This document shows, in pieces, positions 1-64,000 of a DNA stretch of 64,000 nucleotides (the stretch's first letter is position 1; every line of letters starts with the position of its first letter). The DNA lies in contig JANQAE010000004.1 of the NCBI GenBank assembly GCA_024707225.1, forward strand, positions 434,001 through 498,000. The letters run 5' to 3'. The notes beneath the pieces were generated by a model. It worked only from the letters and a program-made list of their open reading frames with translations. It did not search any database and was not told the DNA's origin. A program made the translations under genes and the position numbers. This DNA is from Dokdonella sp. Lineage in GTDB: Bacteria > Pseudomonadota > Gammaproteobacteria > Xanthomonadales > Rhodanobacteraceae.

Positions 1-2337
1 TCGCTGTTCGGAACGCCGCTGGCGACCGGCGAGGATCCGCGCGACAACAAGGAGATCTACTGGAACCCGGCCAATGATCCGGCCAGCTGGCCGCATCTGG
101 TGCAGTACATGATCGGCTTCGGCATCTCCGGCACGATCCCGAACAACGCCAATACCTACGAGCGCCTGCGCCGCGGCCTGCTGGCCTGGCCCGAGACGGT
201 GGCCGGCACCGACGACGCGCGCAAGGTCGACGACATCTGGCATGCCGCGATCAACAGTCGCGGCGAGTTCTTCGCCGCCAGCAACCCGAACGAGCTGGTC
301 TCGGCGCTGAGCGCGATCATCTCCAACATCATCGCGCGGCGCGGCTCCTCGACCGCGCTGTCGGCGACGATGGCGATCCTGACCTCGGGCACGCAGGGCT
401 TCTCGGCCGGCTACGACACCACCGACTGGTCCGGCACGCTGACCAAGTCCGACCTCGACCCGACGACCGGCGAGCCGGAGACGCCGCCGCTGTGGGATGC
501 GGGCTGCGTCCTGACCGGCGGCAACTGCGTCTCGACCGGTCAGTCGAACCTGCCGGTGACGAACCCGAACGATCGCAACATCTATACGTGGAACGGCAGC
601 GCCGGCGTCGCGTTCCGCTGGGCCAACCTCAGCTCGGCGCAGCGAACCGCGCTCAACAAGAACCCCAATCCGTCGATCACGGCGCCCGACAACCACGGCA
701 GTCAGCGCGTGGACTACCTGCGCGGCGTGCGCACCGGCGAGACCGCATCGCCGTTCTTCCGCCGGCGCAGCTCGGTGCTCGGCGCGATCGTCAATTCGCA
801 GCCGGTCTACGTGTCGGGTCCGACCGGCGGCTGGGAGGACAGCTTCCCGCCGGGCTCGCCCGAGGCCGAGGCGGCCGATCCGGCCACCGGGGCCGGCAGC
901 TACGCCGAGTTCATCTTCAACTACCGCGATCGCGCGCCGACCGTCTACGCCGGCGCCAACGACGGCATGCTGCACGCGTTCAATGCGGTCAACGGCAGCG
1001 AGCGCTTCGCGTACGTGCCGAACGTGCTGTTCGACACCGGCAAGCTCAACCAGACCACCGACAAGCCGAACGTGGTCAGCGTCGACGACATGCCGGTCGT
1101 GCAGGACGTCTTCATCAACGGCCAGTGGCGTACCGTGCTGGTCGGCTCGCTGCGCCTCGGCGGCCGCGGCATCTTCGCGCTCGATGTCACCGAGCCCGAC
1201 AGCTTCAGCGCCGCCAACGTGCTGTGGGAGTTCTCGAACCACTCCCCCGGCGGCGAGGTACTCGGCTACACCTACGGCTCGGCCAACATCGCACGGCTCA
1301 ACAACGGCAAATGGGTGGTGCTGGTGTCGAGCGGCTACTACCCGTCATTGAACACCGATCCGTACGGCTTCCCCGATCCGGCCCGTCTGGATTCCAACGC
1401 CGACCGGACCTCGTTGCTGGTCCTCGACCTCGAGACCGGTGCGCTGATCCGCGAGATCCGCACCAGCGGCGCCTCCATCACCTACGGCCTGTCGACGCCG
1501 GCCGGCTACGATCTCAACGGCGACCAGGTCGACGACATCGCCGTGGCGGGCGATCTCGCCGGCAATCTGTGGCGGTTCGACCTGTCCTCGCCCGATCCGG
1601 AGGCCTGGTCGGTCGACCTGATGTTCCGGACCTACGGCAGCGGCAATCCGAACGATGCCGGCCGCCAGCCGATCTCGGTCATGCCGGTGGCGATGCGCGA
1701 TTTCGCGACGTCCCGGCCGATCTGGATCTTCGGCACCGGCAAGTACCTGGGCAAGGACGACCGCGCCAACGAGGGCACGCCGTCCAACGAAGGCCCGCAG
1801 GCGTTCTACGGCATCCGCGACTACGGCAGCGGCGCATCGCAGTATCCGATCGGCGCCGACCAGCTCGTCGCGCAGACGCTGACGCAGAGCGGCAATATCC
1901 GCTCGATCACCAGCAATGCGGTCCCGTCCAGCAATCGCGGCTGGAAGATTCCGCTGACGATCGCGACCGAGCGCAGCGAACGCAACGTCATCGGCATCAC
2001 GCCGCTGTACTCGAGCAATCGCGCCGTGCTGACGACGCTGATTCCGAAGGGCGACGATCCCTGCGATCCGGGCCGCCGCGGCTCGGTCATGGTCGTCGAC
2101 GCGGCGACCGGCGGCGTCCCCGGCAACGGCTACGGCGGCATGCCGAGCCTGTCGGGTGCGCAGAGCAACGAGATCGGCGTGGTCGTCAACTCGGTCGCGA
2201 TTCCGATCAGCGGCTATCCGTCGCTGGTCAGCCGCCTCGGCGCGGCCGGCATCGTGATGCCGGGCATTCCCGAGGTGCAGATCCCCGATGCGCCGAACTA
2301 TCGCGGCGCGTGGCGCGAGCTGCTCGATCTGCTGTAA
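1..2337 (+). CDS. pilY1: PilY1-type pilus assembly/adhesin protein, C-terminal part (5' end outside window)
   Basis: The frame is open from the first base, so the N-terminal part (usually a von Willebrand A-like region) lies upstream and 778 residues are visible. The visible part is the PilY1 beta-propeller: repeated blade-like segments such as VYAGANDGMLHAF, LVGSLRLGGRGIFALD and WVVLVSSGYY. A calcium-loop-like DLNGDQVDD sits at about residues 504-512 of the visible part. PilY1 family proteins are surface or tip-associated factors that control type IV pilus extension and retraction and adhesion. A pilE-like prepilin follows 61 bp downstream, matching the end of the minor-pilin operon (fimT/pilVWXY1E order) in related bacteria. 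Family assignment is confident; its exact role here is inferred. Confidence 0.93.
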   Translation, partial: SLFGTPLATGEDPRDNKEIYWNPANDPASWPHLVQYMIGFGISGTIPNNANTYERLRRGLLAWPETVAGTDDARKVDDIWHAAINSRGEFFAASNPNELVSALSAIISNIIARRGSSTALSATMAILTSGTQGFSAGYDTTDWSGTLTKSDLDPTTGEPETPPLWDAGCVLTGGNCVSTGQSNLPVTNPNDRNIYTWNGSAGVAFRWANLSSAQRTALNKNPNPSITAPDNHGSQRVDYLRGVRTGETASPFFRRRSSVLGAIVNSQPVYVSGPTGGWEDSFPPGSPEAEAADPATGAGSYAEFIFNYRDRAPTVYAGANDGMLHAFNAVNGSERFAYVPNVLFDTGKLNQTTDKPNVVSVDDMPVVQDVFINGQWRTVLVGSLRLGGRGIFALDVTEPDSFSAANVLWEFSNHSPGGEVLGYTYGSANIARLNNGKWVVLVSSGYYPSLNTDPYGFPDPARLDSNADRTSLLVLDLETGALIREIRTSGASITYGLSTPAGYDLNGDQVDDIAVAGDLAGNLWRFDLSSPDPEAWSVDLMFRTYGSGNPNDAGRQPISVMPVAMRDFATSRPIWIFGTGKYLGKDDRANEGTPSNEGPQAFYGIRDYGSGASQYPIGADQLVAQTLTQSGNIRSITSNAVPSSNRGWKIPLTIATERSERNVIGITPLYSSNRAVLTTLIPKGDDPCDPGRRGSVMVVDAATGGVPGNGYGGMPSLSGAQSNEIGVVVNSVAIPISGYPSLVSRLGAAGIVMPGIPEVQIPDAPNYRGAWRELLDLL

Positions 2338-2345
2338 GTCTCATC

Positions 2346-2376
2346 GGCCGCGGCGCCGCTCGGCGGCGCCGCGGCC
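2346..2376 (+). other. Very stable GC hairpin between pilY1 and pilE
   Basis: A 14-bp perfect inverted repeat (2346-2359 with 2363-2376) closes a 3-nt loop TCG, 9 bp after the pilY1 stop. No U-tract follows (next bases are tctcacc), so it does not look like an intrinsic terminator. It could protect the 3' end of a processed pilY1 message or lower read-through so that pilE and pilY1 are made in different amounts. The function is inferred from position only. Confidence 0.5.
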
Positions 2377-2398
2377 TCTCACCATCGGGGGACCGGAC

Positions 2399-2805
2399 AT
2401 GCTCAACCACCGAACCAAGGGCTTCTCGCTGATCGAGCTGGTGATCGTGATCGCGATCATCGCGGTGATCGCGGCGATCGCGCTGCCGGCCTACGGCCGC
2501 TACGGCTTCCGCGCGCGGCGCGCCGACGGCCACGAGCTGCTGCTGCGCCTGGCGCCGCGCAGGAGCGCTTCTATACCAACCGCAATCGCTATGCCGCCGA
2601 CGTCGGCGACCTGGGCTTCTCGCAGGACACCTCCGAAGGCGGCTTCTACGTCGCCAGCATCGAGACCGCGAACGGCGACCAGACCTACACGATGACCGCG
2701 ACGCCGCAGGGCGCGCAGGCGGCCGATGCCTGCGGCGACCTGACGCTGACCAGCACCGGCCGCCGTGACCGCAGCGGCGAGGACAGCAACGGCAACTGCT
2801 GGTGA
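2399..2805 (+). CDS. pilE: Type IV prepilin-like protein PilE (frameshifted in this sequence)
   Basis: The start ATG is followed by a short basic leader and the class III prepilin motif GFSLIELVIVIAIIAVIAA. This gives a PilD cleavage site after Gly, the conserved Glu5 and a hydrophobic N-terminal helix. The frame then breaks at about 2550-2558 (in ggcgccgcgc). Restoring one base continues into QERFYTNRNRYAADVGDLGF and on to GDLTLTSTGRRDRSGEDSNGNCW, with the paired C-terminal cysteines expected of a minor pilin. Total length would be about 135 residues, normal for PilE/ComE-type minor pilins. It sits directly after pilY1, consistent with a shared operon. The break looks like a one-base loss rather than decay, since both halves are intact. 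Confidence 0.85.
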
Positions 2806-2873
2806 CGCATCCGGGGACTTGAAACGCCGTCCGTCCGCATCCATGCGGTCGGAGTCTTCCCTGGCGGTCCGTC

Positions 2874-4655
2874 ATGTCCTCTCCCCACGCGGCGGCGCCG
2901 CGCCGTTTCGCCGCGTACCGGCGGCTTCTTCCGTATCTGGCCGAACAGCGCGGCCTGATCGCCGGCTGGCTGATCTTCCTCGCGATCTCGTCGGCGGCGA
3001 CGCTGGCGCTGCCGGCCGCCGCGCGCTTCATGATCGACCGCGGCTTCGGCCAGACCGACCCGGTCGTGCTGAACGCGGCGTTCGCCGGCCTGTTCGGCGT
3101 CGCGGTCGTCATGGCGATCGCCGGCGCGGCACGTTTCTACTGCGTGACCCTGCTCGGCGAGCGCGTGGCCGCCGCGCTGCGCGCACGCCTGTACGGCCAT
3201 CTGCTGACGCTCGACCAGGCCTTCTTCGAGCGCACCCGATCGGGCGAGCTGGTCTCGCGCCTGGCCGCCGACACCGAACTGGTGCAGACCGTGGTCGGGT
3301 CGACGCTGTCGCTGTCGTTGCGCAGCATCGTGATGCTGGCCGGATCGACGACGATGCTGATCGTCACCAGTCCGCATCTGGCCGGACTGACCGCCCTGGT
3401 CATCCCGGCCGTGATCGTGCCGATCGTGATCCTCGGGCGGCGCGTCGAGCGCCTGTCGCGCGAGAGCCAGGACCGCATCGCCGATGCCTCGGCGGTCGCG
3501 TCCGAGTCACTCAACGCGATCCACACGATCCAGGCCTACACGCGTGAGCCGCGCGAGGTCGAGCGCTACGGCAAGGCCGTGCGCGAGGCACTCGCGACGG
3601 CACGGCGGCGCATCGGCACCACCGCGCTGCTGACCGCCCTGGTGATCCTGCTGAGCTTCGGCGCGATCACGCTGGTGCTGTGGGCCGGCGCGCGCTCGGT
3701 GATCGCCGGTGAGATGAACGCCGGCGTGCTCGCGCAGTTCGTGCTCTATGCGGTCGTCGCGGCCGGCTCGGTCGGCGGGCTGACCGAGGTCTGGGGCGAG
3801 CTGCTGCGCTGCGCCGGTGCGCTCGGCCGGATCGTCGAGCTGCTCGACACGCCGGCCGCGATCGCCTCGCCGCCGGCGCCGCGCGCATTGCCACGCCCGG
3901 TGCGCGGCGCGATCGCGTTCGAGCACGTCGCGTTCCGCTATCCGTCGCGGCCGGATCGCGCGGCGATCGAGGATTTCTCGCTGCGCATCGAACCGGGCGA
4001 GACGGTCGCCCTGGTCGGCCCCTCCGGGGCCGGCAAGACCACGCTGTTCCAGTTGCTGCAGCGCTTTCACGATCCGCAGCACGGACGCATCACGCTCGAC
4101 GGCGTCGACATCCGCGAGCTCGACCTGACCGACCTGCGCAGCTGCTACGCCCTGGTCCCGCAGGATCCGGTGCTGTTCGGCGCCAGTGCGGCCGACAACA
4201 TCCGCTTCGGCCGCATCGACGCCGACGATGGCGCGGTCGGCGCCGCGGCCCGCACCGCCGAGGCAGCCGACTTTCTCGAGGCGCTGCCCGAGGCCTACGA
4301 CACCTATCTCGGCGAGCGCGGCGTGCGGCTGTCGGGCGGCCAGCAGCAGCGCGTCGCGATCGCGCGCGCGGTGCTGCGCGACGCACCGATCCTGCTGCTC
4401 GACGAGGCGACCTCGAGCCTCGACGCGCAGTCCGAGCGGCTCGTGCAGAACGCATTGGACCGCCTGATGCGCGGCCGTACGACGCTGGTCATCGCGCATC
4501 GGCTGGCGACCGTGCAACGCGCCGATCGCATCGTCGTGCTCGACGCGGGCCGCATCGTCGCCCAGGGCCGCCATGCCGAGCTGATCGCCCAGGGCGGCCT
4601 CTATGCCGAGCTGGCGCGGCTGCAGTTCGACTCGCCCGCCGCGACGGACGACTGA
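2874..4655 (+). CDS. ABC exporter, fused membrane and ATPase domains (MsbA-like)
   Basis: This 593-residue half-transporter has about six membrane segments in residues 20-320 and a C-terminal nucleotide-binding domain. The Walker A GPSGAGKT is at about residue 382, signature LSGGQQQR at about 486 and Walker B ILLLDEATSS at about 506, followed by the H-loop in VIAHRLAT. It would act as a homodimer in the inner membrane and export a lipid, peptide or drug. The length and order match MsbA/LmrA-type exporters. No msbA partner such as lpxK follows, so a lipid A role is not supported by context. The gene ends 10 bp before the converging phosphorylase gene. Confidence 0.88.
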   Translation: MSSPHAAAPRRFAAYRRLLPYLAEQRGLIAGWLIFLAISSAATLALPAAARFMIDRGFGQTDPVVLNAAFAGLFGVAVVMAIAGAARFYCVTLLGERVAAALRARLYGHLLTLDQAFFERTRSGELVSRLAADTELVQTVVGSTLSLSLRSIVMLAGSTTMLIVTSPHLAGLTALVIPAVIVPIVILGRRVERLSRESQDRIADASAVASESLNAIHTIQAYTREPREVERYGKAVREALATARRRIGTTALLTALVILLSFGAITLVLWAGARSVIAGEMNAGVLAQFVLYAVVAAGSVGGLTEVWGELLRCAGALGRIVELLDTPAAIASPPAPRALPRPVRGAIAFEHVAFRYPSRPDRAAIEDFSLRIEPGETVALVGPSGAGKTTLFQLLQRFHDPQHGRITLDGVDIRELDLTDLRSCYALVPQDPVLFGASAADNIRFGRIDADDGAVGAAARTAEAADFLEALPEAYDTYLGERGVRLSGGQQQRVAIARAVLRDAPILLLDEATSSLDAQSERLVQNALDRLMRGRTTLVIAHRLATVQRADRIVVLDAGRIVAQGRHAELIAQGGLYAELARLQFDSPAATDD

Positions 4656-4665
4656 AGCCCAGGCC

Positions 4666-5410
<745 letters not shown>

Positions 5411-5414
<4 letters not shown>

Positions 5415-5950
5415 AGCGCGTAGATTCCGGGCAGGTTGCGGCCGTGTTCGTGATAGTCCATGCCGAATCCGAAGACGTAGCGGTCCGGCACCTCGACGCC
5501 GACGAAGTCGGCCGCGATGCCGGGCACCGTACGGCCGTGACGCTTCTCGCAGAGCACCGCGATCAGCACGCGCCGTGCGCCCTGCTCGAGGCAGAAGTCG
5601 CGGATGCCCCTGAGCGTGGTGCCCTCGTCGAGGATGTCGTCGGCCAGCAGGACAGTGCGGCCGCCGAGCAGCAGGGCCGGCTGGCGCAGCCAGACCAGAC
5701 CCCCGCCCTGCGTGCTGCCGCGGTAGCGCGTCGCATGGACGTAGTCGAACTCGAGCGTCGCACGGATCCGCGTCGCCAGCTGGCCGGCGAACACCAGGCC
5801 GCCCTGCATGACCGGCAGGAAGATCGCGTCTTCGTCGCCGAGATGTGCATCGATTTCATGCGCGACGCGGTCGATCGCGGCGACCAGCGTGGCGTTGTCG
5901 TGGATCAGATCGGCCCGCTGCAATGCGGTCGGATAATCGATGTCGTTCAT
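5411..5950 (-). CDS. hpt: Hypoxanthine(-guanine) phosphoribosyltransferase
   Basis: This 179-residue type I phosphoribosyltransferase has the PRPP-binding loop VLLADDILDEGTTLRGI, the FLPVMQGGLVFAGQLA loop and the base-recognition tail DYHEHGRNLPGIYAL. It would convert hypoxanthine or guanine plus PRPP to IMP or GMP in purine salvage. The start MNDIDY was chosen because the longer open frame upstream overlaps nagZ. Its stop overlaps the start of the methylthiopurine phosphorylase, so the two are almost certainly co-translated. Hypoxanthine released from methylthioinosine cleavage would be the direct substrate of this enzyme. Confidence 0.93.
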
Positions 5951-5954
5951 GGCC

Positions 5955-6968
5955 TCATGCCCTCGCAGTGGCGTCGAGCGCGGTGACACGCGCGATGAAG
6001 GTGTCGCGCTGCGGATTGTCCACGAGCGCATCCCAGGCCTGCGGCGCGGCTCCGCACAGCGTCGCCAGCCGGTCGGCCGGACACGCATCGAGGCCTTCGG
6101 CCGCCGCCAGCGACTCCGGCACGATCGACGGATTGCAGGCCAGGATCAGGTCGCAGCCGGCGCGCCGGTGCGCGGCGATGCGCGCGGCGATGCCGCCGAC
6201 GCCCTCGGCCGCGGCCATGCCGATATCGTCGCCGATCACCAGGCCGCGGAAGCCGAGCCGGTCACGCAGGACGTCGCCGATCCAGACCGGCGAGAAGCCG
6301 GCCGCCAGCGCGTCGACGGCCGGATAGGTCACGTGCGCGAGCATGACGGCCTCGGCCCCGGCCTCGATCGCATCGGCGAACGGCACCAGGTCGGTCTGCA
6401 GCAGCTCCTCGAGCGTCCGCGGATCGACCGCTGCATCGAAGTGCGTGTCCTCGGCGACCGAACCGTGGCCGGGAAAGTGCTTGAGCGTCGCCGCCATGCC
6501 GGCGATGCGCATGCCGCGCAGATAGGCCAGCAGCAGGTCGGAGACGACGGCCGGGTCGGCGTGGAACGCCCGCTCGCCGATCGCGCGGTTGCCGCGCGCC
6601 AGATCCGCGACCGGCGCGAACGAGATGTCGACGCCGATCGCGCGCATCTCGCTGGCCATCAGCCAGGCGTGCTCCTCGGCCAGCGCGACCGCTAGCGCAC
6701 GATCACGTGCGTACGCTTCGCCGATCCGCGCCAGCGCCGGCAGCCGCGTGAAACCGTCGCGGAAGCGCTGCACCGGACCGCCCTCCTGATCGACGCAGAC
6801 CAGGAACGGATCGGGCCGGCAGGCCCGGACCGCCTCGATCAGATCGGCGACCTGCGTGCGGCTCTCGAAATTGCGCGAGAACAGGATCACCCCGCTCACT
6901 TCGGGCCGGCCGAGCCAGTCGCGGTCGCTGGGCGTCAGGGTCTTGCCGGGAATTCCGATGATCAGCAT
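5955..6968 (-). CDS. nagZ: Beta-N-acetylhexosaminidase NagZ (peptidoglycan recycling)
   Basis: This 337-residue glycoside hydrolase family 3 enzyme of the short cytoplasmic NagZ type removes GlcNAc from anhydro-muropeptides. The diagnostic KHFPGHG lies at residues 163-169, followed by the catalytic-loop His in EDTHF at 176. The nucleophile Asp lies in VIGDDIGM at about 247-248. It has no signal peptide, as expected for a cytosolic recycling enzyme. The hpt gene follows after only 4 bp, and a CYTH gene precedes it by 39 bp in the same direction, suggesting one transcript. Confidence 0.95.
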   Translation of the reverse strand: MLIIGIPGKTLTPSDRDWLGRPEVSGVILFSRNFESRTQVADLIEAVRACRPDPFLVCVDQEGGPVQRFRDGFTRLPALARIGEAYARDRALAVALAEEHAWLMASEMRAIGVDISFAPVADLARGNRAIGERAFHADPAVVSDLLLAYLRGMRIAGMAATLKHFPGHGSVAEDTHFDAAVDPRTLEELLQTDLVPFADAIEAGAEAVMLAHVTYPAVDALAAGFSPVWIGDVLRDRLGFRGLVIGDDIGMAAAEGVGGIAARIAAHRRAGCDLILACNPSIVPESLAAAEGLDACPADRLATLCGAAPQAWDALVDNPQRDTFIARVTALDATARA

Positions 6969-7007
6969 GGAGGCGAAGGCTCGAAGAAGGGACGCGGCGC
7001 GCGGTGG

Positions 7008-7523
7008 TCAGATCGACGTCTCGCCGGCGCGCTCACGCGGCGTCCAGTGCGCGTACGGATGGTCGATCAGACGCACATTGTAATAGCGTGGCAGTGCGCT
7101 GACCTCGCGGCCGAGCCAGGCCGGCCGCGGGAACGGCTCGTCGACCGCGCCGAGCTCGAGCTCGGCGACGATCAGTCCGGCGTTGTCGCCGGCGAACTCG
7201 TCGATCTCGAATACGTGCGCGTCGACGCGCACGTAGTGACGGATCTTCTCGATCCGGCGGCCGGCGAGTGCGAGCAGCGCCTCGGCGTCGTCGAGCGGGA
7301 TCGGATACTCGAACTCCTGCCGGGCGATGCCGAGCTGGAGCGACTTGAGATTGAGCCAGGCGCGCTCACCGGCGACGCGGACGCGGACCGAGCAGCGCGG
7401 CGCCGCCGGAACCCCTGGCATCGGCCCGGCCAGATAGGCCTGCACCATGCGCGCGCTGCGCTCGACCGCGCCGCGCCAGGCATCGCCGACGACCAGGAAC
7501 TTGCGTTCGATCTCGATCGCCAT
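7008..7523 (-). CDS. CYTH domain (inorganic triphosphatase-like) protein
   Basis: This 171-residue protein opens with MAIEIERKFLV, the ExExK signature of the CYTH/triphosphate tunnel metalloenzyme fold. It also carries RVRVAGERAWLNLKS, FEYPIPLDDAEALLAL and VYEIDEF-like (here VFEIDEFAGDNAGL) tunnel strands. Single-domain bacterial CYTH proteins typically hydrolyse inorganic triphosphate; the substrate here is not determined. The start at 7523 was chosen over a longer frame because the motif normally sits at residues 2-8. The gene lies 7 bp after rlmD and is probably in its transcript. Confidence 0.88.
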   Translation of the reverse strand: MAIEIERKFLVVGDAWRGAVERSARMVQAYLAGPMPGVPAAPRCSVRVRVAGERAWLNLKSLQLGIARQEFEYPIPLDDAEALLALAGRRIEKIRHYVRVDAHVFEIDEFAGDNAGLIVAELELGAVDEPFPRPAWLGREVSALPRYYNVRLIDHPYAHWTPRERAGETSI

Positions 7524-7530
7524 CGGCGCC

Positions 7531-8829
7531 TCAGCGCTCGAACAGCGCGATCGATTCGACGTGCGCGGTGTGCGGAAACATGTCCATGACGCCGGTGCGC
7601 AGCAGCTCAAAGCCGTGCCGCTCGACCAGGATGCCGGCATCGCGCGCGAGCGAGCCGGGATGGCAGGACACGTAGACGACGCGGCGCGTGCGCTTGCCGG
7701 GCAGATAGTCGAGCACGGCGGCGGCGCCCGAACGCGGCGGATCGAGCAGCAGCGCGTCGTAGTCGGCCCTGGCCCAACCCAGCGCGCGCTGATCGAGACT
7801 GAGATCGGCGGCATGGAACGTCGCGTTGTCGATGCCGTTCAGACGCGCATTGTCGGCGGCACGCGCGACCAGACCGGCCTCGCCTTCGACACCGGTCACG
7901 GCGCCGGCCAGGCGCGCGATCGGCAGCGTGAAGTTGCCGAGTCCGCAGAACAGGTCGAGCACGCGGTGCTGCGGCTGCGGATCGAGCAGCGCCAGCGCCT
8001 GCGCGATCATGCGCTGGTTCATGCCGGCATTGACCTGGATGAAATCGAGCGGACGGAATGCCAGCTCGACGTTCGCGGCAGGAATGCCGAACTTCAGATC
8101 GATCGTCGGCGGGTCGAGCGTGTGCACGCTGTCCGGACCCTTCGGCTGCAGCAGGATCGCCAGGCCATGTTCGCGGCCGAACGCGATCAGCCGGTCGCGA
8201 TCGCCGTCCTGCAGCGGCACCAGATGGCGGAACACCAGTGCGACGGTCCGGTCGTCGGCGGCGATCTCGATCTGCGCGATCTCGCGCTTGGCCTCGAGGC
8301 CGCCGATCAGCGCTGCCAGCGCCTCGATCCGCTCGCCGACCTGCGGCAGCAGCGTATGGCAGACGCGAAGGTCGGCGACGAAGCGCGGATCGTCCTCGCG
8401 GAATCCGACCAGCACCTTGCCTTTCTTCTCAACCCATTTGACCGACAGGCGGCCCTTGCGGCGGTAGCCCCACGGCGCATCGGTCAAGGGTGCCAGCCAC
8501 TGCTGCGGCGTGACCTTGCCGATGCGTTCGAAGTTCTCGGCGAGCACGCGCTGCTTGGCGGCGATCTGCTTGTCGGCCGGCAGGTGCTGCAGCGCGCAGC
8601 CGCCACAGCTGCCGAAATGCGGGCAGCGCGGCTCGATCCGGTCCGGCGAGCGCGTCAGCAGCGTCTCGACCTTGGCCTCGTCGAAGCTGCGGTGGCGGCG
8701 CACGATGCGGATGCGCACGCGCTCGCCGGGCAGTGCACCGGCGACGAACACGGCCTTGTCCTGGATGCGCGCGACGCCGCGTCCGTCATGGGAGAGATCG
8801 GTGATGTCGACTTCGGCTAGCGACTGCAT
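7531..8829 (-). CDS. rlmD: 23S rRNA (uracil-1939-C5)-methyltransferase RlmD
   Basis: This 432-residue protein has an N-terminal TRAM domain (VDITDLSHDGRGVAR). An iron-sulfur cluster motif CPHFGSCGGCALQHL is followed by a further Cys in LRVCHTL. The C-terminal SAM methyltransferase domain carries DLFCGLGNFTLPIAR, LLLDPPRSG and the catalytic Cys in VYVSCHPGSLARD. The length matches E. coli RlmD (433). The four-Cys cluster and order favour RlmD over TrmA. Start 8829 is the first Met before the TRAM domain; longer frames run into the neighbouring ydbL gene. The gene is 65 bp downstream of the ydbL-like gene. Confidence 0.94.
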   Translation of the reverse strand: MQSLAEVDITDLSHDGRGVARIQDKAVFVAGALPGERVRIRIVRRHRSFDEAKVETLLTRSPDRIEPRCPHFGSCGGCALQHLPADKQIAAKQRVLAENFERIGKVTPQQWLAPLTDAPWGYRRKGRLSVKWVEKKGKVLVGFREDDPRFVADLRVCHTLLPQVGERIEALAALIGGLEAKREIAQIEIAADDRTVALVFRHLVPLQDGDRDRLIAFGREHGLAILLQPKGPDSVHTLDPPTIDLKFGIPAANVELAFRPLDFIQVNAGMNQRMIAQALALLDPQPQHRVLDLFCGLGNFTLPIARLAGAVTGVEGEAGLVARAADNARLNGIDNATFHAADLSLDQRALGWARADYDALLLDPPRSGAAAVLDYLPGKRTRRVVYVSCHPGSLARDAGILVERHGFELLRTGVMDMFPHTAHVESIALFER

Positions 8830-8894
8830 GGCTCGATCGGGCACCCCGCCGAGGGGCGGGGCGCCAAGGAAGAAGGGCGGGGGAAGCGCGGGGG

Positions 8895-9504
8895 CTACTT
8901 CTGCTTCCAGGCGCCGGAAGCGTCCTGATAGTACCAACCCGGGCGTGCCTGCTGCAGCCATTGCTTGGCGAAGGTCTCGCGAATCTGCGCTTCCCACTCC
9001 GGATGATTGTTGGCGATCGCGATCTCGCGGTACACGGCCTGGCGGTCGCGATTGTCGTCGGCCACGGCCTGGTTGAGCGCCGCACGCTCGGCCAGCGGAA
9101 CGGCCGCGGCGTCGCGGATCGCGACCTCGCCGTTGCGGGTCAGGCCGATCGCACCCGACGCGAACCGCGGCGAGCCGACCGTCGAAGCGCTGGCGCATGC
9201 GCGACTGGATCGCCTGGATCTGCGGAGTCTGGATACTGATGTCCGGCGTCTGCGCGTGCGCGCTGGAGATCAGCAGGTCCAGCATCATCGCGCCGGGCGG
9301 CTTGCGCTCGGGTTGCGGCTCGGGCTCGGGCTGCTGCTGCGGCTCGTTCGGGCGAGGCTCGGGCACGTCGCCGAACACCTTGCCGACGAACTGCTCGGCG
9401 GCCTTCTCGGCGGCCGCCGCCGGGAAGTAGACGTTGATCGTGACGCAGGCCACCGGCAGCATGACCGCCAGAGCGAGTGCCGACCAGACCACGAGCTTGC
9501 GCAT
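8895..9504 (-). CDS. YdbL-type DUF1318 lipoprotein (frameshifted in this sequence)
   Basis: The N-terminus is a lipoprotein signal (MRKLVVWSALALAVMLPVAC, lipobox PVAC) followed by VTINVYFPAAAAEKAAEQ and a Pro/Gln/Glu-rich linker. After QAIQSRMRQRF the frame breaks by a net +1 at about 9180-9186. The other frame continues as VGSPRFASGAIGLTRNGEV, then ENRDR-like VADDNRDRQAVYREIA and a C-terminus PGWYYQDASGAWKQK typical of DUF1318. It lies 30 bp after the ydbH-like gene. In E. coli, YdbL works with YdbH and the lipoprotein YnbE in lipid transport between the membranes. No separate ynbE is present here. The link to that system is inferred from synteny. Confidence 0.8.
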
Positions 9505-9534
9505 GCCCTACTCCTTACCATGTTCGAGTACGTG

Positions 9535-12324
9535 TCATTGGATGATCGGTCCTTGTCCGGAGGTCGCCTCGACGATGCGCTCGACCAGGACCGGCCAGTC
9601 GACGCGCCGCTGATGACCCACGATCGTGATGCGCGGCAGCCCGGAACCCTCGACGATAGTGTAGCCATCGTTCGCTGAATCGGCTTGCGCAGGCACCGGA
9701 TCGATCCCGCCCATCAGGCAGACCTCGGCGCGCAGACGGCAGCGCAGACCGAAGCGGTCGTAGCCGAACGTGTCGAACAGCCGCAGCGCCATCGTCTGCA
9801 GGCTGGCCGAGAGGCCGCCGCCTCCGCCGAGCGAGGCGACGTCGTTGACGGCCTTGTAGCTCATGCGGCCGCCGGCCTTGGTGCGCAGCCACGCGTCGAA
9901 ACCGACCAGTCCCCAGTCGACCAGGCGCAGGCTGCCGATCGTGCCGTCCAGACGTCCGCTCATGCCGCCGAGCGAGAACGCGCTGGTCACCTGCTCGAGG
10001 TCGAAGTTCTGGAAGTGGACATCGGCCGCCAGCGACGGCGCGACGCCGAACGGCCGCTCCAGGCGCAGCCCGCTGACGCCGAGATAGCCGTCGAACACGT
10101 ACAGGTCCAGACCGCCGCGCAGCTCGATCGTATCGCCGGCGAGCACGACCTCGGGGATGCCACCGGACAGATTGCCCGGAAAGCTCGGCCATCCGAACAC
10201 CTTCGACAGCTGCGCCATCTCGATCGCGGCGATCGCGAACGAGGCGCTGTAGCGCTCGCCGCGCGGCGAACGCGGCTGCAGATCGAGCCGCTCGAGCCGC
10301 AGCTGGCCGCCGAGCACGTCGATGCCGATCGCCTCGGCGAGCGTGATGCGGCCGTTTCTCGATTGGAACGCTGCATGCGCGGCACCGAACGGAATCTGCA
10401 GCAGCTCCATCGACTGCCAGCTCAGCGTCGTCGCCGGCCGGTCGGCGCGATGGCGCCAGTCGACGCCGCCGCTGAGACCGGCGATCGCAAAGCGACCGGC
10501 CGGATCGCGCAGGCCGACCTGTCGCGCCGCGAAATCGAACCGCTCCACGCCGCTCTCGTCGAAGACCAGGTGACCGCTCAGCGAGCCTTCCGCTTCGAGC
10601 CCGTCGTAGCCCTTGGCGGCCAGCGCGGTGCGCCCGTAGCGCGCCAGCGCGGGCCCCAGATCGATGCGGCGCAGATCCAGCTCGAGCGAGGTCGCCGCGA
10701 CCGCGGGCTCGCGGCGCAGGACGCCGGCGGCACGAAGATCGATCGCCTCCGGATCGATCCACTCGAGCGCATGTACCCGGATCTGCTCGTCGTCGAGCTC
10801 GGCATCGAGCGTGACGCGCACCGGCTCGGCCGGGAACTTCACGTAGACCGTGTCCGCCAGCACCTCTCCGCCGTCGATGCGCGCGTCCAGCCGCGCGCGC
10901 GGCTGCGCGTAGGCGCCCTGGAGCGTCAGCGAGCCGCCGACGCCCAGACCGGCCGCGCCGTAGAGGCCGTCGTCGCTGTCGTAGGCCAGACCCGACGCGA
11001 TGAAGTGCGCGTCGAGCCACGGCCGGCCGGCAGCGTTGGGATCGAATACGAGGCGATCGATGCGCAGTTCGCCGCCGAGCAGCGGCAGTACGGCGGAACG
11101 GGCCAGCATCCACCGGCCCTGCCGCTGCCTCACCGACACCTGCCCGCGGCCGAGCGCGAAGCCGTCGAACGAGGCCATGCGCCAGCCGAGCTGTGTCGCC
11201 GGCGCATCGCCGGCCGCGCGCCAGGCCACGGCACCGTGCACGCCGTCCAGCACCGCGCCGCTGGCCTGGCGCACGCTGAAGCGCTCCAGATCGACCTCCG
11301 CGCTGGTCGGCATTCCGTTCTCGATCGTCACACGGCCGCGCGCGATGCCGGAGACGTGTACGCCGTCGAGTCCGGCCGCGTTCAAGGCCGTCGCGCCATA
11401 GCGCTGCACGACGGCGGGCCACTGGCTGCGCTCGACGTCCAGGACCAGGTGCCGCAGCGGCTCGGCCGCAGCGGCATCGAGCGTGGCGCTGCCGGACAGT
11501 TCGATGCGGCCCGGATCGCGCCATTCGTAGCGATCGATCTGCCACAGCGCAGCGTCGCCGCGGCGCAGGTCCAGCCGCAGGTCGACCGGCCCGTCGGACA
11601 GCGCGACGCGCTGCCCGGCCGCCGCGAGGACGCCGTGCGTCAGCCGCGCCTGCGCGCGCACCTGCAGCGCGTCGCCCGGCGTCACGGCGATCCGGCCGGC
11701 ACCGGCGGCATCGTCGATGCGCCAGTCGCGCCCGCGGTCGTCGACCGTCAGCCCGGCCCAGGCGACGCGGCCCTCGAGTCCGGAATCGGACGACCATTGC
11801 AGATCGGTATCGACGGTGCCGCCGTCGATCGACAGACCCTCGGGCAGGCTGCCGGCGGTCACCGCCGCAAGCGGTGCGAGCGGCAGGGCGCGCGTCGTGA
11901 TTGCGATCGCACCGGCGCCCCGCGGAATCGCGAGCTGGACCTGCGTCCGTGTATCGTCGAAGCCGAGCCGCAGCTGCTGCGCGTCGAGCTGGAGCGCAAG
12001 TTCGCCGCCGCCAGCAGCGGCCTGCAGCCGACCGCTGCAGGCCGAGGTCTCACCGTCGCGCCGGAGCCGGCAGTGCCAGCGCAGCGGTCCGTGCGACCAC
12101 GCCAGCGCCGGCACGGCGAGCCGGCCGGCCTCGATCGTCGCGGTAGCCGCCGCCTCGTCGACGGTGAGGCGCAGCGTCTCGGCGCGCAGATGAGGGCCGT
12201 CGATCCGATCGATGTCGAGCACGATCCGGCCCGGCGCGGCCCAGGCCGGCATCGCCATCACGAGGGCAATGCCGCCGAGCAGCGATGCGCATCGGCGCCG
12301 GAACGGCGTTGACGGGTTATCCAT
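9535..12324 (-). CDS. ydbH: YdbH-like AsmA-family intermembrane lipid transport protein
   Basis: This 929-residue protein has an N-terminal signal or anchor (MDNPSTPFRRRCASLLGGIALVMAMPAWAA) and a long repetitive beta-rich body of alternating hydrophobic strands. The C-terminal part (LSGGIPEVVLAGDTIEL, MSGRLDGTIGSLRLVDW, MALRLFDTFGYDRFGL) is characteristic of YdbH. YdbH, YhdP and TamB are AsmA-like bridges that carry phospholipid from inner to outer membrane. The start at 12324 was chosen because the signal sequence follows directly; two in-frame Met codons upstream are less likely. It runs divergently from the receiver-Hpt gene. The neighbouring ydbL supports the assignment. Confidence 0.85.
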   Translation of the reverse strand: MDNPSTPFRRRCASLLGGIALVMAMPAWAAPGRIVLDIDRIDGPHLRAETLRLTVDEAAATATIEAGRLAVPALAWSHGPLRWHCRLRRDGETSACSGRLQAAAGGGELALQLDAQQLRLGFDDTRTQVQLAIPRGAGAIAITTRALPLAPLAAVTAGSLPEGLSIDGGTVDTDLQWSSDSGLEGRVAWAGLTVDDRGRDWRIDDAAGAGRIAVTPGDALQVRAQARLTHGVLAAAGQRVALSDGPVDLRLDLRRGDAALWQIDRYEWRDPGRIELSGSATLDAAAAEPLRHLVLDVERSQWPAVVQRYGATALNAAGLDGVHVSGIARGRVTIENGMPTSAEVDLERFSVRQASGAVLDGVHGAVAWRAAGDAPATQLGWRMASFDGFALGRGQVSVRQRQGRWMLARSAVLPLLGGELRIDRLVFDPNAAGRPWLDAHFIASGLAYDSDDGLYGAAGLGVGGSLTLQGAYAQPRARLDARIDGGEVLADTVYVKFPAEPVRVTLDAELDDEQIRVHALEWIDPEAIDLRAAGVLRREPAVAATSLELDLRRIDLGPALARYGRTALAAKGYDGLEAEGSLSGHLVFDESGVERFDFAARQVGLRDPAGRFAIAGLSGGVDWRHRADRPATTLSWQSMELLQIPFGAAHAAFQSRNGRITLAEAIGIDVLGGQLRLERLDLQPRSPRGERYSASFAIAAIEMAQLSKVFGWPSFPGNLSGGIPEVVLAGDTIELRGGLDLYVFDGYLGVSGLRLERPFGVAPSLAADVHFQNFDLEQVTSAFSLGGMSGRLDGTIGSLRLVDWGLVGFDAWLRTKAGGRMSYKAVNDVASLGGGGGLSASLQTMALRLFDTFGYDRFGLRCRLRAEVCLMGGIDPVPAQADSANDGYTIVEGSGLPRITIVGHQRRVDWPVLVERIVEATSGQGPIIQ

Positions 12325-12379
12325 GAGGCGCCATTCTGACATCAGAGCCGATGAAGACGGCCTCAACGCAGGGATCGCC

Positions 12380-13087
12380 GTGCCACGCATCCTCGTCGCC
12401 GACGACAATCCGCTGAGTCTGCGATTCTTCGCCGAGGCGATCGGCCAGATCGGTGCCGAATGCGTCGGCGCGAGCGACGGCCGCCAGGCCACCGTGATGG
12501 CTGCCGCCGAAGCATTCGATCTGTTCCTGTTCGACGCGCGCATGCCGCAGCTCGACGGCGCGAGCGCTTTGCGGCGCATCCGCGCCGGTCCGGGGCCGGA
12601 GCGCCTCACGCCGGCCCTGGCGACGACGGCGTCCAACGACGGTGAGTTCCACCGCGCGCTGCGGTCGGCCGGATTCGAGGCGGTGCTGGTCAAGCCCACG
12701 CGCATCCAGACGCTGCACGCGATGCTGCTGCAGCACCTGCCCGAGCTGCGGCTGCCGCATGACCGCAGCCTCTGGTTCGACGACCCGCAAGCCCTGCGGA
12801 CCAGCGGCGGCGACGCAGGCGTGGTCGGCGCGTTGCGCGCACTGCTGCATCAGGAGCTGACGGCTCTGCCGCGCGAGCTGGGCGAGATCGCGGCGACCGA
12901 AGACCGTCGCGCATTGCGCGACCGCCTGCACCGCCTGGCGGCCTCGGCCGGCTTCTGCGGCGTGCCGGCGCTGACGGCGGCGATCGACGGCCTGCAGCGC
13001 GCGCTCGAGGCCGGCGAGAACTGGCCCGAGACCGCGCTCGACGAGTTCCGCGCGTGCTGCGCGGCGATCAACCGGCTGCTGGGCTGA
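12380..13087 (+). CDS. Receiver domain fused to a histidine phosphotransfer (Hpt) domain
   Basis: A GTG start is preceded by the ribosome site aggga at about 12370; an ATG at 12323 in frame is an alternative. The receiver domain (residues 1-118) has the acidic pair in VADDNP, the phospho-acceptor Asp in LFLFDARMPQLDG, and the conserved Lys in VLVKPTR. The C-terminal part carries an Hpt-like helix with RLHRLAASAGFCG, where the His would be phosphorylated. There is no output or kinase domain, so it looks like a phosphorelay intermediate for a hybrid kinase elsewhere. The last 20 bp overlap the 3' end of the converging recO gene. Confidence 0.85.
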   Translation: MPRILVADDNPLSLRFFAEAIGQIGAECVGASDGRQATVMAAAEAFDLFLFDARMPQLDGASALRRIRAGPGPERLTPALATTASNDGEFHRALRSAGFEAVLVKPTRIQTLHAMLLQHLPELRLPHDRSLWFDDPQALRTSGGDAGVVGALRALLHQELTALPRELGEIAATEDRRALRDRLHRLAASAGFCGVPALTAAIDGLQRALEAGENWPETALDEFRACCAAINRLLG

Positions 13088-13790
13088 TGCCCGACAGCGT
13101 CATGCTCCAGGCGTTGAGCGCGCCGCCGCCGAGGTGATGGCGGATCACCGTGCGCATCAGACGGCGCAACTGCTCCAGGCCGTCGGCCGACGGCGCGCGA
13201 TCCTCGGCGAGCGCGAGCAGGCTGGCGCCGCTCACGCGCACGGCGCCGGGCTGGCCGTGCCACGGCGCCGCGCCGGCCTCGGGATCGTAGACGTAGTCGG
13301 CCGCTGCCTCGATCGCCAGGCCGTCGTCACCGCGCACGTCGAGCACCAGCGCATAGCCGGCATGCGCGAGCAGATCGCGCTCGAAGCGGCGCAGCGTCCA
13401 GCTCACCGGGTCGCCGCGGCCGAGCCGCGTCAGGCAGGTCGCATAGGTCTCGAACAGGGCGGCCTGCGGGTCGCCGCGGCCGATCAGGCGCAGCACCAGC
13501 TCGTTGAGGTAGATCGCGGCGAGCAGACCCTCTCCGCGCAGCGACTGCGGCGCGCCGGCCGCCTCCACGCCGGTCAGCGTGCCCAATTCGCCGCGTGCGA
13601 TCCAGTCCACGCGCAGCGGCTGCAGCGGCTGCAGCAGACCGCGCGGCGTGCGCGTGCGCTCGCGGCGGACGCCACGCGCGATCAGGCCGACCCGGCCGTG
13701 CTCGGGCGTCAGGCATTCCAGCAGCAGCGAACTCTCGCGGTAGGCGCGCGCGTGCACGATGAAGGCGGGCTGGCCCTCGACGCGCGACAT
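13068..13790 (-). CDS. recO: DNA repair protein RecO
   Basis: This 240-residue protein has the N-terminal OB-fold start MSRVEGQPAFIVHARAYRES and the RecO pattern LLLECLTPEHGRVGLIARGVR. The helical centre contains YLNELVLRLIGRGDPQAALFETY and RFERDLLAHAGYAL. RecO loads RecA on SSB-coated gaps with RecR. The zinc-finger cysteines found in some RecO proteins are absent, as is common in gammaproteobacteria. It follows era by 4 bp in the conserved rnc-era-recO order and overlaps the receiver-Hpt gene tail to tail. Confidence 0.93.
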   Translation of the reverse strand: MSRVEGQPAFIVHARAYRESSLLLECLTPEHGRVGLIARGVRRERTRTPRGLLQPLQPLRVDWIARGELGTLTGVEAAGAPQSLRGEGLLAAIYLNELVLRLIGRGDPQAALFETYATCLTRLGRGDPVSWTLRRFERDLLAHAGYALVLDVRGDDGLAIEAAADYVYDPEAGAAPWHGQPGAVRVSGASLLALAEDRAPSADGLEQLRRLMRTVIRHHLGGGALNAWSMTLSGISPAAG

Positions 13791-13794
13791 GGCC

Positions 13795-14703
13795 TCAACC
13801 GTCGTGTCCGAGGCGCTTGAGCGCCGCCTCGTCGTCGCTCCAGTTCTCGCGCACCTTGACCCACAGCTGCAGGAATACCTTGCGGCCGAACAGCTTCTCC
13901 ATGCGGATCCGCGCGGCGGTGCCGATCGCCTTGAGCCGTTCGCCGGCCTTGCCGACGACGATCGCCTTCTGGCCTTCGCGCTCGACCCAGATCGCCGCGG
14001 CGATCCGCGCCATCGCGCCGTCTTCCTCGAAACGCTCGATCTCGACCGTGGTCGCGTACGGCAGCTCGGCCGACAGCTGCACCATCAGCTGCTCGCGCAC
14101 CAGTTCGGCGGCGAGAAAGCGCTCGCTGCGATCGGTCAGCTCGTCCTCCTCGAACGCCGCCGGCCCTTCCGGCAGGCGCGAGGCGATGTCGTCGAGCAGG
14201 GCCGCCAGACCCTGCTGGCGCCGCGCGCAGACGTAGTGCACGCCGGCGTAGCCGCGCTCGCGCGTCAGCTCGGCCGCCAGCGGCAGCAGGCGTCCCTTGT
14301 CCTCGATCAGATCGACCTTGTTGAGCACCAGCAGCTTGGGCGCGGCATGCGCGGCGATCAGCTGCCAGACCGCGTCGTCCTCCTCGTTCCAGCGCCGCGC
14401 GTCGACGACGTGGACGATCAGATCCGCGTCCTCCGGCGCCTGGCGCGCGACGCGGTTGATGTGGCGATTCAGCGCCCGGCCGCCCGAGCGGTGCAGGCCC
14501 GGCGTGTCGATGAAGACGATCTGCGCGTCGTCGCGCGTCGCGATGCCGACGATGCGGTGCCGCGTCGTCTGCGGCTTGGCCGAGACGATGCTCAATCGTG
14601 CGCCGATCAGCGCGTTCAGCAGGGTGGACTTGCCGACGTTGGGGCGTCCGATCAGGACGACGCGCCCGCATCGATACGGCGAACCGGGGTTTTCGGCATT
14701 CAT
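13795..14703 (-). CDS. era: GTPase Era, 16S rRNA maturation
   Basis: This 302-residue protein has a GTPase domain with G1 GRPNVGKS (residues 19-26), G2 [11 protein letters not shown]3 DTPGL and G4 NKVD. It also has a C-terminal KH domain around [14 protein letters not shown] with the Era tail [17 protein letters not shown]. Era binds the 3' end of 16S rRNA and helps small-subunit assembly. Its start codon overlaps the rnc stop (ATGA), and recO follows after 4 bp, so translation of the three is likely coupled. Confidence 0.96.
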
Positions 14704-15364
14704 CGGTCGGTCTTCTCGATCAGCTGGTCGAGCGCCGCGGCGCGGCGATCTGTTCGGCGGCGCGGCGGCTCGAACCTTCTCCGGCGGTGCAGATCGAGTA
14801 GGCCTCGATCCGGCACTGCGCCTCGAACACGCGCGCGTGCTCCTCGCCGCGGCTGGCCACCAGTTCGTAGGTCGGCAGCGGCAGGCCCTCGCTCTGCAGC
14901 AGCTCCTGCAGCCGCGTCTTCGGATCCTTCTCGGTGCGGCGGGGCGCGGCCTCGACGGCGGCGCCGAATCGGGCCCTGACCGCTTCGCGGCAGGCGTCCC
15001 ACCCGCCGTCCAGGTAGACCGCGGCGACGACCGCCTCGTAGGCGTCGGCGAGGATAGAATCGCGGCGGTGGCCGCCGCTCTTCATCTCGCCGCTGCCGAG
15101 CCGCAGGCGCTCCGGAAACGCTTCCTCCCGGGCGCGGTCGGCCAGCGCGACGCCGTTGACGAGGCTCGCGCGCAGACGTGTCATCTCGCCCTCGTCGGCG
15201 CGCGGATGCAATTCGAAGATCAGCTCGGCGACGATCAGATTGAGCAGGCCGTCACCGAGAAACTCGAGCCGCTCGTTGTTCGGGCGGCCGGCACTGCGAT
15301 GGGTGAACGCCTGCCGGAGCAGGCGTTCGTCGGCGAAGGCATGCCCCAGGGCCTGCTCGGCCTT
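14700..15364 (-). CDS. rnc: Ribonuclease III (frameshift near the C-terminus; start codon apparently damaged)
   Basis: The RNase III domain is clear: [22 protein letters not shown], the catalytic signature [14 protein letters not shown] and [21 protein letters not shown] double-stranded-RNA-binding domain follows ([22 protein letters not shown]). The frame breaks by minus one at about 14735-14745; the restored end is [11 protein letters not shown], overlapping the era start. No ATG, GTG or TTG exists in frame before the conserved LGHAF. The sequence ttaaggcc would give a normal TAATG stop/start overlap if one T were restored. I therefore place the N-terminus at about 15364 and mark it unresolved. 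RNase III processes rRNA and structured mRNAs. Confidence 0.87.
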
Positions 15365-15773
15365 AATAGCCGCCCCCGAGATTGACCGACTTGTCGAAGC
15401 TGACGACGAGGTCGACGTTGTAGGCGAACGGAATGCGTTTCTCGTAGGCCACGCGCAGCGTCGCGTCGCCGCCCTGGCGCAGCACCGTGATCGCCTGCGG
15501 CGGCACGCTCTGCGAGTCGACGTACTGGGTGTCGAACTTGATCATCAGGCTGCGCCGGATTTCCTCCGGCGAGGCCTGCGCGGAATTGGGTTCGTTCCTG
15601 ACCAGCTCCATCGACTTCACGACGCCCATGTACTCGGTGTACGCCGGGATCAGCCGCATCGCCAGATAGGCGAAGAAGCCGACGATGATCAGCATGAACA
15701 GGAAGCCGATCAGGGTGATGCCGCGCTGCCGGCCGCCGGCTGCGAAGCTGCGGGAGTTGCACTGACTCAACAT
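15363..15773 (-). CDS. DUF4845 small membrane protein
   Basis: This 136-residue protein has a type IV pilin-like N-terminus: a basic stretch then RGITLIGFLFMLIIVGFFAYLAMRL as a single membrane helix. The globular part (EYMGVVKSMELVRNEP, EEIRRSLMIKFDTQYVDS, YEKRIPFAYNVDLVVSFDK) matches the DUF4845 family commonly found between lepB and rnc. The start at 15773 is preceded by a good ribosome site (aggggatcacc). Function is unknown. The signal-peptidase neighbour and pseudopilin-like helix hint at an envelope role, which is inference only. Confidence 0.85.
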   Translation of the reverse strand: MLSQCNSRSFAAGGRQRGITLIGFLFMLIIVGFFAYLAMRLIPAYTEYMGVVKSMELVRNEPNSAQASPEEIRRSLMIKFDTQYVDSQSVPPQAITVLRQGGDATLRVAYEKRIPFAYNVDLVVSFDKSVNLGGGY

Positions 15774-15834
15774 GGTGATCCCCTCGAGGCGATGTCGGAC
15801 ACGACGCACGGCGCCGCTCCGGTTCGGCCGCGGC

Positions 15835-16686
15835 TCAACGGATGACGGTTCCGATGCGCGAGAGATCGAAGCCGCCGGTGCAGAAGCTGCCTGAACAGTT
15901 CATCCAGATCAAGAAGGCCTTGCCGACCAGGTTTTCCTCGGGCACGAAGCCCCAGAAGCGACTGTCGGCGCTGTTGTCGCGGCTGTCGCCCATGACGAAA
16001 TACTGGCCCTCCTGCACGGTCCAGGTCCCTTCGGGTCCCGGCGGCTGGTTGGGGCGGATCATCACGCGGTGCTCGACGCCGAGCAGGTTCTCGTCCTTGA
16101 CCTGGGCGCCGGCCAGATTCGGACCGCCCGGCTCGGACGGGCCGACGTAGGGGCCGACGTAGGTGTCGGGCACCTGCTGGCCGTTCACGTAGAGCGTGCG
16201 GTTGCGATAGGTGACCTGGTCGCCCGGCACGCCGATCACGCGCTTGATGTAGTCCTGCCGCGGATCGCGCGGGAAGCGGAATACCGCCACGTCGCCGCGC
16301 TGCGGTGCGCCGGTGTCGAGCACCTTGGTGTTGAGTACCGGCAGGCGCACGCCGTAGGAGAACTTGTTGACGAGAATGAAGTCGCCGACCAGCAGCGTCG
16401 GCATCATCGAGCCGGACGGGATCTTGAACGGTTCGGCGATGAACGAGCGCACGACCAGGATCAGCAGCAGCACCGGGAAGAACGAGCGCGCGTATTCCAC
16501 CAGCGTCGGCTCGCGCAGCGCGGCCTCCTCGCGCAGCCTGCGCTCCTCGGCCGGCAGCGCGCCCAGATCCCCGAGCGCCTCGACGCGGCGGCGGCGTGCC
16601 TTGGCGAAGAACAGCCAGTCGACCAGCCAGACGAGACCGCTGACGGCGGTCAGGGTCACCAAGAGCAGGGCAAGATTGAAATGCAC
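15835..16686 (-). CDS. lepB: Signal peptidase I LepB
   Basis: This 283-residue inner-membrane serine protease has two N-terminal membrane segments (about 4-26 and 68-83). The catalytic Ser93 is in IPSGSMMPTLLVGD and the general base Lys148 in QDYIKRVIGVPGDQ. Box D/E residues are visible as FVMGDSRDNSADSR. It removes Sec and Tat signal peptides on the periplasmic side. The gene follows lepA by 19 bp, the classical lepA-lepB pair. Confidence 0.95.
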   Translation of the reverse strand: MHFNLALLLVTLTAVSGLVWLVDWLFFAKARRRRVEALGDLGALPAEERRLREEAALREPTLVEYARSFFPVLLLILVVRSFIAEPFKIPSGSMMPTLLVGDFILVNKFSYGVRLPVLNTKVLDTGAPQRGDVAVFRFPRDPRQDYIKRVIGVPGDQVTYRNRTLYVNGQQVPDTYVGPYVGPSEPGGPNLAGAQVKDENLLGVEHRVMIRPNQPPGPEGTWTVQEGQYFVMGDSRDNSADSRFWGFVPEENLVGKAFLIWMNCSGSFCTGGFDLSRIGTVIR

Positions 16687-16705
16687 GCCGATTTCCTTCT
16701 GAACG

Positions 16706-18499
<1,794 letters not shown>

Positions 18500-18600
18500 C
18501 AGCTGGCGCGCAACGGGAGAAGAGAGGGGAGCCGGCCGGATCGGCGCAAGCCGGCCATTATCGCAGAAAACCGGCCGCCGCCGCGGCGACCGGGCTGCGC

Positions 18601-18635
18601 AAAACGCGAACGGCGCGCTGGAAGAGCGCGCCGTT
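18601..18635 (-). terminator. Candidate weak terminator or attenuator between mucD and lepA
   Basis: An 11-bp perfect stem (18609-18619 with 18625-18635) closes a 5-nt loop. On the minus strand it is followed after four bases by TTTT (18601-18604). It lies 27 bp after the mucD stop and 110 bp before the lepA start. The short T-run and offset suggest partial termination, which would separate stress-induced mucD transcription from lepA-lepB. Confidence 0.5.
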
Positions 18636-18661
18636 CATCGAAAACCGGGGCCGGCCCCGGA

Positions 18662-20071
18662 TCAGCCGTCGTCCCGCGCCTTCGGCACGCCGATCGCGAC
18701 GAACTGCGTGACGTCGCCGCGGCGGACCAGCAGCATCACCGAATCGCCCGGCGCGACGCTCTTGACGGCCGCGTTGAAGTCCGCGGCAGTCTTGATCGGC
18801 GTGCGCCCCACGCGCAGCACGATGTCGCCCGGCGCCAGCTGCGAGGCGCGCGCCGACCCGCCGATGCGCGTGATCACCACGCCCTCGTCCTGCAGATCGA
18901 GCTGGCGGCGCTGCTCGGGCGTGAGGTTCTCGACAGTCAGGCCGAGCGGATTGGACGCGCTGCCGGCCGCGGCGGCGCCGCCGGTGCCGGCCGTCAGCTC
19001 GGCCGGCTGCTCCCCGACCGTGATCGGCACGTTGATCGTCTTGCCGTCGCGGAAGATCGAGAGCTCGGCCTTCGAGCCCGGCTTGGTCATGCCGACCAGC
19101 GGCGGCAGATCGGCCGAGCTGACGACCTCCTGGCCGTTGAAGCCGAGGATCACGTCCTGCAGCTTCACGCCGGCCTTGTCGGCGGCGCCGCCGGCGGTGA
19201 CGTTGTTGACGAGGGCGCCGCCGCTGCGCGGCAGGCCCAGCGCCTTGGCGGTCTCGCGATCGACGTTCTGGATCTGCACGCCGATCATGCCGCGCGAGAC
19301 GCGGCCGCTGGTCTTGAGCTGGTCGACCGTGTTCATCGCCAGATCGATCGGAATCGCGAACGACACGCCCATGTAGCCGCCGGTGTTCGAGAAGATCTGC
19401 GAATTGATGCCGACCACCTGCCCGTCCAGATTGAACAGCGGACCGCCCGAATTGCCGCGATTGATCGGCACGTCGGTCTGGATGAACGGCACGTACTGCT
19501 GGCCGCCGCCGGTATTGCGGCCGATCGCGCTGACGATGCCGGCGGTCACCGAGTGGTCCAGACCGAACGGCGAACCGATCGCGACGACCCACTGGCCCGG
19601 CCGCAGCTTGCTCGAGTCGCCGAGCGTGACCGACGGCAGGGCCGAGGCCTCGACCTTCAGCAGCGCGATATCGGTCTGCGGATCGGTGCCGACGATCTTG
19701 GCCTCGAGGTCGCGGCGGTCCGACAGGCGCACGCGCACTTCGTCGGCGCCCTCGACGACGTGGTTGTTGGTCAGCACGTAGCCATCGGCGGAGATGATGA
19801 AACCCGAGCCCAGCGAGCGACGCGGCCCCTGGGCGCGCGGCATCGCGCCGCCCGGGCCGCCCGGGCCGAAGAAGCGCCGGAAGATCTCGGGCACCTGCTG
19901 ATCGTCGTCCTGCATCGAGGTATCGACGCTGCCGGTCGCCTCGACGTTGACGACCGCGCCGCCGTAGCGATCGACCAGATCGGTGAAGTCGGGCAGGTTG
20001 GCCGCCTGCGCGGCTGCGACGGCGAGGCCGACGAACGGGACCAGCAACCAACGCGTGAGGGATGGGGTCAT
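18662..20071 (-). CDS. mucD: Periplasmic serine protease/chaperone of the DegP/MucD family
   Basis: This 469-residue protein has a signal peptide (about 1-23). The trypsin-like domain has triad His104 (TNNHVV), Asp134 (QTDIALLKV) and Ser208 (RGNSGGPLF). Two PDZ domains follow, marked by GMIGVQIQNVDRETA and by GDIVLRVGRTPIKTAADF. HtrA proteases degrade misfolded periplasmic proteins. The position after rpoE-rseA-rseB matches mucD of the algU-mucABCD cluster. A sigma-E-type promoter lies 45 bp upstream, so it is probably induced by envelope stress even when the rpoE operon promoter is weak. Confidence 0.95.
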   Translation of the reverse strand: MTPSLTRWLLVPFVGLAVAAAQAANLPDFTDLVDRYGGAVVNVEATGSVDTSMQDDDQQVPEIFRRFFGPGGPGGAMPRAQGPRRSLGSGFIISADGYVLTNNHVVEGADEVRVRLSDRRDLEAKIVGTDPQTDIALLKVEASALPSVTLGDSSKLRPGQWVVAIGSPFGLDHSVTAGIVSAIGRNTGGGQQYVPFIQTDVPINRGNSGGPLFNLDGQVVGINSQIFSNTGGYMGVSFAIPIDLAMNTVDQLKTSGRVSRGMIGVQIQNVDRETAKALGLPRSGGALVNNVTAGGAADKAGVKLQDVILGFNGQEVVSSADLPPLVGMTKPGSKAELSIFRDGKTINVPITVGEQPAELTAGTGGAAAAGSASNPLGLTVENLTPEQRRQLDLQDEGVVITRIGGSARASQLAPGDIVLRVGRTPIKTAADFNAAVKSVAPGDSVMLLVRRGDVTQFVAIGVPKARDDG

Positions 20072-20115
20072 GGCTATACCTGTGAGGGAGTTTGTTGCAG
20101 GTGTTCGGGAACCGC

Positions 20116-20143
20116 TTGGATGAGGCCGCCGACGCAAAGTTCC
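20116..20143 (-). promoter_or_regulatory. Sigma-E-type promoter for mucD
   Basis: On the minus strand GGAACTT (20137-20143) is followed by a 16-bp spacer and TCCAA (20116-20120). This fits the sigma-E/AlgU consensus (GAACTT, 16-17 bp, TCnnA). The expected transcript start near 20109 leaves a leader of about 40 nt before the mucD ATG. The site lies in the only sizeable gap of the rpoE-rseA-rseB-mucD run. Confidence 0.72.
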
Positions 20144-20183
20144 AGTGGCGCAGATCGCGCTCCGGACGATTTTCAGCGGCGCT

Positions 20184-21158
20184 TCATCGAGGCGACGCCA
20201 CCGAGCCGACCGACAGCGCGATCTTTTCGATCGTTTCCTTCGGTGCGTTGCCGAGCGCGGTGATGCGCCAAGGATCGACGATGCGCGTATAGACGCTGAG
20301 CACGCCGCGCGACATCGCCACATCGGTTTCCGGCGAATCGCCGCTGCGCCGCTCGACGTAGACCGATACGCTGACCAGGCCGTCGGAGATCACCAGATGC
20401 TCGGCATCGGGACCGCCGTCGGCAGGCCGGCGGCGGCCGCTCAGCGTGAAGCCGGCCGGCAGCTCGCCGAGCTGCCAGCGTCCGCCGTCGCGCAGTAGCG
20501 GCTCCTCGGCCGGCGTCGTCGCCTGATCGATCGGCCGGCTCGGCAGCAGATCGGCCGCGCTCGGCGCGCCCAGCGTCAGGTTGACGAACATGAACTGCTC
20601 GAGCAGGCGCTGGTCGCTGCCGATCATCGCCGCGCGCAGCAGCGCATGGGAATCGCGCTCGATCCACAGCCGGTAGCCGTAACGATAGGCGTCGCGCGGC
20701 ACGATCTCGACGATGCGCGCCTCGTAGCCGGCGACGCGGTCGGTCCCGGCGAGCCGGGTCGAATAGGAAAGACGATAGCGCTCGTCGCCGGTATCGGGCA
20801 GCAGCGGCAGCAGCTGCTGGCGCGCCGACGGAAACACCGTCGGCACGCGCGTGCCCTGGATGCAGGTCACCGTGTTGCCGGCGCGGATGATCTCGTTGCG
20901 CGGACCGGACAGACTGACCAGCCGCTCGCGCTCGTTCTCGCCGCCCATATGGAACAGCCGCAGCGAATCGATGCGGCTGCCGTGCTGATAGATCAGCGCG
21001 CCGTGGTAGTCCAGATCGCGCATCGCCGCATTCATGCGGCTCAGCAGCTCGGGCGCTTCCACGTCCTGCGCCGACGCCAGCGTCGCGGCGATCGACCAGA
21101 CGATCAGACCGGCCGTCCAGGCCCGCCGCAGCCCGTCCCTGAACGTCATCGTCTGCAC
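20184..21158 (-). CDS. rseB: Sigma-E regulatory protein RseB (MucB)
   Basis: This 324-residue periplasmic protein has a signal peptide ending near ATLASA. The lipoprotein-receptor-like large domain contains LLSRMNAAMRDLDYHGALIYQHG and RYSYGYRLWIERD-like (here YRYGYRLWIERDSHALL). The C-terminal domain ends in VYTRIVDPWRITALGNAP. RseB binds the periplasmic part of RseA and shields it from DegS cleavage until mislocalised outer-membrane components titrate it away. It lies 31 bp after rseA in the same operon. Confidence 0.93.
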   Translation of the reverse strand: MQTMTFRDGLRRAWTAGLIVWSIAATLASAQDVEAPELLSRMNAAMRDLDYHGALIYQHGSRIDSLRLFHMGGENERERLVSLSGPRNEIIRAGNTVTCIQGTRVPTVFPSARQQLLPLLPDTGDERYRLSYSTRLAGTDRVAGYEARIVEIVPRDAYRYGYRLWIERDSHALLRAAMIGSDQRLLEQFMFVNLTLGAPSAADLLPSRPIDQATTPAEEPLLRDGGRWQLGELPAGFTLSGRRRPADGGPDAEHLVISDGLVSVSVYVERRSGDSPETDVAMSRGVLSVYTRIVDPWRITALGNAPKETIEKIALSVGSVASPR

Positions 21159-21189
21159 ACCGGAAGGCGCAACGGGTGCGGCGCCCGGA

Positions 21190-21849
21190 TCAGCGCTTGG
21201 GCGCGTCGGCCGGCGCCGACGACTGCGTCGGCGTCGACAGCAGCACGTACGGCACCACGGCCGACTGGCCGGCCGCGCCGACGGCCTGGTAGTGGCGGAT
21301 CAGATAGGACTGCAGACGCGGATCGAGCGCGGCAGCCGGCTGCGCCCAGTCGGTATCGCCGATCGTCGCCGAAGCCGGCTGGACCGGAACCACGAGCGGA
21401 CCCGGCAGGGCCCGCACCTCCTGCGGCAGCGTCGACACCGACGCCGGCGCCGCCGCGACCGGTGCGCCGCCACTGCGCGCCGCTGCGATGCGCGGCTGCG
21501 ACACCGGTGCGGTATCGGCGGTGTCGACGCCCGGCGGCGTCAGCACCAGGGCGGCGACCGCGACCGATGCGGCGACCGCACCGCCCGATGCCCAGCGCAC
21601 CCAGGTCGCGCCGCGCCGGGCCGGATGGACGTGCTCGGCCTCGATGCGCGCGAACAGGCCGGCCGCGAAATCGGGCCGCAGCGCGTGGACGTCCTGCCGG
21701 CGCAGCACCTGGCGGGCCACGTGATAACGGGCCCAGACGGTGCCGAGCTCGGCGTCGCGCTCCAGCCGCTTCAGCAGGAAACGGCTCTCGTCACGCCGAA
21801 GCTCGCCGTCCATCAGGGCGGAAAGGTGCTCGCGGTATTCGTGGCTCAT
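21190..21849 (-). CDS. rseA: Anti-sigma-E factor RseA (MucA)
   Basis: This 219-residue single-pass membrane protein has the cytoplasmic anti-sigma domain MSHEYREHLSALMDGELRRDE followed by LERDAELGTVWARYHVARQVLR. The membrane helix is at about residues 90-110 (WASGGAVAASVAVAALVL). The periplasmic tail is Ala/Pro-rich with a final KR. It sequesters RpoE at the membrane until regulated proteolysis. It starts 7 bp after rpoE, the normal arrangement. It is longer and less conserved in the tail than E. coli RseA (216), which is usual. Confidence 0.92.
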   Translation of the reverse strand: MSHEYREHLSALMDGELRRDESRFLLKRLERDAELGTVWARYHVARQVLRRQDVHALRPDFAAGLFARIEAEHVHPARRGATWVRWASGGAVAASVAVAALVLTPPGVDTADTAPVSQPRIAAARSGGAPVAAAPASVSTLPQEVRALPGPLVVPVQPASATIGDTDWAQPAAALDPRLQSYLIRHYQAVGAAGQSAVVPYVLLSTPTQSSAPADAPKR

Positions 21850-21856
21850 GGCTAGG

Positions 21857-22444
21857 TCAACCTTCCTCGTCCGACAGCAGCGGACGCAGTTTCTCGTCGA
21901 TGGCTTCGCGCGCCCGGAAAATGCGCGAACGCACGGTGCCGATCGGACAGTTCATCGATTCGGCGATCTCCTCGTAACTGAGTCCGTCGACCTCCCGCAG
22001 GGTGATCGCGGTCCGCAGTTCTTCCGGCAGGCTTTCGACCGTCTGGAACACGGTTCGTTCAATTTCCTGGCGCATCAGTTCGCGGTCGGGCGTGGCGGTC
22101 TCCTTGAGACGCAGCGCCCCCTCGAACTGAACGGCATCCTCGACCGCGACGTCATCGGTCGGTGGACGCCGGCCCTGCGACACCAGCCAGTTCTTCGCCG
22201 TATTGATCGCGATCTTGTACATCCAGGTATAGAACTGACTGTCGCCTCGAAACGCGCCGATCGCCCGGTACGCGCGCAGGAAGGCCTCCTGCGCGACGTC
22301 CTGGGCTTCGCTCCAGTCCGACACGTAGCGCGAAACGACGCCGACGATCTTGTGCTGGTACTTGCGCACCAGCAGATCGAACGCGCGCTTGTCTCCGTGC
22401 TGGACGCGCTGCACCAGCGCCTGATCCAACTCAGTTTCGCCCAT
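21857..22444 (-). CDS. rpoE: RNA polymerase sigma factor RpoE (AlgU family, envelope stress)
   Basis: This 195-residue ECF sigma factor has region 2 (LVRKYQHKIVGVVSRYVSDWSEAQDVAQEAFLRAYRA, positions about 24-65) and region 4 (SLPEELRTAITLREVDGLSYEEIAESMNCPIGTVRSRI). The extra linker residues are typical of RpoE/AlgU. A ribosome site gggaga precedes the ATG by about nine bases. A matching sigma-E promoter lies 58 bp upstream, implying positive autoregulation. Its own anti-sigma genes follow. Confidence 0.96.
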   Translation of the reverse strand: MGETELDQALVQRVQHGDKRAFDLLVRKYQHKIVGVVSRYVSDWSEAQDVAQEAFLRAYRAIGAFRGDSQFYTWMYKIAINTAKNWLVSQGRRPPTDDVAVEDAVQFEGALRLKETATPDRELMRQEIERTVFQTVESLPEELRTAITLREVDGLSYEEIAESMNCPIGTVRSRIFRAREAIDEKLRPLLSDEEG

Positions 22445-22501
22445 CCGGGCCCATCTCCCAAAGGGTCTGTCGATGATCGCCCGGGCGGGTCGAGCGGCAG
22501 A

Positions 22502-22529
22502 CTAGACCATCCATACTCGAATAAGTTTC
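22502..22529 (-). promoter_or_regulatory. Sigma-E-type autoregulatory promoter for rpoE
   Basis: On the minus strand GAAACTT (22523-22529), a 16-bp spacer and TCTAG (22502-22506) match the ECF sigma-E pattern, with one departure in each element. The transcript would start near 22495, about 50 nt before the rpoE ATG. Autoregulated rpoE promoters of this type are known in enterobacteria, pseudomonads and xanthomonads. The 16-bp spacer is identical to that of the mucD promoter site. Confidence 0.72.
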
Positions 22530-22577
22530 ATCGGCCGGCAGACGCCGGCCGCGCCGGATAGTGTCGCATTTGCCGGC

Positions 22578-25190
22578 TCAGGACGCGCCGGAGGGCTCGC
22601 CGATGCGCCGGAACACCCGCTCGCGCTCGAGCAGCATCGCCTCGAACGCCGGTGCCGGCACCGGCCGGCAGAACAGATACCCCTGCAGTACGTCGCAGCC
22701 GTGCGCACGCAGGAAATCGACGTGGCGCTCGACCTCGACGCCCTCGGCGACCAGGGTGCGACCGAGGCTGTGCGCCATGTCGATCGTCGCGCGCACGATC
22801 GCCTCGTCATCCGGATCGACGCCGATGTTGCGGACGAAGGCCTGATCGATCTTGATGCTGTCGGCCGGGAAGCGCTTGATGTAGTCCAGCGACGACTGGC
22901 CGGTGCCGAAATCGTCGATCGAGGTGCGGCAGCCGATCTCGCGCAGCGCCTGCAAGGTGTCGAGCAGGTTCGGGATCGCCTTGAGGCTGATGCTCTCGGT
23001 CACCTCCAGGTCCAGCGAGCGCGGATCCAGGCCGGTCTCGGCGAGGATCGCGGCGACCCGCTCGACGAGGTCGGCCTGGCGCAGCTGCAGCGCGGACAGG
23101 TTGACGCTGACGCGCAGCGGCAGGTCGAAGCGGGCCTGCCAGCGCCGCGCGTCGGCACAGGCCGCGCGCAGCACCCACTGTCCGAGCGAGACGATCAGGC
23201 CGGTCTGCTCGGCCAGCGGGATGAAGAACCCGGGACTGATCATGCCGAGTTCCGGATTCTCCCAGCGGATCAGCGCCTCCATGCCGACGATGTCCTCGGT
23301 TTGCCCGTCGATCTGCGGCTGGTAGTAGACGCGCAGTTCCCCGTTGCGCTCGGCCCTGCGCAGCTTCTGCTCGAGCGCCAGACGCTGGCGCTGCGACTCC
23401 TCGGGCACCAGTACGTAGGCCTGGTAATTGCTGTGCCCCATGCTCTTGGCCGCCTGCATCGCCTCCTCGGCATGCAGCAGCAGCCGGTCGGCGGCGATCG
23501 CGTCGTCGGGATGGAAGCTGAGGCCGATCGTCGTGCGGATACGGTGCCCGTGGCCGCCCTCGGCCGGCACCGGTGCGTCCATCGCCCTGACGATCTTCTC
23601 GGCGATGCGCAATGCGTCCTCGCGCTTGACGATGTGGCGCAGGATCACGACGAACTCGCAGCCGGAGTAGCGCGCCACGGTGTCGTAGGCGCGCACGCAG
23701 GCGCGCAGCCGCTGCGCGGCGATCGGCAGCACGCGATCGTTCGACACCGGCGTCGCGACGGCGCCGCCGGCCGGGAACGGGTCGAGCTCGACGAACAGCA
23801 GCGCGAAACTCTCGCCGGTGCGATGGGCCTGCTTGAGCGTCGAATCGAGCCGGTCGCTGAACAGCAGGCGGTTCGGCAGCCCGGTCAAGGCGTCGCGCAG
23901 TCCGCGCGCGCGTCCCTGTTCGCGCACCTGGCGGATCTCCAGATCCAGTCCGATGCGCGTCGCGACGATCTGCAGGCTGTCGCGGATCAATGCGTCGATC
24001 TCCAGCGGCAGCGCGCGCGCCATTACCCACGCCCCGACGATGCCGCCGCGCTCGTCGCGCAGCGGGAAGCCGACCAGGCATTCGTAGCGGCGCGCGCGCA
24101 GCAGGCTGTCGGCCGGCACGACGCGCCAGGCCTCGGCGCCTTCGAGCAGGTCGTCGCCTTCGACCAGCAGACGCAGCAGCGGCTCGCGGTCGCTGCTCTC
24201 GATCAGCCCGAACGGCAATGCGCGATCGTCCGCGGCGATGACGCGCGTGAACTCGGCGCTCTCCGGACACAGCATCGCGACGACGCCCCAGTCGCATTCG
24301 AGCCAGTCCATCGCATGACGCAGGATCTGCTGGACCGCCAGGTCGCCGCCGGCGGTGCGATGGATCGCGCTCAACGTCGACATCGCGAGTCGGTATCGCC
24401 CCAGATCGCCCGGATCCCTGAACGTGTAGACGTGGACCGGACGACCGGCGCTGAGCGCCAGATGGACGTCGGCATCGATCGGATGGCGGCTGCCGTCGGC
24501 GTGCTGGCGGTAGCCGGCGAAACGGGCACGGCCTTCACCGGCCAGACGATTCAGCGACTCCAGGCGCGACTCGACCGAAGGAAAGCCGTCGAAGGCCTCC
24601 ACGCGCGAGCCGACGACCTGGACGCGGGCATGTCCGGACCGCAACAGGAACGCCGGATTGGCGTCGACGATGCGTCCGCTCTCGGCGTCGACGATCAGCA
24701 GCTCCTCGTGGCTGTCGTCGAACGCGAACCGGTAACGCTCGCCGGCGGCAGGTCGCGCCGGCGACGCCTGCGCGACCTGCCGCTCCAGCACGGCGGCGAT
24801 GCGCGCGAGCGCCTCCTCGGGCACGACCGGCGAGACGATCCAGTCGCCGACCGCAGCGCCGGACAGGTAGCCGCGTCCGCTCGCCGACGCCAGCGCATCG
24901 GCCCTGATCAGCGCGAGGATCGCCGGCGGATCGAGCGGCGACGCCTGACGCAGTTCGGCGCAGAACATCGCGGCGACGCGGTCGTCTCCGGACAGCGCCA
25001 GCAGTACCAGATTCAGATGCGCGATCTGGCCGAGCACCAGCCGTGCCTGGGCCACGTCGGCCACCGCATAGATCGCATCGAACTCCAGATCGTCCAGTAC
25101 CGCGCACAGCCGGTCGCGATCGTCCGGGTCGCCGGACACGATCAGCACGGCGCCGCGCTGCCGCTCGACCGCTTGCTCGCTCGTCGCCAT
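22578..25190 (-). CDS. Multidomain c-di-GMP phosphodiesterase: pseudo-receiver, PAS, GAF, degenerate GGDEF, EAL
   Basis: This 870-residue protein has, in order, a receiver-like domain (about 12-135), PAS (about 155-260), GAF (about 270-420), GGDEF-like (about 430-595) and EAL (about 605-860). The receiver lacks the phospho-Asp: Ala65 replaces it in LVLLALSGDD. The GGDEF motif is YSGCEF at 508-513, so cyclase activity is unlikely. The EAL domain keeps EAL (638-640), DDFGTG (759-764) and EGVE (816-819), so c-di-GMP hydrolysis is likely. No membrane segment is seen, so it is a cytoplasmic sensor. It lies 4 bp after a small uncharacterised gene. Confidence 0.92.
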   Translation of the reverse strand: MATSEQAVERQRGAVLIVSGDPDDRDRLCAVLDDLEFDAIYAVADVAQARLVLGQIAHLNLVLLALSGDDRVAAMFCAELRQASPLDPPAILALIRADALASASGRGYLSGAAVGDWIVSPVVPEEALARIAAVLERQVAQASPARPAAGERYRFAFDDSHEELLIVDAESGRIVDANPAFLLRSGHARVQVVGSRVEAFDGFPSVESRLESLNRLAGEGRARFAGYRQHADGSRHPIDADVHLALSAGRPVHVYTFRDPGDLGRYRLAMSTLSAIHRTAGGDLAVQQILRHAMDWLECDWGVVAMLCPESAEFTRVIAADDRALPFGLIESSDREPLLRLLVEGDDLLEGAEAWRVVPADSLLRARRYECLVGFPLRDERGGIVGAWVMARALPLEIDALIRDSLQIVATRIGLDLEIRQVREQGRARGLRDALTGLPNRLLFSDRLDSTLKQAHRTGESFALLFVELDPFPAGGAVATPVSNDRVLPIAAQRLRACVRAYDTVARYSGCEFVVILRHIVKREDALRIAEKIVRAMDAPVPAEGGHGHRIRTTIGLSFHPDDAIAADRLLLHAEEAMQAAKSMGHSNYQAYVLVPEESQRQRLALEQKLRRAERNGELRVYYQPQIDGQTEDIVGMEALIRWENPELGMISPGFFIPLAEQTGLIVSLGQWVLRAACADARRWQARFDLPLRVSVNLSALQLRQADLVERVAAILAETGLDPRSLDLEVTESISLKAIPNLLDTLQALREIGCRTSIDDFGTGQSSLDYIKRFPADSIKIDQAFVRNIGVDPDDEAIVRATIDMAHSLGRTLVAEGVEVERHVDFLRAHGCDVLQGYLFCRPVPAPAFEAMLLERERVFRRIGEPSGAS

Positions 25191-25194
25191 TGCG

Positions 25195-25674
25195 TCAGCT
25201 CATCCAGCGGCCGTCGCGCAGGCGCGGACGCTGCCGCGTACGCCAGACTTCCGGCAGCGGATCGAACAAGGCGCGCAGATCGTCGGGGCCTTCGTATGGA
25301 CCGCCGACCAGCACCAGCTTGCGCGCATGGCCGCCGCGCAGCCGGGCGATGCGGCGCAGCAGCACCGGTGCCGGCGGCCTGAGCTGGCCGGAGAATCCGC
25401 GGAACAGATAGACGCCGAAATGCATGCTCTGCAGGATGTAGCGCAGCGCGTCGACCAGGCGCTGCGTACCGGCCACCCACACGTCCGGTTCGCGCAGGGA
25501 GCGGATGCCGCGCACCGGGTCCCACAGGTAGATCGAGCGGCCCGAGCGCAGCGCGAGCTGGCGGAACTGGGCCACGGCTTCGTCGGGATCGTCCGTCTCG
25601 AGCGCGACCAGATTGCCGGACGCGGCGAGAATCGCGTCGAACAGCAACGGCGTCACCAACGGATCGGCTGTCAT
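25195..25674 (-). CDS. Uncharacterised 159-residue protein, resembles the N-terminal domain of Ycf46-type AAA proteins
   Basis: I do not recognise this as a named family. The pattern resembles the sensor-like N-terminal region of Ycf46-type AAA ATPases: ETDDPDEAVAQFRQLALRSG, SIYLWDPVRGIRSL, YILQSMHFGVYLFRGF, and VLLRRIARLRGGHARKLVLVGG. No Walker motifs follow. It ends 4 bp before the c-di-GMP phosphodiesterase start, so the two are almost certainly co-transcribed and perhaps partners. The similarity is pattern reading from memory and needs a profile search. Confidence 0.72.
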   Translation of the reverse strand: MTADPLVTPLLFDAILAASGNLVALETDDPDEAVAQFRQLALRSGRSIYLWDPVRGIRSLREPDVWVAGTQRLVDALRYILQSMHFGVYLFRGFSGQLRPPAPVLLRRIARLRGGHARKLVLVGGPYEGPDDLRALFDPLPEVWRTRQRPRLRDGRWMS

Positions 25675-25768
25675 GGCGTCGATACGAACTAGCGCCTCCC
25701 CCGGGGCCCAGCGCGGCCGGGACGCGCATCCCCGTCGTCCACGGCGGGAACGGCAACAGGTCGTGCGT

Positions 25769-25798
25769 TTGACCCGGTCGGCAGCTTGCCCGGATTAT
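25769..25798 (+). promoter_or_regulatory. Candidate sigma-70 promoter before the fatty-acid oxidation gene
   Basis: TTGACC (25769-25774), an 18-bp spacer and GATTAT (25793-25798) match the housekeeping pattern at five and four of six positions. The predicted start near 25806 leaves about 25 nt before the ATG at 25831. The site lies in the short divergent gap between this gene and the minus-strand c-di-GMP pair. Confidence 0.4.
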
Positions 25799-25830
25799 AG
25801 CCCTCATTCCTTGCCTTGCAGGTAGCCGCC

Positions 25831-27878
25831 ATGTTCGAGGGCCTTCGTTTCCAGCACTGGCAGATCGATCTGGACGCCGACGGCATCGCCACCGTGACGC
25901 TGGACCGTGCCGAAAGCACGGTCAACGCGCTGAGCCGCGCCGTGCTTGAGGAGTTCGACCGGCTGATCGAGCGCCTGTCGTTCGAGCCGCCGCGCGGCGT
26001 CGTGATCCGCTCGGGCAAACCGGGCTTCGTCGTCGGCGCCGATCTCAAGGAGTTCGCCGGCTATGAGAAGACCGGCACCGTCCTCGACCGGATCCGCGAG
26101 GGGCAAGCCGTGTTCGAGCGCCTGGCGCGCCTGCGCTGCCCGACCGCGGTCGCGATCCACGGCCATTGCATGGGCGGCGGTACCGAGCTTGCGCTGGCCT
26201 GCGACTACCGCATCGCCAGCGACGATCCGTCGACGCGGATCGGCCTGCCCGAGGTCAAGCTCGGCATCTTTCCGGGCTGGGGCGGCTCGGCGCGCCTGCC
26301 GCGCCTGATCGGCGCGCCCGAAGCGCTGGCGTTCATGCTGACCGGCCGCTCGGCCTCGGCGAAACAGGCCCAGGCGATCGGCCTGGTCGATGCGGTGACG
26401 ACGGCCGACCGCTTGACCGAGACGGCCAAGGACTGGCTGCGCCGGCGTCCGTCGCGGCCGATCAGCCAGCGCGCGCTGGCCTGGGCCACCAATCTGTGGC
26501 CGGTCCGCCAGGTGCTCGCGCCGATCCTGCGCAAGCGCACCGCGGCCAAGGCGCGGCCGGAGCACTATCCGGCGCCGTTCGCGCTGATCGAGACCTGGCG
26601 GCGCGGCGGCCCCGGCATCCGCCAGCGCCTCGAGCTGGAAGCGCGCGCGGTCGCCAAGCTCGCGCAGACGCCGACCTGCCGCCAGCTGATCCGCGTGTTC
26701 TTCCTGCAGGAACGGCTGAAGGCGCAAGCTGCCGGCGTGCAGGCCGGCATCGAGCGCATCCACGTCGTCGGCGCCGGTGTGATGGGCGGCGACATCGCGG
26801 CCTGGGCCGCACTGCGCGGCTTCGAGGTCAGCCTGCAGGACCGCAGCGACGAGCAGGTCGGTCCGGCCATCGAGCGCGGACGCGCGCTGTTCGCGAAGAA
26901 GCTCAAGTCGCCCGATCGCATCGAGGCGGCCTCGGCACGGCTGCGCGCCGACGTCGGCGGCAGCGGCGTGGCGGCGGCCGATCTGGTGATCGAGGCGATC
27001 TTCGAGAACCTGGACGCCAAGCAGGCGCTGTATCGCGAGCTCGAGCCGCGCATGAAGCCCGATGCCCTGCTCGCCAGCAACACCTCGAGCATTCCGCTCG
27101 ACGAGCTGCGCACCGCGGTGGCTGCACCGGGCCGCTTCCTCGGCCTGCATTACTTCAATCCGGTCGCGCTGATGCCGCTGGTGGAGATCGTGCGCCACGA
27201 CGCGCTCGACGCCGCCGCGATCGGCCGCGCCGCGCGGCGCTCTGCAAGCGGCTCGACAAGGTGCCGATCGTCGTCGCCGGCACACCGGGCTTCCTCGTCA
27301 ACCGGGTGCTGATGCCGTATCTGCTCGAGGCGATCCGGATCCTGCGCGAAGGCGTGCCGGGACCGGTGATCGACAAGGCCGCCAAGCGCTTCGGCATGCC
27401 GATGGGGCCGATCGAGCTGGCCGATACCGTCGGGCTCGACGTCTGCGCGTCGGTCGGCAAGGAGCTCGCGCCGTTTCTGGGCCTGGAGCTGCCGGATGGC
27501 ATCGAATCCCTGCTCGAGGCCGGGCACCGCGGCAAGAAGAGCGGGCAAGGCTTCTACGTCTGGGAGAACGGCCGTCCGGTCAAGCCCGAGGTCGATCCGC
27601 GCTACGCGGCGCCGGCCGACCTCGAAGACCGGCTGATCCTGCCGATGCTCAACGAGGCCGTCGCCTGCCTGCATGATCGCGTCGTCGAGGATGCCGATCT
27701 GCTCGATGCCGGCGTGATCTTCGGCACCGGCTTCGCACCGTTCCGCGGCGGTCCGATCCAGTACGTCCGCGATACCGGAACCGACGTGCTGCAGGCCCGG
27801 CTGGCCGCACTGGCTGCACGACACGGCTCGCGATTCGCCGCACGCCCGGGCTGGGATCTGATCGCGCCGCTGCGCTGA
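25831..27878 (+). CDS. Bifunctional enoyl-CoA hydratase / 3-hydroxyacyl-CoA dehydrogenase (FadB/FadJ-like, frameshifted)
   Basis: The N-terminal crotonase domain (about 1-190) shows GFVVGADLKEF and the oxyanion region HCMGGGTELALACDYRIAS. A Rossmann NAD domain starts near residue 310 with VVGAGVMGGDIAAWAALRG. It contains DLVIEAIFENLDAKQALY and ASNTSSIPLDELRTAV. The frame breaks by minus one at about 27231-27237. The second frame continues ALCKRLDKVPIVVAGTPGFLVNR with two C-terminal dehydrogenase domains (VIDKAAKRFGMPMGPIELAD). Restored length is about 682 residues, typical of FadJ/FadB alpha subunits. No thiolase follows, so it may pair with one elsewhere. It acts in beta-oxidation. Confidence 0.9.
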
Positions 27879-28383
27879 GTGCGGCGACGGCACTTTCCCG
27901 GCCGCACGAAGGTCGGCCGCACGCGCGACATCGCCTTGCAGCGCCCCGGCGATGCCGGTCGGGCCGGTCGACCTCGACGCGTTGCGCGCAGGCCGGTCGA
28001 GCCGAGCGCTTGCCGCCTGGCGGATGCCGCATCGCTGACGACACGCGCCATGTCGGCGCGGGTCGATCCTGACGCCGGATCGAGACGCCGCACAATCCCG
28101 ACAGGCTAACGCCGTGCACGCATGCGGTTGTGCCGACTGATGCACAAATGGGACCTGTAAACAGTTACAGGTTTTTACTTCGCTCCAAGCCGCGTACCTC
28201 TATGCCGCGCATCGTGGCGGACGTGGCCCTGATTTCTGACGACCGGCCCGCCGCGACGCGTCCTGTGGTGATACCGCAGGCCAGTACGCCGGCGTACGGC
28301 AGAACGGGACTGCCCGGCCTCTGCCCGTGCCGCTCTTCGGCATGCGCGACTGCGTTCATGCCTCACGTCAGAGGACTCAAAAT
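27879..28383 (+). other. 505-bp intergenic region; only a terminator recognised
   Basis: This gap between the fatty-acid gene and the Ig-like protein gene holds no open frame with coding character. It contains a locally AT-richer stretch with an intrinsic terminator at 28153-28176. The 3' end holds the ribosome site agagga just before the ATG at 28384. I looked for a c-di-GMP riboswitch core and did not find one. Confidence 0.6.
28153..28176 (+). terminator. Intrinsic terminator
   Basis: An 8-bp perfect stem (acctgtaa 28153-28160 with ttacaggt 28165-28172) closes a 4-nt loop acag and runs into TTTTT (28172-28176). It lies 275 bp after the fatty-acid oxidation gene, in the right direction to end that transcript. 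The stem is AT-richer than most terminators in this genome. Confidence 0.68.
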
Positions 28384-30156
28384 ATGGATATCCATCACGT
28401 CACCCCTGCGACTCTACGGCGCGGCGGGGCCGATGCCGTGCGTCGCGCCCGCCGTCTGCCCTCCTGGCTGCTCCTGCTCGCGGTCACGAGCCTGGCCTGG
28501 GCCAGCCTTCTCCAAGCGGCACCGCTGACGGTGCCCAACGGATCGTTCGCCGATGCCGGCAACAACGGATCGGTCGGCGGCGGTCTGCTCGGCGGATCCG
28601 GCAGCAACGTGCAGATCGGCACCGGGCCGTGGCGCGCGACCTACTGGGGAGCGCTCGGTCTGCTCGCGCCGCCGGTGCTGCAGATCGACAGCAACCGCGC
28701 TGCGATCGGTGGTCTGGCCGGCGTCAGCGCGCTCGGCATCGTCAACAACGGCGGCTATTTCCGCCAGACGCTGCCGATCGCCTGGGAACCCAACTTCCGC
28801 TACGTGCTCAAGGTCGACGTCAACGCCGGTGCGGTATTGGGCCTGGGCCTGCTGAACGCGCAAGGCGTCGGCACGGCCATGCTGTCGGGTACGACGCGCA
28901 TCGCCTCCAGCGTCAGCGCACCGGCGGTCTCGCTGAACCTGCTCGGCGGCAACCTCTACGAGCTGACGCTGACCCACGTCACCGGCAATACGGTCAGCGG
29001 CAACATCGGCATCGACCTGTTCTACGAGCCGAACGCCGTGCTGAGCGCGAGCCTGCTCGGCGCCGTCGACTTCACCAACGTGCGGCTCGAGAAGCGCCTG
29101 ATCGATCCGACGCCGGCCGGCCTGGCTGCCGTCAATTCCGACCTGCGCACCGCCACCGTCGATACCGAGGTCGATCCGCCGATTTCGGTGCAGGTCGTCG
29201 ACTCGCTCGGCGACGGCATCGAAGGGATTGCGGTGACCTTCACCGCGCCGGAGACCGGTCCGAGCGCGACCGTCACGCCGAATCCGGCGCTCACCGACGC
29301 GGACGGCATCGCCGAAGTCACGACGACCGCCAACACGGTCGCCGGCAGCTACACGGTCGTCGCCGAAGTCCAGGGCGTCGAGCAGCAGGTCGAATTTCCG
29401 CTGCAGAACACCGCCGGCTCGGCCGCCAGCGTCAACAGCCTCAGCGGCGCCGCGCAGAGCGCGGTGGTCGGTTCGCAGTTCGGCCAGGCGCTGATCGTCG
29501 AGGTCGAGGACGAATTCGGCAATCCGGTGCCGAACGTGCCGGTCACGTTCACCGCACCGGCCCAGGGCGCCAGCGCGACGTTCCCGTCCTCGACGGTCAT
29601 GACCGGCGCCAACGGCCAGGCCGGCATCACACCGAGCGCCAACGGCACTGCCGGCGCCTACGTGATCAGCGCCAGCGTGCCGGGTGTCGGCAAGGCGGCG
29701 ACCTTCCCGCTGGTCAACCTGCTCGAAAGCGACATCGGCCCTGGTGAAACCGGCGAACCGAACCAGAACGGCGAGCCCGACGCACTGTTCGCCTGCGCTC
29801 TGCTGGTCCGGATCGTCGACGGCGAGGGCGTGCCGCAGCCGGGACTGGCGGTCGACTTCACCGCACCGGCATCGGGTCCCTCGGCCGTGCTGCACGACGG
29901 CGAGAACAGCGGTCTGTCGCTGCGCGTGGAGACCGACGTCGACGGCTACGCCTCGGTCGAGGCGGAGTCCAACGGCATCCCGGGCCGCTTCCAGGTGAGC
30001 GCACAGCTGGCGTTCTCGCTGACCGATCCGGTGCTGTTCAACTTCAACAATCTGGCCACCGGCGATCCGACCTTCAGCTACGGCTTCGACGGTCCGTGCA
30101 TCCGGACCACGGCGCCGACGGCGGACGCGTCGACCGAAGGAGATCAGGCCGAATAG
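28384..30156 (+). CDS. Secreted protein with three bacterial Ig-like (Big_1/invasin-type) repeats
   Basis: The ATG at 28384 follows the ribosome site agagga; an in-frame ATG at 28327 is less likely. The 590-residue product has a long signal peptide (basic RRARR, then PSWLLLLAVTSLAWASLLQA). A beta-rich N-terminal domain follows at about 48-240 (NGSFADAGNNGSV, YFRQTLPIAWEP, RYVLKVDVNAG). Three Ig-like units are recognisable by VTFTAPETGPSATV, VTFTAPAQGASATF and VDFTAPASGPSAVL, each preceded by a VQVVDSLGDG- or VEDEFGNPV-like strand. There is no C-terminal membrane anchor, LPXTG or PEP-CTERM. It is probably an extracellular or surface adhesin-like protein; its export route and ligand are unknown. 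Confidence 0.82.
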   Translation: MDIHHVTPATLRRGGADAVRRARRLPSWLLLLAVTSLAWASLLQAAPLTVPNGSFADAGNNGSVGGGLLGGSGSNVQIGTGPWRATYWGALGLLAPPVLQIDSNRAAIGGLAGVSALGIVNNGGYFRQTLPIAWEPNFRYVLKVDVNAGAVLGLGLLNAQGVGTAMLSGTTRIASSVSAPAVSLNLLGGNLYELTLTHVTGNTVSGNIGIDLFYEPNAVLSASLLGAVDFTNVRLEKRLIDPTPAGLAAVNSDLRTATVDTEVDPPISVQVVDSLGDGIEGIAVTFTAPETGPSATVTPNPALTDADGIAEVTTTANTVAGSYTVVAEVQGVEQQVEFPLQNTAGSAASVNSLSGAAQSAVVGSQFGQALIVEVEDEFGNPVPNVPVTFTAPAQGASATFPSSTVMTGANGQAGITPSANGTAGAYVISASVPGVGKAATFPLVNLLESDIGPGETGEPNQNGEPDALFACALLVRIVDGEGVPQPGLAVDFTAPASGPSAVLHDGENSGLSLRVETDVDGYASVEAESNGIPGRFQVSAQLAFSLTDPVLFNFNNLATGDPTFSYGFDGPCIRTTAPTADASTEGDQAE

Positions 30157-30203
30157 GAAAACCGCTGTCTGCGCGTTGCGCCGACGTGACGCAACGCCAG
30201 TCC

Positions 30204-30240
30204 GAAGCCCACGTACTTCCCGGGTACGTGGGCTTCTGTT
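30204..30240 (+). terminator. Strong intrinsic terminator after the Ig-like gene
   Basis: A 13-bp perfect stem (30204-30216 with 30224-30236) closes a 7-nt loop ttcccgg and is followed by tgtttgtct. It lies 48 bp after the Ig-like gene stop. This marks the gene as a monocistronic unit bounded by the terminator at 28153-28176. Confidence 0.78.
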
Positions 30241-30687
30241 TGTCTGCCGTTGCCGCTGCCTGCCGATCCCGGCGGTGCCGCGGCTCCGCCCGTCCGAACA
30301 GCCGTCTCTCGATCCGTCGCGCGAGCCCGCGAAGCGTTCCCGACCGGTTCGGCGCGTCCGCTCCCTGAGCCGCTGCAGGCAGTCGCGGCTCGACCGTCGA
30401 ACGGGGTGGCGAGCGGCCCGCCTCCGCGGGTCCGACGCCAGACCGATCGCCGCCGGCGTGCAGGCCTCATCGCCGGCGCGATGCGAACACGCGATCGGCC
30501 GTCCTCTCGAATGCCGCCGCCCCCGTCCGCGCACCGCGACGGGCCGGCCTGCACGAAGCGGAGCGCCGTTCTAGAATGCCGGTCCCTCCTGCGCCCATCC
30601 GTTCGCGGCCGACTCGGGCGGACGCCAGCGGCGCTGATGCCAGCCGCGTGCCGCACGCACCTGACGGACGAGAACCGATTCCGACCG
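30241..30687 (+). other. 447-bp intergenic region, nothing recognised
   Basis: This region lies between the terminator of the Ig-like gene and the aldehyde dehydrogenase start. Open frames here run through on both strands but show no conserved motif or ribosome site, and I treat them as high-GC chance frames. A promoter for the dehydrogenase is expected near the 3' end but I could not identify one. Confidence 0.5.
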
Positions 30688-32145
30688 ATGACCGATCCGA
30701 TCACGCTGCACAACCTCATCGACGGCCGCCTCTGCGCCCCGCTCGGCGGCCGCTACCTCGACGTGCACGAACCGGCGACCGGCGCGGTCTTCGCGCGCTG
30801 CCCGGCCTCGGACGCGAGCGACGTCGAGGCGGCCGCGGCCGCGGCGCGCAAGGCCTTTCCGGGCTGGGCGGCGACACCGGCCGAGCAGCGCGCGGCGGTG
30901 CTCGAGCGGCTCGCAGCGCTGATCGAACGCGAACACGATGCGCTGGCCGACCTGGAATCGCGCGACAGCGGCAAGCCGGTCGCGCTGGCGCGGCGCATGG
31001 ACATTCCGCGCGCGGTCGCCAATCTGCGCTTCTTCGCGCATGCCGTCACGCAGTGGCCGAGCGAGGCGCATCCGATGGAAGCGCACGCGCTGAACTACAC
31101 GCTGCGCCAGCCGCTCGGCGTGGCCGGCTGCATCAGCCCGTGGAATCTGCCGCTGTACCTGTTCACCTGGAAGATCGCGCCGGCGCTGGCGGTCGGCAAT
31201 GCGGTCGTCGCCAAGCCGTCGGAAATCACGCCCTGCACGGCGGCCCGGCTCGGCGAACTGTCGATCGAGGCCGGTCTTCCGCCCGGCGTGCTCAACATCG
31301 TGCACGGCACCGGCCCCGAATGCGGCCAGGCGATCGTCGACCACCGCGCCGTCAAGGCGATCTCGTTCACCGGCAGCACGCGCACCGGCGCCGCGATCGC
31401 GGCCAGCGCGGCGCCGCGCTTCAAGAAGCTGTCGCTGGAACTGGGCGGCAAGAATCCGGCGATCGTCTTCGCCGATTTCGGCTTCGGCGAAGCCGACCTC
31501 GACACGATCGTGCGCTCGGGCTTCGCGAACCAGGGCGAGATCTGCCTGTGCGGCTCGCGCCTGCTCGTGCAGCGCGCGATCTACGACGAGTTCCGCGAGC
31601 GCTATCTCGCCCGCGTACGCGCGCTGCGCGTCGGCGATCCACGCGCGGCCGACAGCGATCTCGGTGCCCTCGTCTCCGAGGCGCACTACCGCAAGGTGCT
31701 CGGCTGCATCGATCGCGCGCGCGCCGAGGGCGCCCGCGTGCTGACCGGCGGCGGTCCGGCCACGGTCGGCGGGCGCTGTGCGGACGGCTGGTTCGTCGAG
31801 CCGACGGTCGTGGAGGGCCTGTCCAATGCGAGCGCGACCAATCAGGACGAGATCTTCGGTCCGTTCGTCAGCCTGATCCCGTTCGACGACGAGGACGAAG
31901 CGGTCGCGCTCGCCAACGGCACCGACTACGGCCTGGCCGCCTCGCTGTGGACTGCCGATCTGAAGCGCGCGCACCGCGTCGCGGCGCGGCTCGAGTTCGG
32001 CCTGGTCTGGGTCAACTGCTGGCTGCTGCGCGACCTGCGCACGCCGTTCGGCGGCGTCAAGCAGTCCGGCGTCGGCCGCGAGGGCGGCAGCGAGGCGCTG
32101 CGCTTCTTCACCGAGCCGAAGAACGTCTGTCTGGCGCTGGGGTAG
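30688..32145 (+). CDS. NAD-dependent aldehyde dehydrogenase, 2-aminomuconate/2-hydroxymuconate semialdehyde dehydrogenase type
   Basis: This 485-residue ALDH superfamily enzyme has the NAD-site segment SPWNLPLYLFTWKIAPALA, FTGSTRTG, general base Glu251 in LELGGKNP and catalytic Cys286 in GEICLCGSRLL. The C-terminal WVNCWLLRDLRTPFGGVKQSG is the hallmark of the aminomuconate/hydroxymuconate semialdehyde group (tryptophan or catechol meta-cleavage degradation). The start MTDPITLHN was chosen because the cofactor fold begins right after it. No kynurenine or meta-cleavage genes are nearby, so the pathway cannot be told from context. Confidence 0.9.
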   Translation: MTDPITLHNLIDGRLCAPLGGRYLDVHEPATGAVFARCPASDASDVEAAAAAARKAFPGWAATPAEQRAAVLERLAALIEREHDALADLESRDSGKPVALARRMDIPRAVANLRFFAHAVTQWPSEAHPMEAHALNYTLRQPLGVAGCISPWNLPLYLFTWKIAPALAVGNAVVAKPSEITPCTAARLGELSIEAGLPPGVLNIVHGTGPECGQAIVDHRAVKAISFTGSTRTGAAIAASAAPRFKKLSLELGGKNPAIVFADFGFGEADLDTIVRSGFANQGEICLCGSRLLVQRAIYDEFRERYLARVRALRVGDPRAADSDLGALVSEAHYRKVLGCIDRARAEGARVLTGGGPATVGGRCADGWFVEPTVVEGLSNASATNQDEIFGPFVSLIPFDDEDEAVALANGTDYGLAASLWTADLKRAHRVAARLEFGLVWVNCWLLRDLRTPFGGVKQSGVGREGGSEALRFFTEPKNVCLALG

Positions 32146-32450
32146 CGCGCCGGCGCCGGCGCGCACGTCCGGAAGCAGTCGGGCGACGGTGGCATTGCAG
32201 CCGGTGCGGCGAACGTCTCCGCCGTGGCTCCGGCCGCTGCCCGGTCGTGCCTGACTCGGGCCATGCGTCGATCCCTACACGGCTGGCGCTCCGGAGCCGG
32301 CGGCCTGCTCGCCATCGCGTCCGCGCCTCGGCCTCGAGACCGGCGGACGAGCTCATGCTCGCCGCCACGCGGCAGCCGGGAGCATGTCCTCGCTTGCCAG
32401 GCCGCCGCCGCTTGCCTAAGGTGGCCCGGGAGTCCATACGAGTAGCCGTC
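32146..32450 (+). other. 305-bp intergenic region, nothing recognised
   Basis: No coding frame with motifs, no terminator with a T-run and no clear promoter was seen between the aldehyde dehydrogenase and the YccA-like gene. Confidence 0.45.
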
Positions 32451-33125
32451 ATGTCCGATCAGCCCGTGATCCTTCCGTCGGCCGGCGCCGGCGCCGGCGC
32501 CCAGCCGAGCATCGTCCGCAACACCTATCTGCTGCTGTCGATCGTCATGGCCGTCGCCGCGGTCGGCGCGTTCATCGGCCTGCAGATGGACCTCGCCTGG
32601 AGCATCGGCATGTGGCTGGTGTTCATGGTGGTCTTCATCGGCGGTCCGTTCGCGATCAACGCGGCCAAGAACGGCGACACCGCGATCTGGCTGACGTTCG
32701 CATGGGCCGGCCTGGTCGGTTTCCTGCTCAGTCCGCTGATCGCCGCCTATCTCAAGCTGCCGGGCGGCCCGGGCATCGTGTTCAATGCGCTGGCCGGCAC
32801 CGCCGCGCTGTTCGTCGGCCTGTCCGCGTATGCGATCGTCTCGCGCCGCGACTTCAGCTTCCTCGGCAGCTTCCTCGTCGCCGGCTGCATCGTCGTGCTG
32901 CTCGGCATCGTCGCGCTGATCTTCCTGCAGATCCCGCTGCTGTCGCTGGCGATCTCGGGCCTGGCCGTGCTGCTGATGAGCGGCTTCATCCTCTACGACA
33001 CCGGCCGCATGATCCACGACGGCGCCGCCAACCCGGTCTACATCACGGTGTCGCTGTTCGGCAACATCGTCGTGCTGTTCTCGCACCTGCTGAACCTGTT
33101 CTCGTTCTTCAGCGGCGAGGACTGA
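32451..33125 (+). CDS. Bax inhibitor-1/YccA-family inner membrane protein
   Basis: This 224-residue protein has about seven hydrophobic helices filling residues 22-220, starting RNTYLLLSIVMAVAAVGAFIG. The family signature appears as FILYDTGRMIHDG near helix 6 and SLFGNIVVLFSHLLNLFSFF at the end. YccA in E. coli interacts with FtsH and modulates degradation of membrane proteins such as SecY; related proteins carry calcium. Which applies here is not known. The start MSDQPVILPS gives the usual short cytoplasmic tail. Confidence 0.88.
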   Translation: MSDQPVILPSAGAGAGAQPSIVRNTYLLLSIVMAVAAVGAFIGLQMDLAWSIGMWLVFMVVFIGGPFAINAAKNGDTAIWLTFAWAGLVGFLLSPLIAAYLKLPGGPGIVFNALAGTAALFVGLSAYAIVSRRDFSFLGSFLVAGCIVVLLGIVALIFLQIPLLSLAISGLAVLLMSGFILYDTGRMIHDGAANPVYITVSLFGNIVVLFSHLLNLFSFFSGED

Positions 33126-33238
33126 CGCAGCGCGCCGCGACGGCCGGGCCGTCGCCGCGAGACCGCGAACCGGCGCCCCGCCTCGCGGTCCCATCCGGAC
33201 CGCGCCGTCGATACGCGCCGTTCGGGTAAAGTAGCCGC

Positions 33239-34837
33239 ATGTATCTCGAGTTCTATGGCCTGCGCGAACCGCCGTTCTCGATAACGCCGGATCCGCGCTA
33301 CGTATTCCTGTCCGAACGGCACCGGGACGCGCTGGCGCATCTGCTGTACGGCATCGGCAAGGGCGGCAGCGGCGGCTTCGTGCAGCTCACCGGCGAAGTC
33401 GGCACCGGCAAGACCACGCTGTGCCGCCTGCTGCTCGAGCAGTTGCCGGAGAACACGCGCGTCGCGCTGGTGCTCAATCCGAAGCTGTCGCCGGTCGAGC
33501 TGATCGAGACCGTCTGCGAGGAGCTCAAGCGCGACATCGAAGGCAAGCGCGGCAGCCTCAAGGCGCTGACCGACACGCTCAACGCCTATCTGCTCGACGC
33601 CTACGCGCAGGGACTGCGCGTCGTGCTGATCATCGACGAGGCGCAGAACCTCTCGCCCGAATCGCTCGAGCAGGTCCGCCTGCTGACCAATCTGGAAACG
33701 CCGACGCAGAAGCTGCTGCAGATCATCCTGCTCGGCCAGCCGGAGCTGCGCGAAATGCTGGCGCGGCCCGAGCTGCGCCAGCTGACCCAGCGCATCACCG
33801 CGCGCTACCACCTCACGCCGCTCGACCGCGACGAGACCGAGGCCTATCTGCGCCATCGCATGGCGGTCGCCGGCTGTTCGCGCATGCCGTTCTCGCGTCT
33901 CGGGCTGCGCGCGCTGTACCAGCGCTCCGGCGGCATCCCGCGCCTGATCAACATCATCGCCGACCGCGCGCTGATGGCCGGCTATGCACGCGAGCACAGC
34001 GTGATCGGCGAGCGCCTGGTCGCGCGCGCGGCCGACGAGACCCTGCCCGGCCATGCGCGCTACCTGGCACGCCGGTTCGGCCTATGGGCCGTCGCGGCGA
34101 TCGCCATCGCGGCCGCGGCCGGCGCCGGGTGGTGGTGGTCGCAACGCCTGCCGGCGCCGGCGCCAGCGCCCGCCGCACCGGTGAGCGAGCAGCCGGCCGA
34201 GGCCGACCCGGCGCTCGCGCAGCTGACCGCGCGGCTCGGGGCGACGCAGGATTCGGAACTGACCGCGTTCGGCCAGCTGCTCGCGCGCTGGCAGGTCGAT
34301 TCGAGCCAGGTATCGGTGCGCGACGCGGTGCGCTGCGCGGCGATGGTCGCGCCGGGACTGGCCTGCCTGCGCGGACGCGCGACGCTCGAACAGCTCGCGC
34401 GCTTCGACCGCCCGCTGATCCTGGCCCTGAGCGGCGCGGACCGGCCGTCCGGTTACGCCCTGCTGCGCGGCGTCGGCGCCGAACAAGTGCTGCTCGACGT
34501 CGCCGGCGAGAACCTCGAGCTGCGCCGCGCGTCGCTGAACAGCTACTGGAACGGCGACTTCCTGGCGCTGTGGCGACTGCCCGAATCGATTCCGGCCACG
34601 CTCAAGCGCGGCGACGCCGGCGCCGCGGTCGGCTGGGTCAAGGACCGCCTGGCCGCGTACGACAAGGGGCCGGGCGCGGCCGACGGCACCAGTTTCGATG
34701 CGGCGCTCGAGGAGCGCGTCCGCAAGCTCCAGCAATCCTACGGCGTCAAATCCGACGGCATCATCGGCCCGGAGACGCTGTTCGCCCTGTCCGCCCTCGA
34801 CGACGCCGGGCCGCATCTGGCGCGCACGGTGAAGTAA
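33239..34837 (+). CDS. gspA: GspA/ExeA-type AAA ATPase with peptidoglycan-binding domain
   Basis: This 532-residue protein opens MYLEFYGLREPPFSITPDP, the ExeA start. Walker A GEVGTGKTT is at about residues 52-60 and Walker B VVLIIDEAQNLSPE at about 126-138. A single membrane helix lies near residue 280 (GLWAVAAIAIAAAAGAGWWW). The periplasmic C-terminus ends in a peptidoglycan-binding repeat (RVRKLQQSYGVKSDGIIGPETL). With GspB it remodels or tethers the cell wall so that the type II secretin can assemble. gspB starts 9 bp downstream. No other gsp genes are in the window. Confidence 0.93.
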   Translation: MYLEFYGLREPPFSITPDPRYVFLSERHRDALAHLLYGIGKGGSGGFVQLTGEVGTGKTTLCRLLLEQLPENTRVALVLNPKLSPVELIETVCEELKRDIEGKRGSLKALTDTLNAYLLDAYAQGLRVVLIIDEAQNLSPESLEQVRLLTNLETPTQKLLQIILLGQPELREMLARPELRQLTQRITARYHLTPLDRDETEAYLRHRMAVAGCSRMPFSRLGLRALYQRSGGIPRLINIIADRALMAGYAREHSVIGERLVARAADETLPGHARYLARRFGLWAVAAIAIAAAAGAGWWWSQRLPAPAPAPAAPVSEQPAEADPALAQLTARLGATQDSELTAFGQLLARWQVDSSQVSVRDAVRCAAMVAPGLACLRGRATLEQLARFDRPLILALSGADRPSGYALLRGVGAEQVLLDVAGENLELRRASLNSYWNGDFLALWRLPESIPATLKRGDAGAAVGWVKDRLAAYDKGPGAADGTSFDAALEERVRKLQQSYGVKSDGIIGPETLFALSALDDAGPHLARTVK

Positions 34838-34846
34838 GCTGCCGCC

Positions 34847-35599
34847 ATGTCGCTGATCCTCGAAGCCCTCAAGAAATCCGAAAGCCAGCGCCGGCTCGGC
34901 GAGATGCCGAACCTGGCGACGCCGGTCATCGCGACGCGCAAGCGGCGCAGCCTGCTGCCGGTGCTGGCGGCGGCGATCGCCGTCGCGCTGGCGGCCGGCT
35001 GGTGGCTGCAGCGCGACGGCATGCCGGCGCTCGCGCCGGCCGAACGGCCGGTCGCGACGGCACCGGCGTCGCAGCCGGCCGCCGAGCACCGGACCGCACC
35101 GACCGACGCGGCCAAGGCAGCGCCGACCCGCACGCCGCGCACCGCCGATGCGGCCAAGCCGGCAGCGCCTGCCGATGCGGTCGCCGACGTGCAGACGCCG
35201 GCCGCACAGCCGACGCCGACGCCGCCGGCCGCAGCGGTCGCGACCAAGCCGCTCCCGGCGCCCGCGGTCGCAGCTGGACCGGCCGCGGCGAATTCCGCCG
35301 TGAATCCGACCCCCGCACCCGCGACGCCGGTCGTCACGCCCGCGCCCGCGACGGCGCAGCCGGCCCTGCCCAAGCTCTGGGAACTGCCGTACGCGACGCG
35401 CCGCGAGCTGCCGGCGATGCAGCTGACGATGCAGGTCTATTCGGACGACCCGGGCAAGCGCTTCGTGATCCTCAACGACGTGCGCCAGACCGAGGGCGCT
35501 GAGCTCGGCAAGGGCCTGTACCTGCGCGAGATCCGCCAGGACGGCCTGGTCATGGAAGTGGACGGCATGCGGTTCTTCTATCCGCGCGGCGGCCGCTGA
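34847..35599 (+). CDS. gspB: Type II secretion accessory protein GspB
   Basis: This 250-residue protein starts with the typical GspB cytoplasmic segment MSLILEALKKSESQRRLGEM. A membrane helix lies at about residues 33-50, followed by a long Ala/Pro-rich periplasmic linker (about 55-175). The conserved C-terminal domain contains LPAMQLTMQVYSDDPGKRFV and LKEI-like LREIRQDGLVMEVDGMRFF. Linker composition is extreme but usual for the family. It works with GspA in positioning the secretin. Confidence 0.9.
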   Translation: MSLILEALKKSESQRRLGEMPNLATPVIATRKRRSLLPVLAAAIAVALAAGWWLQRDGMPALAPAERPVATAPASQPAAEHRTAPTDAAKAAPTRTPRTADAAKPAAPADAVADVQTPAAQPTPTPPAAAVATKPLPAPAVAAGPAAANSAVNPTPAPATPVVTPAPATAQPALPKLWELPYATRRELPAMQLTMQVYSDDPGKRFVILNDVRQTEGAELGKGLYLREIRQDGLVMEVDGMRFFYPRGGR

Positions 35600-35653
35600 T
35601 GGCCGCGCATCGGCCGCGCCGCTCGATCGGCCGCGGCTGAGGCGCGGCAGCCC

Positions 35654-36337
35654 TTGTTCGTCCATCTGCCGAGCCGCCGCAAGCCGCATCCGCCGTGGGC
35701 GACGCTGCTGATCGTCGCGGTCAGCGTCGTGGTCTTCCTGTGGCTGGTCACCGAGCCGCCCGACGAGCGCGGCGAGCTGATCGCGCAATGGGGGACGGTA
35801 CCGACCACCCTGCTCGACGGCCGCGCACCGTGGCTGCAGCAGCTGCTGGAACTGCGCGCGGCGCGGCTGGTCACCGCGATCTTCATCCACGCCGACTGGC
35901 TGCACCTGACCGGCAATCTGCTGTTCCTGATCGTGTTCGGCGTGCCGGCCGAACGCGCCCTGGGCTCGACGCGCTTCCTCGCCTTGTTCCTGATCGGCGG
36001 TGCGCTGGCGAACCTCGCCGGCGCCTGGACGCTGGCCTCGATCCGCTCGCCGATCATCGGCTCGAGCGGCGCGGTATCGGCCGTGGTCGGTGCCTATTTC
36101 GCGCTGTTTCCGCGCGCGCGCCTGGGTCTGGTGCTGCCGCTCGGCGTGTTCCTGGAGTTCGTGCGGATTCCGGCGCCGCTGCTGATCGGCTTCTGGATTC
36201 TGTTGCAGCTCTTGTTCACCTATGCCGGCCCGACCTTCGGTGCGGTCGCGTGGTGGACCCACATCGCCGGCTTCGCGGTCGGCATCGTGTTCGCGCTGCT
36301 GTCGCGGCCGGCGATCGCGCGGCGCCTGCGGCACTGA
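35654..36337 (+). CDS. Rhomboid-family intramembrane serine protease
   Basis: This 227-residue protein has about six membrane helices. The family motifs are present: HLTGNLLFL (about 84-92) with the conserved Asn, catalytic Ser138 in GSSGAVSAVVGAYF, and His203 in WWTHIAGFAVG. All catalytic residues are intact, so it should be active, cleaving membrane proteins within the bilayer. The start is TTG; no ATG gives the full first helix. It lies 54 bp after gspB but its substrate is unknown. Confidence 0.9.
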   Translation: MFVHLPSRRKPHPPWATLLIVAVSVVVFLWLVTEPPDERGELIAQWGTVPTTLLDGRAPWLQQLLELRAARLVTAIFIHADWLHLTGNLLFLIVFGVPAERALGSTRFLALFLIGGALANLAGAWTLASIRSPIIGSSGAVSAVVGAYFALFPRARLGLVLPLGVFLEFVRIPAPLLIGFWILLQLLFTYAGPTFGAVAWWTHIAGFAVGIVFALLSRPAIARRLRH

Positions 36338-36554
36338 GTCTCACGCTCGCGGCGCGCGCGCTCCCGATCGAATCCCGAGAAGCGGACCGGATCGACTCGG
36401 CGACGGCCCTCGATCGAGCCGCGCAAGCGGAGCGCATGGGCATCGACTGGATGATCGATCCGGCGGCGGCGCCGACCGCGTCGGCAGACCGTGCCGGACT
36501 GTCGCTTCGTCGCCCCAGGCCCGCTCGCCAAACGCACGGACCGGGCGGCGGCGC

Positions 36555-39295
36555 TCAGTGCGCCTCGTCCCAGTTGGCGCCGCTGCCGACGTCGACGACC
36601 AGCGGCACGTCGAGCACGGCGGCTGCGGCCATGCGGCTGCGCACGCCGTCGGCGATCTCCTCGACCGCGTCGGCGCGGACCTCGAAGACCAGCTCGTCGT
36701 GCACCTGCATCAGCATGCGCGCGCGATCGTCCTGGCCGATCAGCCAGGCGTCGACCGCGATCATCGCGCGCTTGATGATGTCGGCCGCGGTACCCTGCAT
36801 CGGCGCATTGATCGCGGCGCGCTCGGCGCCGGCGCGCTGCGCCTGATTGCGCGCATTGATGAAGTCCAGATACAGGCGGCGTCCGAACACGGTCTCGACG
36901 TAGCCGTCACGGTGCGCTTGCTCGCGCACGCGGTCCATGAACTCGCGCACGCCCGGATAGCGCTGGAAGTAGCGCGCGATGTAGTCCTGCGCCTCGCCGC
37001 GGCCGATGCCGAGCTGGCGCGCCAGACCGAACGGCCCCATCCCGTACATCAGACCGAAGTTGATCGCCTTGGCCGCGCGGCGCTGGCCCGGGTCGACGTC
37101 GGCGAGCGGCACGGCGAAGACCTCGGCGCGGTCGCGCGGTGGATGTCCTGGTCGCCGTGGAATGCGGCGAGCAGGCCGGCGTCGCCGGACAGGTGGGCCA
37201 TGATGCGCAGCTCGATCTGCGAATAGTCCGCCGCGACGATCCGCCAGCCCTCCGGCGCGACGAAGGCCTGGCGGATGCGCCGGCCTTCCTCGGTACGCAC
37301 CGGGATGTTCTGCAGGTTCGGATCGGCCGAGGACAGCCGCCCGGTCGCCGCGGTGGCCTGGTGGTAGCTGGTGTGCACGCGGCCGGTGCGCGGGTTGACG
37401 ATCTCGGCGAGCTTCTCGGTGTAGGTCGAGCGCAGCTTGGCCAGGCCGCGGTATTCCAGGATCAGGCGCGGCAACGCATGCTCGTGCGCGATCGCCTCGA
37501 GCGCTTCCTCGTTCGTCGACGGCTGCCCGGTCGGCGTCTTGAGCACCGCCGCGAGCTTGAGCTCGTCGAACAGCACAGCCTGCAGCTGCTTGGGCGAGTC
37601 CAGGCTGAAGACGTGTCCGGCCAGATCGTGCGCCTGCCCGGTCAGCTCCTGCATGCGGCGCGCAAGCTGCTGGCTCTGCAGCCGCAGCGCCGGCACGTCG
37701 ACCAGCACGCCGCGCTGCTCCATGCGCGCCAGCACCGGCACCAGCGGCATCTCGATGTCGCGATAGATCGCCTCGAGCCTGGCGTCGGCGGCCAGGCGCG
37801 GCCGCAGCGCCTCGTGCAGGCGCAGGGTCACGTCGGCATCCTCGGCCGCGTAGCGCGTCGCGCCGTCGAGGTCGACCTGCGAGAACGGAATCTGCTTGGC
37901 GCCCTTGCCGCAGACGTCCTCGTAGTGGATCGTCGTGTAGCCCAGGTGGCGCTTGGCCAGCGTGTCCATGTCGTGGCGCGAGGCGGTCGAGTTCAGCACG
38001 TAGGACTCGAGCATGGTGTCCTCGGTCACGCCGCGCACGGCGATGCCGGCGCCGGCCAGCACGTTGATGTCGTACTTGGCGTGCTGGCCGAGCTTGGGCT
38101 TGTCCGGATCCTCCAGTAGCGGCTTGAGCGCCGCCAGCACCGCCGTGCGGTCGAGCTGGACCGGCGCGCCCGGATAGTCGTGCCCGAGCGGCACATAGGC
38201 GGCGCGGCCGGACTCGACCGCGAAGGACAGCCCGACGATCTCGGCGCGCATCGGATCGATCGAGGTGGTCTCGGTGTCGAACGCGATCAGCGGCGCCGCG
38301 CGCAGCTGCTGCAGCCAGTGTTCGAAACGCGCCGGCTCGAGCACCAGCTCGTAGTCGCCCGGCACCGCGGCGCCCTCGGCGATGACCGGCTGCGTCGGCA
38401 CCGGCAGCAGTCCCGAGACGGCGGACGCGGCATCGGCGCCGGACGCCGCATCGAGCTCCTTGAGCGCGGCGTTGAACTCGTAGCGCCGGTACAGCACGCG
38501 CAGCGCGTCGACGTCGCGATCGCGCAGCAGCAGCGAGTCGGGGCCCTGATCGAGCGCGACGTCGGTCTTGATCGTGACCAGCTCGCGCGACAGCGGCAGC
38601 TGCGCCAGCGCCTTGCGCAGGTTCTCGCCGATCTTGCCGCCGACCTCGGCGGCGCGGCCGATCACGCCGTCGAGCGAGCCGTATTCGGTCAGCCAGCGCG
38701 CGGCGGTCTTGGGCCCGCATTTCTCGACGCCGGGCACGTTGTCGATCGCATCGCCGGTCAGCGCGAGGAAGTCGACGATGCGCTCGGGCGGCACGCCGAA
38801 CTTGGCGAGCACGCCGTCCACGTCGGTCACGGTATTGGTCATCGTGTTGACCAGGCGCACGTGCGGCGAGACCAGCTGCGCGAAATCCTTGTCGCCGGTG
38901 GAGATCGTCACGTCGATGCCGAGCCGCTCGGCCTGCACGGCCAGCGTGCCGATCACGTCGTCGGCCTCGACGCCGGGCACGCACAGGATCGGAAAACCGA
39001 GCGCGCCGACGATCTCGAACATCGGCTGCACCTGCGCGAGCAGGTCCGGCGGCGTCGGCGCGCGGTTGGCCTTGTAGGCCGGATACAGCGCATCGCGAAA
39101 CGTCGGACCGGGCGCGTCACCGACGAAGGCCGCGTACTCGGGCCGCTCCTTGAGCGTGGAGCGCAGCATGTTGACGACGCCGAACAACGCGCCGGTCGGC
39201 TCGCCGGCCGCATTCGTCAGCGGCGGCAGCGCGTGGAACGCGCGGAACAGATACGACGAGCCGTCGATCAGGACGAGACGCGGTCGGGTCGACAT
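36555..39295 (-). CDS. polA: DNA polymerase I (frameshifted in this sequence)
   Basis: The start [21 protein letters not shown] opens the 5'-3' exonuclease domain (about 1-290; includes [11 protein letters not shown] and GDKDFAQLV). The 3'-5' exonuclease keeps its metal ligands (IAFDTETTS). The polymerase domain has motif A ([19 protein letters not shown]), motif B ([12 protein letters not shown]) and motif C ([11 protein letters not shown]). The frame is lost by minus one at about 37126-37130, after DIHRATA and before [10 protein letters not shown]. Full length is about 913 residues, as in other gammaproteobacteria. An active polA is essential or nearly so, so a sequence error is likely. It is divergent from the S9 peptidase. 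Confidence 0.93.
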
Positions 39296-39586
39296 GGGCA
39301 TACGCAAGGGACAGCGGGTCCGCAGCTTGGCAAGCCGCGCCGGCGAATGCAAACCGGGCCGCGGCGCGATGACTTCCGCCAGATGAGTCCGCGCGTGGCG
39401 CGTGCTAGGGTCGGTGCCGGCCGTCCAAGCACGGGCCGCCGGTCGCCGCCGCTGTCGCCGCGGCCGGCACGTGCGCAGGCGCGCGGCCCGGAGCCGGTCG
39501 CGCCGGCGGGTCCGCATGCGGGGGCGTCGGGCGCCTGCCTGGATCACGGACGCATCCTGCCCGGCTCCGAATCGGCGAGACCTTTC

Positions 39587-41548
39587 ATGTCCCATCGCAT
39601 CCCGCTCATCGCTTCCGCCCTGGCGACCGCCGTCGCACTCGGCGGCTGCAAGCAACCCGATCCGCCTGCGCCGGCACCCACGGCCGCGCAGGCGCCGGCC
39701 GCCGTCGCCGAGGTGGCGCGACCGACCAAGCACTACACGATCGAGGACTTCGTCGACACCGTCTCGATCGGCGGCGCCTCGTTCTCGCCGGACGAGCGCC
39801 GGATCCTGTTCTCGTCGAACAAGAGCGGCGTCTGGAACGCCTACACGATGTCGGCCGACGGCGGCGACTGGACGCCGGTCACGCAGTCCACGACCGACAA
39901 CAACAACGCGATCGCCTGGTTCCCGGCCGACGACCGCAAGCTGATCACGCGCGACCAGGGCGGCAACGAGCTCAACCACCTCTACGTGATCGAGGCCGAC
40001 GGCAGCGAGAAGGACCTGACGCCGGGCGAGAACCTCAAGGCCCAGTTCGCCGGCTTCGACCACGACGGCGGCGCGTTCTACGTGATCACCAACGAGCGCA
40101 ACCCGAAGTTCTTCGACCTGTATCGCTACGACGCCAAGACCTACGCGCGCGAGCGGCTCTACGAGAACGATGAGGGCTACGAGGTCGGGCCGCTGTCGCG
40201 CGACGAGCGCTACCTGGCGCTCGGCAAGAGCCGCACGACCAACGACAACGACCTGTATCTGTACGACCGCCGCGACAAGAAGCTGATCCACCTGTCCAAG
40301 CACGAGGGCGACGCCAGCTTCGCCGCACAGGACTTCGCACCGGACGGCGGCAGCCTGCTCTACCTCAGCAACGACGGCAGCGAGTTCCAGCGCCTGCGCC
40401 GCTACGTGATCGAGGGCGGCACGCACGAGGACGTGCAGCGCGAGGACTGGGACATCGCGTTCTCGTACTACTCGCACAACGGCAAGTACCGCGTCGCGGC
40501 GATCAACGAGGACGGCAGCACGCGCTTCGAGGTCTACGACGCGGCATCCGGCCAGCGCGTCACGCTGCCGAAGCTGCCGACCGGCGAGATCCGCGGCGTC
40601 AACATCGGCCGGTCCGAGCAGCGCGCGACGTTCTTCCTCAACGGCGACCGCCAGCCCAACGATCTGTACATCTTCGAGTTCGGCCAGACCGAGCCGAAGC
40701 GGCTGACCACGGCGCTGAGTCCGAAGATCGACCCGGCCGACCTGGTCGACTCCAGCGTCGTGCGCTTCAAGAGCTTCGACGGCATGGAGATTCCGAACAT
40801 CCTCTGGAAGCCGCATCAGGCCACCGCGCAGAGCAAGGCGCCGGCGATCGTCTGGGTGCACGGCGGGCCGGGCGGCCAGACCACGCGCGGCTACAACCCG
40901 TTCCTGCAGTACCTGGCCAACAACGGCTACGTGGTGCTCGGCATCAACAACCGCGGCAGTTCCGGCTACGGCAAGACGTTCTTCGCGGCCGACGACGGCA
41001 AGCACGGCCGCGAGCCGCTGTGGGACTGCGTGGAGGCCAAGAAGTACCTGCAGAGCCTGGACTACGTCGACGCCGACCGGATCGGCATCGCCGGCGGCAG
41101 CTACGGCGGCTACATGACGCTGGCCGCGCTGGCGTTCAAGCCGGACGAGTTCAAGGTCGGCGTGGACATCTTCGGCGTCAGCAACTGGCTACGCACGCTC
41201 GAGAGCATCCCGCCGTACTGGGAGAGCTTCCGCGAGGCGCTGTACCAGGAGATCGGCAATCCGCAGACGCAGCGCGACTTCCTGGTCGAGACCTCGCCGC
41301 TGTTCCACGCCGACAAGATCACCAAGCCGCTGATCGTGCTGCAGGGCAAGAACGACCCGCGCGTGATCCTGGCCGAGTCCGACGAGATCGTCGCCGCGGT
41401 CAAGAAGAACGGCGTGCCGGTCGAGTACGTCGTGTTCGACGACGAGGGTCACGGCTTCACGAAGAAGAAGAACCAGATCGAGGGCTACGGCGCGGTCCTG
41501 CGCTTCCTCGATACGCATCTGAAGGGCACACCGGCCACCGGTGGCTGA
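39587..41548 (+). CDS. S9 family prolyl oligopeptidase/acylaminoacyl-type peptidase, lipoprotein signal
   Basis: This 653-residue protein has a lipoprotein-type leader (MSHRIPLIASALATAVALGGC, lipobox LGGC). A seven-bladed WD40-like propeller follows at about 45-400 (FSPDERRILFSSNKSG, YLSNDGSEFQRL). The alpha/beta hydrolase domain has nucleophile Ser505 in GGSYGGYM, Asp590 in GKNDPRV and His622 in DEGHGFTKKKN. S9 peptidases of this kind cleave short peptides, often at Pro or hydrophobic sites. The lipoprotein signal suggests a periplasmic or outer-membrane location. The start at 39587 is the Met directly before the signal; the frame is open far upstream but over polA antisense. Confidence 0.92.
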   Translation: MSHRIPLIASALATAVALGGCKQPDPPAPAPTAAQAPAAVAEVARPTKHYTIEDFVDTVSIGGASFSPDERRILFSSNKSGVWNAYTMSADGGDWTPVTQSTTDNNNAIAWFPADDRKLITRDQGGNELNHLYVIEADGSEKDLTPGENLKAQFAGFDHDGGAFYVITNERNPKFFDLYRYDAKTYARERLYENDEGYEVGPLSRDERYLALGKSRTTNDNDLYLYDRRDKKLIHLSKHEGDASFAAQDFAPDGGSLLYLSNDGSEFQRLRRYVIEGGTHEDVQREDWDIAFSYYSHNGKYRVAAINEDGSTRFEVYDAASGQRVTLPKLPTGEIRGVNIGRSEQRATFFLNGDRQPNDLYIFEFGQTEPKRLTTALSPKIDPADLVDSSVVRFKSFDGMEIPNILWKPHQATAQSKAPAIVWVHGGPGGQTTRGYNPFLQYLANNGYVVLGINNRGSSGYGKTFFAADDGKHGREPLWDCVEAKKYLQSLDYVDADRIGIAGGSYGGYMTLAALAFKPDEFKVGVDIFGVSNWLRTLESIPPYWESFREALYQEIGNPQTQRDFLVETSPLFHADKITKPLIVLQGKNDPRVILAESDEIVAAVKKNGVPVEYVVFDDEGHGFTKKKNQIEGYGAVLRFLDTHLKGTPATGG

Positions 41549-41558
41549 GCCTGCGGCC

Positions 41559-41585
41559 CGGGTCCGCGCGCGCTGCGCGGACCCG
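41559..41585 (+). other. GC-rich hairpin after the S9 peptidase gene
   Basis: An 11-bp perfect stem (41559-41569 with 41575-41585) closes a 5-nt loop, 10 bp after the peptidase stop. No T-run follows, so it may stabilise the 3' end or act as a Rho-assisted terminator. Confidence 0.4.
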
Positions 41586-41687
41586 CGGCCGCCCCCGCCG
41601 CGAGGCGGACGGGCTTGATGCATGTCAAATGCGGCCGGCGCAGGCGCCGGGAGAATGCGCGCTCCGCCGACTGCGAGCCCCCGTCCG

Positions 41688-42454
41688 ATGGCCACCGAAC
41701 TGTTTCGCAAGGGAGACCACCTCTGCGTGGTCTTCAACGACCTGGTCGCGGCGACGACGGCGTACAGGCCAACCAGTTCCTGGTCATGCACGGCGGCCGC
41801 TCGGCGCTGATCGATCCGGGCGGGGCCCTGCTCTACACGCCGCTCAGCCTGGCGATGACGCGCTACGTGCAGCCGCGCGACCTGGACTGGATCGTCGCCT
41901 CGCATCAGGACCCGGACATCATCGGCTCGGTCGACCGCTGGCTGATGTACACCTCGGCACGCGTGGTCTGCTCGCGGCTGTGGGGCCGCTTCATTCCGCA
42001 CAGCGTTCCGCACTATCAGAAGGACACCGGCGCCGACCGCTATCTGCTGCTGCCCGACGAGGGCGCCGAGATTCCACTCGGCAACATGGCGCTGCAGGCG
42101 ATCCCGGCGCACTTCCTGCACAGCGTCGGCAATTTCCAGTTCTACGATCCGATCAGCCGCATCCTGTTCAGCGGCGACCTCGGCGCGTCGATGATCGATG
42201 CGCCATACGCACCGATCGCCGACTTCACGCAGCACGTGCCGGCGATGGCCGCGTTCCACCGCCGCTACATGGCGTCGAACCGGGCCTGCCGCTGGTGGGC
42301 GCGGCGCGCGCGCAAGCTCGACATCGACATGATCGTGCCGCAGCACGGCCCGCCGATCGCCGGCCACGAGAACGTGCAGCGCTTCATCGACTGGGTCGAA
42401 GGACTGGTCTGCGGCGTGGACCTGCTGCCGCTGGAGGAGCCGGTCTTCGCCTGA
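41688..42454 (+). CDS. Metallo-beta-lactamase-fold diiron oxygen-binding (ODP-like) protein, frameshifted
   Basis: The start MATELFRKGDHLCVVFNDLV is followed at 41748-41752 by a minus-one break. The other frame continues QANQFLVMHGGRSALIDPGG. The metal site is ASHQDPDIIGS instead of the usual HxHxDH, with a later His in AHFLHSVGNF and Asp in LFSGDLGASMI. This pattern is that of flavodiiron-related oxygen-binding proteins that lack the flavodoxin domain. Restored length is about 255 residues. It may bind or sense oxygen or reduce O2/NO with a separate redox partner; no partner gene is adjacent. The converging isoaspartyl peptidase gene ends 49 bp away. Confidence 0.82.
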
Positions 42455-42503
42455 GCGCCGGGCCGGCCGTACTCGCGTGCCGGACGCGTGCGGCGTCCGA
42501 CGA

Positions 42504-43550
42504 TCAGCGCTGGTCGGCCAGGATCGCCACGTGCCGGCGGCCGTCGCGGTCGACCCATCCGCGGTACATGCCGTCGGTGTTGAACGGCAGCGCCACCTGG
42601 CCCTGCGCGTCGATCGCGATCACGCCGCCGTCGCCGCCGAGCGCGGGTATCGTCTCCATGATCACCGTGCGCGCCGCGTCGGCCAGCGCCTGGCGCCCGT
42701 ACTCGACGCGCGCACAGATGTCGTGCGCGACCGCTGCGCGGATGAAGAACTCGCCCCAGCCGGTCGCCGAGACCGCGCAGCGCGCGTCGGCATAAGTACC
42801 GGCGCCGATGATCGGCGAGTCGCCGACGCGCCCCCAGCGCTTGTTGGTCATGCCGCCGGTCGAGGTCGCCGCGGCGAGCCGGCCGCGTGCGTCGAGCGCG
42901 ACCGCGCCGACCGTGCCGTAGTGGATCGCGCGACCCTGCGCCGAGGGCTCGCGCTGGGCTTCCTTCTCGATCGCCTCGCGCAGCTGGCGCCAGCGCACGT
43001 CGGTGTGGAAATACGACGGCTCGACGAAATCGATGCCCTCGATGCTGCGCCCGAACGCCTCGGCACCCTCGCCGATCAGCATCACGTGCGGCGAACGCTC
43101 CATGACCGCCCGCGCCAGCAGGACCGGATTGCGCACGCGCGTCACGCCGGCGATCGCGCCGGCGCGGCGCGTGCTGCCGTCCATGATCGACGCGTCGAGC
43201 TCGTTGCGCCCGTCGTGCGTGAACACGGCACCCTTGCCTGCGTTGAAATGCGGCGAGTCCTCGAGCGCGACCACCGCACGCGCGACCGCGTCGACCGCGC
43301 TGCCGCCGGCCTCCAGCACGCCGTAGCCGGCATCGAGCGCACGGCGCAGATCGGCCTTGACCGAGGCCTCGATCTCGGGCGTCAGGGTCGAGCGGATCAC
43401 GCCCGCGCCGCCGTGGATCGCCAGGACCGGCCGCGTCGCGGCCGTCTCGGCATGAGCATCGGGGGAGGACACGGTCGCAGCGGTCATCAGGATCATCCCG
43501 TAAGAAAAGGGCAGGAACGCGGCGGCGAGCGCGCGGCCGGGAACGGTCAT
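42504..43550 (-). CDS. Isoaspartyl peptidase / plant-type L-asparaginase (Ntn hydrolase)
   Basis: This 348-residue protein has a predicted signal peptide (about 1-35), then LAIHGGAG, VVALEDSPHFNAGKGAVF and the autoprocessing site before nucleophile Thr213 in HYGTVGAVALD. The substrate loop STGGMTNKRWGRVGDSPIIGAG matches IaaA/AspGB enzymes. The proenzyme would be cut into alpha and beta chains and hydrolyse isoaspartyl dipeptides and asparagine. The signal peptide points to the periplasm. The stop of this gene's upstream neighbour tesA lies 7 bp from its start, so it may be transcribed with tesA. Confidence 0.9.
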   Translation of the reverse strand: MTVPGRALAAAFLPFSYGMILMTAATVSSPDAHAETAATRPVLAIHGGAGVIRSTLTPEIEASVKADLRRALDAGYGVLEAGGSAVDAVARAVVALEDSPHFNAGKGAVFTHDGRNELDASIMDGSTRRAGAIAGVTRVRNPVLLARAVMERSPHVMLIGEGAEAFGRSIEGIDFVEPSYFHTDVRWRQLREAIEKEAQREPSAQGRAIHYGTVGAVALDARGRLAAATSTGGMTNKRWGRVGDSPIIGAGTYADARCAVSATGWGEFFIRAAVAHDICARVEYGRQALADAARTVIMETIPALGGDGGVIAIDAQGQVALPFNTDGMYRGWVDRDGRRHVAILADQR

Positions 43551-43557
43551 CGCGCGC

Positions 43558-44187
43558 TCAGGGCTGCAGCGCTTTCTCGAGCGCCGGCCAGACGTTGTCG
43601 AGCAGCCGCGGCTGGGCTGCCGCGGTCGGATGCAGGCCGTCGGCCTGCATCAGATCCGGATCGAGCGCGACCCCGTCGAGCAGGAACGGGACCAATGGCA
43701 GCTTGAAATCGCCCGCCAAGTCACGATACATCGCTCTCAGGCTGTCGCGATATTGCGGCCCGTAGTTGACCGGAATCTCGATGCCGAGCAGCAGCACGCG
43801 CGCGCCGGACTGGTGGATCTGCTCGACGATGCGGCGCAGGTTCTCGCGCGGCGCGGCGATCGGCAGGCCGCGCAGCGCATCGTTGGCGCCGAGTTCGACG
43901 ACGACCAGCGCCGGCTCGTGTTCGGCCAGCAGCTTGGGCAGGCGCGCCAGTCCGCCGGCGGTGGTTTCGCCGCTGATCGACGCGTTGACGACCTCGCGCG
44001 GCGCCGGCGCGGCCCGCAGGCGCGCCTCGAGCAGGCTGACCCAGCCGGACGCGATCGGAATGCCGTATGCGGCCGACAGCGAGTCGCCGAGCACCAGCAC
44101 CGGCCCGGTCCGTAGCGGGGCCGCCGGCACCGGCAGCGGCGCCAATATCCCCACCAGCAGCATCACCCACAGGAAACCTCGCAGCAT
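43558..44187 (-). CDS. tesA: Periplasmic GDSL esterase/thioesterase I TesA
   Basis: This 209-residue protein has a signal peptide (MLRGFLWVMLLVGILAPLPVPA) and the GDSL block with nucleophile Ser36 (LVLGDSLSAAYGI). Block II Gly is in SGETTAGG, block III in ELGANDALRG and block V in ADGLHPTAAAQ. It is the multifunctional acyl-CoA thioesterase/protease I/lysophospholipase family. It is divergent from ybbA, and the two ATG codons overlap on opposite strands at 44185-44188. The tesA/ybbA/ybbP arrangement is widely conserved. Confidence 0.93.
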   Translation of the reverse strand: MLRGFLWVMLLVGILAPLPVPAAPLRTGPVLVLGDSLSAAYGIPIASGWVSLLEARLRAAPAPREVVNASISGETTAGGLARLPKLLAEHEPALVVVELGANDALRGLPIAAPRENLRRIVEQIHQSGARVLLLGIEIPVNYGPQYRDSLRAMYRDLAGDFKLPLVPFLLDGVALDPDLMQADGLHPTAAAQPRLLDNVWPALEKALQP

Positions 44188-44875
44188 GACCTTCGATTCC
44201 GACACCGTCCTGAGTGCCCAGAAGCTTAGCAAAGCCGTCGACGGCCCCGACGGGCGCCTGACGATCCTCGAGGAGGTCAGCCTGTCGGTCGCGCGCGGCG
44301 CCAGCCTCGCGATCGTCGGCGCATCCGGCTCCGGCAAGACGACCCTGCTCGGCCTGCTGGCCGGCCTGGACCGGCCGACCGGCGGCGCGGTCACGCTGGA
44401 CGGCGAGCGCCTGGACACGCTCGACGAGGAAGCCCGCGCGCGGCTGCGGCGCCGGCTGGTCGGCTTCGTGTTCCAGTCGTTCCACCTGCTGCCGGCGCTG
44501 AGCGCCGAGGAGAACGTCATGCTGCCGCTGGAACTGGAAGGCCGCGACGATGCGCGCGAGCGCGCGCAGCAGGCGCTCGGCGACGTCGGCCTCGGCAAGC
44601 GCCTGCACCACTATCCGCATCAGCTCTCCGGCGGCGAGCAGCAGCGCGTCGCGCTGGCGCGCGCGTTCGTGCACGGCCCGGCCCTGCTGTTCGCCGACGA
44701 ACCGACCGGCAACCTCGACCAGCGCACCGGCGCGGCGATCACCGACCTGCTGTTCGCGATGAACGGCGAGCACGCGACCACCCTGGTCCTGGTCACGCAC
44801 GACCCCAAGCTCGCCGCACGCTGCGCGCGTACCGTGCACATGCGCGACGGACGCCTGATCGAGGACGCCGCATGA
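44186..44875 (+). CDS. ybbA: ABC transporter ATP-binding protein YbbA (MacB/LolD-type)
   Basis: This 229-residue ATPase has Walker A GASGSGKTT, Q-loop FVFQSFHLLPALSAEENV, signature LSGGEQQRVALARA and Walker B LLFADEPTGNLD. This is the LolD/MacB/FtsE class that works with FtsX-like permeases by mechanotransmission. The permease gene begins at 44872, overlapping the stop (ATGA). Its start overlaps that of tesA on the other strand, so its promoter must lie within the tesA coding region. The substrate is unknown; a lipoprotein or lysophospholipid link via TesA is a guess. Confidence 0.93.
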   Translation: MTFDSDTVLSAQKLSKAVDGPDGRLTILEEVSLSVARGASLAIVGASGSGKTTLLGLLAGLDRPTGGAVTLDGERLDTLDEEARARLRRRLVGFVFQSFHLLPALSAEENVMLPLELEGRDDARERAQQALGDVGLGKRLHHYPHQLSGGEQQRVALARAFVHGPALLFADEPTGNLDQRTGAAITDLLFAMNGEHATTLVLVTHDPKLAARCARTVHMRDGRLIEDAA

Positions 44876-47348
44876 AGCCGGTCGTATTCGCTGCGCGCAG
44901 CCTGCGCCGCGAGTTCCGCCACGGCGAGCTGGCCACGCTGGCCGCGGCCCTGGTGCTGGCGGTCGCGGCGCTGGGCGCGGTCGGCACGCTCGCGGCGCGC
45001 GTCGAGCGCGCGATCGTCGCCTCGGCCGCCGAACTGCTCGGCGGCGACCTCGGCGTCAGCGCACGGCGCAGTGCCCTGCCCGAGGACTTCGTCGACGAGG
45101 CGCGCCGCAACGGCCTGGCGACCAATCGCATCGTCGAGTTCTCGAGCGTGGTCTTCTCCGGCGACGCCAGCCAGTTCACCGAGATCCGTGCGGTCGACCC
45201 CGCATTCCCGCTGCGCGGCGCGCTCAGCGTGCGCGGCGCCGACGGCAGCGCGCGCGCGGCAGCGGCGCCTGCACCCGGCGAGGTCTATGCCGACCGCGCG
45301 GTCCTGGTCGGCCTCGGCCGCAGCGTCGGCGAGCGCCTGCAGATCGGCGGCCGCGATCTGGCGATCGCCGGCGAGATCGTCAATGCGCCGGGCGGCTCGG
45401 TGTTCCAGTTCGCGCCGACCGTGCTGATGAGCCTGGCCGATGCCGACGCGGCCGGACTGCTCGGCCCCGGCAGCCGCGCCAGCTACCGGCTGCTGGTCGC
45501 CGGCGACGCACCGGCGGTCGACCGCTATGCGGCCTGGGCACGCGAGCACCTGCCGCCGGCCGCGCGGCTGACCAGCGTCGAGGACGCCCAGCAGAATCTG
45601 CGCTCCGCTTTCGAGCGCGGCGAGAGCTTCCTGCGGCTGGCGGCCCTGCTCGCCGCCCTGCTCGCCGGCATCGCGGTCGCGCTGGCCGCGCAGCGCTTCT
45701 CGCGGCGCAAGACCGAGGAAGTCGCCCTGCTGCGCTGCCTCGGCGCCAGCCGCGGCGAGATCGTGCTGGCGCTGACGCTGGAACTGGCCCTGCTCGCGGT
45801 GCCGGCCTGCCTGATCGGCGCGGCGCTCGGCCTCGGCCTGCAGGAGGCGGCCTTCGCGTTCGCGCGCGAGCTGCTGCCCGGCGCGGTGCCCGCGCTGCCA
45901 TGGGGACCGTCGCTGTCGGCGTTCCTGATCGGCCTGGCGGTGCTGTTCGGCTTCGCGCTGCCGCCGTTGCTGCGCCTGCGCGACGTCGAGCCGATGCGCG
46001 TGTTCCGGCGCGACGTCGACACGCGGATTCGCCGCTTCGACGCGCTGTACCTGCTGCCGTTCGCGGTCGGCGCGCTGCTGATCCTGATCGAGAGCGGATC
46101 GGGCCGCCTGGCCGGCGTGCTCGGCGGCGGCCTGCTCGGCGTCGCGCTCGCCACGCTCGCGGTCAGCCTGCTGCTGCTCAAGCTGCTGCGCGCCGGCGGT
46201 CGCCGCCTGCCCGGCGCGCTGCGCTTCGGCCTGGCCAACCTGGTGCGGCGGCGCGCGCTGACGCTGATCCAGGTCGGCGCGCTCGCGCTCAGCCTGACCG
46301 CGCTCGACCTGCTCGCGGTGATCGGTCCTTCGCTGCTCGAGCGCTGGCGCGCCGACCTGCCGACCGACACGCCGAACTACTTCGTGCTGAACGTGCAGCC
46401 GGACCAGCGCCGGGACTTCGAGGCGCGCCTGGACGGGCTGGGCGCGCGCAACCTCAGCCTGCTGCCGCTCGCGGCCGGCAAGCTGGTTGCGATCAACGGC
46501 CAGCCGCCGCGCGCCGCCGACTACGCCGACGAACGCGCCGGCAACTGGATCGAAGGCGAGGTGCGGGTGTCCTGGAGCGCCGAGGTGCCGCCGTCCAACC
46601 GCATCGTGCAGGGCACCTGGCACGGCGACCCGGCCACGCCGCAGCTGTCGGTCGATCAGAGCTGGTTCGAGATGTTCAAGCTCGCGCTCGGCGACACGAT
46701 GACGCTGCGCATCGGCGACCAGGAGGTCACCGCGACGGTGTCGAGCGTGCGCGAAGTCGACTGGAGCTCGTTCCGCGTCAACTTCTTCATGATGCTCGAT
46801 CCGGCGCACGGCGACGCGTTGCCGCACAGCTTCATCGCGAGCTTCCATCTGCCGCCCGATTCGGCGGGTCTGGCCGAGCTGTCGCGCGCACTGCCGAACG
46901 TCTCGCTGGTCGACATCAATGCGATCCTCGACCGCGTGCGCGACATCATCGACCGGGTCTCCTCGGCGGTGACCTGGGTGCTCGGCTTCAGCCTGATCGC
47001 CGGCCTGCTGGTGCTGCTGGCCGCGCTCGCGGCGACCGCCGACGAGCGCCGGTTCGAGATCGCGCTGCTGCGTACGCTCGGCGCCAACAACGGCCAGCTC
47101 AATGCGGCCGTGCTCGGCGAGTTCGCGGCGCTCGGCCTGCTCGCCGGCGTCGTCGCGGCCGGCGGCGCCGCGCCACCGGCATCGCGCTGGCGCGCACGGT
47201 GTTCCGCCTGCCCGACTACTGGCCGCCGCTCGGCACGCTCGGCGCGATCGCGATCGCCTCGACCGTGCTGGTCATGCTGGCGGGCCTGGCCGGCACGCGG
47301 CGCATCGCGCGGACGCCGCCGGTGATGGTGCTGCGCGGCGCGAGCTGA
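44872..47348 (+). CDS. ybbP: FtsX-like ABC permease YbbP (frameshifted near the C-terminus)
   Basis: This long permease (about 825 residues after correction) has an N-terminal membrane helix and a large periplasmic domain. It carries two FtsX-type membrane bundles: LRLAALLAALLAGIAVALAAQRF and a centre near LLPFAVGALLILIESG, then a second set from LGFSLIAGLLVLLAALAATADERRFEIALLRTLGAN. The frame breaks by minus one at about 47168-47172. The other frame supplies the last helix and TGIALARTVFRLPDYWPPLG to TPPVMVLRGAS. It pairs with the overlapping ybbA. Confidence 0.88.
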
Positions 47349-47539
47349 AGGCCGGCCTCACCCAGGACCGTCCATCGAACAGTCACCTGGCCCGGCGATC
47401 CGGAAAGGGATCGCCCGGCGGCCGATCGCGTCGACGCGCGACCGTCCGCAGCGCCGGCGAGCGCTGGAGTTCACCGATCCGGGTGTCCGATCGAGCGTCG
47501 AGCCGCGCGGGGCGCCGGCGATCGCTGCGCGCCGCCGAG

Positions 47540-49696
47540 TCAGAGCGCCTCGAGCGGCAGCCTCAGCACGAACTCCGCGCCGCCGCGTTCGCGGTTGGCG
47601 GCACGCACGCTGCCGCCGTGTTCCTCGGCGATCTTCTTGACGACGGCCAGGCCCAGTCCGGTGCCTTTCTCCTTGCTGGTCGTGTACGGCTCGAACCAGC
47701 GCTCGCCGAAATCGGCCGGCAGGCCGGGGCCGTTGTCGGCGACCACCAGGTCGACCCAGTCGCCGCCGTCGGCGTGCAGCGTGCGCGTGGCGACCTGGAT
47801 CTGCGGCTTGAGCTCCTCGCCGACCGCCTCCAGCGCGTTCTTGAGCAGGTTGTGCAGGGCCTGGCGCAGCCGCACCGCGTCGGCGCGCACCAGCGGCTCG
47901 CCCTCGGCGAGATCGCGCGTCAGCGCGATGCGCTGGTCGTTCGCATAGAGGTCGAGCACCTCGTCGAGCAGGGCGTGCAGCGCGATCGGCTGGGTCGACA
48001 GCTGCGGCGGCCGCGCGTAGTCGCCGAACGCGTTGACCATCGTCTTGAGCGCCTCGACCTGGCTGACGATCGTGTGCGTCGCGCGGTCGAGCAGCTCGGC
48101 GTCGTCGGGTGGCATGCGGCCGAGGAAGCGGCGGCGCAGCCGCTCGGCCGCGAGCTGGATCGGCGTCAGCGGATTCTTGACCTCGTGCGCGAGGCGCCGT
48201 GCGACCTCGCCCCAGGCGGCGTCGCGCTCGGCGCGGTTGAGCACGGTCAGGTCGTCGAAGACGGCGACGAATCCGGCATCGCCCGGCAGGGCAGCGCCGC
48301 GCAGCATCAGTACGCGGCGGCCGCTCTCGGTCTCGATGACCAGTTCCTCGCGCCACTCGCGCAGCCGCTCGCGCAGGTGCCGGGCCAGCGGCTCGATGAA
48401 GCCGGCCAGCTGCGGCCACTGGCGGCGGATCTCGGCCAGCGAGCGGCCGTTCGCACGCGACAGGTTCACGCCGAGGATCGTCTCGGCGGCGTGGTTGGCG
48501 ATGCGCAGCGCGCCGTCGCGATCGAAGCCGAGCACGCCGGCCGACAGGCGCTCGAGCACCGCCTCGAGCCAGCCGCGCTGCTGCTCGGTCTCCTGCGCGC
48601 TGCTGCGCGCGTGCGCGCCGGCCAGTTCGAGGTCGCGCGTCATCTGCGCGAACGAGCGGACCAGGAAGCCGAGCTCGTCGTTGCTGGCCGGCGGCAGCGG
48701 CGTGTCGTAGCGGCCGGCGCCGACCGCACGCGTCGCCGCGACGAGGCGGCCGACCGGTGCGACCAGGCGGCGCGCGACGCCGAATGCGGCCAGCACCGCG
48801 AACAGCACCGACAGCAGCAGCACGAAGCTCAGGATCAGCGCGAACGTCAGCTTCAGCGAGCCGCGCAGGAACTTCAGCTGCTGGTACTGGAACGTCGCGG
48901 TCTCGACGCTGCGCGTCAGCGGCTGCAGTCGCTCGGGCAATGCGAACAGCGCCTGCAGCAGCCGCTCGTTGCCGGGACGCGTGCCGCCGATGCGTAGCAC
49001 GACACGCACCGCGAGCAGATCGCCGAGCGGCTCGGACGCGGCGTAGCGGCCCTCGGCCGACAGCCGCAGCAGCAATGCCGCGTCCGGCAGCGGCGGATCG
49101 AGGAAGCGCGGATCGGAGCTGGCGGTCGCCAGGATCCGGCGGTCGCTGCCGAAGACCGTCAGCTCCAGCGCGTCGAGGCGGTCGATCGCCGTGTCGACCA
49201 GGCCCTGCAGCTCGCCTTCGGACACGCCCTCCAGATCGCGCGCGACCAGACTGGTGTCGAGCTCGGCGCTCTGCATGCGCTCGTCGATCACGATGCGCGC
49301 GATTTCCAGCGCATCGTCGAGCGAGCGCTCCAGCGGCAGGTTGAACCAGGTGTCGACGGTCGCGTTGAGGAAGCGCAGCGCGAAGCCGTACACGACCACC
49401 ACCGGCGGCACCGCGAGCAGCACCAGCATGATCAGCAAGCGGCGGGTCAGCCGCGCCGCCGGCGCCTCGCGCGAAAGATCGGCGCGCAGGCGCCACAGCC
49501 GGTGGCCGATCGCGGCCGCGAGCGCCGCCAGCGCGAGCAGCGCGCCGCCGAGCACCCACGGATACTGCCGTGCCAGCGCGGCATTGCCGCCGGTCGCCTC
49601 CTCGGCGAGCTTGAGCGAGGCGAGCAGCAGCGCCAGCACCGCGACGGCCGGCAGCACGCGGCGCCAGAACACGATCAGCCAGCGCCGATAGGCCAT
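47540..49696 (-). CDS. ntrY: NtrY-like membrane sensor histidine kinase
   Basis: This 718-residue kinase has three to four N-terminal membrane helices (from about 8 to 105) and an extracytoplasmic sensor region. A further helix near 265-290 and a HAMP segment follow (RRLVAPVGRLVAATRAVGAG), then a PAS domain (LSAGVLGFDRDGALRIANHAAE). The dimerisation helix has His504 in RRLAHEVKNPLTPIQ. The ATPase N box is LHNLLKNALEAV, with DNGPGLP and GTGLGLAVV. The layout is that of NtrY. No ntrX response regulator lies downstream in the 191 bp before ybbP, unlike many relatives. It overlaps the DUF4390 gene by 22 bp. Confidence 0.9.
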   Translation of the reverse strand: MAYRRWLIVFWRRVLPAVAVLALLLASLKLAEEATGGNAALARQYPWVLGGALLALAALAAAIGHRLWRLRADLSREAPAARLTRRLLIMLVLLAVPPVVVVYGFALRFLNATVDTWFNLPLERSLDDALEIARIVIDERMQSAELDTSLVARDLEGVSEGELQGLVDTAIDRLDALELTVFGSDRRILATASSDPRFLDPPLPDAALLLRLSAEGRYAASEPLGDLLAVRVVLRIGGTRPGNERLLQALFALPERLQPLTRSVETATFQYQQLKFLRGSLKLTFALILSFVLLLSVLFAVLAAFGVARRLVAPVGRLVAATRAVGAGRYDTPLPPASNDELGFLVRSFAQMTRDLELAGAHARSSAQETEQQRGWLEAVLERLSAGVLGFDRDGALRIANHAAETILGVNLSRANGRSLAEIRRQWPQLAGFIEPLARHLRERLREWREELVIETESGRRVLMLRGAALPGDAGFVAVFDDLTVLNRAERDAAWGEVARRLAHEVKNPLTPIQLAAERLRRRFLGRMPPDDAELLDRATHTIVSQVEALKTMVNAFGDYARPPQLSTQPIALHALLDEVLDLYANDQRIALTRDLAEGEPLVRADAVRLRQALHNLLKNALEAVGEELKPQIQVATRTLHADGGDWVDLVVADNGPGLPADFGERWFEPYTTSKEKGTGLGLAVVKKIAEEHGGSVRAANRERGGAEFVLRLPLEAL

Positions 49697-50213
49697 GCGT
49701 ACTCCGCCGATCGCAGGTGCCAGGCCGGCTCGAACAGCGCCGGCAGTCGCAGCGGGCCCGGCAATGCCGAGCGCTCCAGGCCGACCTGCACGCGGGCCCG
49801 GCCGGCGACCTGGCGCGGCGAGTCGCCGTCCAGCGGCAGGTGCAGCACGCGCAGTCCGTCGAGCAGGGCCGCCGACGCCGCATAGCTGCGCAGCACGCGG
49901 CCGCTGTCCGGATCGCGCAGCAGATAGCGGCGCGACAGCGGGAAGTAGCGCAGTTCGATGCGGCGCCGGATCGGCGTGGCATCGACGTGCACGTCGACCT
50001 TGAACGTCAGCGGGATGCCGCGTCCAGCGCATCGCTCATCGGGCCGCTGAGGCGGCAGTCCAGCGCCAGCTCGAGCGTCGTGCCGTCCACCGCCGGAATG
50101 AAGCGGGCGCCGCGCACGACCAGCTCGCCGGGCGCCTGCTCGTGCACGAGCGCGCAGCCGGCCAGCAGCAGCGCGAGCGCGCCGGCGCTAGCGAGACTTG
50201 TCCAGGACCGCAT
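49675..50213 (-). CDS. DUF4390 lipoprotein (frameshifted in this sequence)
   Basis: The start [20 protein letters not shown] is a lipoprotein signal. The frame is lost by minus one at about 50018-50020, after LSGPMSDALDA. The second frame continues VDVHVDATPIRRRIELRYFPL, SRRYLLRDPDSGRVLRSYAA and ends AWPIGAG. Restored length is about 179 residues, the usual size of DUF4390 proteins found between rsmB and ntrY. It overlaps rsmB by 26 bp and ntrY by 22 bp, so it is translationally coupled. It may be an accessory to the kinase; this is inference. Confidence 0.82.
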
Positions 50214-51495
50214 AGTAGAAACCGTCCATGCCGCCCTCACCCGGCAGGTTCTGCCGCCCCGCGCCGGCGGCCAGGCCGAATCGGTCCGGCAGCGGCGACG
50301 CGCTCGCATTGTCGTGGGCGTCCAGGAATTGCGCCAGCACGGCCTGGTTCTCGATGCGCAGCAGCGAGCAGGTCGCATAGACCAGCCGCCCGCCGGGCGC
50401 CAGCAGCGGCCACAGTGCGTCGAGCAGCCGGCGCTGCGTCGCGGCCAGCGGCGCCAGATCGGCGGCGCGCCGGTGCAGCTTGACGTCGGGCTGGCGGCGG
50501 ACGATGCCGGTCGCCGAGCACGGCGCGTCGATCAGGATGCGGTCGAACGCCTGCCCGTCCCACCAGCGCTCCGGCTGCGCCGCGTCGCCGGCGCGCACGC
50601 TCGCTCCGAGGCCGAGCCGGCGCAGGTTCTCGTCGATGCGCGGCAGCCGCGCCGCATCGCGATCGAGCGCGAGCAGCGCGACGTCGGCGCGCTCCAGTGC
50701 ATGGGCGGCCTTGCCGCCGGGCGCCGCACAGGCGTCGAGCACGCGCAGACCGTCGCGCAGCTCGAGCAGATCGGCCACGCGCTGCGCGGCGCCGTCCTGC
50801 ACGGAAAACCATCCTTCCGAATAGCCCGGCAGGCGCGTCACGTCCTGGCTGTGCTCGAGCACGAGCGCATCAGGCAGGCCCTCGGGTGCCTGCGCCGCTA
50901 CGCCGGCGTCCTCGAAACGCGCCAGCAGCGCAGCGCGTTCGGTCCGGCGCCGGTTGACGCGCAGCGTCAGCGCGGCCTGGCGGTTGTTGGCGGCGAGGAT
51001 CGCCTCGGCCTGCTCCGGCCAGTCGGCCGCGATCGCGTCGATCAGCCAGCGCGGATGGGCGTGGCGCGAGACCGGATCGCGGTCGAGCCGCGCTTCCAGC
51101 GCAGCGCGCTCGCGCAGGAAGCGCCGCAGGATCGCGTTGACGAGGCCGGCATGGCGCGGCTGCCCGAGCAGGCGCGCCGCCTCGACGCAGGCGGCGACGA
51201 CCGCATAGGCCGGCAGATCGAGCACGGCCAGCTGCACGAAGCCCACGACCAGCAATGCGCGCAGCTCGCGCGCGCGTGGCGGCAGCGGCTTGTCGAGCAG
51301 CGCCGCGGCCGCCGCGTCCCAGCGCAGCCAGCCACGCGCCGATTCGAACAGCATCGCCGCCAGCAGCGCGCGGTCGCGCGGATCGGCGATGCCGCTCGAG
51401 GCGGCCGCCAGTTCGGTCCGCAGCGAGACGCCGTCGAGCGCGATCCGCGCCAGCGCGCGCGCCGCGTGCGCCCGCAGCGGCGCGCCGTCGCTCAC
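50188..51495 (-). CDS. rsmB: 16S rRNA (cytosine-967-C5)-methyltransferase RsmB
   Basis: This 435-residue protein has an N-terminal NusB-like helical domain (about 1-140; [16 protein letters not shown]). The SAM methyltransferase domain has motif [15 protein letters not shown], motif [17 protein letters not shown] and the catalytic/release Cys in [11 protein letters not shown]. The GTG start overlaps the fmt stop (GTGA). It follows def-fmt in the conserved order. Confidence 0.95.
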
Positions 51496-52442
51496 GGGAT
51501 CGAACCCGCAGCGGACTTCAGCTCGGGACGCGCGTTCAGATAGTCGCGCACCGCGATGCGGCGGCCGCCGGCGCGCTGCACGTCGAGGATGCGCAGCACG
51601 CCTTCGCCGCAGGCCACCTCGATGCCGGCCGGGCCGGCCGCGAGCACCTGTCCCGGCGATGCCGCGTGCGGCACGTCGATTGCGCGTGCCGACCAGATGC
51701 GCAAGCGTTCGCCGCCGATGTCGGCCTCGGCGACCGGCCACGGATCGAACGCGCGCACGGTCCGCTCCAGCGCCGCCGCGGGCAGCGACCAGTCCAGCCG
51801 TGCCTCGGCCTTGTCGAGCTTGTGCGCATAGGTCACACCGTGCTCGGCCTGGGCCTGCGCAGCCGGCAATCGGCCGTCGAGCAGGCGCGCGAGGCCGTCG
51901 GCCAGCACCTCGGCGCCGAGCACGGCCAAGCGGTCGTGCAGGCTGCCGCCGGTCTCGTCGGGACCGATCGGCGTGCGCCGCTCGAGCAGTACCGGTCCGG
52001 TGTCCAGGCCGGCCTCCATGCGCATCAGATCCACGCCGGTCTCGGCATCGCCGGCCAGCAGCGCGCGCTGGATCGGCGCGGCGCCGCGCCAGCGCGGCAG
52101 CAGCGAGGCATGCACGTTCCAGCAGCCGCGCTTCGGGATCGACAGGACCCTGCGCGGCAGGATCAGTCCATAGGCGACGACGATCATCAGATCCGGCGCC
52201 AGCGCGCGCAGGCGTGCCTGGGCGTCAGGATCGCGCAGGGTCTCGGGTTGCTCGACCGGAATCTGCGCGGCCAGCGCGGTCTGCTTGACCGGCGAGGCGG
52301 CCAGCTGGCGGCCTCGCCCGGCCGGGCGGTCCGGTTGCGTGTAGATGGCCACGACGTCGACCGGCGCGCGCAGGCAGGCCTGCAGACACGGGACGGCGAA
52401 CTCCGGTGTCCCGGCGAACACCAGGCGCAGACGCTCGGACAT
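51492..52442 (-). CDS. fmt: Methionyl-tRNA formyltransferase
   Basis: This 316-residue enzyme starts [20 protein letters not shown]. It contains the formyltetrahydrofolate site [24 protein letters not shown] with the catalytic Asn/His pair and the Asp in LDTGPVLLE. The C-terminal tRNA-binding domain begins near residue 205. It formylates initiator Met-tRNA. It lies 8 bp after def and overlaps rsmB. Confidence 0.96.
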
Positions 52443-52450
52443 GGCGCGGA

Positions 52451-52975
52451 TCAGGCGCTGGCGGCGGCAGGCGCGGGGCTGTGCCGGCGCTGCTTTTCGA
52501 GCTTCTTGCGGACCAGTTCGCGCTTGAGCGGCGACAGGTAGTCGACGAACAGTTTTCCGGCCAGATGGTCCATCTCGTGCTGGATGCACACGGCGAGCAG
52601 ACCGTCGGCGTCGAGCGTGAACGGCACGCCGTCGACGCCCTGCGCCTCGACGCGGACGCGGTCGGCGCGGTCGACGTCGGCATAGATGCCGGGCACCGAC
52701 AGGCAGCCTTCCTGATAGGTCTGGCTGCCCTCGCGCTCGACGATCTTCGGATTGATCAGGACCAGCGGCTGGTCCTTGGTGTCGGAGATGTCGATGACCA
52801 GCAGCTGGCGATGCACGTCGACCTGGGTCGCGGCCAGTCCGATGCCGGGCGCCTGGTACATCGTCTCGAACATGTCGGCGACCAGTTGCTTGAGCGCCGG
52901 GTCGAACGCGGTCACCGGCTCGGCGCGGGTGCGCAGCCGGGGATCGGGGAATTCGAGGATCGTCAGCAGGCTCAT
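52451..52975 (-). CDS. def: Peptide deformylase
   Basis: This 174-residue metalloprotease has all three family motifs: [16 protein letters not shown] and QHEMDHL (metal ligands Cys and two His). It removes the formyl group from nascent proteins after fmt has placed it on the initiator tRNA. It is the first gene of the def-fmt-rsmB-DUF4390-ntrY run. It is divergent from the LysM gene across a 207-bp gap; that gap contains a short hairpin at 53055-53076. Confidence 0.96.
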
Positions 52976-53182
52976 GGCGTGAAAGGTGCTCCGAGAAGGA
53001 CAGATGCGGGCGAACGCAGCGGCTCACAAGCGTGAGCGCGCCCGCAACGGTCGGAAAGCCGCATTTTGCCGGCTTTGGGCGGGATCGCAAAGCCGTCTCG
53101 ATTTCGGGAACGGCGTCATTCTCTACCCTGAACAGTTGGGCTACACTCGCGCGGCCATTGGGGAATCAGGTAATTGGCCGCC

Positions 53183-54337
53183 ATGCTTAAAAAACTACTT
53201 CCAGTTGCAGCTGGATTGCTGGTCGCATTCGCCGCCTATGCCGCGACGGTGGAGCTCGCCGACCAGCACCCTGCGCGCTATACCGTCAAGAAGGGCGACA
53301 CGCTCTGGGACATCTCGGCGCGGTTCCTCAAGAAGCCGTGGCTGTGGCCGGAGATCTGGCAGGTCAATCCGCAGGTGCGCAATCCCCACCTGATCTATCC
53401 CGGCGACGAGCTCGTGCTCGGCCTCGGATCGAACGGTCCGGGCCTGTCGGCGATCCGCGCGCGCGCGACGCCGGTCGACGAAGCGGTGCCGCCGATTCCG
53501 CTGTCGCACATCAAGCAGTTCCTGACCCATACGCGCATTCTCGACGACGAGGAGTTGCGCAATGCGCCGCACGTGGTCGGCATCGAGGAGGATCGCCTGC
53601 GCGGCACCAGCGGCCAGCTGGTCTACGTGCGCGGCCTCGACGCGCAGCCGGGCCAGCGGCTGGCGCTGGTGCGACCGATCGGCCGCTATTACGACACGCC
53701 GCCCGACGTGAAGGGCGACCCGCAGAAGATCCACCGCCAGGAGCGCGATGCGCGCGACGGCCGCCGCGCCCTGCTGTGGCGGCATGGCCCGCACGAGTTC
53801 TCGCTGAAGGGCCGCGTGCGCTTCCTCGGCTACGAGATGCTCGACTACGCGACCGTGGAGGTCACGCGCGCCGGCAATCCGGCCTCGGTCCTGGTCGGCG
53901 AGGCCGATTTCGAGGTGCGCCCCGGCGACTTCGTGCTGCCGATCGAGGAACGCCCCTACGACGACGAGTACGTGCCGCATCCGCCCGGGTCCGTGCCCGA
54001 CGGCATGCGCGTGATCGCGTTCACCGACGCGCTCAATGCGGTCGGTCCCAAGCAGGTGGTCGCGCTGTCGCGCGGCGCCGAGAACGGCGTCGAGAACGGC
54101 CAGGTCTATTCGATCTACCACAGCGGCGAGACCGTCGTGGACCGCACCGACTATCCCGAGAACGGCGCACGCAAGTTCTTCAACCCGAAGGACGCCAAGG
54201 TGGAGCTGCCGCCCGAGTTCGTCGGCCACGTGCTGGTCTTCCGCACGTTCGACCAGGTCAGCTACGGCCTCGTGATGGACACGGTCAAGCCGATCCGCAT
54301 CGACGACTGGCTGCACGATCCCGATTCGACGCCCTGA
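53183..54337 (+). CDS. LysM-domain periplasmic protein
   Basis: This protein of about 384 residues has a short signal peptide (MLKKLLPVAAGLLVAFAAYA). One LysM domain lies at about 31-78 (YTVKKGDTLWDISARFLKKP, IYPGDELVL), which binds peptidoglycan. The rest is a conserved but uncharacterised beta-rich region seen in LysM proteins next to dprA in gammaproteobacteria (LTHTRILDDEEL, GEADFEVRPGDFVLP, SYGLVMDTVKPI). A TTG nine bases upstream (53174) is closer to the ribosome site but gives no better signal. A TACACT box at 53142-53147 could be the -10 element. Confidence 0.88.
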   Translation: MLKKLLPVAAGLLVAFAAYAATVELADQHPARYTVKKGDTLWDISARFLKKPWLWPEIWQVNPQVRNPHLIYPGDELVLGLGSNGPGLSAIRARATPVDEAVPPIPLSHIKQFLTHTRILDDEELRNAPHVVGIEEDRLRGTSGQLVYVRGLDAQPGQRLALVRPIGRYYDTPPDVKGDPQKIHRQERDARDGRRALLWRHGPHEFSLKGRVRFLGYEMLDYATVEVTRAGNPASVLVGEADFEVRPGDFVLPIEERPYDDEYVPHPPGSVPDGMRVIAFTDALNAVGPKQVVALSRGAENGVENGQVYSIYHSGETVVDRTDYPENGARKFFNPKDAKVELPPEFVGHVLVFRTFDQVSYGLVMDTVKPIRIDDWLHDPDSTP

Positions 54338-54490
54338 CCGCGTCACGCTGACTGCGGCGCCGCGACGGCGCCCGAACGCGACGCGCCGGCCGACGCCGGC
54401 GCGCGCGACTGCTGCCGCTGCCGCCGCGCGATCGCGCAACCGCGTGCGCCGTCGCGATTCGTGCGACGGGCGCTGGCTAGACTGGCCGGC

Positions 54491-55645
54491 ATGGACGCGA
54501 ACGCCACCCCCATGGATGCCTGGCTGATCCTGCTGCGCGCACCCGGACTGGGCCCGGCGCGCCTGCGCCGGCTGCTGGACCGCCACGGCGACGCCGCCGG
54601 CGTGCTCGACGCGCTGCGCCGGCGCGGCGACGAGGAAGCCGGCGAGGCGGCGCGCGCCTGGGCCTGCGCACCCGACGCCGACGCGATCGCCGCCGACCGC
54701 GCCTGGCTGGCCGAGCCGCAGCACCATCTGATTGCGTGCACCGACCCGGACTTTCCACCGCTGCTGCGCGCGATACCGGGCGCGCCGGCCGCGCTGTACG
54801 TCGCCGGCGAGCCGACGCGGCTGTGGATGCCGCAGGTCGCCGTCGTCGGCAGCCGCAACGCCGGCGCCGGCGGTCTGGCGACCGCACGCAGTTTCGCGCG
54901 CGCACTGGCCGGCGCCGGCTTCACGGTGACCAGCGGCCTGGCCGAGGGCATCGACGGCGCCGCGCATGCCGCCGCGCTCGACGCCGGCGGCTGCACGATC
55001 GCGGTGCTCGGCACCGGGCCGGACCAGGTCTATCCGCGCGCAGCACCGCGAGCTGGCGGCGCGAATCGGCGCGGCCGGCGCCCTGGTCAGCGAGTTCCCG
55101 CCGGGCACGACCGGGCGCGCCGAGCATTTCCCGCGCCGCAACCGCATCATCGCCGGGCTCTCGCTGGGCACCCTGGTCGTCGAGGCCGGCATCAAGTCCG
55201 GCTCGCTGATCACCGCGCGCTACGCGATGGAACAGGGCCGCGAGGTCTTCGCGATCCCCGGCTCGATCCACAACCCGCTCGCACGCGGCTGCCATCAGCT
55301 GATCCGCGACGGCGCCAAGCTGACCGAGACGGTCGAGGAGCTGATCGGCGAACTCGCACCGCTGGCCGGCGAGCTCGGCGATCACCTGCGCGGCCGGCTC
55401 GCCGCGCCGCGCTCGCGGCGACCGCGGCGACGGCCCAGTCCGCGACGCCGCAGGGCCGCAGCGAGGACCCCGACTACGCCAGGCTGCTCGACGCGCTCGG
55501 CCACGACCCGGTGACGATCGACGTGCTCGCGCAGCGCACCGGCCTGCCGGTACCGTCGCTGTCCTCGATGCTGCTCGTGCTCGAGATGGAGGGCACAGTC
55601 GACAGCCAGAGCGGCGGTCGTTACGCGCGCCGTGCCGCATCGTAG
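54491..55645 (+). CDS. dprA: DNA processing protein DprA (two compensating frameshifts)
   Basis: The start [22 protein letters not shown] is followed by the Rossmann-like core with [20 protein letters not shown] and [17 protein letters not shown]. The frame shifts by plus one at about 55036-55041 (after DQVYPR) into [39 protein letters not shown] and [13 protein letters not shown]. It returns by minus one at about 55401-55412 to the first frame, with the C-terminal winged-helix [19 protein letters not shown]. The total of about 384 residues is normal. DprA loads RecA on incoming single-stranded DNA during transformation. Two opposite indels in one gene favour sequence errors. Confidence 0.9.
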
Positions 55646-55848
55646 ATGCGCTCGCGCATCTTATTGAGCCAGCTCACAAATTCGCCTTGCGGTCGGGCAG
55701 CCGGGCTTGACAGCCCGGAGTCGGCGTGTTTCCACTGAATATAGAGCGCCGATGCCAGCCGGCATCGGACACCTCCCCCGACAACGATTTCCGCACGGTC
55801 CGGATACCGGGCGGCGACACCGCGCCAGAGCGGTGCGACAGGAAAAAA

Positions 55849-58354
55849 ATGGCCAAGAATCTGCTCATCGTCGAATCGCCCGCCAAGGCCAAGACGATCA
55901 ACAAATACCTCGGCAAGGACTTCGAGGTCCTCGCCTCGTACGGCCACGTGCGCGATCTGGTGCCCAAGGAGGGCGCGGTCGATCCCGAGCACCAGTTCCG
56001 GATGAACTACGAGCTGATCGACAAGAACGAGAAGCACGTCGCCGCGATCGCCAAGGCCGCAGCCAAGGCCGAAGCCCTGTATCTGGCGACCGACTTGGAT
56101 CGCGAAGGCGAGGCGATCTCCTGGCACATCGCCGAGATTCTGCGCGAGCGCCACCTGCTCGACGGCAAGAAGCTGCACCGGGTCGTGTTCTCGGAGATCA
56201 CGCCGCGCGCGATCAAGGAAGCCGTCGCCAATCCGCGGCCGCTGTCGATGGACCTGGTCAACGCGCAGCAGGCGCGCCGCGCGCTCGACTACCTGGTCGG
56301 CTTCAATCTGTCGCCGGTGCTGTGGCGCAAGGTGCAGCGCGGCCTGTCGGCCGGTCGCGTGCAGTCGCCGGCATTGCGCATGATCGCCGAGCGCGAGGAG
56401 GAGATCGAGGCGTTCAAGGCGCGCGAGTACTGGACGATCGAAGCGGACTGCGCGCATCCCGATCAGGCGTTCAAGGCGCGACTGCTGACGCTGCGCGGCA
56501 AGAAGTTCGAGCAGTTCGACCTCACCAACGAGGCGGACGCGCTCGCCGCGCGCACCGCGCTGGAGCGGTCGGCGCAGGGCCGCCTGGTCGTCGCCAACGT
56601 CGAATCGAAGGAACGCAAGCGCCGCCCGTCACCGCCGTTCACGACCTCCACGCTGCAGCAGGAGGCCGCGCGCAAGCTCGGCTTCACGACCAGCCGCACG
56701 ATGCGCCTGGCGCAGCAGTTGTACGAAGGCGTCGCGCTCGGCGACGAGGGCGTGGTCGGCCTGATCACCTATATGCGTACCGACGCGGTGTCGCTGTCGG
56801 CCGACGCGATCACCGAGCTGCGCGAGGTGATCGGCCGCGATTTCGGGCCGCGCGCGCTGCCCGAGCAGCCGCACGTCTACCGCAACAAGTCCAAGAACGC
56901 CCAGGAGGCGCACGAGGCGATCCGCCCGACGTCCGCCGCGCACCGCCCGAAGGAGGTCGCGCAATACCTGAGCGACGAGCAGCGCAAGCTCTACGAACTG
57001 ATCTGGAAACGCGCGCTGGCCAGCCAGATGCAGCACGCGACGCTCAATACCGTCAGCGTCGACCTCGATGCCGGCGGCGACTCGATGTTCCGCGCCAGCG
57101 GTACCACGGTCGTCGATCCGGGTTTCCTCGCCGTCTACGAGGAAGGCCGCGACCAGAAGAACGCCGAGGACGAGGACGAGGGCCGCAAGCTGCCCAAGAT
57201 GGCGCTCGGCGAGGCCGTGCCGCTGGCCGCGATCGAGGCCGACCAGCACTTCACCGAGCCGCCGCCGCGCTATTCGGAAGCCTCGCTGGTCAAGGCGCTG
57301 GAGGAATACGGCATCGGCCGTCCGTCGACCTACGCCAGCATCATCCAGGTGCTGCAGAACCGCGAGTACGTGATCCTCGACAACCGCCGGTTCCGGCCGA
57401 CCGACGTCGGCCGCGCGGTCGCCAAGTTCCTGGCGGGCCATTTCACGCAGTACGTCGATTACGACTTCACCGCCAAGCTCGAGGACGAGCTCGACGCGGT
57501 CAGCCAGCGGGGAGGAGGACTGGGTCCCGCTGCTAGAGAAGTTCTGGAAGCCGTTCAAGGCCCAGGTCGACGACAAGAACGAGAGCGTGGACCGCTCCGA
57601 GGCGACCGGCGCGCGCGAGCTCGGCGTCGACCCGGTCAGCGGCAAGCCGGTGCAGGTGCGCCTGGGCCGCTACGGGCCGTTCGCGCAGATCGGGACCAAG
57701 GACGACGAGGAGAAGCCCACGTTCGCCTCGCTGCGGACCGGGCAGAGCATGCACACGATCACGCTGGCCGAGGCGCTGGAGCTGTTCAAGCTGCCGCGCG
57801 TGCTCGGCACCGCCGAGGATGGCGAGACGATCAGCGTCGGCATCGGCCGCTTCGGCCCGTTCGTCAAGCAGGGCAGCACCTACGCCTCGCTCAAGAAGGA
57901 GGACGATCCGTACACGATCGACCTCGAGCATGCGCGCACGCTGATCCGCGAGAAGCTCGAGGCCGCCGCCAACCGCATCATCCGCGACTTCGGCGACGGC
58001 ATTCAGGTGCTGAACGGCCGCTACGGCCCGTACATCTCCGACGGCAACAAGAACGCGCGCATTCCCAAGGATCGCGAGCCGGCTTCGCTGACGCTGGCCG
58101 AATGCACCGAGCTGCTCGCCGCGGCGCCGGACCGCCCCAAGCGCGGCGGCCGCTTCGGCAAGGGCCGCAAGACCGACAGCGCGACTACCGAGGCGGCTGC
58201 CAAGAAGACGGCCGCCAAGAGCGCCAAGGCGCCGGCCAGGACCGCGGCGAAGAAAACAGCCTTGAAGAAGACCGCCGCCAAGAAGGCGACGGCGAAGAAG
58301 GCGACGGCAAAGAAAGCGGTCAAGAAGGCCGCCGCGAAGACTCGGCCCGGCTGA
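55849..58354 (+). CDS. topA: DNA topoisomerase I with lysine-rich tail (frameshifted in this sequence)
   Basis: A ribosome site aggaaa precedes MAKNLLIVESPAKAKTINKYLG, the TOPRIM start. DTDLDREGEAISWH-like (here TDLDREGEAISWH) acidic residues and active-site Tyr308 in LITYMRTDAV are present. The frame breaks by a net plus one at about 57509-57514. The second frame continues EEDWVPLLEKFWKPFKAQV and repeated topoisomerase C-terminal domains (LGRYGPFAQIG, IGRFGPFVKQG, LNGRYGPYISDG). It ends in a Lys/Ala tail of AAKKTAAK-type repeats. Zinc-finger cysteines are absent, as in related bacteria. It relaxes negative supercoils. tsaC follows after 35 bp. Confidence 0.94.
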
Positions 58355-58389
58355 GGCCGGCCGGCGACCCCGACGCGCCCGGCGACGTC

Positions 58390-58947
58390 ATGTCCGACCT
58401 GCTCGAGCCCGCACTGACGGCCCTGCGCGCGGGCGGCGTCGTCGCCTATCCGACCGAGGCCGTCTACGGCCTCGGCTGCGACCCGCACGATGCACGCGCC
58501 TGCGAGCGGCTGTTCGCGCTCAAGCAACGGCCGCGCACGCAGGGTGTGCTGCTGATCGGCGCCGATCTGGACCAGGTGTTCGCCTACGTCGACCTGGCCG
58601 CGGTGCCCGAGGACGCCCTGCTACGCGTACGCGCGACCTGGCCGGGGCCGTATACCTGGGTGTTCCCGGCCGGCCCGGCCGCGCCGGCCTGGATCCGCGG
58701 CGACCATACCGGCATCGCCGTCCGCGTGACCGCGCATCCGATCGCGGCCGAGCTGTGCCGCCGGTTCGGCGCGGCCCTGGTGTCGACCAGCGCGAACCGG
58801 CACGGTGCGGCGCCGGCGCGCAGCGCCGCCGAAGTGCAGGCGGCGTTCGGCGCCGAGCTCGACGCCGTCGTCGACGGACCGCTCGGCGGACTCGGCCAGC
58901 CGACCGAGATCCGCGACGTGCTGAGCGGCGCCGTGCTGCGCGGCTGA
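58390..58947 (+). CDS. tsaC: Threonylcarbamoyl-AMP synthase TsaC (Sua5/YciO/YrdC family)
   Basis: This 185-residue single-domain protein has VVAYPTEAVYGLGCDPHD, RLFALKQRPRTQGVLL, WPGPYTWVFPA and ALVSTSANRHGAAPA, the nucleotide and threonine sites of the YrdC fold. It makes the threonylcarbamoyl adenylate used for t6A37 tRNA modification. Length matches TsaC and not the longer Sua5. It follows topA by 35 bp; the topA-dprA-tsaC neighbourhood is common. It converges with the DUF1501 gene 11 bp away. Confidence 0.94.
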   Translation: MSDLLEPALTALRAGGVVAYPTEAVYGLGCDPHDARACERLFALKQRPRTQGVLLIGADLDQVFAYVDLAAVPEDALLRVRATWPGPYTWVFPAGPAAPAWIRGDHTGIAVRVTAHPIAAELCRRFGAALVSTSANRHGAAPARSAAEVQAAFGAELDAVVDGPLGGLGQPTEIRDVLSGAVLRG

Positions 58948-58958
58948 GGCTTCGCCGC

Positions 58959-60392
58959 TCAGGCGGACCGCATGAAGCCCAGATCGCTCTGATCGAACGC
59001 CGGCAGGTTCGGGAACAGCGAGGACAGCTGTCCCGGATCGACGCCGAACCAGCGCGCCAGCGTCGCGCCGTACTGGTCGACCGCGATGCGCGGAATCAGA
59101 TTGCCGTCGCCGGCGAAGTCGGCGCTGCCGGCGGCCAGGTCGGGCACCTGGCCGAAGATGCGCCGGCCCTGCACGGCGCCGCCGAGCACGAACAGGTGGT
59201 TGCCCCAGCTGTGATCGGATCCGTCGCCGTTGCTGGTCAGCGAGCGGCCGAACTCCGAGACGGCGAACGTCGTCACCTGCTGCGCGACGCCGAGCTCGAG
59301 CGTCGCGGCGTGGAATGCGTGCAGCGCGCGCGACAGCCCGGCCAGCAGCTCGGGCTGGTCGGCCATCTGCGCATCGTGCGTGTCGAAGCCGCCGAGCGAG
59401 CAGAAGAAAATCTGGCGGCGATGACCGAGCGCCTCGCGCGCCGCGATCAGCTCGGCGGCACGGCGCAGCTGGCTGCCGAGCGCGTGCGCGAAGCGATCGG
59501 CCGCCGGCGCGCCGACCGCCGGCGGTGCCGGAAACGCGGTCGCCAGCGGCGGCACTGCCGCGAGCACGCCCTGCAGCGTGCGGTAGTCGTCGATCGCGTC
59601 CTTCAGCGACAGACGATAGGTATCGGCCAGCAGATTGACCTGGGACTGCGCGAGCAAGGCCTCGAACTCGGCCGCCGCGACCGGATCGCGATCGTTCTCG
59701 ACCGCGCGGATCGTGCCGGTGTCGACGGTCAGACTCTGCGCGCGGCGGCCGACCTGGAACGCATTGGAACCGGCCAGCGACAGGTTCATCGCGACCGTCG
59801 CCTGCGGATTGGCACCGTCGTGGAGCAGATCGGCGATGCGTCCGCCCCAGCCGCTGGCCGGGGTCGGATCGACCGGCGAGCGCACCTCCAGGCTCTGCCA
59901 GAAGTCCTGCTGGTCGTTGTGCGAGAACAGCTGCGGCGGCAGGCGCGCGCTGCCCTGGTCGTACTGCGGGCGGCTGACCGGCTCGAGCAGCGCACCGACG
60001 CTGCCGATCAGTGCGAGCTGGCCCGACTCGAACAGCTGCGCGAGCTCCGGTACCGCCGGATGCAGACCGAGCGCGTACGGCGCGCCCGAGAGCGGCGCGA
60101 TCGGCAGCAGCTGCGCCTGCGGAATCGTCAGGCCGCGGCGCCGGTGCGCATAGACCGCGTATTCGGCGGCACCGCGCGGCACGATCAGATTGTGGCCGTC
60201 GTTGCCGCCGAGCAGGAATACGCAGACCAATGCCTTGTAGTCGCCGCCGCGATCGCTCTGCTGCGCCCAGGCGTGATTGAGCAGGGCCAGGCTGGCCGGC
60301 GCCGCGAAGAAGCCGCTGCCGCCGGCCAGGGCGGCCAGACTGCGCTGGAGGAAGCGCCGGCGACCCGGCGCGATGCGATCGAGGTTCATCAC
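58959..60392 (-). CDS. DUF1501 protein, secreted with a twin-arginine-type signal
   Basis: This 477-residue protein has a Tat-like leader (RRRFLQRSLAALAGGSGFFAAPASLALL) followed by ALVCVFLLGGNDGHNLIVPR. The conserved FCSLGGFDTHDAQ and VSEFGRSLTSNGDGSDHSWG blocks are those of DUF1501, a sulfatase/alkaline-phosphatase-like family with probable metal ligands. It lies 70 bp after the DUF1800 gene, and the two families are nearly always paired. The pair is widespread in environmental proteobacteria; the biochemical function is not established. Confidence 0.9.
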   Translation of the reverse strand: MMNLDRIAPGRRRFLQRSLAALAGGSGFFAAPASLALLNHAWAQQSDRGGDYKALVCVFLLGGNDGHNLIVPRGAAEYAVYAHRRRGLTIPQAQLLPIAPLSGAPYALGLHPAVPELAQLFESGQLALIGSVGALLEPVSRPQYDQGSARLPPQLFSHNDQQDFWQSLEVRSPVDPTPASGWGGRIADLLHDGANPQATVAMNLSLAGSNAFQVGRRAQSLTVDTGTIRAVENDRDPVAAAEFEALLAQSQVNLLADTYRLSLKDAIDDYRTLQGVLAAVPPLATAFPAPPAVGAPAADRFAHALGSQLRRAAELIAAREALGHRRQIFFCSLGGFDTHDAQMADQPELLAGLSRALHAFHAATLELGVAQQVTTFAVSEFGRSLTSNGDGSDHSWGNHLFVLGGAVQGRRIFGQVPDLAAGSADFAGDGNLIPRIAVDQYGATLARWFGVDPGQLSSLFPNLPAFDQSDLGFMRSA

Positions 60393-60462
60393 GGCACTCC
60401 GGCGGCCGGTGGGGACGGGATCGACAGCGGCCGACGGCGATGCGGCCCGATGCGGCGGTCCA

Positions 60463-62181
60463 TCAGCGCTGCACCGCGAACTCGGGCGCGGTCGCGATCA
60501 GGTAGATCGCATTCTGGACGCGCTTCAAGGTGTCGGCGGCCGGGATCGCGCGCAGGCGCGTCAGGATCCGCTCGCGCAGCGGCGCGGACATCGTGCCGCC
60601 GAGCAGCAGCTCGTCGAACTGCCCGACCAGCTGCTCGAGCGCGCCGGCCGGTGCCTGCGTGCCGCCGGGCGGGGGCGCGATCGACCGCTCCCAGCGATCG
60701 AGCTGGATCAGCCGTGCGCGATCGTCGAACTCGTCCATCGGGCCGCCGCGGTACGCCCAGAAGATCCGGCCGCCCAGATCGTTGGTCACCGCGATCGCGA
60801 AGTTGGCGGTGATGATCTGCATCTCCGGCGCGACCAGACCGGCGTTGGCGAGCGGGCCCGGCGGCGCGTGGCCCGGCGAGAAGAAATTGAAAACCGACGG
60901 CGAGAACAGCGGCGACTGGTTGTAGCGCAGATGGATGTCCAGATCGTCGAGCATCAGTTCGTCGGCTTCCCACATCACGTCGAACGCGTGCCACATCTGG
61001 CTCAGGCGCAGCAGCGGTTCGCGCAGCTTGCCGAAGGTCTGCGGCGCCAGCCGATGGCCCTGACGTGCCTCCACGTCGAGCAGGATCGCGCGCACGACGG
61101 CGCCCAGGTGGCCGCGCACGCCGTGGCCGTCGTCGGCGAACACCGCGGCGACGCGGCCGACGTAGGCCGGTGACGGATTGCTGGTGACCAGACGCTGGAT
61201 CAGCTGGCGCGCGATGAACGGACCGACATTCGGATGGTTCGCCAGCGCGTCGAGCGCCGCTTCGAGCTCGCTGCGCGCATCACGGCCGGCCGGCAGCACG
61301 AGGCCGTCGAACAGGCGCTTCTCGTCGCGGTCGTGATAGGCCTCGTACGGCACCATCGCGTGTTCGGTGCTGCAGGTGAAGTTCTCCTGCACGAACGGAT
61401 CGGGCGGACAGTTCTGACCGGCCGCGCAGTGGCAGGCCCAGCCGGTGAACACGCGCGCCATCGCGCGCACGACCGCGACGTCGTAGGTCGGCACGGTCTG
61501 CCCGCCGACCAGCAGCGGCGAGCCGTCGGGGTTGAGCCGGATCAGGCCGATCGAGAACAGCTGCATGACTTCGCGCGCGAAATTCTCGTCGGCCTGGATG
61601 TTGTTGGCCGGATCGGGCTTGCGGTTGCGGTACATGCTCAGATAGCGGCCCATCGCCGGGCTCAGCGTGACGTCCTCGAGCAGCTGGCGATAGCTGCCGA
61701 ACGCATTGCGCAGCAGGATGTCGTGATAGGCGCCGAGTACGAGGCCGTCGTTGCCGAGGCCGGCGCCGCGTTCGGAGACGACGAAGATCTCGCTCAGCGC
61801 AAAGGCGACGCGCTGGCGCAGATCGTCCGGCGCCGACAGCACGCGGACGAACCAGGCCTGTCGATACAGATGGAACGGCAGCGGCTGCAGCGGATCGGCG
61901 GTGCCGGCGGCCTGGCGCATGTACGGCAGCACGTAGCCGGGCGCCTGCGCGAACTGCGTGTCGAACCAGGCATTGAATCCGCTCACCATCAAGGCGTCCA
62001 CCTGTGCGGGCGTACCGCCGAAGCTGGCCTGGGCGAGGAACCGCGCCGCATCGGCGCGGCCGGTCGGCAGATCGCCGGGCGGATCGAAACCGTCACCGAA
62101 GACGCGGTCGGCCGTGCCGGCACGCAGCGGGCTTGCCGCCAGCCATACGATCGCGATCGCGACGCCCAGCCATCGCTTCAT
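60463..62181 (-). CDS. DUF1800 secreted protein
   Basis: This 572-residue protein has a signal peptide (MKRWLGVAIAIVWLAASPLRA). The DUF1800 core runs from ARFLAQASFGGTPAQVDALM through DDLRQRVAFALSEIFVVS, NNIQADENFAREVMQLFSIG and VFTGWACHC to NHPNVGPFIARQLIQRLVTSNPSPAYV. The C-terminal FNFFSPGHAPPGPLANAGLVAPEMQI is also typical. The start at 62181 was chosen for its signal sequence over an open extension upstream. It is co-directional with the DUF1501 gene 70 bp downstream. Function is unknown; both products should leave the cytoplasm. Confidence 0.9.
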   Translation of the reverse strand: MKRWLGVAIAIVWLAASPLRAGTADRVFGDGFDPPGDLPTGRADAARFLAQASFGGTPAQVDALMVSGFNAWFDTQFAQAPGYVLPYMRQAAGTADPLQPLPFHLYRQAWFVRVLSAPDDLRQRVAFALSEIFVVSERGAGLGNDGLVLGAYHDILLRNAFGSYRQLLEDVTLSPAMGRYLSMYRNRKPDPANNIQADENFAREVMQLFSIGLIRLNPDGSPLLVGGQTVPTYDVAVVRAMARVFTGWACHCAAGQNCPPDPFVQENFTCSTEHAMVPYEAYHDRDEKRLFDGLVLPAGRDARSELEAALDALANHPNVGPFIARQLIQRLVTSNPSPAYVGRVAAVFADDGHGVRGHLGAVVRAILLDVEARQGHRLAPQTFGKLREPLLRLSQMWHAFDVMWEADELMLDDLDIHLRYNQSPLFSPSVFNFFSPGHAPPGPLANAGLVAPEMQIITANFAIAVTNDLGGRIFWAYRGGPMDEFDDRARLIQLDRWERSIAPPPGGTQAPAGALEQLVGQFDELLLGGTMSAPLRERILTRLRAIPAADTLKRVQNAIYLIATAPEFAVQR

Positions 62182-62618
62182 GAGACGCCCCCTGCCCTGT
62201 CCTATCGTCCCGTGACGAAACGCGGTGCCGATTCCTATCAGCACCCGAACAACGAACCGTCTGACCACGGCGCTGCCGCGCGCAGCGCGGTGGTCGGAGA
62301 TCTGAAACCCGGAATCGACCTGTCGCGCACGGCAGGTCCTCTGATGGTCGTGCCATGCGTACTCGCACGCCGAGGCGGCTGCGCGCCACATCGCGGCCGA
62401 CGCGCGGCACTCGGTACGGTTGCCGATTCGATTCACCGGCGCGCTCGACGTCGCGACGTGCTGCCGCGCCGCGGCCGCGGCAGAGCTGTCACCTCATCTC
62501 GGGCTCACGGCCGGCGGCGCTTCGAGGTCGGAAGCGCGTGGCTCTCTATTCGAACGGACTGGCCTGCACGCGCCCGGCATGGCGGCCTGGGCAGCCGTCA
62601 TCAAAAATCCGTACGCCG
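62182..62618 (-). other. 437-bp intergenic region upstream of DUF1800
   Basis: No coding frame with recognisable motifs was found between the DUF1800 start and the terminator of the candidate small RNA. A promoter for DUF1800-DUF1501 should lie here, but I could not pick one with confidence. Confidence 0.45.
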
Positions 62619-62659
62619 AAAAATAAAATGCCCCGAGGGCCAGGGGGAGCCCTCGGGGC
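62619..62659 (-). terminator. Strong intrinsic terminator (minus strand)
   Basis: An 11-bp GC-rich perfect stem (62649-62659 with 62630-62640) closes an 8-nt loop. On the minus strand it is followed by ATTTTATTTTT (62619-62629). It is the best terminator in the window. It could end either the candidate small RNA or a transcript continuing 280 bp past the S41 protease gene. Confidence 0.85.
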
Positions 62660-62747
62660 GGGGGAAGACCGGATTTGGGGAGAATCCGATCTTCACAGGA
62701 TCCACCCAGGGAGGAGGGGATCCGGGGGCGCCGTTGCGTGCACCCGG
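62619..62747 (-). ncRNA. Candidate small RNA with C-rich hairpin loops
   Basis: The minus strand can fold into successive hairpins over about 130 nt. First is a bulged stem from the 5' end (CCGGGTGC pairing with GCGCCCCCGG, within 62716-62747). Next is a GGATCC/GGATCC stem (62718-62723 with 62698-62703; it competes with the first), whose 14-nt loop contains CCTCCTCCC. Third is a 12-bp stem (62683-62694 with 62664-62675, one G-U pair) with loop CTCCCCA. Last is the 11-bp terminator stem with loop TCCCCCTG. The loops are complementary to Shine-Dalgarno sequences. The region lies between an S41 protease and DUF1800 and has no coding frame. The G-U pair on this strand is a C-A mismatch on the other, supporting the minus orientation. 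Confidence 0.62.
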
Positions 62748-62751
62748 TAAC

Positions 62752-62780
62752 TAAGACAGAGGCGGCCGAGGAAAAGTTGC
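62752..62780 (-). promoter_or_regulatory. Weak sigma-E-like promoter before the candidate small RNA
   Basis: On the minus strand GCAACTT (62774-62780), a 17-bp spacer and TCTTA (62752-62756) resemble the sigma-E pattern seen before rpoE and mucD, with one mismatch in each element and a spacer one base longer. A start 6-8 bases downstream would fall at the first hairpin of the small RNA. Position supports it; sequence alone is weak. Confidence 0.35.
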
Positions 62781-62818
62781 GGCGAGCGCCGGAACGGTTT
62801 ATCGAACATTCAGACTAC

Positions 62819-62834
62819 TACGAAAGATTTCGTA
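62819..62834. promoter_or_regulatory. 16-bp palindrome in an AT-rich island, possible operator
   Basis: tacgaaa-ga-tttcgta is a perfect 7-bp inverted repeat with a 2-bp centre. It lies in a locally AT-rich stretch (about 62790-62855) of an otherwise very GC-rich window, between the S41 protease and the small RNA candidate. It could be a dimeric regulator site; no regulator can be named. Confidence 0.35.
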
Positions 62835-62941
62835 AGCACCTGTTTTCAAAAGCCCTGAACCGTGCACGCCGCGCGGCACCGACCCGGCTTCGCCGGAAAA
62901 TCCGGCTCTTATGGCCGTTCCCGACCGCCTGCGAGGAAACC

Positions 62942-64000
62942 TCAGCCGCTCTTCTCGGCCGGTGCCGGGCGGCGCTGCAGCGCCAGGCCCTTGAGCACGT
63001 TCAGCGCCTCGTTGAGCGCGTAGTCGGACTGGACCTCCTCGTCCTGCTCGACCGCCGGCAGGTCGATCGCCTCGTCGACGCCCTGCAGATGGTTGCGCAG
63101 GTCGCGCTCGCTGAGCATCGGCGTCGGCGGCGCGTCGCGACGCGTCAGCGCCAGGTCCGACAGCGCGATGTCCGGCACGATGCCCTGGGCCTGGATCGAG
63201 ACGCCGCTCGGCGTGTAGTAGCGCGCGGTCGTCAGCTTGATCGCATGCTCGGCGTCGAGCGGCAGGATCGTCTGCACGGACCCCTTGCCGAACGTGCGCC
63301 GGCCCATCAGCAGTGCGCGGTGGTTGTCCTTGAGCGCGCCGGCGACGATCTCGGCTGCCGAGGCCGATCCGTTGTCGACCAGCACGACCAGCGGTGCGCC
63401 GCCGAGCTGATCGCCCGGCGTCGCGCTGAACGACAGTTCGGCCTCCTTGATGCGGCCTCGGGTCGTGACCACGACGCCGGCGTCGAGAAAGATGTCACTG
63501 ACGTCGACCGCCGCCGAGACCAGGCCGCCGGGATTGCTGCGCAGGTCGAGTACCGCGCCCTTGAGCGGCGCGCCGTTCTCGGTCTGCAGGCGGGTCAGGC
63601 GCTTGCGCAGGTCGTTGCCGGTCTCGGCCTGGAACTGGCTGATCCGCAGATACGCGTAACCGGGCTCGATCAGGCGACCGCGCACGCTGACGACCCGGAT
63701 GATCTCGCGCTGGAGCGTGACGTCGACCGGCACGCTGTGGCCCTCGTGCAGGATGCTCAGCGTGATCTCGCTGCCGGGCTTGCCGCGCAGGCGGTCGATC
63801 GCGCCGGCCAGGTCGTCCGGCGACAGCGGCTTGCCGTCGATGCGCAGGATCGTGTCGCCGGCCTTGATGCCGGCGCGCTCGGCCGGCGTGTCGTCGATCG
63901 GCGCGATCACGCGCAGTGCGCCGTCCATCGGCACGACCTCGATGCCGAGGCCGGCGTAGCTGCCGGTGGTGTCTTCGTTGAGCTCCTCGATCTGCGCGCC
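62942..64000 (-). CDS. S41 family C-terminal processing protease (CtpA type), 5' end outside window
   Basis: The frame is open to the window edge, so about 352 codons of the C-terminal part are visible and the signal peptide is outside. A PDZ domain comes first (GLGIEVVPMDGALRVIAPID, AGIKAGDTILRIDGKPL). The tail-specific protease domain follows (GYAYLRISQFQAETGNDL, LDLRSNPGGLVSAAVD), with catalytic Ser in DNGSASAAEIVAGAL and Lys in RRTFGKGSVQT. These enzymes degrade or trim periplasmic proteins from their C-termini. The candidate small RNA begins about 195 bp downstream of the stop. Confidence 0.93.
   Translation of the reverse strand, partial: GAQIEELNEDTTGSYAGLGIEVVPMDGALRVIAPIDDTPAERAGIKAGDTILRIDGKPLSPDDLAGAIDRLRGKPGSEITLSILHEGHSVPVDVTLQREIIRVVSVRGRLIEPGYAYLRISQFQAETGNDLRKRLTRLQTENGAPLKGAVLDLRSNPGGLVSAAVDVSDIFLDAGVVVTTRGRIKEAELSFSATPGDQLGGAPLVVLVDNGSASAAEIVAGALKDNHRALLMGRRTFGKGSVQTILPLDAEHAIKLTTARYYTPSGVSIQAQGIVPDIALSDLALTRRDAPPTPMLSERDLRNHLQGVDEAIDLPAVEQDEEVQSDYALNEALNVLKGLALQRRPAPAEKSG

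Follow-up and report, generated by a model that had tools for sequence, protein, structure and literature searches.

The window, that is, the whole 64,000-nucleotide stretch of Dokdonella sp. DNA that was analysed, carries on its minus strand a predicted small RNA (sRNA) of ~122–128 nt, extending from 62746 to ~62619 and built of four hairpins, namely a 5′ hairpin and three whose loops are rich in C. Its 5′ end was placed from the position of the promoter and its 3′ end from the terminator. The gene lies ~195 nt 3′ of the stop codon of an S41 protease gene, on the same strand, and is flanked on the other side by a DUF1800 gene. A complete sigma-E operon (18662–22444, minus strand) is also found in the window, with rpoE, rseA, rseB and a trypsin/PDZ protease gene of the mucD/degP type that has a sigma-E-type box of its own. 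The features relevant to the following are:

62619–62746, minus strand: sX13-family sRNA, predicted transcript (Rfam RF02232 at 62624–62735, 57 bits; model R2, see below, at 62626–62750, 36.7 bits)
62726–62746, minus strand: 5′ hairpin, loop around GCAAC (fold; compensatory changes among relatives; partly beyond the Rfam model)
62698–62723, minus strand: stem-loop 1 (SL1), loop CUCCUCCC (fold; loop-anchored pairing count)
62664–62694, minus strand: stem-loop 2 (SL2), loop CUCCCCA (fold; loop-anchored pairing count)
62630–62659, minus strand: stem-loop 3 (SL3), loop CUCCCCCU, terminator stem of 12 pairs (fold and consensus pairs)
62619–62629, minus strand: T-rich terminator tail ATTTTATTTTT, directly 3′ of SL3
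62752–62756, minus strand: −10 box TCTTA, 17 nt past the −35 box (motif)
62774–62779, minus strand: −35 box CAACTT of a sigma-E-type promoter (motif; conserved in the family)
62798–62812, minus strand: upstream element TGAAT-N6-TAAA (loose form in 21 of 30 loci, counted with no chance control)
36558–37927, minus strand: polA, 3′ part matched; the usual neighbour of sX13 in relatives, ~25 kb away here
21857–22444, minus strand: rpoE, the presumed sigma factor (TIGR02939 over cut-off)
20116–20142, minus strand: GAACTT-N16-TCCAA, the one match to the promoter motif in the window besides that of the sRNA; it lies between rseB and the mucD/degP-like gene

The minus strand of 62800–62600 folds with −87.1 kcal/mol, compared with −67.46 (s.d. 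4.25) in 200 shuffles (z −4.62), and none of the 200 was as stable as the native fold. Together with the finding that R2 matches nowhere else in the window, the shuffle test rules out chance hairpins. The fold places the hairpins and loops where the initial annotation had read them from the letters, including the final hairpin taken as a terminator, which is the 12-pair SL3 followed by the T tail; the three C-rich hairpins thus stand, and the fourth, at the 5′ end, had been missed. In the ensemble fold, loop 3 and the second half of loop 1 are open, and the first letters of loop 1 (CUCCUCCC) are partly paired (unpaired 0.19–0.60); loop 2 is open in the minimum-energy fold. The hairpins are separated by gaps of 2–4 nt, with no U-rich stretch 5′ of the tail. 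The region had also been described as non-coding, and indeed no open frame of at least 60 aa crosses the sRNA on the minus strand; three long plus-strand frames that overlap it look spurious.

The same annotation had called the RNA unannotated while recalling a likeness to sX13 of Xanthomonas, to be checked by covariance search. The search bears out the likeness and, in one sense, withdraws the label: in Rfam 15, sX13 (RF02232) is the sole family to reach its gathering score in the window, with 57 against 50 bits over model positions 1–115. Below their cut-offs, ar14 (35.1 bits), scr5239 (22.7 bits) and anti-hemB (20.8 bits) were the other matches on 62500–62950 at E ≤ 1. Whole-genome searches with the sX13 model and with R2 each returned one copy. 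Judged by these model matches, the RNA is a member of the known sX13 family and not new in kind. Alignment to the Rfam model shows that the published 115-nt form of sX13 starts within the conserved 5′ loop, perhaps through cleavage of this hairpin or through start sites that vary from family to family.

Relatives were examined for conservation. At E ≤ 0.001 the sX13 model matches 35 of the 36 genomes of the window's family, its own included. Only 13 of these 35 exceed the gathering score, so Rfam under-reports the family; in the single genome missed (G003) the unit is nonetheless present at the polA locus (L033). Two matches each at this threshold were seen in G014, G019, G029 and G030. The family of G036, which we take as Xanthomonadaceae, has matches in 75 of 79 genomes. 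A pattern scan of named genomes yielded 113 stretches, of which the 80 listed are mainly from Rhodanobacter, Dyella, Luteibacter, Dokdonella and Frateuria, with some loosely named MAGs; among the matches listed, one in Mycobacterium and one in Streptomyces look like chance. The search pattern contained the 5′ loop and CCTCCCTG, and these letters are therefore partly conserved by construction in the promoter and stem counts on 119 units given below. The fair count of conservation comes from 35 genomes chosen by the Rfam model alone, one place each. Here loop 1 reads CCTCCC in 34, loop 2 TCCCC[AT] in 33 and loop 3 has its C run in 35 (loops 2 and 3 were sought within loose windows), and the 5′ loop GCAAYGG is found in 32. 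L026, L181 and L187 are out of register in this count because the 5′ hairpin lies ahead of the start of the model match; in L017, loops 1 and 2 are altered. L026 and L187 seem to have one C-rich hairpin more.

The stems, by comparison, change with compensation. Among the consensus pairs of 39 family RNAs (set A1), 12 of 23 show double changes. RNAalifold on A1 lost most of stems 1 and 2 since stem lengths vary, and pairs were therefore counted by anchoring on the loops, in 115 of the 119 units (four were dropped by the parser). Counted in this way, 78% of cells are paired in register for stem 1 versus 29–44% when shifted, and 66% versus 31–57% for stem 2. When the 119 relatives are folded one by one, loops 1 and 3 are mostly unpaired in all 119 and loop 2 in 115. 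A lack of conserved loops and stems in relatives had been named first among the grounds for abandoning the sRNA; with the loops nearly invariant and the stems compensating, that ground falls away.

Upstream of the RNA, a sigma-70 pattern scan of 62000–63500 found no promoter. The sigma-E consensus is GAACTT-N16-TCTNA, and the promoter of the family resembles it. What had been noted as a weak sigma-E-like box proves to be the conserved promoter of the family: NAACTT lies upstream in 117 of the 119 units versus 2.4% of 20,820 control stretches from the same loci (in two units a later NAACTT copy was recorded and an earlier GAACTT is present too), and the stricter AACTT-N15-18-TC[TG]NA in 67 of 119 versus 0.014% of controls. 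In the unbiased 35 genomes, the −35 box is present in 31 and both boxes in 30. Going by these motifs, a sigma-E-type promoter is conserved at the sX13 gene of Rhodanobacteraceae. The boxes in the window itself are imperfect (CAACTT, 17-nt spacer, TCTTA). Over the 64 kb, on both strands, the motif, which was composed after the family promoters had been seen, has two matches, one at the sRNA and the other in the gap from rseB to the mucD/degP-like gene. The promoter of rpoE itself, GAAACTT-N16-TCTAG, is a variant that resembles the sRNA promoter and differs in its −35 box. Among rpoE loci of the order, 13 of 30 match the promoter pattern, including 10 of the 20 from the window's family, where eight further loci show GAAACTATT by eye and two nothing clear. 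For Xanthomonadaceae, 21 of 30 loci were readable; they share a different upstream stretch, mostly with a TATA-like −10. Published Xanthomonas expression data may thus not carry over, the promoter type being another one.

The usual place of the gene is behind polA, whose stop lies 91–1228 nt upstream of the sRNA unit in 103 of 114 placed units (five more units had too little flank). Only the promoter therefore upholds the link to envelope stress that the initial annotation had also drawn from the neighbouring S41 protease and DUF1800 genes; this neighbourhood, shared by the window genome and, by eye, one relative (G005), is ruled out as a functional link. In both genomes, polA is 24–25 kb from the sRNA. 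The polA of the window matches two overlapping frames, 37124–37927 and 36558–37130, split by a frame change near 37124–37130. The polA pattern is lacking in 11 units, and for three of them BLAST places polA nearby: at L093 (3511–3628) the sRNA is inverted beside it, and at L166 (3806–3921) and L169 (669–785) it lies 2.2 and 3.5 kb away, respectively. The sRNA gene thus seems prone to moving. Three of the remaining units have less than 1.5 kb of flank. Flanking frames, as read, place sX13 near a groEL-like gene at L013; at L024, which is from another family, a hemF-like gene adjoins it. We infer that polA is the ancestral neighbour and that the gene was relocated in the lineage of the window genome.

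The polA locus opens the view to a wider family. Model R1, built from the 39 RNAs of A1, matched 66 of 121 genomes of the order; its match to the window RNA is by construction, as A1 contains this RNA. Among its 29 matches beyond the two main families, with coordinates compared to polA by hand, 18 are within 300 nt downstream of polA on the polA strand, three are 2–7 kb downstream, two adjoin polA and six are on another contig. The two adjoining matches (G042 C5:72325–72443 and G052 C3:172334–172452) are on the strand opposite to polA. In 143 genomes of the class, one per family, R1 matched five outside the order, all of them 42–156 nt behind polA and preceded by GAACTT or GAACTA, four with GCAAY in the 5′ loop.

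Outside the order, 134 of the class genomes have polA, and for 111 of them the flank downstream of this gene was then read. A strict sigma-E-type promoter lies within 350 nt behind polA in 25 of the 111, versus 2 of 111 on the opposite strand and a mean of 1.3 (maximum 4) in 100 letter shuffles. This promoter-only test was devised after the result for promoter plus GCAAY had been seen, which was 9/114 versus 4/114 on the other strand (three genomes counted twice) and which shows that the 5′ loop is not shared throughout the class. GAACTT or GAACTA alone occurs behind polA in 36/114, versus 12/114 in reverse and 16.2 in shuffles, with the same double count of three genomes. By eye, the hairpins and C-rich loops that follow the promoter are laid out alike in 20 of the 25 promoter-bearing loci. 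From the 25, model R2 was built on 16 polA-linked RNAs outside the window's order, found without R1; four found via R1 were left out, as were five unlike the rest (L301, L328, L337, L370 and L378), four of which R2 later matched. Its pairs, in a structure drawn from its own rows, covary (0.374 versus 0.224 shuffled and ≤0.219 slid), with double changes in 20 of 23.

The window RNA is the sole match of R2 in the 64 kb (36.7 bits, E 2.1e-11, threshold E ≤ 10) and in the genome (E 1.5e-9, threshold E ≤ 1), and by this match falls within the proposed class-wide family of polA-linked C-rich sRNAs. Matches of this kind could be favoured by GC-rich stems with C-rich loops; that there is a single one in a GC-rich genome of 4.4 Mb speaks for specificity. 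R2 also matched 25 of 26 loci that had been picked by hand within the order, L284 weakly and L036 being the one missed, and, at E ≤ 1e-5, the polA loci of 41 of the 111 class genomes, 16 of these being the training set and two on the opposite strand. The anti-hemB model matched all 13 class loci of one set at E ≤ 0.05 and, at E ≤ 0.001, 10 of another 20, exceeding its cut-off directly behind polA in L356 (377–466, minus strand) and L314 (1221–1322, minus strand). The sX13 model reached 34–35 bits in two class loci and the ErsA model 29.5 bits in one; in 20 further polA loci, neither these two nor anti-hemB matched at E ≤ 0.001. Just downstream of polA in L339 (347–431, minus strand) is a c-di-GMP-I riboswitch (77.9 bits).

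Taken together, we consider it quite probable that the locus encodes a trans-acting sRNA of the sX13 family of ~125 nt, transcribed by sigma-E, whose C-rich loops pair with G-rich ribosome sites, and which ancestrally sat behind polA before moving here. Sequence comparison supports family membership, the conserved loops, the compensating stems and the conserved promoter. On the reading we favour, sigma-E polymerase would transcribe the gene under envelope stress, as the promoter motif suggests, giving a free transcript of ~125 nt; its three C-rich loops would pair with G-rich stretches at or near the ribosome-binding sites of several mRNAs and, by analogy with the loop and target mutants of Xanthomonas sX13, mostly block their translation. 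Among the targets of sX13 in Xanthomonas are hfq and pilH.

The likeliest alternative concerns the sigma factor. ECF factors can have −35 boxes in common, and at E ≤ 0.001 the RpoE model matches 16 times in the genome, once over its cut-off, so that the AACTT/TCTNA boxes of the sX13 RNA described above might be read by another ECF factor or an activator in response to a signal other than envelope stress. The upstream element, whose loose form TGAAY-N6-TAAA two of three Xanthomonadaceae have as well, may serve as the site of a regulator and hints the same way. We nevertheless regard this as unlikely, as the window has the motif again at the mucD-like gene and a variant of it at rpoE, and half of the family's rpoE loci match the pattern.

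That the S41 protease mRNA merely ends here, the RNA being its processed 3′ end or its terminator region with no product of its own, might be read from the place of the RNA shortly behind the protease stop on the same strand, but is hardly credible: the unit, with its promoter, sits behind polA in nearly all placed relatives, and is therefore independent, having taken its promoter and terminator along when it moved. The several near-identical loops per RNA, with seemingly one more in L026 and L187, would also suit a sponge that titrates a C-binding protein or bulk G-rich RNAs instead of acting on chosen mRNAs. This is very improbable given that, for Xanthomonas sX13, mutating the G-rich motif of single targets abolished their regulation (PMC3771888).

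For sX13, so far a virulence sRNA of Xanthomonadaceae without a named input, the sigma-E-type promoter in the sister family supplies a candidate signal, envelope stress, which can be tested directly. More widely, sX13 is probably one branch of a class-wide, envelope-stress-linked family of C-rich sRNAs, judging from the models and motifs, with ErsA and anti-hemB likely as its relatives. We give an even chance to the full proposal, namely that a single ancient sRNA gene, born behind polA under sigma-E control, branched into sX13, ErsA and anti-hemB and used its CCUCC and CCCC loops to silence G-rich ribosome sites during envelope stress throughout the GTDB class Gammaproteobacteria, with Xanthomonadaceae later changing the promoter and some Dokdonella moving the gene. 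By this wider link, several sRNAs that go by separate names look like a single conserved arm of the envelope stress response, and members not yet annotated are predicted to lie behind polA in many families. A literature search found no paper pairing sX13 with ErsA or with Rhodanobacter, which is weak evidence of novelty as subscription papers were thinly covered.

How does the window RNA compare with the named families? Likened by model and loops alone, ar14 (RF02344) of Alphaproteobacteria has CCUCCUCCC-type loops in common with it and scores 35.1 bits against a cut-off of 58.8. Anti-hemB (RF02837) of Burkholderia, likened solely because its model fits the polA-linked RNAs of the class, scores 20.8 against 49.5. 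ErsA of Pseudomonas (Pseudomon-1, RF01719) was compared by description and Rfam model. It is described as a 132-nt RNA with three stem-loops, encoded between polA and engB, controlled by the sigma-E-like sigma-22 and acting through a U-rich unstructured domain and Hfq (PMC7565897, PMC8575079). Alike are the sigma-E-type control, which the window sRNA has by motif only, the polA locus and the three stem-loops; the long U-rich unstructured domain between the first two hairpins is missing here, and the ErsA model is absent from the four matches at E ≤ 1 on 62500–62950.

Closest is sX13 itself. It was reported as exclusive to Xanthomonadaceae and always downstream of polA, and as more abundant under high salt, in minimal medium and at 37 °C; it represses mRNAs with G-rich motifs independently of Hfq, needing both its C-rich loops and the G-rich targets, although it activates certain targets, and carrying a G-rich motif is not enough for an mRNA to be one (PMC3771888). 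The window gene departs from that description in its sigma-E-type promoter, where Xanthomonadaceae conserve a TATA-type one, in the 24–25 kb to polA in this genome and one relative (position being part of the description and outside the Rfam definition), and in matching R2, a model built outside the order. Loop 1 reads CUCCUCCC or CCUCCC here and AUCCCC there; with respect to the CCCC/CCCCC loops that mark sX13, loops 2 and 3 carry CCCC and CCCCC, which we count as agreement, and loop 1 carries CUCCUCCC. In common are the full-length model match, the three hairpins with C-rich loops, the terminator and, in relatives, polA as the usual neighbour.
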